A stretch of DNA of 64,000 nt from Siphonodentalium dalli (lineage: Eukaryota; Mollusca; Scaphopoda; Gadilida; Siphonodentaliidae), in contig CP136064.1 in assembly GCA_032622095.1 (NCBI GenBank), forward strand, positions 188,033,794-188,097,793. The letters run 5' to 3'. Positions 1-64,000 of this stretch are shown in pieces. Position numbers and translations under genes: made by a program. The notes under the pieces are model-generated. The model saw nothing but the letters and a program-made list of their open reading frames with translations. It had not been told where the DNA came from and did no database searches. Numbering within the stretch: position 1 is the first letter of the stretch; each line of letters opens with the position of its first letter.

Positions 1-469
1 CACATAAATTGACATTTTTTATAATTTCAAGTAGATCTGTCTTAGTTATTGTACATTTTATTTTGGATCCCGGAAGCTGTTTCCCTTTATTGTCAGTAAA
101 ACGACCGCCGAATGAAAAGTCACAAACCCTGCAACTATTCATAGAATCGGCTTCACAGGGTTGAAGCGGCCATGACAGCACTGGCACGTGACCATGTTTA
201 CACCAGTCCTGTCAATCACAACTAATTTCAGATTTATATTTAGCGCGGTGTGACGTAATTTGGGGGAAGCCCGCAACCGTTCAGAAATGAAAAGTTGATG
301 GAAATGCAATAGACTCAGTATATATCAGTATGAATCTGAGTCTATGTTTACATAGACTGGATCATGCCATGAATCTCTACTCTGGCTAATGCCTGTAGAT
401 TTTATTATAGTGGTGGGAATTACTGGAATATGATCTCTAACACAGTCTATGAGACTATGGCCCATGATA
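1..469. other. No gene seen; probable intron of the minus-strand SRSF1-like gene
   Basis: AT-rich DNA with no convincing reading frame. A small inverted repeat, AGACTCAG at 311-318 and CTGAGTCT at 336-343, could form a short hairpin. The segment lies downstream of the donor site of the minus-strand SRSF1-like exon 1 at 2279, so it is most simply intronic for that gene. Confidence 0.5.
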
Positions 470-978
470 CTATGGGCATTACTAGCCAGAGAAGAGACTC
501 ATGCAGTCCTTCGATTTTGAGGCGCGCAATTGCGCTTGCGCGCCTTGGCGCACGCGGATCTAAAAACCCGCGAGTTATTAAATGCGCACGCCGAAAATTT
601 TAAATGCGCGCGTCGGAATTTGCAGCCAGTGAACGAGATTTTAACAAACAGCACATCAATGGTTAAACGCCGACAAAACTATTCACCGTGTATCTTTCTC
701 AGCAGCGATGACGTTGATTACGAACATGATAACAAAGATCAAAGCGGCCGCCGGCGTCTTTCTCACTCAATGATTGGGATGACACCTCGTCACAACTGCT
801 GCACGTGCGAGTTCCCGCAAAAAACTGTGTCAATTCTTTGGCGGCCTCGTTTGATGTTTCGGCATGCGGGATTCCCCGATTCATTTGAATACTATTGCCA
901 TAGATTAGGGTTTAAGTTTAACAATACTTCGAAGCTATACTTCGAAGCCAGTATCTCTCGACTCGGAGAAAGCGAAAA

Positions 979-1158
979 ATGGACATTGGAGCCTCCGAAA
1001 TACCGACTCTATCAAAACGAAAGAGAGCCCCGGTTGATTCGTCGGATTCCGGTGAATCGGATTGCGGTAACCATTCCACTTCCGAGTTTGAAGTTTTAAG
1101 CGACTGTGAGTCTGATGAGCATGCGCTCTCAGACGCGGAAGTGGACTCATTACCGTGA
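979..1158 (+). CDS. Small acidic Ser/Asp/Glu-rich ORF, possible transposase N-terminal remnant
   Basis: A 59-codon frame runs from ATG at 979 to TGA at 1156. It starts with a short neutral stretch, then a basic patch (SKRKRAP) that resembles a nuclear localisation signal, then a dense run of Ser, Asp and Glu (for example SDSGESD and DCESDEHALSDAEVDS). This composition is unlike random translation of AT-rich DNA. Basic-then-acidic N-termini are common in piggyBac-type and other domesticated transposases, but no catalytic region follows in any frame. It could be an orphaned first exon of a mobile element or a chance frame. The family is not recognised. Confidence 0.25.
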   Translation: MDIGASEIPTLSKRKRAPVDSSDSGESDCGNHSTSEFEVLSDCESDEHALSDAEVDSLP

Positions 1159-1288
1159 TTAGATTCACCTGGATTGCCGGATAATCGGATTTAATATTGT
1201 GGACTAGATATTGTACTACAATCTAAACATATGTTTTTATTTCTGTTTTTCACTTTATGTTGCGCACAGGCACACTTGGAATTATACG

Positions 1289-1785
1289 CAGGCCTGGAAA
1301 TCTGAGGAGGGCTATTCGATAGCCCTCCTACAGCCCTCGCAACATTGACTCAAGGAGGGCTATTTTCAGCCCCCCTAAAGCCGGTCAAATCTTGCCAACA
1401 TGAAATTCATTTTGTGAAACTAACCAGTTAGGACATATAACAAAAACTTTCTCCTAATCTCTGACATCGTCTGGTATGTTCTCAACAACAAAGAACCAAA
1501 CTGTATTCAATGCCACCAGAAATATCCACTCGATTCCACTGGACAGATAACATGAATTCAATAGAAGAGGGGAGTTAAGTCTAGGTGGGCTAATAATAGC
1601 CCATCTAAGGCAACCCAAGAGGGATATTAATTTTCAGCCCTCTTGAAATTATCAAACCGCCAGGCCTGAGTATTAACATAGGTAAAATATCAAAACTGTA
1701 AATGTTGAGGAGGGCTGTAGCCCTCCTAGGCAAATCTAGGAGGGCTATTAATAGCCCTCCTGGATTTTCTAGATCGCCAGCCCTG
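1289..1785. mobile_element. MITE with CAGG(C/G)CTGG ends and internal AGGAGGGCTAT hairpins
   Basis: The left end reads CAGGCCTGGAAATCT and the reverse complement of the right end reads CAGGGCTGGCGATCT, giving imperfect terminal inverted repeats. The sequence TATACG occurs directly outside both ends (1283-1288 and 1786-1791), so a 6-bp target duplication is likely. The interior holds several hairpins built on AGGAGGGCTAT facing ATAGCCCTCCT, near 1302-1331, 1357-1376, 1707-1730 and 1736-1762, and a second CCAGGCCTG word near 1663. The ends look hAT-like, but hAT elements normally duplicate 8 bp, so the class is uncertain. No coding capacity. Confidence 0.6.
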
Positions 1786-1983
1786 TATACGTGTGTATCA
1801 TTATACTTGTGTTTGTCTTTATTCAGTAATCATTTCATCCATGTTAATTTGAATTGTGCTCCCTCAAAAAAGGCGCGCGCAAATTCCAAAATCTCCGAGC
1901 GATATATCGCGCACCTACGTTTTCCAAATTCGAAGGACTGCTCATGGCATGATCTAGCAGACCAGTAATAGCCATGCCAAAAA

Positions 1984-2278
1984 AAGTGAATGTTTTCTAA
2001 ATAATTAGTGTGTCTAAATGGTTTTACTGATATGACTCAGGTGATGTTTGTTATTGACACTGATGTTTGTTTTGAGCATGACTGTAGTGTATAGACTATA
2101 GTCTAGTTCTTTCAAATATATGTTATGTAGACACGAAATGTAAATTAGTGATGAATCAAGGTTATGGCATAGCTTCAGGTGGATCATAAGGAAACACATC
2201 TTCATTCTAGGTTTCATTTTCTCCTCGTAAAACTCTGTGAAGTGAGAAAAAGTATTTAGGTCACAATTTGATGTTTAC
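1984..2278 (-). other. 5' part of intron 1 of the minus-strand SRSF1-like gene
   Basis: The segment follows the donor GTAAAC (reverse strand, 2278 downward) of the SRSF1-like exon. AT-rich, with no reading frame or repeat that I recognise. Confidence 0.6.
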
Positions 2279-2436
2279 CTCGGATCTTCGTACTCGACAA
2301 ATGCAAATGGTGGGCCGCGTTTTGTTTTCAAATCGATGAATTTTATGGGACCAAATTTCCCAAATAAATCTTCAATGTCACGAGCTCGAACATCGGGTGG
2401 GAGGTTCCCAACGTATACTCTGCAATCGGCAGCCAT
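2279..2436 (-). CDS. SRSF1 (SF2/ASF)-like splicing factor, exon 1 (first RRM, partial gene)
   Basis: The minus-strand frame starts at ATG (2436-2434) and encodes 52 residues plus two bases. It begins [20 protein letters not shown] and ends in FAFVEYEDP. It carries the RNP2 motif (VYVGNL) and RNP1-type motif (PPFAFVEY) of the first RRM of SRSF1, the nuclear SR protein that binds exonic enhancers and promotes 5' splice-site choice. A donor (AG|GTAAAC) cuts the Arg codon after its second base, at the same position and phase as in the plus-strand paralog at 29473. The remaining exons lie left of the window. Protein and DNA are clearly similar to the paralog but not identical, so this is an older duplicate. 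Whether it still makes a full protein cannot be seen here. Confidence 0.85.
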
Positions 2437-2600
2437 TCTTTTATGGTTAACTTTATTTAAGAGCCGACACGATATATTGTGACGAAGGACAATGCGCGTG
2501 TCGCCGTGAAAGTGCGCGTCACTTGTGTGTGGCCCAGTCAAAAGTGGGGTCACTTCCGGTATCCGTAACGTCATAAACGTACTCAGTTACGAAAGTCCGA
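2437..2600 (-). promoter_or_regulatory. Putative proximal promoter / 5'UTR of the minus-strand SRSF1-like gene
   Basis: Upstream of the minus-strand ATG, the reverse strand has ACCGGAAGTG (2560-2551), a textbook ETS/GABP site. Next to it is ATGACGTT (2574-2567), a CRE/ATF-like site. This 115-140 bp spacing and GC-richer context fit a TATA-less housekeeping promoter. The motifs are seen; their function is inference. Confidence 0.4.
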
Positions 2601-3245
2601 TATTAAAGTAAATTGTACCGTCAATGTTTCGTACCAGCGATATGTTTGGGCGGAAATTGTTTTTTGTTTGTTACCGATGAGGGGGGGGGGGGGTCATCCA
2701 CTTTTTTCCATACAGTAGGCCGTGGTGGGTGGGTGGTTCAGCTGCGAAAAAGTAACTTTTTTCCTGAGTGGTCGCAATTTTTTCCTCTTACAACATTTCT
2801 GCATTATAATTGCCTCAAAGTGTTCAGCATCATTGTTAAAGGGACACTTTGATTATTGCGACATAACCAAGATGCGGGCCCCGTTGGTTCAGAGTGCCCG
2901 GATGAAGATAATTAATCGAGTGTGCTTCTTGCAGTACGAGCTAACTGCATGGCATCCTAATAGCTATAGCCTGATACCGGAGTACGATGCGTATACATGT
3001 CTCTTTGGAAAGCAGACGAAATTCCTAAACGATGTACATCTGTTAGGAATTTCGTCGGCTTTTCAAAGAGACAGGCTATTTGGCCATGCGTTTGTCACAA
3101 CAGACCTGTTTCTTGCGTGCATGCATAATTCGTGTTTTATTGATAGTAATGATGAAAAGAGTAATGGCTTGTATTAATCGAATAATATAAATGAAGTTAG
3201 TTTGCCGCATCGTAATCAGGATGGACTTTAATTTACCTATAGCTA
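2601..3245. other. Spacer with G-run and a long hairpin
   Basis: Contains a poly-G run near 2681-2693. No gene seen apart from the hairpin described separately at 2999-3072. Confidence 0.5.
2999..3072. repeat. 74-bp imperfect hairpin (pre-miRNA-like or MITE remnant)
   Basis: Arm GTCTCTTTGGAAAGCAGACG continuing into AAATTCCTAA pairs with TTAGGAATTTCGTCGGCTTT continuing into TCAAAGAGAC. The stem is about 30 bp with few mismatches and the loop about 14 nt. The size and near-perfect pairing are compatible with a miRNA-type precursor or with the core of a tiny foldback element. No expression evidence is available. Confidence 0.45.
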
Positions 3246-3251
3246 CGGACT

Positions 3252-4411
3252 TATGGCAAGCCGTTTTCACATTTTTGATTGATTTGAACTTAAGTCCAAT
3301 TATTTGGACTTAAGTCCAAATAATTGGATTTAAGTCCAAATGAATTGGACTTAAGTCCAAATGAATTGGACTTAAGTCCAATTAGCGAATTGATTTGGAC
3401 TTAAGTCCAAATGAATTGGACTTAAGTCCAATTATTTGGACTTAAGTCCAATTATTTGGACTTAAGTCCAATTAGTGAATTGATTTGGACTTAAGTCCAA
3501 TTAGTGAATTGATTTGGACTTAAGTCCAATTCATTTGGACTTAAGTCCAATTCATCTGGTTTGAAACGATAGTCCCCTTCTTTGTAATGGTATATTCCTG
3601 CAAGTTTTGATTGACAGTCAAACTCCGTACTAACCAGGGCATTCCTGACTCCAAGACTAACTCCGTACGTCCCCTTTGCCACGTGGCTTGTTTTCGGCAT
3701 GCCGAGATTGAAAATGTTTCGAATCCGAATTGGCATCTTAATAAATGCTAAGTGCATGCATGAATGAAGTAAAATTAATTCACGACTTGATTCAATTGTT
3801 ATTTGACAGCATGTAGTGTAGGCTACACGCAGTTTCGTTTATTGCATTTACTAAGTGTCTTATTTGTATAATTTGCTCTGTTTTCAAAGTCAATGTAATA
3901 AGAGTGTACTCGAAAGTCGAATTATGCCAAAACAATAGATTAGAGTGACTCCCATTCTATTGCTATTGTAATGACTGCGTGAAGCACAGCCTCGGTTAAC
4001 TTTGTCAATCTATTCTACAGAGACTTCTTTGCATCAATTAGCTTGGTCAGAAGGAAATTGCAAAAATAATTTACATTAAAATGTAAACGGCCATTTTCCC
4101 ACAACTCCGCCCTATGAGCAAAACCAGACCTGCTTAATATCTGATGGGGGTGTTTCTTATACAGATGAATTGGACTTAAGTCCAAATGAATTGTACTTAA
4201 GTCCAAATACCACATAATTGTTAATTCGGCGAGGAATTGGACTTAAGTCCAAATAGATGAAAATATCGGTATTTGGACTTAAGTGTAATTCATTTGGACT
4301 TAAGTACAATTCCTCGCCGAATTCACAATTATGTGGTATTTGGACTTAAGTACAATTCGCTATTTGGACTTAAGTTCAAATCAATCGAAAATGTGAAAAC
4401 GGCTTGCCATA
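3252..4411. mobile_element. TIR element packed with TTGGACTTAAGTCCAA palindromes
   Basis: The ends are inverted repeats of about 48 bp with a single mismatch, starting TATGGCAAGCCGTTTTCACA. The sequence CGGACT lies immediately outside both ends (3246-3251 and 4412-4417), giving a perfect 6-bp target duplication. Inside are two clusters of the 16-bp perfect palindrome TTGGACTTAAGTCCAA or close variants: about 12 units at 3284-3555 and about 7 at 4163-4380. The units are joined by short AT-rich linkers such as ATGA, TTAGTGAATTGA and TT. The right cluster also has a larger inverted pair around TACCACATAATTGTTAATTC (about 4207-4232 against 4316-4340). The roughly 600-bp centre (3556-4160) has no gene. 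It is a non-autonomous DNA element; no family was recognised. Confidence 0.8.
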
Positions 4412-4417
4412 CGGACT

Positions 4418-4717
4418 GTTCATTCTTGAAAGTGCAGCCTATACTCGTATAGTAAAACTCGAAATTATGCTTTCAAGATTCATATCAAGGCGACGTCCAG
4501 TCGCGGGATGTTGGTCAGTTTCTGTGCCGAGGCTAGGGACGTACACTTGCGATGGCGGGGTTGTTGACGGCGTGTCACGCGTGCAAATATATACATGTAG
4601 TGACATTAGCACTAACCTTTACTAAAAATAAATTGAGTTCGTGTGTCTGTCCGGAAAAAGGCGACAAAACGACTCAACCCCTCTGAAAATGTGGACATAG
4701 GGTCATATCATGCACTT
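4418..4717. other. No feature seen
   Basis: Short open frames only, none with recognisable protein character; no repeat noticed. Confidence 0.4.
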
Positions 4718-6690
4718 AACCCGGGGATTAAGGGCGCTAATAATGTTTATGACTTTGGCTATATATAGGCGATCAAACGGAGTGGCAGATCGGCAGATTA
4801 AAAAAAAAATCGAAATGTTTTTGAATTTGGGAATAGATTTTTACAATTTGTTTTGCTTCATCCTATTTTATGGATGTTAGTGTTGAAGACTATTATAATA
4901 TTTAAGGAAGGGGCAGTCCTGTCAACAAATTTGGTATTTGGAAAAAATTTGATTTTGAAGCCATTTTCACCAAGCTTGGTATGTTATTTCTTTAAAATGG
5001 GGAATTTGACCCTAAAAATAATATAATAAAAAAAAAAATCCCGGACCCCTGTGTCTTATATATATGTACTTTTAGTATTATGACCAATTTGTGCCAGGGG
5101 CCAGTGGTAGTACTATTCATGTGTGTTTCCGAATACGTTGTTCGAATAAATAGGATTATCATTATTTGTGGCTGAGACATGAGAAGCTGCATAATTTGAT
5201 AAATAAAACGCTATTTCAGAATGCATTTTAGCTCAAGCTGCTGAACATGAAAATTCAAGTTGAGATATTGCCAATTTTCCATGGGTTGGTATCCATCGCC
5301 AGTGGTTTCCGAACATAAGTACGTCCGTCGACAATTTCCATTGGCATAGGCTACAGGTTGTAACTTTGGTCGGATCATTATGAAATTAGGCATGACTGTT
5401 GGAATTGGTAACATATAGATTGGGAACGAGTCATTTTGTGGGCCAGTCGGCAAAAACATGCATCATATATCTCAAATTTCAATCGATATAGTATACGTGC
5501 TAGATTCCGCCATGCACCGAAAGTGTCAAAATGTGCGATATTAGCGCATGTTTCGGCGCGCCGAAAGCGACAAAACGTGCGCCGTAACGACGCACATTTT
5601 GTCGCTTTCGGCGCGTTACTAATGGCACACTTTTTGTCGCTTTCTGCGCGTCGAAACATGCGCTAATATCGCACATTTTGTCGTTTTCGGTGGCGGCATC
5701 TAGCCCGTATACTATATATAGATTTAAATTTGAGATATATGTTTCCTAATGGCGCCGAAATGATACCAATGATATTCCAACCCGGGGATTAAGGGCGCTG
5801 ATCATGTGTATAACTGTTGCTATATATAGGCGATCAAACGGACGGGCAGATCGGCAGATTTTTAAAAAATCGATAATTTTTTGGAATTTGGGAATGGATT
5901 TTTAAAACTTGTTTTGCTTTATCCCATTTTATGGATGTTAGTTTTAAAGACTATTATACTATTTAAGGAAGGGGCAGTCCTGTCAACACATTTGGTATTT
6001 TGAAAAAATTGTGATTTTGAAGCCATTTTCACCAAGCTTGGTGTTATTTCTTTAAAGTGGGGAATGTGACCTTAAAAATAATATAATAAAAAAAAAATCC
6101 GGACCCCCAGGGACCCCTGTGTCTGATATATATGTACTTTTAGTATTATGACCATTTTGTGCCAGGGACCGGTGGTTGTACTATTCATTTGTGTTTCCGA
6201 ATACGTTGTTCGAATAAATAGGATTATCATTATTTATGGCTGAGACATGAGAAGCTGCATAATTTGATATGTAAGACTCTATTTCAGCATGCATTTTAGC
6301 TCAAGCTGCTGAATATGAAAATTCAAGTTGAGATATTGCCAATTTGCCATGGTTTGGTATACCCATCGCCAATCACTGTGGTTTGCGAACATAAGTACGT
6401 CCGTCGACAATTTCCATTGGCATAGGCTACAGGTTGTAACTTTGGTCGGATCATTGTGAAATTTGCCATGACTGTTGACATTGGTAACATGTAGATTGGG
6501 AACGAGTCATTTTGTGGGCCAGTCGGCAAAAACATGCATCATATATCTCAAATTTCAATCTATATAGTATACGGTCTAGATTCCGCCATGCACCGTAACG
6601 ACGCACATTTTGTCGCTTTCGGCGCGTTACTAATGGCACACTTTTTGTCGCTTTCGGCGCGCACCGAAAGCGCCATTAGGAAGTGGCCAT
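4718..6690. repeat. About 1.06 kb direct tandem duplication (two diverged copies)
   Basis: Copy 1 starts at about 4718 and copy 2 at about 5779, both with AACCCGGGGATTAAGGGCGC. They share long stretches, including the words GCGATCAAACGGA, GGAAGGGGCAGTCCTGTCAA and the hairpin-headed repeat near 5228-5290 and 6298-6360. The copies differ by scattered substitutions and small indels. Copy 2 is shorter because much of the foldback MITE present in copy 1 (5464-5741) is missing. Each copy contains the 5' part of the family seen again at 45991 and 52069 (TAGCTCAAG hairpin, then ATTGCCA, then CAATTTCCATTGGCATAGG). No gene. Confidence 0.8.
5464..5741. mobile_element. Foldback MITE with GC-rich arms
   Basis: The left arm begins CATATATCTCAAATTTCAAT and the right arm ends in its approximate reverse complement. 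Almost the whole 278 bp can fold on itself, through arms rich in CGAAAGCGACAAAA, TTTCGGCGCG and GCGATATTAGCGCATG. It interrupts the dispersed repeat that continues on both sides. A reduced copy, lacking part of the arms, sits in the second duplicate at about 6538-6680. Confidence 0.65.
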
Positions 6691-8147
6691 AATAGTATTC
6701 CATACAATTGATATTCTAATGCAATTATTATGCTGATCGCCTCATCATTCTTTGTGTCTGGCGAATTACAATTCATGCTAATGGCAGACATTTGTATATG
6801 GCGCTATCACAACGATCATGACATTTGGAACTTATTCCCTTCCCTATACCGGTATATATATTCCTTATTTTAAAAAATGTCGCGTTCGGCTGACTTGACG
6901 GCATGGGTGTGTGGCCCGCCCCAAATACCACATAGAAACACCCCGACCTCCACCCATCACCCCCCCCCCCCCCCCCCGGGTGGTACCACCCGATGGGTGA
7001 AAATTGGGTATGGACCATTTTCGAGAATGGTAAGGATTTCGACCGATTTAACGGAATGTGTGGGTGGCCCGCCCTAAATACCACCTAACAACACTCCGAG
7101 CCACCAAGTATCACCCCCGGGTGGTAGGCCTACCTCCCAACCCAAAACATATAATAGCTTACTAGAGACTGGGACTCATATAATATATAATAATATATTA
7201 GTCCCAGCTACATGTAGGTAGAAATGGGAACAGTAGACATCCTGAGATACAAACAATATATATTATTGATTGTTTGATTTTCCAACCAGTATTTAGTGGG
7301 GGAATGTGTTGTTTTTAGACCAACAGCAGTATATTCTTCTACTTTTGGTCCAAAGTTTGGTCGGAATGGCTATCGGTTGAACAATTTAGGTTTAGAGGGT
7401 GTCAGGTTGGACATTTCAATTGGAAATGTTTGAGGTACCATTTGGAAAATTCAACTGGGGGGGGGGGGGGGGTGCAAAGTAGTATTTCGAGAACATTTGA
7501 CTTTGGTCTGGTTCAAGGTACGTACATTTGAAAATGTCAAGGTGGACAAACCCAAGTTTCCCAACCACCCACCAATGGGGACCATCTATATGTAGCCACC
7601 TCCCCGGTTATAAGGTATAAGACACATTGGCTACATGGATGCGACTAGAGATCTCCATTGTGGGGGGGGGGGTCTCCAACGATAACTTACTATTATTATC
7701 ACAGCTCTCAGTTAGTGGCCAAGACATAAATGCTATTCTCTCCAGTCAATTATTTACCAGATCGACATACTTCTAAGTTAGGAATGAAATAGACAAGACA
7801 AGAGAAAAATGTAATCCTGTCCATTTTGGTCAATACATGTAGGCGATCACTACCATAAATATGGTAATATAATTTTTGGCCTCAAGGCGACATATCATAT
7901 TTCTGAATGCCATGCTACATGTAACTAAATATGAAATGTTCCAGATACCATAAAATCTCTTACAGGTACCGGTACTTAATCCGATCAGAGGGTCCCCATA
8001 TAATCACATTCCAACAACAATTTTTTTTTAAATGACGCTTCAGTTATCAGAATCTAATAATTGCCCAAAAATAATGAAAATCACCATCAACTATAGTATA
8101 AAATTGCACAAAACCTGTTATTTATCAATATTTTGTTCAACGAAATT
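6691..8147. other. Intergenic/intronic sequence with C/G runs and an imperfect duplication
   Basis: Holds a poly-C run (about 6959-6977) and poly-G runs near 7448-7462 and 7662-7671. An imperfect tandem pair built on GGCCCGCC(C)AAATACCAC starts at about 6910 and about 7068. No gene. Confidence 0.5.
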
Positions 8148-8353
8148 TTACCGGTTTGTCAAATTCTGACACAAAAAGCCACTTGATTTTAGAGTTATCC
8201 ATCTTTGCCCGCAATTTGGTCAATGAAATTCTTCTCGATGGCTTTCTATTTTGCCGGTTTGTCAAATATCTGACAAAAAAGCCACTTGATTTTAGAGTTA
8301 TCCATCTTTGCCCGCAATTTGGTCAATGAAATTCTTCTCGTTGACTGTCTATT
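8148..8353. repeat. Two-copy 103-bp tandem repeat
   Basis: The block from CCGGTTTGTCAAAT to the AAATTCTTCTCG(A/T)TG word is present twice with a 103-bp period (CCGGTTTGTC at 8151 and 8254). Differences between copies are few, so the duplication is recent. Confidence 0.75.
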
Positions 8354-9551
8354 GGGTCACAGAAAAATTAAAATAATAGATTTAAAACATCGATATCTGA
8401 TCACTCTGAGCTGTAGTGGGTGGGTTCCTCGACTCGAATCAAATATTTTTTACCCCCGAAGTCAAGGAAATAGTAATTTGCGACCGTTAATTCGGATTGA
8501 GTACCTTTAAGATCTAACAGCAACCATATCTCAACCACACTACAATCTGGTACTAATATATGTTATACATGTATTAGTCCCAGCTACAATCAGTGAACCT
8601 GATGAATAATTTTAACAGCATCTGAAAATGAAAGAAACATCCCACACCTTGTCTACGATATAATGAAAGCCATAATTGTAAATCAATCAGCTCTGCGTGT
8701 ACCGGTATAGTGTATACATGTATATGTACACATATTGGACCCACATGAATTGCTATATTCTCCATATTAATTTAAAACGAGCGCACCACTTTAACAAACT
8801 CATTATTGAGTATTATATCAATAGCGATGTGTTTGTTAAAGTAGCATGGTCATTTTAAATTTATACTCCTTTTAACATCAGTAGGCCTACACAATCATTC
8901 GTTGCATAACTTTCATTAAAATTTCCTAGTACTGAATATAAACAGTACTGGTACAATAACACTAGCAGTACTTATCTTTTTAATTTGTTCTGATACATCA
9001 GGTACTTATAATAAGATGATAGTTCATTCAGACAACATCCTCTAAGTTGCCTAATAATAGAGACAAACTAATAATAGTGATGGTGGGATTTTTTTAGCTA
9101 AAATTAATAATAATAACCACAGCAATTTCACTCTATGTCTCTTAGTGATCTGATCATGGGAAGTGTTCTCCAAATATAATAACAGTGTTGACACTATCAT
9201 ATTATTGACACTATTATTGTACATGAGAGTACCGTTACTAGTACATGTAGATGCTAATATGAGTAGGTCATTAACAAGTCTGGCTCTTCTTGAATTCAAC
9301 TATCATAGTGATATTCAACTACATGTATTATAGCTTAATTGTACTACCATACACAATGTATATGGTACGGTATATACGTAAACTCCAGGTTTTCTGTTTT
9401 TACTAAAACTTCATGGAATCATCTCACTTTGTAATGCACAACCACATTAAAATGTACATGTATATAACACTATAATTTTAACAGAGCAAATGAGAAGGCA
9501 TCAGATTCCAATATAAAAATAATTCTACAGCTTATTGCAGGAGACCTGTTT
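8354..9551. other. AT-rich stretch, nothing recognised
   Basis: AT-rich with many TACATGTA-type words. No convincing coding, RNA or repeat structure seen. Confidence 0.4.
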
Positions 9552-11228
9552 AGGCCTAAAAAAAAAAGACGTTTGTTTCCGCTAACCCGACCGACCCTAT
9601 TTTAAACCCCCGACCCTAAACTTTTTATTGGCATTGCAAAAAAAAAAATTGCACAAAAATTGCACAAAAAAAAAAAATAAAAAATTTCAATTTAGGTCCA
9701 AATTCATATCATAACAAGATGCAAAACATTTATATATATTGACATAAGAAATTTAAGTTTACAAAAAGATTTAAGTTTAACAGTTGGAATCATACTGTAA
9801 AGTATGTTTGGCTTTATCTAGCTTTCATCTGTGAAAACTTAAAATAGTTTGAGTTCAGGTTTGTTATCATTCAGCCTTCAGACTTCAGTATTTCAATCAA
9901 ATACAGTACAGGAACATTAACAATTTGATCGAATCAACCTGGTTATCAGATGGGATCTCATAATACCAAATGAATAATTAATATAGAGATTAGTGCTATA
10001 AATAGTAATTACTAACTTAATAGACATTATTTATGTACTACATGTACCGGTAGTATATTATGTATGTGTCTTACTTGAATTTTATAATAAAAAAAGCCAA
10101 TTATATGAATTAGAGTGTTAATGGTAAGTCTCATTTCAAGCAGGATAAGCATAATCCATTGAACCAAAAGATATCTGACAATGACTTATAAGCATTTCCA
10201 ATCCATATATATATCAAAAAAAATCCGAAGTCATGCTTGAGAAACTTCATCAAATTGACCTCCCAGTAAAATTCAAAATACTGACTCAAAGTGCCCTAGA
10301 TTAGCTCTAAATGCAATGGATTTTCAAAAAAATTCCAGGGGGAGAACCCCCACCATCAGCAGGGGGTCATCCCTCCCAAACCTTCCTCCGCTCAGGCCTT
10401 CGGCATATCATTGCCCAAAATCCCCAAAAAATACCTAGATCCTTCACTGAATGCGGAGGAGAAGGTAGTGTTGTGAAGCCATCATTAACCCTTTACCCAA
10501 CAGAAGGGCTCTGTGCCAATGCATTCTCTTATATATGCGAGGCGACCTATGGTCGACTCGCATATATAAGAGAATGCATTGGCTTAATACATTAAAAATT
10601 ATAAAATTGTTAAAGAATGCAAGAAAAATGGTAAAAAGTGTTTAAAAAAGTTGTTTTTTTAGGCCAATGCATTCTCTTATATATGCGAGGCGACCTATGG
10701 TCGACTCGCATATATAAGAGAATGCATTGGCACAGGGAATAACTGTAACTATCACAATGTGGTCAAGGAGCCGGTTCCAATGATATCCATATTTGTATGG
10801 TTCTATTGAGACAGACCGAAGATATTTTAGGCTGTTGAAGCTTTATTTGGCCGGTTTGTTGGGTAAAGGGTTAAGAGATCGGTACAAGATGGTCACTCCA
10901 ATATGTGAACAGTGCAGTGGCACTGGACTGACTCCAGTTGTCGCCAGACCAAATGGGAAATATTAGGATTATCAAAGACTATATTAGTATATATGTAAAT
11001 ATTAAAGCATATGTAAAAATTTAATTGGAGTTTCTAGTTCCTCTGTCATCTGGGTTAACCTGATTGGGGCTAAGAAGTGCATAGTTTGGGTTATTGACAA
11101 GTATTATACAATTATTTTTAATGATACTGGAAAAAAAAAGTTAACCAAAAAAAAAAGTTAAGCCTACCTACCTACCCTAATTTTTTTCAGCTCGTTAGCG
11201 GAAACAAATGTATTATTTCTTTAGGCCT
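9552..11228. mobile_element. Inverted pair of AGGCCTAAA...TTTCCGCTAAC repeats (possible TIR element)
   Basis: The left end (9552-9587) has AGGCCTAAA, an A-run, then TTTGTTTCCGCTAACC. The right end (11193-11228) has the reverse complement of AGGCCTAAAG...TTTGTTTCCGCTAAC, preceded by TAGGTAGGTAGG on the reverse strand. The same word combination recurs alone at 52972-53030 and 59963-60030. The pair may therefore be a TIR element of 1.68 kb or two independent inverted insertions. No target duplication was found. The piggyBac-type MITE at 10485-10874 is nested inside. Confidence 0.45.
10485..10874. mobile_element. piggyBac-type MITE (TTAA target site) with twin hairpins
   Basis: TTAA at 10485-10488 and 10871-10874 flanks inverted termini CCCTTTACCCAACA / TGTTGGGTAAAGGG. 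A TTAA target site and CCC...GGG ends are the established signature of piggyBac-superfamily elements. Two identical 69-bp near-perfect palindromes lie inside at 10515-10583 and 10663-10731. Each has a 27-bp perfect stem beginning GCCAATGCATTCTCTTATAT and a short inner stem, CGACC/GGTCG. They are in direct orientation, separated by about 79 bp. No coding capacity. Confidence 0.8.
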
Positions 11229-13028
11229 TATTTCATACTGGCAGAAGTACACGTGCATGTACATGTATGCCATTTGAATGACATTATAAATAACTTCTCA
11301 CCAAGATGATTTCTATATTCTAACTACTAGTACAAGTAAATCAGTTAAATAATCAAAAATGCCAGAACCGATATATATACTGTACTACATGTAGTAGGTA
11401 CCGTACATGAGATATTTTCACCACTTCATAATAGTTGAATATATACGGTACCTGTATAATTAAAACAATGGAATTCAAGTTGTGTCAGACCTGTTGTTTG
11501 GCATAAACAATGTACCAGTAAGTGACTTTGGTGATCACTGTTAGTGTTAGTCATTGATTTTGATAACATAAGTTCATGATTTTTACAACATAATTTTAAT
11601 GAATCAAAACCATGTGCAGCCGCATGTGTAACATGTAACTGTCTTTGTCCATTATTCATTATCCAAGTCTGGTTTAGTCTTGATCTAATGATCAAAGGCG
11701 GAATGTTACTAGTATGTACCGGTAACTTATGATCATGATCCCGGAGTCTGATGAATTATAATCCATTTCACAGCATTGTCCATGTCTGCATGTTTCATGA
11801 CATGTTTGGTAAACATCCTCACTCGATTCACTGACACTGGTGAGTGGTGCCATTGCCATTCTGATTCTCCATATCATGTTTTACCCTTCACAAGTTCACA
11901 CATGTAGCTACTCAGCCTACTGTACTTCTAATCAGTCTAATGTACTATTCAGAATGATAGAATCTGAATTGAACATTCAATGACCTTTTATGGCATCGGC
12001 GTTGACTGCATTTCAGCGTTGACTGCATTTCAGCATTGAAGGGCTGAGGAGTCCAGAATAGAACTATAATCATCATATTTTGCAATAATCATTACATTGT
12101 TTGCATTCTTCCATTGTCAAGCAGTGCTATTCACTTATTTGAGTCAATGTCCATGATAATAACAGTTGAATACGGCATAGCCTGATCTGCCACACTCAGT
12201 GACTCACACACAGTGTCTGTGACCAGTCCAGTGTTATTTCAGTCATGAACGTAGTGTGTATCCTTCTACGATGGAAGCAGCAATCTGCGAAAGCGGTCAT
12301 GTCGACCAACTTCACCAAGTCCAGTGTGGGATATTCGGATTGGTCCCGTCACTTCACATGATATTTTCTGATAATTAAGCGATATTTCTAACACCCAAAC
12401 GGGTTAAAACAGTCTATATCTAATCCGGTGTGTACACGAAAGAATGAGATACACATTTTCTGCGAATAATGTACGAAACAAGCAGATATGACGGGAATGT
12501 GCAGGGTGGCGAATACGGACTGTGAAATAACGTACTCTAACTCTGGGAAATATTTATCCCCAATTTCATGCATAAGAATGTTTAAACATTATCATAACAT
12601 CTTCGACTTGTTTTAATTTGTTTTCATGAAAAGGAATGATAAAAGGCACAATAAACATATCTAGAACGACAAATAAATCCAAATTATTCAAACTTCGAAT
12701 ACGAAAGTCGGAGTGTTCCTCTATCGTATTGCAATAATCGCCAACCTATTAGGATATAAAAAAGCTATGCAGGGGGATAACTCGGAAAAAAATTATTGTA
12801 GCGGAAAAAGTCTCATTGTAGAGCTTTAAGGTGTGTATGGCACTTAGGGCAGTGCTTAGGGGGGATAGTTAGATTGGATATAGGCATGATGCTTCTCAGA
12901 AATCCAGATTACGAACCAACTCTCATGAATCGCATTTTACATCCGATCACATTGCCATGTACCAATGCTACTGCATGGTTCCAGATGAAAATGGACAGTT
13001 TCTCCTATGAGCTTGTTATCGCCCCCAC
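11229..13028. other. AT-rich stretch, one short tandem repeat
   Basis: Only an approximately 18-bp short tandem repeat (GCGTTGACTGCATTTCA, about 11999-12036) was noticed. No gene or RNA recognised. Confidence 0.4.
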
Positions 13029-13117
13029 TCTATTCGTACACCAGAACGCCTACATATTATTCTATTCGTAATTTCGTACCCCCAGAACGCCTACATATTA
13101 CTCTATTCGTACCCCCA
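13029..13117. repeat. Short tandem units at the 5' edge of the LINE
   Basis: Two full units and one partial unit of CCAGAACGCCTACATATTA(T/C)TCTATTCGTA lie directly before the LINE endonuclease remnant. The last unit reads in frame into the LINE (Tyr-Pro-Gln-Asn). They may have arisen by repeat slippage at the truncated 5' end. Confidence 0.5.
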
Positions 13118-13423
13118 GAACTTTTTTAACCTGAACAATTTTTATGATATTTTCAGCAAATTTTGTGATGAAAATGATTGCTTCGCGGAGCAGGAAATAA
13201 TCATATTGGGTGATATGAATACAAATGTGCTGAAAAAAGCTAATGGTATAAAATAAAGTAAATGCATTGTGTGGTAAAATGAATGATACATGTGATCATT
13301 TGTCACTTACACAGCTAATAAAGGATCCTACTAGGATTACTCCTCAAAGTTCTAGTGCAATTGATCTGATCTGGGTCTCAAACAAAGAAAAGATTTCTCA
13401 AGAGTGGTGTAATCGAGATTGGT

Positions 13424-13708
13424 ATGAGTGACCACTTTGTGACCTTTTGTAGTCGCAAAGTGACTAAAGAGAAATTCTTTACAAATAGAACTGTGAAAAT
13501 TCGATCAACCAAAAATTACTCTTCTGAGGATTTCTCGGAAAAATTAAAAGAGGTAGACTGGGATGAGATTTGTGTTCTTACTGATGTAAACTTAGCATGG
13601 GTGAAATTTAAAGATCAATTTATATCAGTTTTGGATCAGGTAGCTCCGATAAAGGAAATCAGGATTAAAAATCGTACTGAGGATTGGATGGATAGTAAGA
13701 TCTTATAA
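13424..13708 (+). pseudogene. LINE ORF2 fragment: end of APE endonuclease and linker
   Basis: Encodes MSDHFVTFCS followed by a linker ending in RTEDWMDSKIL. The S-D-H triad is the last conserved block of APE-type endonucleases and contains a catalytic His. The frame is broken at both ends; the preceding part (IIILGDMNTN) lies in another frame just upstream. It is a fragment of the same LINE, not a separate gene. Confidence 0.75.
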
Positions 13709-14036
13709 AGAGCTAATTTCACAAAGAGACAAGGCTTTGAAAGAGTAAGAGACAGATCAGATCAAAATCACTCCACTTTTAAGAAATTGAGAAATAAGGT
13801 ACAATATGATATAAAAAAGGCTAAGAGAGAATTTTTCAGGCAGCAATTGGAAGCTAATAAGTTTGATTCAAAAAAGCTTTGACAAAATTTAAAAAGCCTA
13901 GGAAAACCATCAAAAAAGGATAAATCTGCTAGTTCTGAGGTTGGTCTCCAATTTGAAGGTGAAACAGAACTAGTCTATGGTGAAACAAGAGTGTCTAATA
14001 AATTTAATGACTTCTTCTCCACTGTAGCATCAGATC

Positions 14037-15191
14037 TTGTACAGAAACTGCCATCTCTGGAAGTACAGTCATCTGAAGATTCTCTCAAGGCCTTTTATCA
14101 GAGCAACCTTGGGTATAACGCCAAATGAAAATGAACGTGATAGTAATCACTTTGAACTTCATGATTGCACGGAGGAGGAAATCCTAGATATTGTCCTTGA
14201 GCTGAGCAGTAACAAGGCCATTGGCCTTGACAAATTACCAGCCAGATTTTTAAAGGAAGGTATATATTACTTCTTGAAGCCACTTAAACATATCATAAAT
14301 TTGACAATATCGACAGGGATACTCCCTTGTGACCTCAAAGCAGCCAGAGTGGTTCCAATTTATAAAAAGAATGATAGATCAATAACTGGCAATTACAGGC
14401 CTGTCTCGTTTTTGAGTGTGGTTTCCAAAATAATGGAGAGATTAATTTTTAATCAGGTTTTTAAATACATCAAAGAGAAGAACCTTCTGTGTGAATATCA
14501 ATCAGGTTTCCGCCCAGTGTACTCAACCGAGACTTGCCTGATTCACTTGGTTGATAATATCAGAAAGGATATGAGCAAAGGTCTCTATACAGGAATGGTT
14601 TTGGTTGATCTACAGAAAGCTTTTGACACAGTGGACCACAACATTATGTTGGAGAAATTGAAAGCCTGTGGATTTGGTAATAACACAGTAAATTGGTTCA
14701 AAGGCTATCTTTATGATAGACCTCAGGTCGTTGATATAAATGGAACCTACTCTGGCAAAACTGAGATTACATGTGGAGTCCCTCAGGGCTAAATTCTAGG
14801 GCCGCTAATGTTTTTAATCTACATGAATGATGCAAGCAAAGCCGTTACATGTCGTCTCTTGCTATATGCTGATGACTCATGTCTCATCTATTCCCATCGG
14901 GACCCTAAGATTATTGAGAAGGTACTCACTAAAGAGCTTAACCTCCTTAACAACTGGTTTATCAGAGCAAAGCTCTCTATTCACCCGGGTAAAACTGAAT
15001 CCATCTTATTTGGAACCCGGAAGCGTCTGAAAGCAGTGGTCAACTTTTCGGTAAAATTAAATGACCACACTATTATACAGGTTGAGAAGTTTGTGTTGTC
15101 TGGTGTGATTCCCAAATATTTGACGTTCTCAATGAGAACGTCAAATATTTGGGAATCACACCAGACAACACTCTATCTGGTGAATTCATAG
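14037..15191 (+). pseudogene. LINE reverse transcriptase, interrupted
   Basis: The frame has the ordered RT blocks: SNKAIGLDKLPARFLKEG, NYRPVSFLSVVSKIMER, the palm block A (LVDLQKAFDTVDH) and block B (CGVPQG). An in-frame TAA at 14790-14792 replaces the usual Ser codon of the PQG-S-ILGPL block (TCA to TAA is one change). The frame then continues with ILGPLMFLIYMND and the catalytic YADD block C (near 14868). After about 15090 the coding sequence runs into an inverted duplication. The active-site Asp residues are preserved although the gene is dead. Confidence 0.85.
15093..15171. repeat. 39-bp perfect inverted duplication inside the LINE
   Basis: Positions 15093-15131 and 15133-15171 are perfect reverse complements around a single base at 15132 (arm starts GTGTTGTCTGGTGTGATTCC). 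The right copy carries the expected LINE reading sense (VKYLGI-type region). The left copy is therefore an inserted snap-back duplicate. Confidence 0.9.
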
Positions 15192-15298
15192 CAGTGTCAG
15201 TCCTTAACAAAGTGAACAATAGATTGAAATTCAACACTCTATCTGGTGAATTCATAGCAGTGTCAGTCCTTAACAAAGTGAACAATAGATTGAAATTC
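15167..15298 (+). repeat. 66-bp tandem duplication in the LINE coding region
   Basis: Two copies (15167-15232 and 15233-15298) of a 66-bp block duplicate 22 codons in frame (NTLSGEFIAVSVLNKVNN and four more residues). It lies directly next to the inverted duplication, so both may come from one template-switching event. Confidence 0.9.
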
Positions 15299-15377
15299 TT
15301 GTATCGAACAAGAGAATTTCTTAACAGACACACTAAGAAATTACTTGTAACTGCTCTAATCCAGTGTCATATGGATT

Positions 15378-15851
15378 ATGCCAACTTATCATGGTATTTT
15401 GGTATTGGTGCCACCTATAAAAAAAAAACTACAAGTAGCACAAAACAAAATGATTAGATTTATTTTGGATTTGAAAGCTCGTCACAGAATTACGGTAAAA
15501 GAATTTAGAGAAGTAAAATGGTTACCGGTAAAATATAGAGTTGGAAATAGAATTCTGCTACTTCTGCATAAAGCTAGAACAAGTGGCAATCCATCCTACT
15601 TGCTACAAGACTTCAATTCAGTAAATCAGATGCATACACATGATACAAGATTTAGCAGTGGAAATTACTTTGTGCCAGAGGCTAACCCCCAAATCAAGAA
15701 AACATTCATGTACAATGCAATCAAAGCATGGAACAATCTAGATAAGGGGCACAAGTTTTTTGATGATTATCCCACCTTTAAGACACTGATTAGCCTGCAT
15801 CTATTTCAAAGAATAATAGATGAGGGAGACTGTGATTTTATATACTACTGA
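15378..15851 (+). pseudogene. LINE ORF2 C-terminal region
   Basis: Encodes the domain typical of the CR1/L2-like ORF2 C-terminus: LQVAQNKMIRFILDLKAR, EVKWLPVKYRV, and a final block with IKAWNNL. It ends at the natural-looking TGA at 15849. It is in a different frame from the RT piece because of the indels around 15100-15430. Confidence 0.75.
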
Positions 15852-17028
15852 AATTGTTCTTAGCCTTGTATATTGTTTTTAGGTTGAGGTATGACTGCTG
15901 TGTGAAAATCAAATGCTGTATTGCAGGGGTGTTTAAATTGTTTCCATTTTTACTAGTTATTTTACAAATTTCTATGTTGTCCCAAGGGGGGGGGGGGGGG
16001 CAGTGGTTTCTGTGGTGAAGTAAGTGATCACTAGTGTAGCAATATGCTTGATATATATGACGATATGCGTGTATTTGGCATACCAAACTCATAAAGCTGC
16101 TAAAACCTCACAGAACCCACTGACACGCCGGGGGGTGGATAGGTATTTGGTCATAGGTAGAGTCAACAATAAGCGTAGACTTATGGAAATGGTGTTATTA
16201 GCTTTCTTTGATCCTCACTTGGCAGCCATATCTTACCATATATTATAGCTAGATATAGCTATTATATAGTCATGCATACCATTTAAATTATGCTATACTG
16301 CACAAATTAGCACATGTATACCATATATGACGACTCATAACTTATGTTGAAGCTTCTAGACTGGTATTCTTATACTTTCATGTTGTTAGGATTAAAATAT
16401 AGTCCTATAAAGCACACACATTTTCATAGTAATGTGATACATATATGTGTACCTAATATTGGTTTTTGATCTATATCCAACTGACCATATCCTTTTAAGA
16501 GTGGACAGTCTTCGTAATTGAACCAATCATAAGTATTGGGGACCACTATGGAAATAAGAGGGACATTTTTGTCCTTCTTTAAGTGTTATCCCTGGTAATG
16601 ATATATTTAATTATAGAGGCTGACCAGTATTAATAATAAAATTTATTAATATTAATACCACCGACTAACCATATTAAAACCTTATTGGTTAAATCTGTTT
16701 TTGATTATAAATACACATTTAGATAGTGAGCTCACAGAGATATGTTAATGTCGACCGCTTTTCCATCTAAAATTATTTACATTGCTTTTTCAATATGTAT
16801 ACATTTGTCAACTTTGTATAAATTGTATAGATATATATCATTGCCATTAAATAATCTAAAAAAAATAAAATATATTGTGTACACAACCAGGCCCGGGCTG
16901 TTTTAATACAGCTATGTTATACTCGTTTTGTGACCCGAACTCTGGAAGACCAAATGTCCCCCAATTAAACTATCCCAAATTCCTAGCGGTCACCGGAATT
17001 GTCCATAATTTAACATCAATTCATCAAC
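15852..17028. other. AT-rich stretch after the LINE
   Basis: Probably includes LINE 3' sequence at its start; a poly-G run lies at about 15986-16000. No gene, RNA or further repeat recognised. Confidence 0.4.
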
Positions 17029-17122
17029 ACACGACACAATCGTTTCGACGATTCTACGACCAATTCCACGATTCTGCGGCTTGACAACCACGGTGCTGCG
17101 GCAGTTCAACGATTCTGCGGCC
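17029..17122. repeat. Inverted partner of the repeat at 28967-29060
   Basis: About 94 bp with three copies of the word CGATTCTGCGG/CGATTCTACG. The reverse complement matches 28967-29060 almost base for base, so this is a dispersed repeat present on both sides of the Polinton-type element in opposite orientation. Confidence 0.8.
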
Positions 17123-18040
17123 TTATTATACGTGATATTTTATGACAAACATAGATAAAGAGGCCTTTTACTGAATTGGGACGATAAAAGTGGGCTTCTT
17201 CTTGCATGCATCGTGTAGAGTAGACTTTGCAGGTCCACCAGGTTAATTCACGGAATACATACGAAGATGAGATCTATACATAAAATGAGTCACAATCGGC
17301 TCGGTCAAGTCTGGATAATCCGATCAAACCGCGAACCGATCGCAAAAAGTAATTTCTTGGGCTACAAGGGGACATTAACGGTGCGAAAATTAACATCCAA
17401 CGTAAGCTTTGATAAGTATAAATGTATTATTTGTCAAATTCGTACCCCCGTTGGCGCAATATTCAATTAAACTATACACAGAAATGCAGTAACGGTGTCA
17501 ACTATTTGACAACACCCCGCTTCGACCATGACAACGACGATTGGGCGACTCGTTGAACGGTAATTTTCATTTGTATACGATGTATCGGTCACTGCACTAT
17601 CATCGGACAGCTTATTTATGCGTATAAGCCCGTGTATGCTGCATCAATAAATGTTTGGAAAAGTGCCTTCGTTGTACAATGCACATGTCCTGGATTCAAT
17701 ACAGTACTGTGTATTTACTGCATGATCCCCACATGTGAAGCTATAGAGACCAAGTCACATAAGAGATATAGTGGATTGGACAAAGCGTGACACACATGCT
17801 CGTGTAAAAATATATGTTGATACGGGTCGTAAACCCAAGCCAACCACTGACTATTGACTATAAATGAGTATGTTGGACTAGTATGCATATAGTATGAATT
17901 TTATTTGATACATTTTTTTGAAAACTGTACAAATATTTATCGACAACACGAATTTTTTATTTCCGCATTCCGGCTAATCTTCAGCCGTAACATTACTTCG
18001 TACTCGATAGACTTTCATATAGACTATAGAAACAGCCATA
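17123..18040. other. Nothing recognised
   Basis: Short frames only; no coding, RNA or repeat structure that I can support. Confidence 0.4.
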
Positions 18041-18330
18041 TGCGTGCGACGTGACCTTGACCTTGAAATCGGGTCAATTTAAGGTCAAATCGAGAATTTT
18101 GATGGGATTTTCACGAAATTTGATACATTGGGTTACTTTTGTACACTGAGTGTTTTGGACGGGTCAAATCGTGACCCCGACCTGACCTTCAAAATGATCA
18201 ATTCAAGGTAAAGTCGGGTAAAACCGGATGGATTTCGACGAGCACGTTTGTCGGGTACTTTTGTCCGGGCAGTGTTTTGGACTGGTCAAATCGTGACCCC
18301 ACTTGACCTTGACCTTCAAAATGGACAATT
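18041..18330. repeat. 122-bp tandem units rich in TCAAGGTCA-type half-sites
   Basis: The word TGTTTTGGAC(G/T)GGTCAAATCG recurs with a 122-bp period (18151 and 18273). The region is loaded with TGACCTTGACCTT, AATTCAAGGTCAAAG and related words. TCAAGGTCA is the known binding element of ERR and NR5A/FTZ-F1-type nuclear receptors. The motif density may simply reflect the repeat unit. Confidence 0.6.
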
Positions 18331-19297
18331 CAAGGTCAAAGCCCGGACGAAGTCGGGTCACCTTCTAATATCTATATAAAAGCTGAGTGTGTTTGTCTTT
18401 CTGTAACTATGTCATGCTTTACGATGCGTTCAAAATATATGACCCTCATATCCATTGCGCCCAATTTTTTATCATTTTCTGCACCACATCTTAGAATAAG
18501 CGAGATCACCGAGTCGCGGCCATATTGGATTACCCAGACCCCATTCCGCGGTTTAAGTCTACGTGTCAAAGTTCTGGAGGTGCATTCCATATAATGATTT
18601 TTTAATATTCATGAAATACATGTCCGCGTTCACGGAAAATATATAGCGGTAATTAAGGACGGATGATATAAATGATTTATATAGAGGATCCCCAACGAGA
18701 AATGTTGGGATATAACATTTTATAAAACGAGTTTGATAACTTTCTTTATACCCTTTTTTAAAATATCAAAATCTTTAAAAGAAGCTGAAAATGCATGCAC
18801 AATGGATATATTTACGGTGTCGGCCGAGACGCTACACAAAGGTATACGACAGAATGCAAAGGAGTTGGGACCAAAATTTCCAATATCTAATGTTGGTGTC
18901 ATGCGCGGCTTTTCGAAAGTACTATTAATCCGCGCGGTCATTGCGGGTGTGATGTCAAGTATCCCGGGAAGCACGCACATATTCATCATTAGTGGATATA
19001 AGGAAATATGCAATATTAGGATCTTTTAATGATACAATATATACAACTTTGCCAAAGTGAAAAAAAAACACATTTAAAATGGAACATTATTTTGTCTTGA
19101 ATGTGTCTTTACTTCCTCTTGTGTTGTGGTAAGGAAATCAATATTATTTTTGTTAATCCGTCTTTTTAGCTCGTTTTCCTTCTTAAAATATGATTATGTA
19201 ATAAAGTGGATTTCAAATTCGTCCCAGTTATTTGCAAAATAATTTATTAACCTTGTCCATTTTAAAGTCAGCTTGAAAAAACACATTAGAGATTATC
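18331..19297. other. No gene supported
   Basis: Overlapping frames of about 97 codons exist on both strands at 18720-19029, but neither has recognisable protein features. The segment AAAAGCTGAGTGTGTTTGTC near 18378 looks like part of a dispersed repeat. Confidence 0.35.
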
Positions 19298-19425
19298 TAT
19301 CCCTCCCCATTTCCATATCTCTCTCCCTATCTCTCTCATATCTCTCTCCCCTCTCTCTCTCTCCCCTCTCTCCATCCCCTCCTCCTCTCTCCCTCCCCTC
19401 ATATCTCCCTCCCCTCTTTCTCCCT

Positions 19426-19482
<57 letters not shown>
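19298..19482. repeat. CT-rich tract followed by (TA)n
   Basis: Simple sequence: CTCTCCC/CTCTCTCC mixture to about 19426, then an uninterrupted TA dinucleotide run to about 19482. Confidence 0.9.
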
Positions 19483-19484
<2 letters not shown>

Positions 19485-20297
19485 GTTTCATGTGTGGAGT
19501 TAATTTCTAAGGCGACCATTCTCCACCATCGATACCACAACTCAACTGAGAATAAGACATGTTGGCGATAAGAAAATACCGAGACATTGTGAGTCGACTG
19601 CGTACAGACAGACGGAAGGAAAGTTGGATAGGCGGAAAGGCAATTTAAATCATGTAATGTGTGGTGCACATATATGGAAATTAAACATGTACAGTATAGC
19701 AATATACGATTCGACATTACTTTATTTTCCTCAGCTGGCTCCAAATAAAAGAGTCTTAATCTCGTAGGCTTGAGGTCGTGTGATTCATATATATGCGTAT
19801 TCATGTCTATAGCGAGCGTGCCATTCATTAGAAAACGACTTCTCGTGAGCACAAGTTAATGAAATTTCAATTGCTGGTCGCACAATCGTCGTTGTCATAG
19901 TCGACTCATCGGCGTTGTCAATTGAATGCGATGATACCCCCGCAAATATGGACACAGCGCCATCAATCACAGAACTGAGGTTAACATCAGTTGTGAAAAA
20001 TCACCCAAAGACGTATGGCTATGTTATTATTTGGTTTCCACTCAATTTTATAGGACATTATATATTTTTTCTAAACTCTGAAGACGAATTTCACTCAGTG
20101 ATGTGTGTAAAACCAGAACAACCGGTCTATTTGTGTCAAAGATTATGTATTGTTGTGCTAACTGTCTAATGCGGAACTCTCTACCGATTATCGAATCGAA
20201 GATCGCCGTACCTAATAGAAATATAATATATGGTACATATACCTACATATTTCTGGATTTATTCATTCTTTAATTATTTTTTAGTTTTTATCGCATC
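19483..20297. other. Left flank of the Polinton-type element
   Basis: No gene seen. It is not a mirror of the right flank apart from the target duplication, which shows that the palindrome stops at the element ends. Confidence 0.5.
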
Positions 20298-20303
20298 GGC
20301 CTG
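20298..20303. repeat. Left target-site duplication GGCCTG
   Basis: Exact match to 28961-28966. Six bases is the duplication length known for Polinton/Maverick integrases. Confidence 0.85.
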
Positions 20304-20652
20304 AGAAGAATAGGAGTCTCGTTACCCCCACATCTAAAAATAGAATTTGTGGGTCTAAAATTGGTTGTACTAAAATATTCCCAAAATATCAAAACCCCAA
20401 AAAAAAAAATTCAAAAAATTTAAAAATTTCCAAACTTCCAAAAAATTTTAAAACCCCAAAATTTCCAAACTTCCAAATTATCAAAACCCTCCAAAATTAT
20501 TTCTCTAAAAAAAAAGTTTAAATAAAAAATTTATAACGAGTTTTCGGTTTCTGATAATCTCGATATTAAAATGTCGAATGTTAAATTATTTGCGCGTAAT
20601 ATCTTTCGTTATTTTTTTTTGTTCAAATATTTTTCAATGTATTTATTAATCG

Positions 20653-21045
20653 ATGTTTAGAAATAGCTTTATTGGACATTGTAACCATCGATATGAATGC
20701 ATACATTCCAGTGTTTTATCGGACGCAGTTCATATAATTGTCATACCTGAAAATAGACACTATTACTTTTACATAAATAATAAAGAGCGTTTATTCTTTA
20801 CACTCTCTCTATCCCATATGACAGGTGTGTATTATCGTGAATTATTGGAAGTATTGAGACTAACGGTCGAAAATTGTAATGTGAAATTACAACCCTCCAG
20901 AATGAATTGTCATATTCGCTGTACACGCAATCACACACGCGACATTGGTGGTAACAATGTGTCTTTCACACCTTTGCTTTACCAAATGAATTATATTATT
21001 TCCCCGTTCACAGTTATATGCTATTCAGAAAACATATCGATTTAA
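20653..21045 (+). CDS. Terminal-proximal ORF of unknown function, left-arm copy
   Basis: A 130-codon frame starting MFRNSFIGHCNHRYECIH, rich in Cys and His (H9, C10, H12, C16, H18 and later C/H residues). It reads inwards from the element end towards the ATPase. The arm copies differ at residue 10-11 (Asn here, Asp in the right arm). Since the arms are near-identical, its openness in both is not independent evidence of selection. No family recognised. Confidence 0.35.
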   Translation: MFRNSFIGHCNHRYECIHSSVLSDAVHIIVIPENRHYYFYINNKERLFFTLSLSHMTGVYYRELLEVLRLTVENCNVKLQPSRMNCHIRCTRNHTRDIGGNNVSFTPLLYQMNYIISPFTVICYSENISI

Positions 21046-21447
21046 TGTCTGAACAAACGGGTTAGTATCAATTAAGGTTGATAAACTGTGTCATTCACAC
21101 GATAATTAGTTAGCCAAAAACATGCATACGTCCAGGTCACTCAATTATAGAAATTGCTTCGGTGTCATTGTTATAACAACATTACGCAATAACCACTTAT
21201 CGCCCCACATTCATACTTACGCTTTGGACATTTTATCAGTTTATCACGTGATCACTAAATGTGGCAATCGGGTATCCACCGATGCCTGCAATATATTATT
21301 TATAATAATTGGACTCATTGATCTCACGTGAATAATACTCTTAGTTGTTCCAATAAAATAGTTATCAAATTCGATCACCAATAGATTTGACTGTGGAATG
21401 TAATGACCTTTAACTTATTTATCGATCTAAAGGGACACTCATTATGA

Positions 21448-21890
21448 ATGAATGTTAACAATACAAGCGCACGAATGAAGAGCGTTGAACATATACGAAA
21501 TTACTACACGAATGAATTGAACCTTGAAATTTATATTTCACATCTTACCAACAACAGATACAGACATAGTCATAGTGTTATACTATCTTACATGTACCCA
21601 TGCTATGACATCATTCGAATGGGCAATACACTCAAGGAGTTAAAGTGACACGAAACAAGGGACGTGATGTAATATTGGTGTATGAATCTTAAAGGAACAC
21701 AAGACACTCTAAAGGGACACTCATTATGAAGGAATGTTAACAATACAAGCGCACGAATGAAGAGCGTTGAACATATACGAAATTACTACACGAATGAACT
21801 GAAATTTATATTTCACATCTTACCAACAACAGATACAGACATAGTCATAGTGTTATATTATCTTACATGTACCCATGCTATGACATACTT
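21448..21890. repeat. Internal duplication in the left arm (mirrored at about 27350-27788)
   Basis: The block starting TGTTAACAATACAAGCGCAC and ending in CCATGCTATGACAT occurs twice, about 280 bp apart (from 21452 and 21734). The right arm has the same pair in mirror orientation. The duplication therefore predates the formation of the palindrome. Confidence 0.8.
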
Positions 21891-22054
21891 AAAGGGGGAT
21901 AATGCACACACGGTGTGTGGAATGTTAAAGTGACACGAGGTAAGGGACGTTATGTAATATTGGTGTGTGAATATTAAAGGAGCATTCTCGCTATACAAAC
22001 CCCCCTCCCCACTTATAGATATATAACGAAGACGAGAATAACATGTTGATGAAG

Positions 22055-22060
22055 TTTATT
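22055..22060 (-). terminator. Polyadenylation signal AATAAA for the left ATPase copy
   Basis: Reverse-strand AATAAA a few bases after the stop codon of the left ATPase copy; the mirror of the site at 27176-27181. Confidence 0.5.
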
Positions 22061-22065
22061 GAAAT

Positions 22066-23449
22066 TTAATCATTGTCTGAATCTTCGACCTTTAGATTTA
22101 CTTCTAAGAGTTTCTTGAATTTTCTCATCGCTTCATCTGCAGCCCATTCATTATTATATCCGCGTTTGGTCAGTTTGACCATTTTCTTCATGATCGTGCT
22201 ATGTATGGGTGATGTTTTCAATCGATACTTGTATTCTATTAATCGTCTATAACTTTTGAGAAACAGAACAAAATCTGTGTCGATGGTATCCTCTTTTCCC
22301 GACATGCTCTCATCTCCCGAAATGCTCTCTTCTTCTTTCACATCATTGGTGACGCGTTTCATCATACTTTTGAATGTGTCCATCTCGTTGACACATCGCG
22401 CAGCTTTCTTAAGACCGAACACCGTTCTACTACCGACGACATTACCATCTTTTGAATCTGATAGCGTTCCCCGTTCATCTTCATCTGTATCTTCTCCGAA
22501 GAGAGTTGTTTTTGTCTCGGACATAGCTCCGTGTTCATCCGGATCCTCAGTTAATTTTCGTTTTAACTTATTTTCTTGACACCAGTTTTTTACGTGTCTC
22601 TGAACATCATAATGATCTGCGAACAAAAGCCCGCATTCATTACAAGGGTACGACATGTCTTCTCGAATGTCTATGTTTTGACGGCTCTTCTTATTAATTT
22701 CATCGAACTCACCAGGTGGCCGTATGTCGTTAGTATAGTCATTATGTTGACCCTGGGGCACAATATAATTATATGTTATGCCCTTCTGTTGACCAGGGAG
22801 TTCTCTGTCCTCGTATTTCATCGCATTCTGTTGACCATGGGTCTCAGTGTCTTTTGTATGTTTTTTCATCCCATTCTGTTCATCTGGGTGTTCTCTGTCT
22901 TTTTGGAGATTATATTTCATGCCATTCCATTCACCCCTATGTTGGTTCGTGTCCTCTTTTAGTACATTCTGTCGCAGACGTAATGTGTCCGGGGTTGCGG
23001 CTTTTAAATCCACCAGTAGGTAACCGTACGGTTCAATCGTCGCTTCCGAAAACTCTCGAACCATACGCTGAGGACATTCAGGATACATCTGTCTTGATAA
23101 TGTTGAAATTAATCCCTTGTCGATTGGGTTATTGAACAATACCAAATATTGACAATTTCGTCGTTGCGTTGGATCTTTGTTGTAGTAGAAATTCTGGTTC
23201 AAACTTATCAAAGATAAGTTCAAATGGTGTCTTCCTTCGGAATGCAAATCATTAACCCTCTGGTCTTTTGATGAAGTTTGCATCAAGTCATCGAGTATAA
23301 CTAGATTTTTATACCGGGGGTTGATAAGCGAATCCAAGTTTGCTGGTATTCCTCCACTTACACATGCCGTGAATGGATGCTTGAAAATAAAATCTTCATG
23401 GACATTGGCCATTGGATCATCAAAGCAGGATGTTATGTCGCTTGGTGGC

Positions 23450-23486
<37 letters not shown>

Positions 23487-23499
23487 GGGGTGATGATAC

Positions 23500-23532
<33 letters not shown>

Positions 23533-23657
23533 GGCTGATGATACTGTTGTTGTTGTTGTTGTTGTTGTTCTGAAGGCGTGTGTTTAACTTTGATATGACG
23601 CTTCAAACTATCTTGCCAAGCATAGACACTTAAGCACTCTTCACATTGATACTTCAT
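22066..23657 (-). pseudogene. Packaging ATPase, left-arm copy, disabled
   Basis: Mirror copy of the gene at 25434-27170. It still encodes the N-terminal C2H2 finger (frame open from 23657 to 23433). The CAA repeat then switches frame (Gln run becomes Asn run), so that frame ends in SHQAT and a stop. The rest (23412-22066) is open from MANVHEDF onwards. An in-frame gap of 54 codons after TACVSG removes the Walker A loop and the following strand, leaving Walker B (VILDD). Without a P-loop it cannot bind ATP normally. A 2-3 bp match at the deletion joint suggests a microhomology deletion. Confidence 0.85.
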
Positions 23658-23837
23658 TTAACTAGTTCAGGCTGTCGTTCACAACGTCTCTTAGTGTTGT
23701 TTGTACTGGATACAAATTTATCACATTAGCTACAATACAACCTACCTATCCAAATGTCAATGCAATTATGAGTGATTTCAATATGAACACTCTATTATAT
23801 AGATATGTGTAACCTGGTGACTGACATGATGATACAG

Positions 23838-23946
23838 TTATGCACTAAATAATGGACTGCTTAACCACAGCAGAATTATAGGTAACTTTTCAGGAGTTAG
23901 TCGGAAATATGGCTTGTTGCCATTCATCGGAAAGCTCTCGCCGCCG

Positions 23947-23992
<46 letters not shown>

Positions 23993-24164
23993 GGGGGTGA
24001 TGATACTGTTGTTGTTGTTGTTGTTGTTGTTGTTGTGGCTGATGATACTGTTGTTGTTGTTGTTGTTGTTGTTGTTCTGAAGGCGTGTGTTTAACTTTGA
24101 TATGACGCTTCAAACTATCTTGCCAAGCATAGACACTTAAGCACTCTTCACATTGATACTTCAT
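23838..24164 (-). pseudogene. Extra copy of the ATPase 5' block (zinc finger + poly-Gln), left arm
   Basis: Repeats the first ~60 codons of the ATPase (C2H2 finger CEECLSVYAWQDSLKRH, then Gln runs split by YHQP and YHHP). It then reads into sequence that is upstream DNA in the neighbouring copy (HGGESFPMNGNKPYFRL...), ending at 23838. It is part of a tandem duplication of about 490-510 bp that includes the upstream region. It could be expressed as a small Gln-rich finger protein, but most likely it is a by-product of the duplication. Confidence 0.6.
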
Positions 24165-24453
24165 TTAACTAGTTCAGGCTGTCGTTCACAACGTCTCTTA
24201 GTGTTGTTTGTACTGGATACAAATTTATCACATTAGCTACAATACAACCTACCTATCCAAATGTCAATGCAATTATGAGTGATTTCAATATGAACACTCT
24301 ATTATATAGATATGTGTAACCTGGTGACTGACATGATGATACAGTTATGCACTAAATAATGGACTGCTTAACCACAGCAGAATTATAGGTAACTTTTCAG
24401 GAGTTAGTCGGAAATATGGCTTGTTGCCATTCATCGGAAAGCTCTCGCCGCCG

Positions 24454-24487
<34 letters not shown>

Positions 24488-24488
24488 G

Positions 24489-24603
24489 CCGGCGGCGGCG
24501 GCATTGCGGTATTTTACTGCGGCGGCGGTGCCGTCGCCGCCGCCGGGGTCCGCCGCCGGCGGACCCCGTAGTAAAATACTGCAATGCCGCCTCCGCCGGC
24601 ACC

Positions 24604-24607
<4 letters not shown>
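24489..24607. repeat. GC-rich centre of the palindrome
   Basis: The core GGGGTCCGCCG (24545-24555), one base at 24556, then CGGCGGACCCC (24557-24567) is perfectly symmetrical. It is embedded in GCC/CGG triplets that contrast sharply with the AT-rich arms. Outer halves (GGCATTGCGGTATTTTACTG and its partner CAGTATTTTACTACGG read on the other strand) match imperfectly. Runs of GTT to the left and of ACC then AAC to the right border the centre. Confidence 0.85.
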
Positions 24608-24655
<48 letters not shown>

Positions 24656-24944
24656 CGGCGGCGAGAGCTTTCCGATGAATGGCAACAAGCCATATTTCCG
24701 ACTAACTCCTGAAAAGTTACCTATAATTCTGCTGTGGTTAAGCAGTCCATTATTTAGTGCATAACTGTATCATCATGTCAGTCACCAGGTTACACATATC
24801 TATATAATAGAGTGTTCATATTGAAATCACTCATAATTGCATTGACATTTGGATAGGTAGGTTGTATTGTAGCTAATGTGATAAATTTGTATCCAGTACA
24901 AACAACACTAAGAGACGTTGTGAACGACAGCCTGAACTAGTTAA

Positions 24945-25110
24945 ATGAAGTATCAATGTGAAGAGTGCTTAAGTGTCTATGCTTGGCAAGATAGTTTGAA
25001 GCGTCATATCAAAGTTAAACACACGCCTTCAGAACAACAACAACAACAACAACAACAGTATCATCAGCCACAACAACAACAACAACAACAACAACAGTAT
25101 CATCACCCCC

Positions 25111-25144
<34 letters not shown>

Positions 25145-25253
25145 CGGCGGCGAGAGCTTTCCGATGAATGGCAACAAGCCATATTTCCGACTAACTCCTG
25201 AAAAGTTACCTATAATTCTGCTGTGGTTAAGCAGTCCATTATTTAGTGCATAA
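24945..25253 (+). pseudogene. Extra copy of the ATPase 5' block (zinc finger + poly-Gln), right arm
   Basis: Mirror of 23838-24164: ATG, C2H2 finger, Gln runs, then HGGESFPMNGNKPYFRL and a stop at 25251. It lies 489 bp upstream of the true start at 25434, in the same orientation, and duplicates both the upstream region and the first exon-like block. It can be read as an independent 102-codon frame; whether it is expressed is unknown. Confidence 0.6.
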
Positions 25254-25433
25254 CTGTATCATCATGTCAGTCACCAGGTTACACATATCTATATAATAGA
25301 GTGTTCATATTGAAATCACTCATAATTGCATTGACATTTGGATAGGTAGGTTGTATTGTAGCTAATGTGATAAATTTGTATCCAGTACAAACAACACTAA
25401 GAGACGTTGTGAACGACAGCCTGAACTAGTTAA
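25144..25433 (+). promoter_or_regulatory. Upstream region of the ATPase gene, present four times in the element
   Basis: About 290 bp between the CAA tract and the start codon, including a TATA-like TATATAAT at 25289-25296 about 140 bp before the ATG. The same block is repeated at 24655-24944 and, in mirror orientation, at about 23660-23945 and 24165-24457. The conserved position ahead of each zinc-finger start suggests a promoter; this is inference. Confidence 0.4.
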
Positions 25434-27170
25434 ATGAAGTATCAATGTGAAGAGTGCTTAAGTGTCTATGCTTGGCAAGATAGTTTGAAGCGTCATATCA
25501 AAGTTAAACACACGCCTTCAGAACAACAACAACAACAACAACAGTATCATCAGCCACAACAACAACAACAACAACAACAACAGTATCATCACCCCCAACA
25601 ACAACAACAACAACAACAACAACAGCCACCAAGCGACATAACATCCTGCTTTGATGATCCAATGGCCAATGTCCATGAAGATTTTATTTTCAAGCATCCA
25701 TTCACGGCATGTGTAAGTGGACCGACATCTTGTGGTAAGACATACTTCGTGAAAACCTTACTACAAAAGTCTGCCTCAAAAATATCACCCGCACCTGACA
25801 GAATAATATGGTTTTATAAATATTGGCAGCCCCTATATGACGAATTAAAGTATACCGTCACCCCTCAGGTCAACTTTATACGAGGAATACCAGCAAACTT
25901 GGATTCGCTTATCAACCCCCGGTATAAAAATCTAGTTATACTCGATGACTTGATGCAAACTTCATCAAAAGACCAGAGGGTTAATGATTTGCATTCCGAA
26001 GGAAGTCACCATTTGAACTTATCTTTGATAAGTTTGAACCAGAATTTCTACTACAACAAAGATCCAACGCAACGACGAAATTGTCAATATTTGGTATTGT
26101 TCAATAACCCAATCGACAAGGGATTAATTTCAACATTATCAAGACAGATGTATCCTGAATGTCCTCAGCGTATGGTTCGAGAGTTTTCGGAAGCGACGAG
26201 TGAACCGTACGGTTACCTACTGGTGGATTTAAAAGCCGCAACCCCGGACACATTACGTCTGCGACAGAATGTACTAAAAGTAGACACGAACCAACATAGG
26301 GGTGAATGGAATGGCATGAAATATAATCTCCAAAAAGACAGAGAACACCCAGATGAACAGAATGGGATGAAAAAACATACAAAAGACACTGAGACCCAGG
26401 GTCAACAGAATGCGATGAAATACGAGGACAGAGAACTCCCTGGTCAACAGAAGGGCATAACATATAATTATATTGTGCCCCAGGGTCAACATAATGACTA
26501 TACTAACGACATACGGCCACCTGGTGAGTTCGATGAAATTAATAAGAAGAGCCGTCAAAACATAGACATTCGAGAAGACATGTCGTACCCTTGTAATGAA
26601 TGCGGGCTTTTGTTCGCAGATCATTATGATGTTCAGAGACACGTAAAAAACTGGTGTCAAGAAAATAAGTTAAAACGAAAATTAACTGAGGATCCGGATG
26701 AACACGGAGCTATGTCCGAGACAAAAACAACTCTCTTCGGAGAAGATACAGATGAAGATGAACGGGGAACGCTATCAGATTCAAAAGATGGTAATGTCGT
26801 CGGTAGTAGAACGGTGTTCGGTCTTAAGAAAGCTGCGCGATGTGTCAACGAGATGGACACATTCAAAAGTATGATGAAACGCGTCACCAATGATGTGAAA
26901 GAAGAAGAGAGCATTTCGGGAGATGAGAGCATGTCGGGAAAAGAGGATACCATCGACACAGATTTTGTTCTGTTTCTCAAAAGTTATAGACGATTAATAG
27001 AATACCAGTATCGATTGAAAACATCACCCATACATAACACGATCATGAAGAAAATGGTCAAACTGACCAAACGCGGATATAATAATGAATGGGCTGCAGA
27101 TGAAGCGATGAGAAAATTCAAGAAACTCTTAGAAGTAAATCTAAAGGTCGAAGATTCAGACAATGATTAA
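25434..27170 (+). CDS. Polinton-type packaging ATPase fused to zinc fingers
   Basis: A 578-residue protein. Residues 1-26 form a C2H2 finger (C5, C8, H21, H26). Residues 31-64 are Gln runs separated by YHQP and YHHP. Residues about 85-280 form an A32/FtsK-HerA-type ATPase with Walker A GPTSCGKT (96-103), Walker B LVILDD (167-172), a polar SLNQNFY segment (200-206) and the family-typical ending PYGYLLVDLK. In related viruses and Polintons this enzyme pumps DNA into the capsid. Residues about 290-350 are degenerate repeats around G-Q-Q-N-G-M-K-Y. A second, C2HC-type finger follows (C387, C390, H403, C408), then an acidic stretch and a helical C-terminus. The chosen ATG begins the finger; AATAAA lies 6 bases after the stop. 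Intact, unlike its mirror copy. Polinton ATPases are usually shorter, so the finger and C-terminal parts are notable additions. Confidence 0.8.
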   Translation: MKYQCEECLSVYAWQDSLKRHIKVKHTPSEQQQQQQQYHQPQQQQQQQQQYHHPQQQQQQQQQQPPSDITSCFDDPMANVHEDFIFKHPFTACVSGPTSCGKTYFVKTLLQKSASKISPAPDRIIWFYKYWQPLYDELKYTVTPQVNFIRGIPANLDSLINPRYKNLVILDDLMQTSSKDQRVNDLHSEGSHHLNLSLISLNQNFYYNKDPTQRRNCQYLVLFNNPIDKGLISTLSRQMYPECPQRMVREFSEATSEPYGYLLVDLKAATPDTLRLRQNVLKVDTNQHRGEWNGMKYNLQKDREHPDEQNGMKKHTKDTETQGQQNAMKYEDRELPGQQKGITYNYIVPQGQHNDYTNDIRPPGEFDEINKKSRQNIDIREDMSYPCNECGLLFADHYDVQRHVKNWCQENKLKRKLTEDPDEHGAMSETKTTLFGEDTDEDERGTLSDSKDGNVVGSRTVFGLKKAARCVNEMDTFKSMMKRVTNDVKEEESISGDESMSGKEDTIDTDFVLFLKSYRRLIEYQYRLKTSPIHNTIMKKMVKLTKRGYNNEWAADEAMRKFKKLLEVNLKVEDSDND

Positions 27171-27175
27171 ATTTC

Positions 27176-27181
27176 AATAAA
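27176..27181 (+). terminator. Polyadenylation signal AATAAA of the ATPase gene
   Basis: AATAAA six bases after the stop codon at 27168-27170, followed by AT-rich DNA. Placement right after the stop is typical of compact viral-type genes. Confidence 0.6.
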
Positions 27182-28190
27182 CTTCATCAACATGTTATTC
27201 TCGTCTTCGTTATATATCTATAAGTGGGGAGGGGGGTTTGTATAGCGAGAATGCTCCTTTAATATTCACACACCAATATTACATAACGTCCCTTACCTCG
27301 TGTCACTTTAACATTCCACACACCGTGTGTGCATTATCCCCCTTTAAGTATGTCATAGCATGGGTACATGTAAGATAATATAACACTATGACTATGTCTG
27401 TATCTGTTGTTGGTAAGATGTGAAATATAAATTTCAGTTCATTCGTGTAGTAATTTCGTATATGTTCAACGCTCTTCATTCGGGCGCTTGTATTGTTAAC
27501 ATTCCTTCATAATGAGTGTCCCGTTAGAGTGTCTTGTGTTCCTTTAAGATTCATACACCAATATTACATCACGTCCCTTGTTTCGTGTCACTTTAACTCC
27601 TTGAGTGTATTGCCCATTCGAATGATGTCATAGCATGGGTACATGTAAGATAGTATAACACTATGACTATGTCTGTATCTGTTGTTGGTAAGATGTGAAA
27701 TATAAATTTCAAGGTTCAATTCATTCGTGTAGTAATTTCGTATATGTTCAACGCTCTTCATTCGTGCGCTTGTATTGTTAACATTCATTCATAATGAGTG
27801 TCCCTTTAGATCGATAAATAAGTTAAAGGTCATTACATTCCACAGTCAAATCTATTGGTGATCGAATTTGATAACTATTTTATTGGAACAACTAAGAGTA
27901 TTATTCACGTGAGATCAATGAGTCCAATTATTATAAATAATATATTGCAGGCATCGGTGGATACCCGATTGCCACATTTAGTGATCACGTGATAAACTGA
28001 TAAAATGTCCAAAGCGTAAGTATGAATGTGGGGCGATAAGTGGTTATTGCGTAATGTTGTTATAACAATGACACCGAAGCAATTTCTATAATTGAGTGAC
28101 CTGGACGTATGCATGTTTTTGGCTAACTAATTATCGTGTGAATGACACAGTTTATCAACCTTAATTGATACTAACCCGTTTGTTCAGACA

Positions 28191-28583
28191 TTAAATCGAT
28201 ATGTTTTCTGAATAGCATATAACTGTGAACGGGGAAATAATATAATTCATTTGGTAAAGCAAAGGTGTGAAAGACACATTGTTACCACCAATGTCGCGTG
28301 TGTGATTGCGTGTACAGCGAATATGACAATTCATTCTGGAGGGTTGTAATTTCACATTACAATTTTCGACCGTTAGTCTCAATACTTCCAATAATTCACG
28401 ATAATACACACCTGTCATATGGGATAGAGAGAGTGTAAAGAATAAACGCTCTTTATTATTTATGTAAAAGTAATAGTGTCTATTTTCAGGTATGACAATT
28501 ATATGAACTGCGTCCGATAAAACACTGGAATGTATGCATTCATATCGATGGTCACAATGTCCAATAAAGCTATTTCTAAACAT
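28191..28583 (-). CDS. Terminal-proximal ORF of unknown function, right-arm copy
   Basis: Mirror of 20653-21045: 130 codons on the minus strand, reading inwards from the right end, so convergent with the ATPase gene. It has many Cys and His residues. The only residue difference noticed from the left copy is Asp for Asn near residue 10. No motif or membrane segment recognised, and the function is unknown. Two shorter frames (27905-28114 and 27588-27788, minus) lie between it and the ATPase and are equally unplaced. Confidence 0.35.
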   Translation of the reverse strand: MFRNSFIGHCDHRYECIHSSVLSDAVHIIVIPENRHYYFYINNKERLFFTLSLSHMTGVYYRELLEVLRLTVENCNVKLQPSRMNCHIRCTRNHTRDIGGNNVSFTPLLYQMNYIISPFTVICYSENISI

Positions 28584-28704
28584 CGATTAATAAATACATT
28601 GAAAAATATTTGAACAAAAAAAAATAACGAAAGATATTACGCGCAAATAATTTAACATTCGACATTTTAATATCGAGATTATCAGAAACCGAAAACTCGT
28701 TATA

Positions 28705-28880
28705 AATTTTTTATTTAAACTTTTTTTTTAGAGAAATAATTTTGGAGGGTTTTGATAATTTGGAAGTTTGGAAATTTTGGGGTTTTAAAATTTTTTGGAA
28801 GTTTGGAAATTTAGAAATTTTTTGGAAAAAATAAATTTTGAAATTTTTGAAATTTTTTTTTTTGGGTTTTGATATTTTGG
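28705..28880. repeat. Subterminal A/T-rich short repeats (mirrored at about 20385-20520)
   Basis: Degenerate repeats of TTTGGAAGTTTGGAAATTTT with T-runs. The two arms differ here more than elsewhere, by small indels in homopolymers, which is expected for slippage-prone DNA. Confidence 0.6.
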
Positions 28881-28960
28881 GAATATTTTAGTACAACCAA
28901 TTTTAGACCCACAAATTCTATTTTTAGATGTGGGGGTAACGAGACTCCTATTCTTCTTCT

Positions 28961-28966
28961 GGCCTG
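28961..28966. repeat. Right target-site duplication GGCCTG
   Basis: Exact match to 20298-20303, directly outside the right end of the mirror element. Confidence 0.85.
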
Positions 28967-29060
28967 GTCGCAGAATCGTTAAATTGCCGCAGCACCGTGG
29001 TTGTCAAGCCGCAGAATCGTGGAATTGGTCGCAGAATCGTCGAAACGATTGTGCCGTGTG
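28967..29060. repeat. Dispersed CCGCAGAATCGT repeat next to the element
   Basis: Three spaced copies of (C/T)CGCAGAATCGT. The block is the reverse complement of 17029-17122 with only a few changes. Confidence 0.8.
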
Positions 29061-29472
29061 ATCAATGTGCAGACTCGGAACTGATAAAATGCCGGCCTTT
29101 ATTTATAAAGTGTCCAGTAAGGAAGGACTTATATAGTAGGCCTACTACTTATTTAGTTTATGTCTCGATTATAAATATTGTATTTTTAGAGGGCTCTGAA
29201 ATATAAGACACGACTAGCACAGAGCCTCGTTACCAGGTTGTAATATACTATACATATTTATGATTTATCAAATAAAATCACTTGAGTTTCATTTTGAATT
29301 TGACTGTGGTCCGAAATAACAGTATTGTCCTCAGAAATATTTAGTTACGTCAATATCTTGATTACGTCCGCTATCTGGTTCTCGTTCCCGGCCCTAGTCT
29401 TTTAAGCAACTACCATCTGGGTCGCCATTTTGTTTGTCCGGACTGCAAATTTTGTTTCTCCAACAAATTATA
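29061..29472 (+). promoter_or_regulatory. Putative promoter / 5'UTR of the plus-strand SRSF1-like gene
   Basis: The 412 bp before the start codon include GTCGCCATTTT (29421-29431), whose reverse strand AAAATGGCGAC matches the YY1 consensus found near many housekeeping start sites. A CT-rich segment (TTTGTTTCTCC) precedes the ATG. No TATA box at a convincing place. Motif seen; role inferred. Confidence 0.4.
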
Positions 29473-29636
29473 ATGTCTAGCAAAGTTGATAGCAGAATAT
29501 ACTGTGGGAATTTACCACCAGATGTTCGAGCTCGTGATATAGAAGACTTATTTCGGAAATTCGGCCGTATTAATTTCATCGATTTGAAAACAAAAAGAGG
29601 ACCACCTTTTGCTTTTGTCGAATTCGAAGACCCGAG
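29473..29636 (+). CDS. SRSF1: SRSF1 (SF2/ASF)-like splicing factor, exon 1 (start of RRM1)
   Basis: ATG at 29473. The exon encodes 54 residues plus two bases, starting [20 protein letters not shown] and ending [12 protein letters not shown]2 (IYCGNL) and RNP1 (PPFAFVEF) of RRM1 are visible. The donor AG|GTTTAT splits an Arg codon, which is completed by G at the start of exon 2 (48862). SRSF1 is an essential nuclear SR protein that binds purine-rich exonic enhancers and recruits U1 and U2AF. Together with exons 2 and 3 the coding order matches SRSF1 throughout, so orthology is well supported. An open frame also extends upstream (from 29434), but the ATG context and homology favour 29473. Confidence 0.92.
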
Positions 29637-29806
29637 GTTTATAATAATATTGAACTTACAGTTACATTTACAACTAATTATTAACAGGGTTTCCGCTAGG
29701 GGTTGGGGGAATGTGGCCGTATTTGGGAAGCACATACCCGGCGCCCTGTCGGGAGAAAATTTTGATGTTTATCACTGAAATGTATCCATTTCCTTGCACT
29801 TGAGAC

Positions 29807-32800
29807 AATAGTCCAACAAATTAGACTATTCGGATTAATACATATTTTAATATTTGGACATTTACGATTGTATTAGTACTATTACTCCTTCTAGTCTAAT
29901 AAAACAGCTGAAAATCAAGATTGCACAAATTTTGAAGCAGGTCAACACCAGTGACCACCGATATAACCCCTTCAAAATACCATTATATCTGAAATTTTCT
30001 ACAAATACATGAGTCTTACCTGTAGCGGAGATAGTATTCTTTGTGTTCAAACATAGATTATGATATAAAAGTTGTCAGAATTACAGATTTGTTAGTTTAA
30101 TCTCGGAGTCCAAAACATATCACCATTTTCAAATACAGACGATAATGATGACGTCACGCTTCTAAAATAAAGGCCACACAAATTGATTACTTTTCGAACT
30201 TCACTCACTGCCCATGTGCCGAAAGCCACCAGCTATTTTTATACAGATTTCTGCCACATAATTTACCTTATATTCTGACGACAACCTCTATAAAATAAAA
30301 TGATTTAATTCTTGAGAAAATTGATAAATCCTCTTACGGTATATATCAATTATTTACACAGTCTGAACTCTAACTGTCTCATCAGAACCCAACATATAAC
30401 ATATTTATATTTAATATATACTATTATAATTATAATATGTATATACTGTTGTGTATTATATTGATTCAACTTGTAAACATATCCATAATATGTATTCATG
30501 TACACATGTATAACCTGAACTATCAAAATAAAATCTAATCTAATCTAATCTACTCGTGAAAATCAATATATGCCGTGCAGATATGGAAATATCAACTGGG
30601 TCAAATTGTTGGCACATTAGCGCCAAATGTTGTTTGTTTGATAAATAACAATAATAAGGGTCTGTTCGTCCGGTTTTGTTGACATTTTCGTCATAGAAGT
30701 GTTCTTATCAAAATTATACCATTGATATTTTTGTACCAAAAATAAAGATGCCTTTTCTTAAGCCATATTTGGTTACTAAGGACGTACCACATACAGATAC
30801 AGTAAACAATATTTGAAGGGATATGGAAATTATTTTATTAGTTTTGAAATTCAAATCGGTTAACCGGATGCTTGGTCTTTCAAGCTTTCCGGTATGTCAA
30901 GATTCGACGAGAGTATGATATGTATGGGTAATAGTTATTATTATTAGTCACTTATGTGGATTATATTCGTATTCCTGTGGATTTTCGTGGAAGTAAATCA
31001 GTGGTAATCGATGAATTCAACGACCACCTGCCCCATGAAATGTTCACAAGTCGAAAACTATGACCAAATTGTCACCAAAAGCCGGATTATATAGGTCTAT
31101 GTTCGATATTTTGGCATAAAACCAAATCATTTCTAGTGATAAACAGATTAACTGAAACGGCACTTCGACTATATTTTCGTTTGCCTGTTTATAATCGACA
31201 TCGAGAAAAAAATCCTGCCGTTCCGATGGTTACCGCGATTATTACCGCTTTTTCCAGTAAAATGAGAAAACGGTAAATCAACGTTCAAATAAACAGTTGT
31301 GTTAATGTTTTCTACAGTAGTAATGGTAAGTATGGTCATCCTATTATATGTTTAAAAGAATATATGGTCATTAATACGGCGAATATGTGTACGTGTTTAA
31401 ACGTATATTGTAAAACTTGGAGATAAATTGAAGTATGTACCTGTACATAAGCTACCGTACCGAAAATAGTTGCCTGACTGTGTTAAATTGGAAATTACAC
31501 AATTGGCAATAGACCGGCCTACATATAATATTATTATTGATACGGAAAACCTAAACATGCCTTAGCGCGCCGCACACGCGTACGATGCGATATATATCGT
31601 ACGACAAATATATGGCACCGGTTAAGCCTATATTGTAGGCTATATATAGGTAAAATCGTAGCTTGTGCGTTGGAAAATCCCAGGACATTTTGTCGCACGA
31701 TCGGCCTCATAAAGAATCAAATAATTTTGATTTTCTACGATCGAGTCATACTATTTATTGGAAGTAGCCAATCATATTCAGTCGCTCGACTAAAATCGTA
31801 CCTGTGCGCACACAGAGCTTACAAATATCACATATGTGTGGCGGGCACTGGCGGCTACAAATTATATAGAATAATTGAACTCGTATAAATATATGCATTT
31901 TCGTAGATGTGTCATTCTCAATTATCAAAGCGAAGCTCGTTTTCATATGTATAAAATACAAGACCACGTGGCAGCGAATATATTCCCATCCGGTAACAAA
32001 TTGCGCCCACAATTGCATTTAGACGTCTGCTATGAAACTTCTAGCAATTTCGACGACGATGCTATATATATCTCTCGATTTATCACTACAAATTTCACAT
32101 TAAATATATGACCACAGGAATACTCGCATATCAAAACAAATTCAACATGTTAGGCATAAACTTTCCAATTGTTGAAACTGAAGGCCTACTTGACACCCAT
32201 CCACTATAGCTTTCCTTGCGTCTTTGTACTGTATGTGGCTTGACAGCCAGTTAGCGTTTTTATCTAGCGCTTATTACATATATACTTAATATATAGATGT
32301 GAACAAAAATCATTCACTCCTAAAAATTATAAGGATATAGATCCCATAATGTCTATAAAAATCAGCCTGCTCCTGCGTGGTCTGGAACAATGAAACTGCG
32401 AAATAAGTTTGGTGTGGCCTAAAAAAAAAAATCCATGATTTCTGATCCTTTACGCATGTGCGTAATCTCAAAACGGCGCGAAATCCTCACGCAGACAATG
32501 TTGATATTTCTGACGTGTGTATTCTGATCAAATTTTAATGGATTAATAGTGACAAAAAATATTCTAGTTAGTTCAGTCATGGTACTAAACATTCCAACAA
32601 CAGGTATGTGTTTTTTATTTATGGTTTTATTTGTGTCATTGGACGTGAACAGTGTAAGTTAAAGGGGCATGCCCTTGCCACATAAAAAATGTGGCTTCGT
32701 AGCGTTCAAATTTTTCACGTGTACCATTAGACTGAAGGATTAAATGGTCCATAAATGTCCAAATATTAAAATTCCAATTAATCCGAAAGTCTAATTTGTT

Positions 32801-32808
32801 GGACTATT
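29807..32808. mobile_element. Possible 3 kb element with about 58-bp inverted ends
   Basis: AATAGTCCAACAAATTAGAC and the following ~38 bases (29807-29865) recur as reverse complement at 32751-32808 with few changes. There is no clear target duplication. The interior (29866-32750) is AT-rich without a recognisable gene; a short (TCTAA)n tail at 30532-30551 preceded by AATAAAATC looks like the 3' end of a retroposed sequence. Confidence 0.45.
30532..30551 (+). repeat. (TCTAA)n tail, possible SINE/LINE 3' end
   Basis: Four tandem pentamers after an A-rich stretch, of the sort that ends some non-LTR elements. The body upstream was not recognised. Confidence 0.35.
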
Positions 32809-32945
32809 GAGACAACAACCAGGAACATTGAAGCACAGGAGTTTGTCAGAATGATAATAAATAATAGTAATAATAAATATATACAAATAGAAACAGTAAT
32901 AAAAGACTAGGATTGAAACAAGGGGATTAGTGATTTGACATACAG

Positions 32946-35900
32946 ACCTTCTCAAAAGTAATGGCCCTCCCGACCGCGTTACGACCACGTTGGAGTAACG
33001 TTACGACCGCGTTGATCCAACCCGGTCGTAACTTTACTCCAACGTGGTCATGATTTTTTCTCAACACGGTCGAGGAAACCGTAAACGCAACATAACGCGG
33101 TCGGCATGACCACCAACGCAACAAACGCGGTCGAGATAACCGTCAACGCAACAAAACGAGGTCGGGAGAATAGCTTATCAACTGTAATAATAATTATTGA
33201 ATAACATTGTAAACAAGAACTTTGAGACATGAACTCATTTTATTAAAAAAACATTAAATTGAAAAGAGAAAATGAACGACGGCCACCAATTTTAGTTTCA
33301 TACAATTTTCTGATAGGAAACAGAACGAAGTGTTGTAATCAATCGAGACGGTGACCGTGTGTTTGGCTTGGGTGATGCATGATTTATTGGTGATGTTTTA
33401 CATTTACATTTAGAATTTTTCTGAAAAAAAAATAAATAAATGCAGATCACATCGATCGCGCTGCACGAATTAAGAGATGCAATTGAGATTTCTAACAAAC
33501 ATAAAACTTTGAGTTCACGTCGCAATGTACATGTACGTGTATTCTTTGAATATTTAATAGACAAGGGTCCGATGTCATTTGAAATCTTCGTGAGGGTACG
33601 ATAAAACACACATCTACATTTACACGCACGTTCGTAATTGACACATGGATATACATGTACAGTGATGCAAATAATTTAGAATATTAATTATCCATGTGTT
33701 GTGAAATACATGTAAAACAAACAGCGCTCAGATTTGGTTACCAGTGATTTGTCACTTTAACCAACAGACCGCGGATCAAAAGCATGCCGTGAATGATTGA
33801 CAGCGGTGTCAATAGACGCAAATAGACTTCGTCGGTTTTGATTGGCTAGTGACCAGTGACCACTCGATGAAGTCTTGTTCAGGTGTTACTTAATTCATTG
33901 ATGATGAAATAACGAAATCATTCGCATTCAATGGTGCTTCGAAGAGACCAACAATGTATAATCCGCTATTGTGTAGGCAAGCATATGATAAATATTAACT
34001 TTTTACCGTAGGATATATAAGTTGAATAATTTTTTTAAATTCAGTTTTTTTTTTTACCGGATTTAAATCACTGCAATTCAATTATTTATTTGTCTTCATC
34101 AAATATTTGAAAACAATGTACATTTGAAGATCCAAGCGCCGTCCGACGCAGTAGATACCAAATTAGACAAAATTGTTTTTTTTTCTAGATTTCCGGGTTA
34201 TAAAAGAAAACTTTAATATAGTCACCATCAATTATTATGTCACAGAAATCGCAAAAAAAAACACACAAATGTCCACCGTTTTATTATCGATCTATATTTA
34301 CATACGTTTGTGGTTTTACATTGAAAACGAGTACAAACTATCATAATTTAAATGCTCTTTATTACATACCACATTTCGGTGTAAACATGGACGCTCTTTA
34401 TTAGAAGCGATAATTTGAATTTTTTTGCAAGACTGACAACAAGTGAGTTAAATGTATTCTCTTGAAAGCCGATATCTAGTCATCAAAACCTCATATAATA
34501 AAAAGTTCTTTTGCACATATATTTACAGTATTCTCCGAAATTCGTTATCATTTCTACTGACAAGTACATCGTAAAATATTAACAATTCAAATCACAAGTC
34601 TACAGTCGACACATAATGGCTTACCCATTTGATTTCAAACGCCGATGCCAGACAAAATATATACGGTAATTTAATGTCCCGCTAAAACAAAAACACACCA
34701 CCACCAGATAATTTTCTGTAACTCCACCCATATTTGAAAATTGATTGATATGTGTACATGCATTATGTAAAAATCAGCATGACCGCCAACGCAACAAACG
34801 CGGTCAAGTTAACCGTCAACGCAACAAGCGCAGTCGAGATAACTGTCAACGAAATGGAATGTTTCCAAAATAATACAATGTTGTTTGCGTGACGAGAGTA
34901 ATGCATTCTGATTAGTGTTAAATGTTTTACATATAGGCCCACATTTAGATTTTTCCGGGGAAAAAACTAATAAATAAATGTAGATCACGTTGATCACAAC
35001 GCGGTCGAGTAAACCGTCACGCAACAAACGCAGTCGAGATAACCATCAACGAAATGGAACGTTTCCAAAATAATCCAATGTTGTTAACGTGATGGGAGTA
35101 ATGCATGATAGATTTATGTTAAAATGTTTTACATATTGGGATTATTGGCCCACATTTAGATTTTTTCCGGGAAAAAATAATAAATTAATGTAAATCACGT
35201 TGATCGCGCTGCACGAATTAATGGAAATGTAATCCGAGACTGCTAACAAACAAAACATATTGATGTCACGTCGCTATGTACATGTATGTGTGTTATTTGA
35301 ATATTTAATATCCGATTAAATGTCGATTACCTGTACGCTCATGTATAGATAGACCAAGGGTATTGTGTCAGTTCCGATGTCGGCCGAAACTGTATGAAAC
35401 AATAAAGCGCGTCAAGTTATATACGCCATAAACAAACGCCATGAAAAATTCCAGAAATGTTCACGACGCTTGTTATGTATACCACTATACACGTGCATGT
35501 ACATGTAGCATTAAATAAACCAATAATCATTATAAAATAAACACGATTTGTGATTTATGTCGAAGAATACCATGACTTGATTATTCGGGCTTTCATTAGC
35601 CTCTCGTCGGCAGTTCGTAAAATATTATCCAGATATCAGTGCCCCTTTAATACAAGGAAACCATAACTTCCCCATCGACCACACACGCTGCTGAATGGTG
35701 ACATTGTCTCATTCTTTGAAGTTATTATTAAATTTAGATCAAAGGAATTTCTGCAAGATATTTTTATACCATGTAGCAACTTTGTGAAGATGACTCCTCC
35801 TACCAGCTTGTATTCTGTATTGATTGACTGTGATTCAAACACAGAATTCTCGACTGGACACGTGCAAGCATAACTTTGTCTGTTTTGATTGGCTAGCGGA

Positions 35901-36420
35901 CATCGTGTGCCACAATGATCACTCAATGAGGCTGTGTCGCTTTCATGATTATGAAATAAACTTACTCAACGTGGCTTCGAAGAGACGTTACATGTTTCAG
36001 TAATTGTCCGCTATTGTATTGGCAAGCATACATGCATGGTAAATATTAACTTACCTTTTACCGTACTAGTAGTACCGGTATATATAAGTTTAATAATTCA
36101 GTTAAATTCTGTTTTTCTCACCAGAATTAAATCACTGCAATTCAGTTTATTTATGTGTCCTCATCAAATATTTAAAAACAAAACATATACATTTGAAAAC
36201 GTGTGTGCGACTGTGCGCTGATCCTTAGCGCAACGTGTTTAACGTAAACGCGGTCTGCGTTAAACTTCAACGCAGTCTGCGTTAAACTTCAACGCGGTCC
36301 GTTGATTTTCAACGCGGTCGTAACGTATCACCAACGCGTTATCAACGCAAAAAACGCGTTACGTTGGCGTTACGACCACGTTGAGGACCGTGTTAACAGG
36401 GCCACTTATTTTGAGAAGGT
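32946..36420. mobile_element. 3.5 kb TIR element with AACGCGGTCG motif arrays
   Basis: The ends are ACCTTCTCAAAA(G)TAATGGCCCT-like inverted repeats (21 of 23 match). Next to each end, and at two inner places (about 32960-33175, 34775-34850, 34985-35060, 36215-36400), are clusters of AACGCGGTCG, CGCAACAAACGCGG and AACCGTCAACG words on both strands, far more GC-rich than their surroundings. The interior contains diverged direct duplicates: 33360-33560 resembles 34890-34990 and 35095-35320, and 33830-34040 resembles 35870-36090. No transposase was found. No target duplication seen. Confidence 0.65.
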
Positions 36421-36882
36421 GTGTATAAATGTTTATTTTTCACTATTTGACTCGAAAATAGGAAACTATAAACACTTTATCGATCGTTGCGATCTTCAGA
36501 TAGATTGCTATTAATTAAATTAAGACTATTATAGTTATACATAACATCAATCTGACCACATGTAACTTACATTGATTTAGCTTCGCATTGACTATATCAC
36601 ATATGTTCTCTTTATATCACGCGACGGCAGGTTTCATTTGCGAAGCGTTATCTGTCGTCTCCGTGAAGGCGCCAGGTTATGGTGTCCGGGCAAAATTGTA
36701 CACCTAAAATAAAAGGGCCGAGGAATCTCTGCCGTTCACATGTCCGAATATTCCGGTCTGTTCTTCTGTTCGGAACACTAGCGTACGTTATTGGTGAATG
36801 ATGCACAATTATCTTCGTGATTTAAGAGTTAAAAATACGTGTCGATCGTAACAGCATTAAGGGCTTTGTGGACCCAATTTTT

Positions 36883-38299
36883 ATACGCCCTTTTTGAAAA
36901 AAGGTCGTATTATGTTATCAGTCTGTCCGTCCGTCCGTCTGTCCGTCCGTCCGTGTTTACTAATGACTACTTATGTGGCTAAGATTGTGTAAAATGGATA
37001 TTTATGTGCATAACTTCCGTTGCGTGGCTAGCCACGTAACAGCTTTCAGATGGACGTTCTAAAATTATCTATTTGGCCTAATCAGCTTATTTAATTTTGT
37101 AGTCACTCAAAATTTGGAAGAAAAAAAGTCCATCGATTTAGACATCCATGACCCGTCAATAGGAGATGTCGGACACTGACAAGACATTTATGTGGCTAGC
37201 CACCCAATCACGGACCTGTCAGTTTCTCCTATTCCACTGTCCCAGTTGCTGTGAGCAAGTTTTTGAGTTTTAATCAGCTTCTTCTGCTATAATTCCAACA
37301 TGTTATGAATCCATAATCTGGAGTTTTATCACTATCTACTACTTGATAGCCACTTAAAATTTTATGGCTACTTGAGAAGCCACATAAAACCTAAAGCCAC
37401 ATTACCATTTCTAGCCACATAGGTCGAAGCCACATATCTACCCATTTGTTGGTACGTCCGTCCGTCTGTCCGTCTGTCTGTCCGTCCGTCCGTTAACATT
37501 TTTGGTTTCCGATCGATAACTCCAGTTTGGATTATTTGATCTGAACCAAAGTTGGTATGTGTATTTCCCAGCTAAAGATACAGGCCAAGTTCGAATATAG
37601 GTTCCGTCCAAATATTTTTACATGAGTTACGGCCCTTTTTCGACTTAGAATTTGACCGTCATTTAACATTTTTGGTTTCCGACCGATAACTCCAGTTTGG
37701 ATTATTTGATCTGAACCAAAGTTGGTATGTGTATTTCCCAGCTAAAGATACAGGCCAAGTTCCAATATGGGTTCCGTCCAATTATTTTTACATGAGTTAC
37801 GGCCCTTTTTCGACTTAGAATTTGACCGTCTGTTAACATTTTTGGTTTCCGACCGATAACTCCAGTTTGGATTATTTGATCTGAACCAAAGTTGGTATGT
37901 GTATTTCTCAGCTAAAGATACAGGCCAAGTTCGAATATGGGTTCCGTCCAGTTATTTTTACATGAGTTACGGCCTTTTTCAACTTAGAATTTGACCAATT
38001 TCATAACATTTTGGTTTCCGACCGATAACTCCAGTTTTGATTATTTGAGCTGAACCAAAGCTGGTATGTGTATTTCCCAGCTAAAACTACAGTCCAAGTT
38101 TGAATATAGGTTCTGTCTAATTATTTTTACGTGAGTTATGGCCATTTTTTCGACTTAGAATTTGACCACATTTTGGCATTGAAATTAGGGGTATATCAGA
38201 TTTTCTTCAAATGTAAGCTCAAAGTATTATCTTATTTTGCGATAGTACAATTCGAAATGGCTAAAGGGCGTATTTTGCCATGCCCTAGCGATGCTCTTG
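36883..38299 (+). mobile_element. Hairpin-headed element with four 170-bp tandem repeats (pearl/Helentron-like)
   Basis: Starts with the hairpin ATACGCCCTTT...AAAGGTCGTAT, followed by CTGTCCGTCCGTCCGTC. Then come four copies of a 170-bp unit (TTTGGTTTCCGA at 37501, 37671, 37841 and about 38010). It ends GGGCGTATTTTGCCATGCCC plus TAGCGATGCTCTTG. The uninterrupted arm at 40755-41299 gives the empty site: five T then CC. The filled site has five T before and TT after the element, so at most TT was duplicated. Lack of duplication and a 3' hairpin suggest rolling-circle (Helentron-like) ancestry. No replicase or helicase gene. Confidence 0.65.
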
Positions 38300-38486
38300 T
38301 TCCAAAATGTTATTGAGTCAAAATAAAGGATTCTGTTCATGTATAATTAGTAATCACAGAAACCATGCCCATTGATGCAACATTTTAAGTGTACTGTATA
38401 CTTCATTAGTCCATATCTAAGAATCAAATATGGGAATATGTACTGAACACTGTGATGAATGATGTACCACAAAAAAGCGTTCTTTG

Positions 38487-40391
38487 TAGAGATGGGCGGT
38501 TAACCGTGGAATCAGTTCGGTTTCGGTTGTCGGGGGAAAAACCGGAAATGACAACCGTGGTAAGTTGGGAAAACCCGTAGTTTCGGTTGTCACAACTTCC
38601 TGTAATCATGGCAGAACACGACGAACAAACGAGTCCTGTGTGGAAATATTTTTCAAAGAAAGATAAGAAATCTAAGTGTGCCGCCTGTAATATATGCAGA
38701 AAGGAGTTCGCATGGTGAAATCGCGCGACGAATTAATTACTTTGCTTCCGTGTACACCTATTTTCGCCGTAGTAAACACAACACAAGTCAGTTTATTTCT
38801 CATGTTATTTTAATCATTAAGGCCGTACAAATACTCTGAAAGGTGAATTTGATAACGAGGATACGATATGAAAAGGTATCAATCAGGGTATCCGCGGCTC
38901 CTTGAATTCCTTGAAACTCCTTGATTTGGAAAATCAATTTTCCAGGGCCCTTAAAACCCTTGAATTGAATGCCCACCCCTTGAAAACCCTGGAATTCCGT
39001 GTAACCCTAAAACCCAGGTATACCGATTCATCGGGAGTCAATAAATATAGATAGTTTAGTTCCGAACGCGTTGTTGGTATATGGGAAGTAACTCCATTTC
39101 CCGCCAACACCAATTCTTTCGAGTCTATTTCAATTATGTGATCCCCCTATCAAGCATCATAAAATTGAACACGACAAAAAAAGTTCCGAGCTTTTCAAAC
39201 TCAGGTACCGTAATTAGTGTATTTTTATTGTATCGGATCGAGGTATTTTGTATATTATATAGACATTCGACATTAGAAACCCGTGTTTTACATCAAAACG
39301 TACAACTTAACAAAAACGAAACGAAAAAATCACATCCGCTTCCGATGACCTTCATTTCCTGTTTACGTATATTTTAAAATAAAATAAATAATTTAAGCAA
39401 TGACATAGGAGCAGTGATATTTCAACTGGTGTCTACTGTCATCACATTACATGTATTATTTAAATGTTCCCATTAAATTATGGTAATGCATTTACCCATA
39501 TTAAAAGGCCTAAAAAGCCCAAAATGCTAAAATTATGGTGGAAAACGTGGTATCACATGTAATGTTCAACAGTTGGTTCCTGGAAACTCCTTGAAAATTG
39601 TCGGGGCAGTCCTTGAAAATCCTTGAATTGACTACTGGAACCTCCTTGAAACTCCTTGAATTCATTCACCAGAAATGGGCAGATACCATGTCAATGATTG
39701 TTACCCGCATTCCCTATTAGTTTTTATCACTGTTTGGATGTTAAATCGTCAAATATATTTGTGCGCCGTTGATTAAAAATGTTATGCCGGAATCGGAGCC
39801 GGAATGAATTATACCGTTTGTCGGTAAACTGTTGAGAAATAGCACTCATTCAGGTGACTTGTATTGGATGCATGTATACTGTATAGTGTGTACAATATTA
39901 TGTTCCCTAAATATGGTAATAGGCATATAGCCAGATAATGTGATTGAGAGATTCTAGTCATGTTTTATTTTCATTTTGTTTATTTCAAATTTTATTTTAA
40001 CAAATCATAACTATACACATATATCTAGTCACACACATTAGTTTTATGCCAATATAAATGATCATTATATTATTTCACACTTATGATCATATGATGCTGA
40101 ATTGCAGTCATACACAATACACTGACTCACTTGCATTCTAGCACTGCCACTCGACATGGACATTAACAATATCCATGTAATAGTAACAAAATGATACATA
40201 ATTTAATATTATAAAAGGACATGTACCTCACAAGTTATGGTGATACAATTGGTGTGTTTTCTTTGTAATATGATGAAGCATAATTAGATTTTGTTCACAT
40301 TAGTAATTTTTATTAATAAAAACCGAAACCGAGACTCAACTCTTTTTCCACAACCGAAACCGAGGCAAATTTTCACAACCGCCCATCTCTA
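38487..40391 (+). mobile_element. hAT element with 8-bp target duplication
   Basis: Inverted ends TAGAGATGGGCGGTT / AACCGCCCATCTCTA are flanked by GTTCTTTG on both sides (38479-38486 and 40392-40399). An 8-bp duplication is the hAT hallmark. Subterminal ACCGAAACCGAG words face CTCGGTTTCGGTT-type words near the other end. Only an N-terminal BED-finger fragment of the transposase is present (38608-38718), so the element is non-autonomous. A fragment of the CTTGAAACTCCTTGAA family (about 38884-39015 and 39580-39672) is inserted within. Confidence 0.85.
38608..38718 (+). pseudogene. BED zinc-finger remnant of a hAT (ZBED-like) transposase
   Basis: A 36-codon frame from ATG 38608 to TGA 38716 reads through SPVWKYFSKKDKKSKCAACN and ends CRKEFAW. 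The VW-x-YF start and C-x2-C pairs are those of the BED finger that opens hAT/ZBED transposases. The His half of the finger, the DDE/RNase H core and the dimerisation region are missing; the TGA and following sequence end the homology. It is a decayed 5' piece, seen inside an element with hAT ends, which supports the assignment. Confidence 0.75.
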
Positions 40392-41341
40392 GTTCTTTGA
40401 AAAAATTACTTTGAACCAGTTGTTGACAAATGATATACTAACTTCACAATATGGTTGAATAAGAGCCAGCAGTTTATGGGTCAACTTTCAATGGCTTATA
40501 TCCAGTCTGGGGTGAATAGCGTTTAGCTGGTGTCAGGATAATCACTCATGTGGAAGTTGAGTGAGTGATGACCTACTTACTAGATATATATAGTATGATA
40601 GTCTGGCAGGGTTTTGATTGAGGCTTAGCATTCTATTGTCAACAGAGTTCACAGCATTACACTGGCCACTGCTTAACCCATACCTTCTAGCATCCACACA
40701 ACCAATGTTTAAGCAAGTATATATCATTTGTCAACAACTGGTTCAAAGTATTTTTTTCAAAGAACGCCCAAGAAATATAATATTTTTTTTGTAGTACATC
40801 GTTCATCACAATGTTCAGTACATATTCCCATATTTGATTCTTCAAATGTTGCATCAATGGGCATGGTTTCTATGATTACTAATGTGTATATGAACAGAAT
40901 CCTTTATTTGGACTCTTTTGTTTTGTTTGGAAAAATTGGGTCCACAAAGCCCTTAATTGGTAACACAACACTGTTATATCGGGATGAGAAAAAGAGCAAG
41001 TGTCAGTAACATTTCCAATACTGGGTCGAAATATCCGGACCAGAGAGTTGATAAATTTTGCCGGAACCACAGACACCGTCATGCGGTGCCTTCACGGAGA
41101 CGACAGAAAACGCTTCGCAAATGAAACCTGCCGTCGCGGTGATATAAAGAGAACATAAGGTGATATTGTCAATGCTATGCTATATGTAAGTCGCAACGGT
41201 CAGAATGATGTATACCAGTCATAATATCAATGAATATGGAGATTGCCACGATCGATAACGTTTTTACCGTTTCTGATTTTCGTGTTACCAAAAATAAACA
41301 AAATATGACGTAAATCTCTAATCCTCTAGTTGTCCCCCTAT

Positions 41342-41345
41342 TCTT

Positions 41346-41390
<45 letters not shown>

Positions 41391-41396
41391 TATATT
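41342..41396. repeat. (TA)n microsatellite
   Basis: Nearly pure TA run with small interruptions at its right end. Confidence 0.9.
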
Positions 41397-42222
41397 TTTT
41401 ATTTACTATCATCATGTCAAACCCCTGTGATTGAAGCTTCGTATAGAAACCAAATTAAAACAGATACATGTAGTCTTTCTTTGATCCCAAGTTAATGAAC
41501 TAAAAGCATGTATAGCACCACCACATACAATTGATACAACAATTTTTATATCAGTAGCAATATTAAAAGCCGACATCAAAGAAATTACTGGGGTTGGAAA
41601 GACACATTGTCACACTCAGCGTTACGTCAGAGCTCATGTCATGTGCTTTGCACACGTTCTGCATGCCTGATTTCTTTGTATTTTATACAGTACCGATCAG
41701 AACAAGTCGGTGTAAACTCAAAAGCCATTCCTCAGACGGAGATGACCACATGCTGGATTCGTAAAATGGATAATTTTGCATTCATTGGATAGGGAATAAA
41801 TACACTGATAATAACTATTAATATTTTTAAAAGATTTAGTTTTAATTAACCATTTCTTTGATACAGACCTTATTTTGAGGTAAAAGGTCCGCACTGCTCA
41901 TTGCAGGGACTACAAAAACTCGACCTGCATTCATGGTTGTAGCTCAGTATTCACTCAGTGTTGACTAAATGACTAATGAGTTCTTTCCTGTAGTATTCAT
42001 ACACATCTGAAGCTGTAGTGTAGATATTGCATGTTTTGTCTTTTGACAACTTTCAAACTCTGATTCAGAACAGACTCCCATTAGGAGAGGAACAAATACG
42101 GAAGCACGAGCGGTCAATAATCTCAATATATTCGTGTTCTACTGTATAATTGTACGCATCGCTTACTGTGTTTTCTATTTTGTTGATATGGTTAAGCACG
42201 TGGCTTTCCATACATTCTAATC
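41397..42222. other. Intronic sequence, nothing recognised
   Basis: No repeat or coding structure that I can support. Confidence 0.4.
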
Positions 42223-44920
42223 ATTATACCCCCATATAAAATGGGGGGTATACTGGATTGATTGCGTCCATCCGTCCGTCACACTTTCTCTGTCTGTCCG
42301 TCACACTTTCTCCCTCAGTGTGTCTGTCCATCCGTCCGACCTCATAACTCGAACAACTATGAACCAATTTCAATAATTTTTTGTATTCAATCTCCTTAGG
42401 ACCGCCTCTCCGCATGATGCTAATTGCGGTGCGGTCTGACTTTTTTTTTTTTTTAGCTCACCTGGGACGAAGTCTCAGGTGGAGCTATAGTCATCACTCG
42501 TCGTCCGTCCGTCCATCCATCCGTCAACAATTCTTTAAACATCTTCTCCTCTGAAACCATCAGACCGATTGGGTTTATATTTGGTGTGGATGTTCCCTAG
42601 GTGACTCTTATTCAGATTTGTTCAAATGAGGTCACCAAGTCAAATAGTTTTGATCTCAGGACCATAACTATTTTTCCACATAGTAATTCTTAAAACGTCT
42701 TCTTTTCTGAAGTTGTCTGGCCGAATGGGTTCATATTTGGTATGAGGGTACCTTGGGTATCTTGTGGTTCAGATTTGTTCAAATGAGGTCACCAAGTTGA
42801 TTAGTTGAGAAACCAGGGCCATAACTCTATTCCTCCATAGTAATTCTTAAAATGACTTCTTTTCAGAAAACATTGGTCGATTTAGCTTATATTTGGTACG
42901 GAGGGACATTGGGTGTCTGGGGTTCAGATTTGTTCAAATTGGGTCACTGGGTCAAATAGGGGCAGAGCCAGGTACATAACTCTAAAAACAAAAATCCACA
43001 CATAGGCATGAGCTATCCAATGCTGTAATCTAAGTATTTTTTGTCCGATTGTGTTCATTTTTGATATGTAGGTTTATAATGACACACCCCTCACCTGTAT
43101 AGTTTTTGGTATCGATTGGTTGATCAGTTTAGAAAATAATTAACCCTGCACACAAATGCTATCTGTTATTGAATGAGATGATATAGCTACCTGACACCTG
43201 ATCCTAAGGCCACAATGTTATCTCAAATAGGGTCGAATAGGGGAAAGGCCAGGGGCATACTTTCCCTCTATAGTAACCCTTGAAAAGTTTTCTTTGAAAG
43301 AATCGCCAGGTCTATTTTAATAGCTCACATTTAATATTGAGGCTCCTTTGGTAATTCATGATATGTCTTTGCAAGAACCAAATGGCCTACATGTCTTTTG
43401 CTTATATTTGGTATGAAATGACCTTGGGTGACAGGAATTCAGATTTGTGAAAATGGGATCACAGAATCAAATAAGGGCAGACTAAGGGACATAACTCTCC
43501 ATAGTAATTCTTAAAACGTGTTTGCAAGAATTAGTTGGCATTTTTAGCATGGAATGTTCTTGTTTGATTGGAATTCAGATTTGTTAAAATGGGGTCACCA
43601 GGTCAAGTAATGCCCAAGCGAAAGTCTGTTTCCCTTCATAATAATTCTTAATATGCTTCCTTCACAAGAACCATCAGGTCTATTTTACTGATAATTACAT
43701 GTAGTATGAAGGGTAACCTGGGTTCTTTGGTGACTGGGATTCAAATTTATTCAGATTGGGTCACCAGGTTAAAAATGGCGGTACCAGGGACATAACTATT
43801 TGTCTCTACAGTAATTCTTAAAATGTCTTCTCAGGAGAGGTTGGACTATTTAGCTTACATATAGTATGGAAGGTCCTTTGGTGACTGAGAGTCTGAGAGT
43901 CTGAGATACATATTTGTTAAAATGAGGTCAACCTGTCAAGAAATGACGGGGCTATGGGGACTTAACACTTCTGTGTCTAATAAAATCATTAAAATATAAA
44001 ATTCATTAAAACATCTACCTTGGAAGTTGGAACTACCTGACTGATTAATCTGACATACATATATGGTATTTTTGGGTCCATGGATAATTGGGCTTCAAAC
44101 ATGTCTAAATAGTTGTATAAAAAGGCACTTGTGAGATTGGAAATTTCCAACAATTGAGAAAGTTTGAGATGTCGGTTGTGAAATTCCAACTTAAGACTTG
44201 GGAGTCTGGAGCCTGGTCGGGAGGGGACATGAGCTGGAGGAGGGGGGGGGGGGGTGATCAGTAGTGTACAGTTGGTAATTTGAAAGTAGATATTCACCGA
44301 TCTAAATACATGAAGCCTCTCTATCCACATATCCTGTTTAGATCTACTTCTTTTAAAGTGATTATGAAAAGTTCTGACTGTTATGGTCTCCAGAGTCCCA
44401 GTCTTATCAGTCTTTGCAGTCTGGTGAGCGACCCCACAGTCTTTGACTGTCTTGTTAAGTTACACCTTACTTTTCGACTTATTTTGACTTATTTTATTCT
44501 GTCCGACTTAATAACTTTAACAAATATGAACCGATTTCAATAATTTTTGGTATACATGCTTCTCACAACACCCTCTCTACATGATGCGGCTCAGGGTTGG
44601 CTCGGACTGTTTTTCCTAACATTACACTTCATTTTCGACTTATTTTGACTTAGAAAATTTTGGGATTTTTTTTGTGTGGATGCTATCAAGTTAGGATATT
44701 TTCCGAAAGTTTCTTCGAATATGGGTTCGGAACAATGATTTTTACCACAGTTTTGGGTCCGTCCGTCTTTTTTTATGTACAAGCTTCTTGCGACACCATA
44801 TCGATATTATTAATCCAAAATTTTCTTTAAAGTTAAAAATCTTTTTTGTTGGGTTTACGGATAATGCGGGTTGAATTTGCCATGGTGAGGGTATGCTAGC
44901 ACGCGAGTGCACACCTCTTG
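42223..44920 (+). mobile_element. Hairpin-headed element (TATACCCCCAT type), split by a nested relative
   Basis: The opening hairpin TATACCCCCAT...ATGGGGGGTATA (42226-42252) is followed by CCATCCGTCCGTC. The body resumes after the nested element at 44455 (TTCGACTTATTTTGACTT, GAACCGATTTCAATAATTTT, matching 42361-42381). It ends with GAGTGCACACCTCTTG at 44920. Same general plan as the elements at 36883, 50168 and 51082. Confidence 0.6.
42455..44454 (+). mobile_element. Nested hairpin-headed element (AGCTCACCTGGGACGAAG type)
   Basis: Opens with AGCTCACCTGGGACGAAGTC and its inverted partner CTCAGGTGGAGCT (42455-42486), then CGTCCGTCCGTCC. The body is about nine or ten strongly diverged tandem units of around 165 bp, each with CAGATTTGTTCAAAT(G)AGGTCACC, CCATAACTCT and TAGTAATTCTTAAAA words. 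It ends AGTCTTTGACT plus GTCTTG at 44454, where a short 3' hairpin again precedes CTTG. Related copies: 55192-55730 and 58480-58770. Confidence 0.65.
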
Positions 44921-45990
44921 TTGAAATTCAATTGAAATCCTACTTATAAACACATAGCTAGATACTGTTTTGAGGAGCCAATCAAAATGTTTGTTTCTTT
45001 TAATCTTGGGATAAGATCAAAGATGGCGTGGCGAAGCTGACACAGCAAGATTTACCGAATGAAATGTCAACTAAAAACTATTTTCTCTTCCAAATTTTAA
45101 TGGAATCATATGGGTAAATCCTTAAGCAAATGTCACTTAAAATACATGTACATCAAGACTGTTGTGAGTAGATGAGCGCGAGGTATTTTTGTAAAGCTCA
45201 ATGTTATGTTGATCCAGTAAAATTAAATTCGCAGCGCGATATTTCGCAGTAGGTGTTGAACTGAAGGAATAGACTGAAATCACACTAAAAATTTAGCTAC
45301 ATGTACTGTATTTAGCTGTATTTAGCTACATGAGCTCATTTGGCACCTGTGCCCGACCTGATAAAATTATAAAATTTTCTGTGAGAATGAAGAATCATTT
45401 CACGGATGAATTTTGGAGCATATGGGATTAATATAGTGTTTACATATTAGTGCTGAAACGATTAGTCAACGTCGACTGGTATATTTCGTCAATAATCGAT
45501 TAGCAATCTCCTTGTCGACTAAACACCATATTTCTCAGAAAGGTATAGATAAAGTTTTATTGATAACAATCATTGCTGCATGCAATATTCTTCCGTATTC
45601 ACAGTCGCCCATGTGTATAAAGCACAGATGATTGTGGTGGACCCCAAATACGACCACCTGTTTCATGTTGCTGATCTAGTTATTCAGTCATCATGCGGGC
45701 GATAGCAGGACACTTCTGATGTCTCATTGGAACAATCTAATTGTCATTGCTCAGCTATGTCGCATCAGCAGAGTTACTACTTAGTACTGTACACGTTCAC
45801 ATATTGTAAGTGTGGTGCCTTTGGTCTACGGCATTATACGTCCAAAGTTGCAATAGAAAGGTTATGGTTGTTTATGACACAGTGAATTATACAAGATCAA
45901 ACCAATTCCGATGTGACCACGTGTTCACTCACTCCTGTCTGGCCATTGGTACATGTATATGTTTTATACTGAGGTGGATTATGTCCTTAT
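44921..45990. other. Intronic sequence, nothing recognised
   Basis: AT-rich. A short sub-repeat TACTGTATTTAGCTGTATTTAG lies near 45304. No gene seen. Confidence 0.4.
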
Positions 45991-48045
45991 TAGCTCAACT
46001 TTTCTTTGTAAAGTTTGAGCTATTGCCATGGCTTGGTATCCGTCGTCCGTGTGTGTGTGTGATTCGTCAACAATTTCCTTTAGCACGGGCTACGGGTCGT
46101 ACCTTTGGTCGGATCATTATGAAATTTGTCATGTAGATGCAGGGTTCCCGCGGGTCCTTGAAAACCCTTGAATACCCTTGAATTTAAAAATCATTGTTCA
46201 AGGGCCCTTGAAACCCTTGAATTCCAGTACCAGCCCTTGAAAACCCTTGAATGTTAACCTAATATATAAACACAAGTTAGAAGGTATACACCAGGTTATA
46301 ACGCAATGCGAACGCACGATGTCAACTCGCATAGAAACATACAGTGACCTAATATAACGACCTTTGACCAACTGACATAGAATGTAAATAGTGGCTATTG
46401 CGCGCTATGAATTTCACACTGTTTACAGTAGTAACAATCGATCGAGTAATTATGTATTGCTCATTGTGATTGGTCAATGACTATCCCCTCCAGCTATTGA
46501 CAAATCAAATTGCGTGTAACATATCCGAAGTTGGCTGAAAAAACAGCGTGTTACCAATGCTCGAACTTTATTGATGAAATCTATACTATATAGCTCAAAT
46601 TAACAATGGTAATTGAAGATGGTGGTTTTTGTATTGATGACTTTCCAACCAGAACCATTTCTAAACATGGGACTCTATCGCAACACGCATCCTATTCAAG
46701 AATCTTTTATCGAATGAGTTGTGGGCAGTGCAAGATATATTTCACGATAGCGGAGCTGGAGTGAATTATGAATATGTGCCTTCCGCAAAGAGTTTAATAA
46801 AATATTGTAGATTATGATGCAAGTTGTGTTTTGTATTAATTTCACACCCTTGTGTGGATAAGTTTAATTCAATCCATGGATGTGACTACCATTGATACTA
46901 AAACTACCTTTACTGTGATTTATGGCTAATGAAAAACCAGTAATTAGATGTGCATCACATAAGAGGATTGTTAGCATTATGGCTTGTGTTCCTCTTGATG
47001 TATACAACAATATGTATTCAATGGTTGTTATCCATTGAATACATGTGTCTCATGCCCACATGTTGAATAAATACTGTTAACACAGCACCCTACTTTTTCC
47101 AGGTTACAGGCTTTCCGCCCCACAGTTTCTTGAAAACCCTTGAATTTTTAGCATATAACTCCTTGAAAACCCTTTAATTTTGACCCCGAATACTCCTTTG
47201 AAACCCTTGAATTTCATATGAAAATAGCTGCAAGAACCCTGAGATGGGAACGAGTCATTTTGGGGTCATTCGGCAAAAAAACATGGCCACCAGTGGCCAT
47301 CTTGGATTTCAAAATTCAATCCATTAGCACGGGCTACAGGTCCTACTGTTCGTCTGATCATCATGAAATTTGTCTTGGATGTTAATATTGACAAGTAGAT
47401 GGGAACGAGTAATTTTGGGGTCATTCGGCCATAAAACATGGCCGCCAGCAGCCATCTTTGATTTGACTCTTTGCATGACTAAATCCTTTGGCACGAGCTA
47501 CAGGTTGTAGCTTTGGTCGGATCTTCATGAAATTTGTCATGGATGTTAACAATGACATGTAGATGGGAAACGAGTCATTTTGGGGTCATTCAGCAAAAAA
47601 ACATGGCCACCAGCAGCCATCTTGGATTTCAAAATTCAATCCATTAGCACGGGCTTCTTCTAATCATCATGAAATTTGTCATGATTGTTAATATTGACAT
47701 GTAGATGGGAACGAGTAATTTTGGGGTCGTTCGGCCAGCCGCCAGCCAGCCGCTGTCTTGAATTTTACTCTTTGCATGACTAAATCCTTTGGCACAGGCT
47801 ACAGGTTGTAGCTTTGGTCGGATCATCATGAAATTTGTCATGGATTTTAACAATGACATGTAGATGGGAAACGAGTCATTTTGGAGTCATTCTGCCAAAA
47901 AATATGGCCGCCAGCAGCCATCTTGGATTTTACTCTTTGCATAACTAGGTCTTTCATCATTCCACATTCCTAATCACTCCATTGACTGTAAAACATGAAA
48001 TTATTCCCTTTCCAAGTTGAGCTACAGTGTCATTGACACTTTCAT
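45991..48045 (+). mobile_element. Hairpin-headed element (TAGCTCAACTTT type) with about 160-bp tandem units
   Basis: Opening hairpin TAGCTCAACTTT...AAAGTTTGAGCTA (45991-46022), then CCGTCGTCCGTGTGTGTG. The body is tandem units carrying GGCTACAGGT, ATCATGAAATTTGTCATG, GGGAACGAGTCATTTTGGGG and CATGGCCGCCAGCAGCCATC, spaced about 155-165 bp. It ends with a perfect small hairpin AGTGTCATTGACACT (48026-48040) plus TTCAT. The first unit is interrupted by the element at 46140-47241. Relatives: 5228, 6298, 49370-49885 and 52069-53945. Confidence 0.65.
46140..47241. mobile_element. CAGGGTTCCCGCGG element with CCCTTGAA subterminal repeats
   Basis: Starts CAGGGTTCCCGCGGGTCC and ends CAAGAACCCTG. AGATG lies on both sides (46135-46139 and 47242-47246), and removing the element with one AGATG restores the host repeat (GTAGATGGGAACGAG). 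Many TTGAAAACCCTTGAA-type words crowd both ends (46156-46255, 47128-47215). The interior is AT-rich without a gene. The superfamily is uncertain; a 5-bp duplication is short for hAT. Fragments of the same family lie at 38884-39015 and 39580-39672. Confidence 0.7.
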
Positions 48046-48861
48046 GTCAGTTATATTTCTAATCAAGTCATTGACTCATTGCCATATAACCCACACACCC
48101 TATAAAGCAGACCAACAGGTTACAAGGTATATACATGTAGCTCACTAAATGTTATACCTGTAACAAGTAGAACCGCATAATATACATGTACATGCACGGT
48201 TGTGATATTGTCAAGTGCAAAATAGACTGCATGCACCAGGACTTAGGAAGCTTGCTGCATCCAGCTATATCAAAGTCTCTATAGTATTTATGTCCGTCAC
48301 TTTGTCGGGAACTCACGTGAACATTACTTCAATGCTGACGTTTACCCCAATATACTATGCTATGATTGATCTACATCATTGCAATTTTTTTATCACGACA
48401 GCCTACGGTAGGAATAGAAGTAGGACAATGCATCGAGATACAACCACACACAATACTTGTACCAATTGGAAGCCCCAAATTTTGTGGTATCACGGTATGC
48501 TGTAATTTTTGTAAATTATGTACATGTATACTGTCACTGTAGCTACATTGTAACCTTGCAGCTGTCCACTGTCTCATAATCTGCCTAATCGCTGGCTGCC
48601 AATAACTTTATCTACATAAATAGTTTTGCATCGCGCTCAGGATGTGATACATTGATTTGTCATCTAAAAATCGTGTTGCTTGAAATCACAATTAATCTTT
48701 GCAACCCTGCTTGCAAGAGATGTACATGTACTTATTAATTTAAAAGGCCATTAATTAATAGATTGAGCCTGACATTGCTGTTCTTTTAACTATCATTGGC
48801 TTTGAAATACTCCTTTAAAATACAATCAGATATGTTCACTAATTATTTGTAAAATATACAG
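48046..48861. other. 3' part of SRSF1-like intron 1
   Basis: No mobile element recognised; ends with TTTGTAAAATATACAG, a plausible but pyrimidine-poor acceptor. Confidence 0.5.
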
Positions 48862-49172
48862 GGATGCAGAAGATGCTATATACAAGAGAGATGGCTACAA
48901 CTATGACGGATATACACTAAGGGTTGAATTCCCAAAAGGAGAAGATCCAGGCAGAGGTGGTGGTGGTGGTGGTGGAAGTGGTGGTGGTGGTTACCGTGGT
49001 GATTTTGGAGGTGGCAGCAGCTATGGTGGTGGTGGTGACCGTGGTTCAGGCTTTTTCGGCGGTAGAGGGAGGGGAGGTGGTCGTGGTGGTCCCCGTGGTG
49101 GTGGTGGTGGTGGTGGTGGAGGACGTGGAGGACCTCCAGCAAGACGAAGTGAATACAGAGTTTTAGTATCAG
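48862..49172 (+). CDS. SRSF1: SRSF1-like exon 2 (end of RRM1 and glycine-rich linker)
   Basis: Begins with the last base of the split Arg codon, then [20 protein letters not shown] closes RRM1. A glycine-rich linker of about 65 residues follows, with [23 protein letters not shown] and RGGPRGG segments. It ends [13 protein letters not shown] with the donor G|GTGAGA. The linker between RRM1 and the pseudo-RRM is clearly longer than in vertebrate SRSF1 and has RGG/FGG character. RGG/RGR spots are typical arginine-methylation sites. The GGT-rich coding also gives long false frames on the other strand. Confidence 0.92.
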
Positions 49173-49964
49173 GTGAGAAATAAATACATTTAGATTGCTG
49201 ATTTCAACAGGGATTGTGCCGTTTCAATCTTGCTGACATTAAATTTTGTTTCTCCCTGAAGGAAACTCAATCCAACCTCTAAAAAAAACTTTTTTGGTTA
49301 ATTCCTTTGGCACATCATCTGGGTGATCACTTGATGGTAGTCATCATTGGAAAAAACATTGCCGCCATTTTGTATTTTACTCTTTGCATGGCTTAATCCT
49401 TCGGCACGCCCTACAAGCCACATCCCTCATCTGATCGTCACTAAGTAATTTCATATGGATCTTCGGAGTGACGACTAGATTGAAGCCATCAATTTGTTCC
49501 AAATTTTGTTACATGGATTTCACATTTGAATCCATAGGCACACCCTGCAGCCAATATTTATTGTAAAAATGTTTTGTAAATTTACAGGCATGTTCAGGAT
49601 CACTTTTAGATGGGAGCTATCGAATTTGAACAATATTCTATTAAAAACATGGTCACTGCCAGCCTTCTTTGATTTTACTCTTTGCATCACTAATATAAAT
49701 ATTTCAGCATGCCCTACACCCAACATTTTTCATCCAATTGATCCTAAACTTCATATGGCTCTTTGGGTTGATCTCTGGAATAACATTTAAACTATCAGCA
49801 TTCCTTATCCCCATTGACTAATGTATGACATTATTCCCTCTCCAGGTCGACCTAGCATCATTGACACTTTCATTTACCGTATATCCAGACAAAACATCAA
49901 GAATTGCATGTATATTTGAATCAACTTACGGTAAATATATCCCATTTCTTCTTTTAATTTGAAG
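49173..49964 (+). other. SRSF1-like intron 2 with a degenerate repeat copy
   Basis: GT at 49173, AG at 49963-49964. Positions 49370-49885 are a worn relative of the 45991-48045 family, ending in CATCATTGACACTTTCATTT. Confidence 0.8.
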
Positions 49965-50137
49965 GTTTGCCACCAACTGGTAGTTGGCAAGATTTGAAGG
50001 ATCACATGAGAGAAGCTGGAGATGTGTGTTATGCTGACGTCTTCAAGGATGGTACTGGTGTAGTTGAGTTTGTCAGGAAAGATGACATGAAATATGCTGT
50101 GAGAAAACTTGATGACTCAAAATTCCGCTCACATGAG
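49965..50137 (+). CDS. SRSF1: SRSF1-like exon 3 (pseudo-RRM)
   Basis: Completes a Gly codon, then reads [20 protein letters not shown] and on to [11 protein letters not shown], with the donor [18 protein letters not shown] is the invariant motif of the pseudo-RRM of SRSF1 and its close relatives and contacts GGA RNA motifs. The phase joins exon 2 correctly. The next exon should begin GE(T/S)-x-IRVK and carry the Arg-Ser repeats; none was found up to 64000, so the following intron is probably at least 13.8 kb long and the gene is only partly inside the window. Confidence 0.93.
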
Positions 50138-50167
50138 GTAAGTGCGGTCTTAAATATTCATATGTGT

Positions 50168-50957
50168 AATTATACCCCCCCGCAACGAAGTTAGGGGGTG
50201 TATACTGGAGTCAGCTTGTCCGTCCGTCTGTCCGTGGACACAAATTTGTCCGGAGTTTTTCTCAGTCGTTTTTTGATCAATTTCCGTGAAACTTGGCACA
50301 GACATCAACCACCATGGGAACCTGTGCACCTGCGATTATGACGTCTGTCGGACTTTTTTTGGTGGAGTTATCTCCCCTTTTACGACTTAGAATTTTTTCG
50401 CAACATGTATACTTTTGTCCGAGCTTTTATTCCTACATTTTTTGGTCAATTTTTTAAAAACGTGGCACAGATATTTAGTACCATGGGAACTTGTGCACCT
50501 GCGATTATGACGTCTGTCCGACATTTTTGGTGGAGTTATCCCCCTTTTTCGACTTGGAAACTTTTTTGCAACATGCATAATTTTGTCCGAGCTTTTATTC
50601 CTACATTTTTCTGTCAATGTTTTTTAATCTTGGCACTGTTATTTAGTACCATGGGAACCTGTGCACCTGCGATTATGACGTGTGTCCGACATTTTTTGAG
50701 TGGAGTTATTCCCCTTTTTCGACTTAGAAATGTTTTCGCAACATACATAATTTTGTCCAAGCTTTTATTCCTACATTTTTCGGTCAATAGGTTTAATATT
50801 AGGGTTATGGTTGTACACCTGCAATGGGAACTGTTAATTTATTATTTTAACTAAATGTTTACTGACATGTGAAACATCTTAGTATTTTAAAAACAGGGGG
50901 GTATCCGTAGTCCCATTGGGACTATCCGTAGTCCCATTGGGACAGTCACACCTCTAG
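50168..50957 (+). mobile_element. Hairpin-headed element with three 168-bp units and CTAG 3' end
   Basis: Opens with TATACCCCCCC...GGGGGTGTATA, then GTCCGTCCGTCTGTCCG. Tandem units of about 168 bp (GCGATTATGACGT at 50332, 50501 and 50669). The 3' part has the 22-bp block ATCCGTAGTCCCATTGGGAC twice. The last hairpin GTCCCATTGGGAC (50931-50943) is ten bases before CTAG (50954-50957), followed by T. A hairpin shortly before CTRR is the known Helitron 3' signature. It lies 30 bp after SRSF1-like exon 3. Confidence 0.65.
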
Positions 50958-50997
50958 TTTTAACAGACATTTCTGAGTTAAATGTGCCTGTCATTTG

Positions 50998-51081
50998 CAG
51001 AATGAGGTCCCCAGAGGCTGAATTTAGTGATACTATCTCACATAGTGGGCTCACATCACTAAATTCACCCACTGGGGACCT
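50998..51081. mobile_element. GAGGTCCCCAGA MITE, one of about six copies
   Basis: GAATGAGGTCCCCAGAGGCT and TGAATTTAGTGAT face ATCACTAAATTCA and ACTGGGGACCTAATT, so the ~84 bp folds back. Other copies or fragments: about 54325-54412, 56235-56325, 56749-56830, 57030-57120 and 58758-58830. Several are flanked by GACATTTGCAG-like or TGTGTCTGACA words, which may belong to the element or to a preferred target. Confidence 0.65.
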
Positions 51082-51884
51082 AATTATACCCCCTGCAACG
51101 AGTTGTGGGGGGGTGGGGTATACTGGAATCAGCTTGTCCATCCGTCGCACCGTCCGTTCGTGGACACAAATTTGTCCGGAGTTTTTGTCAGTTGCTTTAT
51201 GATCATTTTCTGTGAAACTTGGCACAGACATCAACCACCATGGGAACCTGTGCACCTGCGATTATGACGTCTGTCGGACATTTTTTGGTGGAGTTATCCC
51301 CCCTTTTTCGACTTAGAAATTTTTCCAACATGTATAATTTTGTCCGAGCTTTATTCCTACATTTTTATGTCAATTTTTTTTAAACTTGGCACAGAAATTT
51401 AGTACCATGGGAACCTGTGCACCTGCGATTATGACGTCTGTCCGACATGTTTTGGTGGAGTTATCCCCCTTTTTCGACTTGTCAAATCTTCTCAAAATGC
51501 ATAATTTTGTCCGAGCTTTTATTCCTACATTTTCTGGTCAATTGTTTTGAAACTTGGCACAGATAATTAGTACCATGGGAACCTGTCCACCTGCAGTTAT
51601 GAGGTCTGTCCGAATTTTTTTGTGGAGTTAGCCCCATTTTTCAACTTAGAAAATCTTCTCAAAATGCATAATTTTGTCCGAGCTTTTATTCCTACATTTT
51701 TCAGTCAATAGGTTTTAGGATTACGGGTTAAGAGGTTCAAGATTAGTGTTAGGGCTTAGGGGATTTAGGGTTACCTGTTCACATAATTTCAGTGCCCAAT
51801 ATACAGTAATGGCTACTACATTAAAATAACATGTTGAATACGGGGGGTATACCTCAGTCCCATCTGAGACAGGCTCATCTCTAG
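51082..51884 (+). mobile_element. Second hairpin-headed element of the 50168 type
   Basis: Same opening (AATTATACCCCCTGCAACGA), 168-bp units at 51258, 51427 and about 51594. 3' hairpin CTCAG..CTGAG (51853-51868), 12 bases, then CTAG (51881-51884) and T. Differences from the 50168 copy are spread over its length, so this is a separate insertion rather than a recent tandem copy. Confidence 0.65.
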
Positions 51885-51949
51885 TTGTGGTTAGGCCTCA
51901 TCTTCTCTGGAAAGTTTGTTTATCAAATTTCTATAAGATTCAATTTTTT

Positions 51950-52068
51950 GTCCCCCGAAAAATTTATTTTCGGGGGGACTATAGAAACGGGCTCCGTCCG
52001 TCCGTCCGTCCGTCACACTTTTTTACGGAGTTATTAACCCTTTTCGACTTAGAAAATTTCAACATTTT
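51950..52068 (+). mobile_element. 5' fragment of another hairpin-headed element (GTCCCCCGAAAA type)
   Basis: Hairpin GTCCCCCGAAAAA...TTTTCGGGGGGAC (51950-51979), then CCGTCCGTCCGTCCGTC. It is interrupted at 52069 by the next element. A TTTAACGGAGTTATTAACCC word at 54088 may be its continuation. Confidence 0.55.
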
Positions 52069-53945
52069 TAGCTCAAATTTACTTTGTAAAGTTTGAGCTA
52101 TTGCCATGGCTTTGTCGTCCGTGTGTGTGTGTGCGTGATTCGTAAACAAGTTCCTTTAGCATGGGCTACATGTCGTACCTTTGGTCGGATCTTTATAAAA
52201 TTTGTCATAGATGTTGACATTGACATGTAGATGGGAACGAGTCATTTTGGGGTCATTCGGAAAAAAAACATGGCCGCCAGTGGCCATCTTGGATTCAAAA
52301 TTCAATCCATTTTACTCTTTGCATGACTAAATTGTTTGGCACGGGCTACAGGTCCTACCTTTGGTCGGATCATAATGAAATTTGTCATGGATGTTAACAA
52401 TGACATATAGATGGGAACGAGTCATTTTGGGATCATTCGGCCATAAAATATGGCCGCGGGCAGCCATCTTGGATTTTACTCTTTGCATGACTAAATCCTT
52501 TGGCACGGACTACAGGTCATACCTTTGGTTGGATCATTATGAAATTTATCATGGGCGTTGACATTGACATGTAGATGGGAACGAGTCATTTTGGGGTCAT
52601 TCGGCAAAAAAACATGGCCACCAGTGGCCATCTTGGATTTCATGATTCAATCAATTAGCACAGACTACAGGCCGGAGTGTTCGTCTGATCATCATGAAAT
52701 TTGTCGTGGAAGTTAATATTTACATGATGGGAACGAGTCATTTTGGGATCATTCGGCCATAAAACATGGCCGCGGGCAGCCATCTTGGATTTTACTCTTT
52801 GCATGACTAAATCCTTTGGCACGGGCTACAGGTCATACCTTTGGTTGGATCATTATGAAATTTGTCATGGGCGTTGACATTGACATGTAGATGGGAACGA
52901 GTAATTTTGGGGTCATTCGGCAATAAAACATGGCCGCCAGTAGCCATCTTGGATTTTACTCTTTGTATGAGGCAAAAAAAAAAAGATTGTATGTTTCCGC
53001 TAACGGAGCGAAAAAATTAGGGTAGGTAGGTAGGAATTGTTTTTATTTTTTTATTTTATTTTGATATTTTTTATCCAGCTGCAGAAATTTTGAATTACCT
53101 CGACCGAAGTGACATAAAATGCCAACTTGTGTTGTGGGGAAAGTATTACTTGATAAACACAGTGGAAATATACATTAAGATTGATGAAAGATCAAACTTA
53201 CTTCATGCTTAAGTATGTTTTTTATTATTCACATACCACATTTTCATAAATTTGGCTATAAACTTGGTACGAAATCGATGTCACTAACTTTTTATAAGAA
53301 TTTTACCCATAATACCGCCACTATACTGTACTTGTGTCTTGTATTGTGATGACTATATCCCATTGTCTGGAGGTAGCCAGTACACCCAACCTAGCATGCC
53401 TGGCTTTGGAAACAGTAGCATGAGTAGCTGGACCCCTAACATATGTGGTGATAACCTCTATACATGTATATATACAGATACACACCCACCATGTCTGTTG
53501 ATAGTGTTCCTATCGGTACTCTTGATCTCCATCATTATGAAATTTGTCATGGCTGTTGACATTGACATGTAGATCGGAACGAGTCATTTCGGGGTTATTC
53601 AGCCCTAAAACATGGCCGCCAGCAGCCATCTTGGATTTTACTCTTTGCATGACTAAATCCTTTGGCAAACCATACAGTCCACTTCCCTCATCCGATCATC
53701 ACCAAACTTCATATTAAATCTTGATATTGATCTCCTAGATGGAAGCTATCAAATGTTTTTGAATTTCATTGGAAAACATAGCCATTAGCAGCCATCTTGG
53801 ATTTTACTTTATATATCTCTTCATGTTGATAATCTAGTATTACTTAGACCTTTCAACTTTCTGCATTCCTAATCGCTCCATTGACTGTAACATATGAAAT
53901 TATTCCCTTTCCAAGTTGAGCTACAGTGTCATTGACACTTTCATT
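52069..53945 (+). mobile_element. TAGCTCAAATTT hairpin-headed element with tandem units
   Basis: Same plan as 45991-48045: hairpin 52069-52100, CCGTGTGTGTGTGTG, about six or seven units of 150-165 bp, terminal hairpin AGTGTCATTGACACT (53925-53939). An insertion at about 52972-53523 begins with the GGC-A-run-TTTCCGCTAAC...TAGGTAGG repeat also seen at 9552, 11228 and 59963. Confidence 0.6.
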
Positions 53946-55191
53946 TATAATTTTCTGTATGAGGATACCTTCATGGTGTAATCGACTCCACCTACAGTTT
54001 TGATCGTAGATATTTGAAACTTCAGAGTATTGTTACCCACATATTGGAGATGTACAACATGTATATAGATGACAGAATTTTTTTTTTTTAACGGAGTTAT
54101 TAACCCTTTTCAACTTAATTTCTTTAACAAAGCGGCATCGACTTGTCACGTTGTCGGCGGACACTGTGGTCGGCTGACCTTTTATTTAGTTTAGTTTCTA
54201 TATTTACCAAATTGGCAGATGACACATTGCATAATCAAGGTTCACATTGGGTGTACATCACAATATTCACCATTTGGGACCTTAAATCTTTGTTTAGGTC
54301 TTCCGTAGCAGTTGAGGTCATGCATAATAAGGTCCCCAAAGGGTGAATTTGGTGATGCTAAGCCGCTTTGCTGGGTAGTGTCACTAAAATCACCCTCTGG
54401 GGACCTCATTCTGCAAATGACAGACACACTAAACTCAGGCTTGTGAACCTTTGCGTATACGAAATTTTAGAGTTTGGATATCAAAACATTTCCAACCATA
54501 CGCTCATGTATATGTAGCGCTAAAAACAGATGATGTGATACATGCAATACTCTGTCTGTTATGACTTATTCTTAGAAGCCTTTAGAAAATGGTTGAGTTA
54601 GGAAATCTAAATAGCCTTTTCACCTACTCATTTAAGAATCAGCTATCTGTGGTCTCAGTCGTATCATGACTCGTATGTAATGAACTGCAGTTACCGCCAA
54701 AGAATGATTATATGGATGTTATTGCAACTTTTATACATCAAGCTCTACGATACAACTATTAGGCCACATTAACTTAATTATATGTTTCTCAGGCACTTTT
54801 ATTTTCAAAACAAGGGGGGAGGCAGGTATTTATTTTTATTATTTTAGACAAAAATTTACCGGGAGGCAGGTTTTTATGTCTTAATTTTTATGGGGAAAAT
54901 TTAGCGGGAGGCAGGTTTTTATACTTGACATTTTACAACAAATTTTATATTGGGAGGTGCGCTACGAGATGCCTGTTCAAGATTCAAGATGATGCCAAAA
55001 TGTGACTCCCTTCATAGGTGGATGAAAAAATTGATATATAATATACAGTTATATACTACATGCAGTACATGTATGGCAAATTGATATAAATATATAAACA
55101 TGATTATTTAAGTGATATTTAAAATATTCAGTTCAGTAAATGTTATTAATATCAATTTGCCATGCATGTAGTAGAATTTGAAACTAGTTTT
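53946..55191. other. Repeat fragments, no gene
   Basis: Contains a GAGGTCCCCA MITE copy (about 54325-54412) and three spaced CGGGAGGCAGG(T) words (54859-54962) with T-rich linkers. No coding exon seen. Confidence 0.45.
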
Positions 55192-55740
55192 TAGCTCACT
55201 TAAGACGAAGTCTCCGGTGGAGCTATAGTCACCACTCCTCGTCCGTCGTCCGTCTGTCCGTCCGTCAAGAATCATCTTCTCCTCCAGAACCGTAAGATGG
55301 AACAGGTTCATATTTGGTGTGGATGTTCCCTAGGTGAATCTCATTCAGATTTTTTCAAATGAGGTCATCAGGTCAATTAGTTGAAAAAGCAGGGCCACAA
55401 CTCTAATCCTTCATAGTAATTCTTAGAACGACTTCTTTTCCAGAACTATAAGGCCTAATGGGTTCATATTTGGTGTGGATGTTCCCTAGGTGAATCCCAT
55501 TCAGATTTGTTCAAATGAGGTCACCAGGTTGATTAGTTGAGAAACCAGGGCCATAACTCATAGTAATTCTTACAATGACTTCTTCTCAGGGAATATTGTG
55601 CTGATTAATCTTGTATTTGGTACGGAGGGATCTTGGTTGACTGGGGTTCAGATGGGGTCACTGGGTCAAATAGGGGCAGAGCCAGGGACATAACTTTAAA
55701 AACTAAAAAATTCATTTTTGCATTTTGACTTTTATTTTTT
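55192..55740 (+). mobile_element. Copy of the AGCTCACCTGGGACGAAG-type element
   Basis: Hairpin TAGCTCACTTAAGACGAAGT...CCGGTGGAGCT, then CGTCCGTCTGTCCGTCCGTC and units with TTCATATTTGGTGTGGATGT and CCCTAGGTGAATCTCATTCAG. Related to 42455-44454. The 3' end was not found. Confidence 0.55.
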
Positions 55741-57279
55741 TTTAGACACATCACAGCCTCATATTTCTTACGTAGATTTTTCTTAGCACGTTCTTCAACT
55801 GTATGGATTTTGGTATTGTTTATTTAACCCTTTCCACTCTTGTTTTTATATAGAATTCATCCAAGACAGGATTACTCAAACATTTTTCATCTGATCGACA
55901 CCAAATTTGGTATATGAATATTTGACAATTATATACAGATCAAGTTAAAATATGGGTTTGATCCGGTATATTTTAACAGAGTTATGGCCCTTTATAATTC
56001 ACACCTCTTTGCTATGCACTATGAATTTTTAAGAGAACACTGAAGCCTGTATTATTGAAAAAGCCAATTTATCACAGTGTGGACACCTGATACTCTGGCT
56101 GAAGACTGCTTGCTTCAGACCAGTTTACCATCTGTCATTACATGACATGACATTAGTTAAACACCTATTCTACAAGAATAAATAGGAATAGTCCATTGTT
56201 CATTTCTTCAAGCCTGGACATAGTGTGTCTTGACATGAGGTCCCCAGATGGTGAATTTAGTGTTGCTACCCCGTACAGCAGGCTAGCATCACCAAATACA
56301 CCCTGCTTAGGCCTCATCTTCTGGGACAAAAAACATTTTTTAAACATGTTATAAAATTTGAAAAAAGTGACACCATTATAACATCTGCAGAGTTATGAAA
56401 CTTTACTCTTTAATGAAATTATGGAAACATTCCACCCTCCCCCACCCACCCCTCCCACATGGCCCAGACCCCACCCTGCCATCAACCAACATCCCTTCCA
56501 AGCCATATCACCTCTCAATTTAATTAATACCTCTTCTCACCACAGAAGCATATATATCTGCAAAGACACAGGTCATTAATTTAGATTAGAATAATAGATG
56601 TCATCTGGCTAGTTTATGTAAACATATCTGTAGCAATTTAAAAACAAACTGGTGCTCCCAAGGTTAGGTGATGACTGACATTCAATGGTACTGTGAACGG
56701 CTTAGATTTCTTCAAGTCTGGAAATAGTGTGTCTGACATTTACAGAGTGAGGTCCCCAGATGGTGAATTTAGTGTTGCTACCCCATACAGCATGCTAGCA
56801 TCACCAAATACACCCTCCAGGGACCTAATTCTGCTTAGGCCTCATCTTCTGGGAAGTATCTTAAGTATCAAATTGACAGTTTGTTTGAGTCACTTTTTTC
56901 CACCTGTTCAGTTTCAATGTCCCCCTAATTTGCAGAAGATAAAAAATGCATAATTGAGGTGCTCAATGGGTGTGTATCACCAACTTCAACTGTAGGACTC
57001 CAATCTGTTCCTAGGTTTTATTGGCCATTGAGGCTTAATCAGATTGAGGATGAATCCGGTGATGCTAGCCTTCCTTACGGAATATTGTCATTAAATCCAC
57101 ATTTTGGGGACCTAATTCTGCAAATGTTAGACATACTAAATTCAGACTTGGCCATTTCATATTATTTTCTTAATCACCACTTATCCAGGTGAAATCATAC
57201 CACTAATTTTCAAAGAAAAATTGGGGGGTATATATTGGATTCAATTTGTCTTCTATCTGTCAGGCTTCCATCCCTCTGC
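55741..57279. other. Repeat fragments, no gene
   Basis: Includes three GAGGTCCCCAGA-type MITE copies (about 56235-56325, 56749-56830, 57030-57120) and a C-rich tract at 56430-56480. No coding exon or RNA recognised. Confidence 0.45.
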
Positions 57280-57287
57280 CTGTTGAG

Positions 57288-58458
57288 TAGTCCAAGTCTT
57301 CTTGTACTAAAACCAGCTAAGATATTGGGATGGCGATGCTGGTGTTTAGTCCAAGACCGCCCTATATGCTCGCTTATGACACGGCTTAAGCGTTAGTGAC
57401 CCGCTCAAATAAAACCACAATTATATGAAATAAAATATCACAATTGCGACAATAAACGGATATTTTCCGCAGAAGACATGCTATTTTATCTGAAACCCAC
57501 ATCAGTTGTGAATTTAAAACGGTAATTTAATGCGAAAAGAGACATTTACCTCAATGTTTACAATTTTTTTAAAGTATGCAAACTCGGTTGACCTCGCAAA
57601 CTGTGTTCGGCATTTTCCGTTGAAAATATTCCGTAGATTTTGGACAACAACGCAAATTACGATGAATTCTCCATTGTAATCGTAATTATGTGTGTCAATA
57701 AATAAAATAATAAATAGATTAATTAAACATTGGAGATATAAATGTAATACACTAAATAAATGAACCTTAAGTTTGAAAAGTCCCACTAAAACGGAAGAAC
57801 TATATTTCGAAACTGTGTGATTCGGTTCTCCGATTATTTTATCAACACAGATGTCAAAATGCACATCACACGCATGGCAAGTCAGACACAAGAGTTCTAA
57901 TTTGCTCCAATTTTGACAAGTTGCTTGCGATAATTGTCAACAAAACTACCGTTCTGATCCTCCATTATGTCATTAAGTTTTTAGTGCGGGAATTGTTCTG
58001 AAAGCACATAGAAAACTGGACTTTCGGGCGATCGGTTTTCGCCATTTTTGTTCGGAAAACCCGCGCTATATATATATAGAAACGGAAAGTAGAATTCCCA
58101 GAACAAACAGCGGATTATGCCGAACTTATTCGGACCACTTCGGCTTTCGGTTAAAACGTAAACAAACAGAGAAACAAATCGATGTTTGTGGCAATCAACC
58201 GGAATATTCTATGTGTAATTTAACATTAAAGTTAGATTATTATACACCATTATGACCATAAGATGTAAGCCTTTCCGATGTATATAGCATCATGTATTGA
58301 TTTGCTAGGTAAATCGAGTAAAATACACCACAAATTCCCGCCACAGATCGTGGGCCTAACTCGTGTGATAGGATTGGTATACAAGCGGGCTTGGACTAAA
58401 CACCAGCATCGCCATCCCAATATCTTAGCTGGTTTTATTACAAGAAGACTTGGACTAC
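57288..58458. mobile_element. TAGTCCAAGTCTTCTTGT TIR element with 7-8 bp target duplication
   Basis: Inverted ends of about 70 bp begin TAGTCCAAGTCTTCTTGTA and share TTGGGATGGCGATGCTGGTG. CTGTTGAG is found at 57280-57287 and 58459-58466. The host sequence on both sides joins into a hairpin-headed repeat (CTATCTGTCAGG...ATCCATCTATCAACAATTG). The length of the duplication fits the hAT group. The interior has no transposase. Confidence 0.75.
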
Positions 58459-58466
58459 CTGTTGAG

Positions 58467-59560
58467 ATGTCTATCCATCCATCTATCAACAATTGTTTTC
58501 TTCTCCATATTAAAGACGGAATGTGTTTATATAGTTCAGTGTGCATGTTCCCTAGGTGTCTCACAATCAGATTTGTTCAATTAAGTTCATCACATCAAAT
58601 ACATGTAGGTGCGAAGCCAGGGCCATAACTCTTTCCCTCCATAGTAATTCTTAAAAAAATTTTTCTCAAGAACCATTGGGCCTATATAGCTTATATTTGG
58701 TATGGAGGGGCCTTGGGTGACGGGGTTCAGATTTGTTCAAATGGGGTCATTTTTAGGAAATGAGGTCCCCAGAGGGTGAATTCGGTGATGTTAGTCCACC
58801 TTGCGGAATACTGTCATTAAATTCACCTGCAAAGGTCAGACACACTAAATACAGACTCGGCTGTTCCAATATTAGTTTCCTAACCACCACTTATCCAGGT
58901 GAAATCATACCCGGATTTTTCAAATAAAAATTGGGGGGTTTTATTGATATTACTAGATGAATGGATCTCATAGATGAGGATTCACATTTGTTCTAATAGG
59001 GGCAGAGACAAGAGATTTAACTCTCCTCTGTGCTGTTTGGTACTGGTATAATAATATTGATTTCTAGACAGCCTGGGTGGGGGCAATGTTTGAGGCAATG
59101 GGGAGGGAGTGTAGAGGGGTGGAGAGTGGAGATTTGACCCCCTACTTTGATCAAAAGTTAAACAGTTAAAAATTTCATGCCTGATACTACATTAGTTGTA
59201 GATTAGATGTTCACACCAAAAATAAGTTAGAATTGTTCTCGTAGTTTGGTTTGATTTTCTAACATGTATGTTTTTAAACCATCAGTCCATATGTTCCTAC
59301 TTCAGGTTAAACTGTTGGACCGAATTGGCCACAAATTTTAACTTTATGGGGGGTGTCAGGTTGGTAATTATCAAACGTTTGAGAGCTTGAAGTACTGGTA
59401 CCAGTCGTAAAATTCAACCTAAGAAGAATGTACAAAAGGATTTTTGTGAACTTAGTACCGGTACTGTGGTATGGTTGTCCTCTTTAAAAGGTAAGAGGTT
59501 GGAGATTTGTCAGTGATGTGCAATTTGAAATTTCAAGGTGAAGAGCCCTGCTTATCTGAG
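58467..59560. other. Repeat remnants, no gene
   Basis: A partial copy of the 42455-type tandem units (to about 58755) and a GAGGTCCCCAGA MITE fragment (58758-58830), then unrecognised sequence. Confidence 0.45.
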
Positions 59561-59840
59561 AACATAGTGTGGTCGTGGGAGAGTTGAACCCGGAAGAAAT
59601 TGGATACAAGCTGATTTTGGTGTCATTCGACGCGGAAAAACACCAGGAACAACATATCCAAAATCCGCAAAAATCCGCTTATGGGAAAATTCAGGATCCA
59701 AGATGGCGTCCAATATGGCTGACACAATACGTAGATTTCCCATTAGTGCCCAATAACACATGAAACCTCGGTAATTATGGAAAATTACGCACCAAAACAT
59801 ATTCCACATTGAAAGTAGCACATGTCAGAACACGCATACT
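59561..59840. repeat. Dispersed repeat, diverged copy at about 61640-61850
   Basis: Shares, in order, TTGGTGTCATTCGACGC / TTGGTACATTTTGACGC, CAGTGCCCATTAG(C/T), an AACTCCGG-like block and ACCAAAAC...with 61640-61850. Both copies contain the AAGATGGC(G/T)TCC(A)A word. No gene. Confidence 0.5.
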
Positions 59841-59962
59841 GTTAAGCTTGTTGTCTTTGGGGGCAGATGGCTATCAATATGGCCGCTGAATTCGGGAAAA
59901 TTATAATTTTTAAGTGTATACAAATATTCTTCTAATAAAAATGTCTATTATTAGCATATGGC

Positions 59963-60050
59963 CAAAAAAAAAAACATGTCTGTTTCCGATAACATGGGGA
60001 AAATTTTCCAGGTAGGCAGGCAGGGTTTTTTTTTTTTTTTACACTTTTTT
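59963..60050. repeat. Solo copy of the TTTCCG(C/A)TAAC...GGTAGGCAGG repeat
   Basis: GGCCAAAAAAAAAAAC, TGTTTCCGATAAC and CCAGGTAGGCAGGCAGGG follow in the same order as at 52972 and, reversed, at 11228, with a poly-T run after it. Confidence 0.6.
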
Positions 60051-61639
60051 TTTTTTTCAACCGGCCATTTGAAAGTGATAAAATAGTGTAGTACACCCTT
60101 TTAACATGTATTATAAAATTGGCATGCTTTTATACATGCTAACTGGTAATATATTATGCAGCTTGCTGGACTATTATGTCATGTATTAGGTGTTAAAGAT
60201 ATTTTCTAGCTCTAGTATGTGCTCCAGTGTGAAAATTCAATGTATTAGACTATGGCCATGGGTTTAGAGTTATTCCTCTTACATACATGTAGTCCATGCA
60301 GATACCAGCCCACAATGCAACAGTAGCATCTGATACCTTTATTTACAAATTACATGTGACCAGAACAATGTTACTGACTGTTCTTGGATATGCAGGAATA
60401 AACATGTTTTGTTCCAATCTTCCCCTGAATATCTCTGGTGTAGATTGGGCCTGAGGTTACACATTTTATGCCATTCTATTCATCACTGCCGACGAAATTT
60501 TCCAGGTGTTGGTGTTGACAGAGATCGTTTTATGGAATAAATACTTGCCATTTCAATAAAACCTATTGTATTTTCATCCCCTCTTATTTCTCTTCATAGA
60601 TGATCATTATTTTTCAGTGACAACTTGTCCACATTACCAAAATCACTAACTTGTATTGTGGTTTCAAGTCACCTATTTCCGACTTATTTTGTTTCAATCC
60701 CGGAAAGTTTTAAATAGCAGAATTGATTACCTGCCAACTTTCAGTGTAATTAACAGCAAGTTATCAAATAATCCTTACATGCAGTACATGTATGCACATC
60801 AGATAATCAGAAATGTGTGTTTAATACTTGCATACAGTGCGAGTTGTTTCTATCAGTGGTACATTGTATCTGCTACTTGGTCGGAAAACATCAAAGAGAG
60901 TCTGTCGTAAATAGTTACAGAGTTTATTCACGTGACCCACTGATGCGTTTGGTTGGTGACACAGTGACCCAGTTGTTGTGTCATTCATAACAGACAGTTG
61001 TTTATTTAAAGTGGGTTAAAATCGGGTTTATGTGAATATTCAAGGATGCCAATGCATTTTAATCTTTGATGACGATTTCGTCATGTCAATGTTGATGGTG
61101 ATTTCGGCTTTTGATGACGCTAATTTCCAGGACTGATTACGTAATACGGACTGTCATTTTCCCGCCAAAAACGCACATGCTTTTCACTGTTTTGTCGCGA
61201 ACAGATGGTCTTTCAGGCAAGTTTTGCCCCAATTAGGCGAGGAAGTTAAGGGAGCTACCGGTATAATTAATACATTGTACTTTTTAAAATACACAGCAGT
61301 GTACACAGCCCACAAAAGACGGGGGGATTTCCGTAGTGACTTGTCAGGGTAGAGTTTGATTTAAGCCAGATATTCACTGCGTAGCATGGCCGACCAATAG
61401 TTGTCTTATTTATATCAAGAAAGCGCGATCGCGCACATGGCCTACACATCGTAACACATGCGTCAGGTGTGTATGCGATTGGTGGTTAGTTCTGCTGTTG
61501 GTATTGGGAAAACCATAGCCATTAACTCGGACAGAAAGGTTACTTTGGACTTCGTGAAAATTAAAAAAAAAATTGAGGCCGGCAAGAAAATCTCAGCCAG
61601 GCCGGGTACCGGAAACAGAGAGGTTTTTTTTTTTTGGCC
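60051..61639. other. No gene supported
   Basis: Short frames only; GC rises slightly near 61200-61620. I saw no RS-domain exon of the SRSF1-like gene here. Confidence 0.4.
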
Positions 61640-61858
61640 TATCCTACATTTCAATACAAGCAGTTTTGGTACATTTTGACGCAGAAAGGAACCGAGACCA
61701 ACATATAATTTTTTTTTTAAATAGCACAAGCAGTCAGAATACATGATGGCTTCCAAGCTGGCGGTCAAATGATGATATTTCGAGTCAGTGCCCATTAGCA
61801 CGCAAACTCCGGGTTATATGGAAACCATTTAACCAAAACGGAAGCTACATTGACTTAG

Positions 61859-64000
61859 TCAAGATACAGATGATACATAAATGTCCTTCTCGCGTTGTGC
61901 AATTGCTATCAATCGTGAGAATAGCACAGTCGGGTTGAATTGCATTCGATCATTCTCGACTCTGATCCCAGGATATAAATGGTCAAGAGATTTTATTTGA
62001 TCCTTCCGCTTGATCGAGGCATCTGTGATACTCATGCTGTTGAGCTTTTGGTGGATCTCGAAACCGACACGTTCAGAGTCAACACAGTTAACACCGTCAA
62101 CATCACTAGATGTTAACCCAGACGACAGGGAGCGTAGTTTACCTTCACTCAAATCAAAAGGTTCATGTTCGTCAAACCAACGTTGTATGATTATCAAATC
62201 ATAAGAGTCACGTTTGCTCCTACTTGCCCCGAACTCCGCGTGCTGTTCAGTGGTGGTATGTCTAAGTTTGGTTAATTCGGTCATGGCATCATGAATCTCG
62301 GCACACCTATGCATGCTATATATCCATTGCATTCGGACAGATTCGGTCATTCCCCTACCTCTTGTCAGACCTCCTCTGCTTTTGATAGAACGTATACGGA
62401 CTTGTTCTATTATGAGATCTGTTAATAATCCTGCCCATAATCTATTGCTTCTACGTACAGCATGAAACCTATTTTCGGCGAAACATTTGTACAGCCAAGG
62501 GTGTTGATTAGGTAGTTCCAACATTAGCTGTAGATAGAGTCGACAGCTCTTGGCATAGTTGGCGTGACCGGTTGCGGCAAATAGATTGAGCATTTACCCC
62601 ACAGTAGCGAGATGCCGACTCCAATTTCCTGTCCTCTCTGCTCTAATGAAATTCTTCAACGTTTGCACATATTCCAAATACTGAACCCACAGCTTTGCTG
62701 TCGGAGATTTCTCAATAAGCAACGATTTATACTTGTTCAAACATTCCTCGAGTTTCATCAATGGTTGAGACCCAGAAACAGCACTTGCAGGAATTACTCT
62801 ACTTTCAATAGATTTGTACAAATCACTTATTGCGTTCATCTCATCCTTCTCGATTCTAGGTATTGTTTTTTCTTCAGACTGATTTATAGCTACTGTGGCA
62901 TCAGGTGAAGCATCGAGCACCTTCTCAGTCTGCACTGTTCGGCCACCCCATGGGCTTGTCGGACTTGTACTTGTTTCTGTAGATGGCACAATGTCTGATA
63001 TCAGCTTATTTGTAAGAGTAGCATCAATTAAGAAATGTCCACGCATTGCATTTGATATTGCCTTCCCAGAAATCATATGTGTAACTGCGTTAGGGCCTTA
63101 TACATTCTCCAGAGCCTCTTCCAAACCCGAACCCTTCATTAGTGAACCAATACTGCCCATGAAACTCATAATGGTATGAAAGCCACCCAGTCTGCAGACT
63201 ATATTCATGGACTTGGTCATTATAATATTCGTGGCCTTTATCCACAATGGCTGATCAAATGTGATACATGGTGTCAGGATGTTTAGTTTGGTCGCTTGAC
63301 CCTGAACATAAAGGAGAGTTGAATATATACAATCCTCATCGGACGGATTCAAATCTATAATCGGCAAAAACAGAACATCAGACTTCGTTGGGCACTTCTG
63401 GTCATCAGTCGTAATATATTACATGAAGCCCGACCAATTTGTCCGAGGCTTTGTAGATTGGTTCACAAACCACCCTGAATGCCACAGTAGATCAGTGTTG
63501 AGCTCTGGGGGCAATGTGTGTGGAGTAATCAGTTGAAGCAAAGGTTTGTAAGACAACGATGAAAGGCCTTTACCGGGGGAATCAACATATTGGCATATCT
63601 GGACTCCTTTACCTCGAACTAGCTCATCAACCTTCGAGCGCTGGCACCTGTTAATGGTGTGTGGCCTGAGGCTAAGCTGTTTTTGATCTTTTGGAGTAGA
63701 GATTGCTATCATGCCCATACCATGGAATGTTCCCTGACCAGCTAAAGTTGCTATGTTATGGTCTACATTGTTGGCAACCCACTGTGTACATGTTCCGGGG
63801 AAATAGTCGGTTAGAATATCGTCAGAACGTTCGGTTTGGATGACAGACTGTTTGTATCTTTCTACTTCGTCATGTGTAATGGAGAAACCCAACCTAGATA
63901 ACTCATTCACCAACCATTTTGAACCGAACACGTGATCTATCTCCACACCCACACCAAAGAGCGTTGGTGTTATAACAGATCGAGGTCGAGCAGATTTAAT
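61859..64000 (-). pseudogene. Multi-copy uncharacterised metazoan gene family, 3' part, three in-frame stops
   Basis: One minus-strand frame runs from the window edge to TGA at 61859, 714 codons with no frameshift. It is interrupted by TAA at 63419-63421, 63098-63100 and 62594-62596. Segments in order: VEIDHVFGSKWLV, WVANNVDHNIATLAGQGTFH, PIIDLNPSDEDCIYSTLL, CRLGGFHTIMSFMGSIGS, NAVTHMISGKAISNAMRGHF, NLFAATGHANYAKSCRLYLQ, RRSNRLWAGLLTDLIIEQV and GGLTRGRGMTE. I recall this arrangement from repeated unnamed proteins in mollusc and cnidarian genomes; no function is known to me. The stops fit single changes (for example Gln CAA and Tyr TAT to TAA). The C-terminus stops early after LIAIAQREKD, where the family normally continues. 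The 5' part lies beyond the window. Likely a recently inactivated, possibly mobile-element-borne copy. Confidence 0.75.

Follow-up and report, generated by a model that had tools for sequence, protein, structure and literature searches.

The DNA analysed here, a 64,000-nt window from the genome of the scaphopod mollusc Siphonodentalium dalli, contains a mirror-image element that is one of at least 20 similar palindromes forming a dispersed family in the host genome. A viral packaging gene is present once per half in most of them, and the ends of all resemble those of Polintons. The explanation that we favour, with a probability of roughly 0.6, is that these are non-autonomous satellites with Polinton ends, whose transmitted form is a palindrome of two ATPase arms joined at a T-shaped hairpin.

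Structure and ends of the element

The features of the window element are as follows (strand in brackets where one applies; L039 and L040 are 16-kb Polintons of the same genome).

20298-20303: left target-site duplication, GGCCTG
20304-28960: whole palindromic element, 8,657 bp
20304-20309 (+): left end motif, (AGA)2
20304-21221 (+): left terminal region common to 16-kb Polintons, 94% to L039 and 91% to L040
20653-21045 (+): 130-aa open frame of the left end region, present also in L039
21426-21984 (+): older tandem pair, 282-bp spacing, 86.6% alike, mirrored at 27252-27810
22066-23412 (-): left C2H2-A32 packaging ATPase copy, with an in-frame deletion of 162 bp that removes the P-loop
23450-24488: left-arm tandem duplication, 507-bp spacing, of the ATPase start and its upstream region, with TTG repeats at the borders
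24487-24601: central T-shaped hairpin tip (A stem 24487-24518 / 24570-24601, B arm 24519-24543, C arm 24544-24568)
24612-25624: right-arm tandem duplication, 489-bp spacing
25434-27170 (+): right C2H2-A32 packaging ATPase copy, intact 578-aa frame
28015-28957 (-): right terminal region common to 16-kb Polintons, 96% to L039 and 93% to L040
28191-28583 (-): mirrored counterpart of the 130-aa frame
28952-28960 (-): right end motif (TCT)3, that is (AGA)3, one unit more than on the left
28961-28966: right target-site duplication, GGCCTG

The original observation of a palindrome with mirrored arms of about 4.3 kb was confirmed over 20304-28960, the two arms (4,252 and 4,404 nt) being near-identical rather than identical, with about 0.3-0.5% substitutions. 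Outside the centre they differ by 14 substitutions (0.34% of 4,139 aligned sites; 0.46% over the outer ~3.05 kb), and three further substitutions lie in the centre itself. Length differences consist of a 25-bp indel near the end, several triplet-repeat indels, a difference of ~24 bp adjoining the centre, and the 162-bp deletion of the left arm. The outer ~125 bp contain 4 of the 14 substitutions together with the 25-bp indel (clustering p = 0.002); these end-clustered differences fall within an A-rich repeat. The 377-bp unique part of the tandem duplications at the ATPase start is identical in all four copies. For the 130-aa frame, a protein search for relatives found none.

The mirrored match ends at the element termini, which read AGAAGAATAGG...CCTATTCTTCTTCT, and the GGCCTG motif, noted earlier as lying directly outside the palindrome, is present on both sides and immediately flanks it; 20 of 55,331 window positions repeat a 6-mer at the same spacing. 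Among the family members with both ends readable, 19 of 20 have perfect 6-bp target duplications, L024 matching at 5 of 6 positions. The 26 terminal bases occur in 17 kinds among the elements, and the two ends of each element agree with one another in all 18 arm-ascertained cases, the extra AGA of the window element being set aside. Both the 6-bp target-site duplication and the terminal inverted repeats bearing a short repeated motif, here (AGA)2, are characteristic of Polinton/Maverick elements, PMC8097293 giving (AGT)2 and (AG)3 for comparison. The earlier proposal that the element was inserted as a ready-made palindrome is one that we count as right. The right flank of the element opens a ~95-bp repeat, a second copy of which lies at 17028-17122; an empty insertion site was sought within the window and none was found, nor does any copy of the ~95-bp repeat join the left flank.

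A dispersed family of palindromes

Using one arm as query against the host genome (2.23 Gb), with 25 of 5,038 candidates scored, we obtained at least 137 matches. Each of the 20 loci retrieved through arm similarity (L011 to L030, of which L030 duplicates L025) has mirrored arms, as do two further elements fetched by their ends, L042 and L043. Searching by end sequence gave about 1,590 candidates. Other palindromic copies, which had been suggested as a check, are thus present, and the view of a single defective genome fixed in the host gives way to that of a dispersed family. L042 has unequal arms, a mere fragment (75%) of the ATPase and, besides, two short remnants of Polinton genes, while within the readable part of L043 no ATPase was found; because of these two, a full ATPase gene cannot be ascribed to every palindrome.

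Relation to the autonomous Polintons of the genome

The Polinton-type ends recognised at the outset were borne out, the terminal ~0.94 kb of the palindrome, with its 130-aa frame, being common to canonical Polintons of the same genome at 91-96%. The end region nearest to that of L039 is found in L011 (1.3% different). By this sequence likeness, the palindromes would qualify as non-autonomous Polintons bearing the ends of a Polinton from their own genome. Polintons with closely similar ends encode an integrase (rve+Chromo), Peptidase_C5, DNA_pol_B_2 and an A32-like ATPase of their own; integrase frames occur in L039 and L040, with a Pfam match for L039. Full-length Polintons were therefore found, as the proposed check foresaw, but they match the palindrome over ~0.94 kb of its end only. 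Beyond this, the arms are unmatched in the sampled autonomous pieces, except for a distant homology of the ATPases (31% identity between that of the palindrome and that of the 16-kb Polinton). Since only these terminal regions are held in common, the palindrome is not a Polinton minus its middle, and its description as a gene-poor, defective Polinton genome does not hold in the simple sense of a collapsed Polinton, a different ATPase frame being intact.

Ten Polinton proteins or protein pieces were compared by tblastn (E <= 1e-4) with the 21 arm-ascertained loci; the same queries recover their sources, and the only match in these loci was to the ATPase. In particular, (i) PolB, represented by two pieces from the 16-kb relative, was found in 0 of the 21 loci and in neither L042 nor L043, (ii) the integrase was found in 0 of 23 loci, and (iii) the protease and a capsid-like 421-aa frame were found in 0 of 21. 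L042 holds a 20-residue scrap of the capsid-like frame. The prediction that an integrase is needed in trans agrees with these data, none being found inside and Polintons with closely similar ends being present in the genome. A 23-mer of the element end was not found in viral contigs.

A zinc-finger packaging ATPase

The sole gene recognised in the 21 arm-ascertained loci encodes a C2H2 zinc-finger, A32-type packaging ATPase. The window copy scores 25.5 bits against Pox_A32 (cut-off 22.8), and fold searches were headed by viral A32 packaging ATPases and the STIV B204 packaging NTPase; a packaging ATPase of the FtsK/A32 type is a further feature of Polinton/Maverick elements. Of the 21 loci, 15 have a full-length frame in one arm or both. 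Relatives were sought in viral contigs, with single-protein and alignment queries, and in GTDB contigs, and none was found in either. The coding variants present in both arms of an element amount to N 26 : S 13 : stop 0, and those in one arm of one element to N+stop 47 : S 10 (Fisher p = 0.09, with 10 coding variants of other classes omitted), a comparison that gives no more than a hint of purifying selection acting on the ATPase as the elements propagate.

The central tip

The base at 24556, formerly taken as the centre of the palindrome, proved to be the dyad of the innermost hairpin; the real centre is the asymmetric T-shaped tip at 24487-24601. Among the 21 loci, 15 of the 17 examined tips have the same asymmetric A/B/C fold, a self-complementary and imperfectly paired structure conserved at the dyad, as in hairpin telomeres. 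It is incomplete in L020 and L021, and the tip was left unscored in L015, L018, L025 and L028, where the centre is different, partial or unreadable. L042 carries the tip sequence too. A G.T wobble in the stem is retained in 11 of the 15 tips, and two inner flank types bear the same tip. As the stems hardly vary in the alignment, paired changes say little. Being a GC-rich triplet-repeat sequence, the tip could instead be a dispersed host repeat. Ten of the 17 tips are oriented one way and seven the other; an argument for flip-flop from these orientations was dropped, since with identical arms orientation reflects only the direction of insertion. The centre pattern had no match in viral contigs. 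It did match two bacterial contigs; the one examined is bacterial sequence devoid of a palindromic tip, and the match looks like chance.

Variation between and within arms

The median divergence between the arms of an element is 0.22% in the ATPase region and 0.51% in the end region; between elements, the corresponding values are 0.98% and 5.56%. For the 17 elements with both arms available in the ATPase region, 46 variants are present in both arms and 79 are confined to one arm of a single element (1 to 11 per element), leaving 5 mixed variants and 1 that two elements each have on one arm only. The end region has 31 mixed variants, 21 of them involving L028, whose arms differ there by 2.8%. 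One-arm variants common to different elements number 1 for the ATPase and 2 for the end region. The ATPase region also contains cases, in several elements, where an arm from outside the element is as similar as the partner arm within it. Overall, variants are either common to both arms or private to one, and inheritance of a difference in one arm is almost absent: the asymmetry of the centre is inherited, that of the arms is not.

Discussion

The mirror-image elements suggest a parasite of Polintons that travels as a palindrome. For its replication we infer a cycle in which synthesis would begin at the (AGA)n end, using the PolB and terminal protein of a Polinton. The palindromic dimer would extrude its central hairpin and then resolve into one-arm, hairpin-capped monomers, and copying from the open end around the hairpin would restore a palindrome whose arms are identical and whose asymmetric tip is unaltered, so that the arms would be made equal again in each cycle through the one-arm stage. 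A Polinton integrase, acting in trans, would insert the palindrome with a 6-bp duplication, and the satellite's own ATPase may help to bring it into the capsid of a Polinton. The sequences analysed revealed no extrachromosomal form, terminal protein, capsid or enzyme of resolution, which counts against this cycle.

Gene conversion acts readily on inverted arms separated by a few kb, as other palindromes illustrate, and the family could on that account consist of ordinary palindromic duplexes, that is, non-autonomous transposons with long terminal inverted repeats (TIRs), equalised on the chromosome with no one-arm stage. The mixed variants of both regions fit partial conversion. Yet the 17 living elements hold 79 one-arm variants that conversion has left in place, many such variants should recur across elements had the arms of their parents differed at transposition, when one does so in the ATPase region and two do in the end region, and it is the central asymmetry, not that of the arms, that is inherited; we regard this explanation as unlikely, though it is the strongest of the alternatives. 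Arm equality could also come about on a protein-primed linear genome with no dedicated hairpin resolution, any single strand of a palindrome folding back unaided: displaced strands would fold on themselves, mismatch repair would equalise the arms, and the tip would merely persist, with no active part, from the initial fold-back. Such repair should, however, also erase the G.T wobble that most tips retain, and two inner flank types bear the same tip, which makes this route rather improbable.

Single-molecule reads are known to give rise to spurious long palindromes, and fold-back reads or mis-joined haplotypes could in principle have produced the arms during assembly. In 19 of the 20 two-ended elements, the mirroring nevertheless ends precisely where perfect 6-bp duplications lie, and each of the two arms bears private mutations, so that we give this scarcely any credence. 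An origin after insertion, through a break in a normal Polinton repaired by copying one arm, the TIRs annealing and the target duplication being retained, had to be taken seriously before the family of mirrored relatives came to light. On chromosomes, priming by fold-back at short inverted repeats is an established process (PMC10622511), the differences in the window element cluster in its outer 125 bp, its ends differ by one AGA unit, and L042, with unequal arms and Polinton gene scraps, could be one such case. Independent events are not expected to leave every arm-fetched locus mirrored with the same ATPase arm and, in 15 of 21, the same asymmetric tip, and the sampled Polinton pieces match the arms over ~0.94 kb only; repair after insertion is accordingly very improbable for the family.

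The satellite reading has partial counterparts in known systems. The F1 and F2 derivatives of the yeast killer plasmid pGKL1, a protein-primed PolB replicon, are palindrome and one-arm hairpin forms that retain part of its genes; they resemble our element as palindromic linear molecules, the one-arm form being only proposed here, but are non-integrated cytoplasmic plasmids of laboratory yeast with no dispersed family. The symmetric or palindromic defective genomes of adenovirus are likewise linear molecules with mirror symmetry, each of their two ends having a protein-primed origin such as we propose for the element; they are transient, whereas the palindrome described here is inherited with its centre conserved. 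The terminal hairpins of parvoviruses (AAV ITR) and the telomere junctions of poxviruses have a T-shaped self-complementary tip at the dyad of a palindromic dimer, and the present tip, in which a stem with imperfect pairing bears two small arms, is like them in shape, although no Rep or resolvase was recognised in the element. Non-autonomous long-TIR and fold-back transposons are also nearly all inverted repeat and moved in trans, as proposed for the element, which differs in encoding a viral packaging ATPase and using Polinton ends. Intact vertebrate Mavericks have TIRs of 46-1,447 bp according to PMC8097293; in contrast, the whole of our element is one inverted repeat with ~4.3-kb arms, and PolB, integrase and protease were not found by tblastn in the arm-ascertained loci. 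Mavericks/Polintons resemble viruses, but according to PMC8097293 no particles of theirs have been observed, and Polinton replication is itself inferred. No description of palindromic Polintons was found in titles or abstracts of the literature, subscription papers lying mostly outside that scope.

Somewhat short of an even chance, in our estimation, is the further possibility of a new kind of mobile element, a Polinton satellite with a hairpin-telomere cycle, in which a ~4.3-kb linear monomer, protein-primed at one end and closed by a T-shaped hairpin at the other, would give rise to a ~8.6-kb integrating palindromic dimer that is resolved at the hairpin and packaged in a helper capsid with its own ATPase. 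If true, the palindromic satellite, inherited and with its arms made alike again whenever it is transmitted, would leave in an animal genome the mark of linear replication that starts from the ends. Such a satellite would also represent a satellite-helper system within an animal genome, based on one packaging gene, and would supply a hairpin open to testing.

Anatomy of the palindrome

The element had been predicted to be entirely a mirror image of itself. A palindrome with GGCCTG on each side is indeed present, but its arms are near-identical rather than identical. The following features of the window are considered here:

20304-28960: palindrome, 8,657 bp, GGCCTG directly outside both ends
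28966-29060: repeat of ~95 bp, starting at the final base of the right target duplication
17028-17122: inverted copy of that repeat, 12 kb off
13370-15851: decayed retrotransposon with reverse transcriptase frames (for one of these, PF00078 is found in the relatives listed), presumably of the non-LTR type
about 29473 (+) and 2277-2427 (-): two head-to-head exons which, judging from their translation, we take to resemble an SRSF1-type splicing-factor start

The palindrome lies ~0.5 kb upstream of the start codon of one of these SRSF1-like exons. Its arms are separated, the centre left aside, by 14 substitutions, as well as by a 25-bp indel near the element end, a 162-bp in-frame deletion that removes the ATPase P-loop from the left arm, and further indels at TTG/CAA triplet runs. 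The ATPase frame is thus broken in the left arm and intact in the right (578 aa); the 7 substitutions between the two copies alter 6 codons, all six non-synonymously, as expected from decay after insertion. Each arm also contains an older tandem pair (282-bp spacing, 86.6% alike) and a younger tandem duplication of ~500 bp, the 377-bp unique part of which is identical in all four copies.

The 578-aa protein matched Pox_A32 above the curated cut-off and carries two C2H2 fingers, each scoring just under its own cut-off. The closest folds to its predicted structure (mean pLDDT 71, pTM 0.45) were viral A32 packaging ATPases, and the closest solved structure was B204, an archaeal virus packaging NTPase. 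Judged from the Pox_A32 match and these predicted-fold matches, the palindrome protein is a viral genome-packaging ATPase. The search for relatives found 200; among the 120 listed, all those with a named organism were bivalve (Pecten, Mizuhopecten, Solemya, Pinctada, Mytilus, Ruditapes, Mya and Mercenaria) except one metagenome bin, and the list included gene models fused with an integrase of Polinton type (P0067) or a protease of adenovirus type (P0071). This makes a bivalve or a closely related mollusc the probable source animal. P0037, a relative at 42% identity filed under a Sedimenticola metagenome bin, is probably animal DNA inside a symbiont bin.

A dispersed family of palindromes

Searching the animal's own genome (2.23 Gb, 9 contigs) with the left arm of the window palindrome yielded 137 matches, mostly as facing pairs, from the 25 candidates scored out of 5,038. 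Mirrored arms were found in all 20 places fetched (L011-L030), one arm being partly lost in L019, L020 and L021, and the locus incomplete or in part unreadable in L026, L028 and L029. L025 is present a second time as L030, a segmental duplicate that shares its palindrome insertion and left flank but has no right end. Two other elements, fetched through end matches alone, have palindromic ends: L042 (6.5 kb; 1.5 kb at the ends mirrored, 99.1%) and L043 (7.1 kb; 2.2 kb mirrored, 99.5%). L042, with arms of unequal length measured from the tip and an ATPase fragment 75% identical, is regarded as a composite or rearranged relative.

Other palindromic copies with different target duplications, which the original prediction had proposed to seek, were found (e.g. 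CATGGT, TATATG and CGCACG). The 6-bp duplication was perfect in 19 of the 20 elements with both ends readable, window included (besides the three just named: GGCCTG, GTTAAC, TATATT, CATACC, GAAGAG, CATATA twice, TAGAAA, GTTATT, ACTAGG, ACCTTC, ATTGGT, ATTCTC, CATATC, GGCATT and ATGGTC), and matched at 5/6 positions in L024 (AACGTC/GACGTC). These elements are independent insertions of ready-made palindromes. At the 21 arm-ascertained loci (window included), ATPase frames occupy both arms in 18 and a full-length frame is left in at least one arm in 15, with a hint of selection on the ATPase during propagation (p = 0.09).

Equal arms and an asymmetric tip

The 26 terminal bases were of 17 kinds among the 18 two-ended arm-ascertained elements, and agreed between both ends in 18/18, the window's extra AGA left aside. 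Median differences between the arms of one element and between elements were 0.22% and 0.98%, respectively, in the ATPase region, and 0.51% and 5.56% in the end region (2 over-short rows of 41 and 2 over-long of 40 left out), a relation that holds for medians, since in several elements an outside arm was as close as the partner arm in the ATPase region. Variants were sorted across 17 elements with both arms, L030 and gap-rich columns excluded. For the ATPase region, variants present in both arms numbered 20 in one element and 26 in several, while 79 one-arm variants were confined to one element, 1 was common to two, and 5 variants were mixed. The corresponding end-region counts were 30 and 89 for both arms, 55 and 2 for one arm, and 31 mixed, of which 21 involve L028. 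Between-arm differences are thus almost never inherited. In the ATPase region every existing copy has 1-11 mutations confined to one arm, so a parent would normally carry some at transposition, and their near absence in relatives implies that the two arms become equal on transmission.

The centre forms a T-shaped tip, in which a dyad stem (...ATTGCGGTATTTTACT / AGTAAAATACTGCAAT...) is topped by two hairpins, B, which is CGG-rich, and C (GGGGTCCGCC-GCC-GGCGGACCCC). This asymmetric arrangement is kept in 15 of the 17 loci (21 in total) with enough recognisable motif, and the tip sequence also occurs in L042. The left-side ATTGCGGTATTTTACT was identical in 15/15 tips, and opposite it a G.T wobble was seen in 11 and a G-C pair in 4. 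The one tip occurs with two very different inner flanks, that of the window and that of L022, L023 and L030. Of 17 loci, 10 have hairpin B to the left of C and 7 have it to the right, which matches the expectation from random insertion. The conserved asymmetric tip, taken with the scarcity of inherited one-arm variants, suggests that tip asymmetry is inherited whereas arm asymmetry is not.

Relation to Polintons

A query with the element's first 100 bp gave 40 scored matches out of 1,590 candidates, among which three facing end pairs, 16.0-16.7 kb apart (C4:200048587-200065281, C3:83482599-83498605 and C1:3943385-3959488), are probable full-size Polintons; the 1,590 first-look candidates suggest a very large superfamily. 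Pieces of two ~16-kb Polintons of the same genome (L039 and L040) encode an integrase in which rve and Chromo domains are recognised, a protease of adenovirus type (under the Pfam cut-off), an A32-like ATPase of 230 aa and a 421-aa frame without Pfam match that we take to be the major capsid protein, the other half carrying a type-B DNA polymerase split over two frames. No mirroring was found in these pieces. Near the middle lies a 185-aa homologue of TATA-binding protein (L039:7186-7743 (-), L040:241-798 (+)), matched over two stretches (Pfam TBP, E = 1.6e-31 for the L039 copy).

Polintons with matching ends therefore exist in this genome, the match being confined to the terminal ~940 bp (94-96% with L039, 91-93% with L040), after which the sequences diverge. 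In their end regions L039 and the palindrome L011 differ by 1.3%, less than the median of 5.56% between palindromes, so ends have been shared or exchanged. In a tblastn comparison of ten whole or partial proteins from the 16-kb elements with the 21 loci, the ATPase alone matched, in each; the queries recovered their own source elements. The packaging ATPases of helper and palindrome are 31% identical across 206 residues. The tblastn queries also matched two short scraps in L042 (20 residues from the capsid-like frame and 34 from another) and nothing in the readable part of L043. Non-ATPase frames of at least 150 aa occur at 7/21 loci, mostly in flanks, centres or unreadable stretches. On this sequence evidence the palindrome is not a Polinton from which the middle was lost but a non-autonomous lineage of its own, with Polinton ends, and we classify it as a non-autonomous Polinton derivative, not as an autonomous Polinton. 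L033 (C4:88739120; ~10.2 kb by end matches) is a mosaic, its match to L039 running on past the start of the ATPase frame and then giving way to palindrome-arm sequence.

A proposed replication cycle

No description of palindromic Polintons was found in the titles and abstracts of the papers searched. The nearest known parallel is offered by two derivatives of a yeast killer plasmid, one palindromic and the other a hairpin form.

Every readable end in 18 elements shows the motif (AGA)n with two units, except the window's right end, which has three. The motif resembles end motifs of vertebrate Mavericks (PMC8097293) and fits protein-primed replication that starts by slide-back or jump-back (PMC3480470). 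Beyond the integrated anatomy, we infer a one-arm stage as the simplest process combining arm equality with a kept asymmetric tip. A dimer would be resolved at the hairpin into one-arm, hairpin-capped molecules; synthesis starting at the open end and continuing round the cap would then yield a new dimer whose two arms are copies of the same one. The polymerase, integrase and capsid would be supplied by a helper Polinton. A bolder reading, to which we give somewhat less than even odds, is that the palindrome family may represent a hairpin-telomere satellite.
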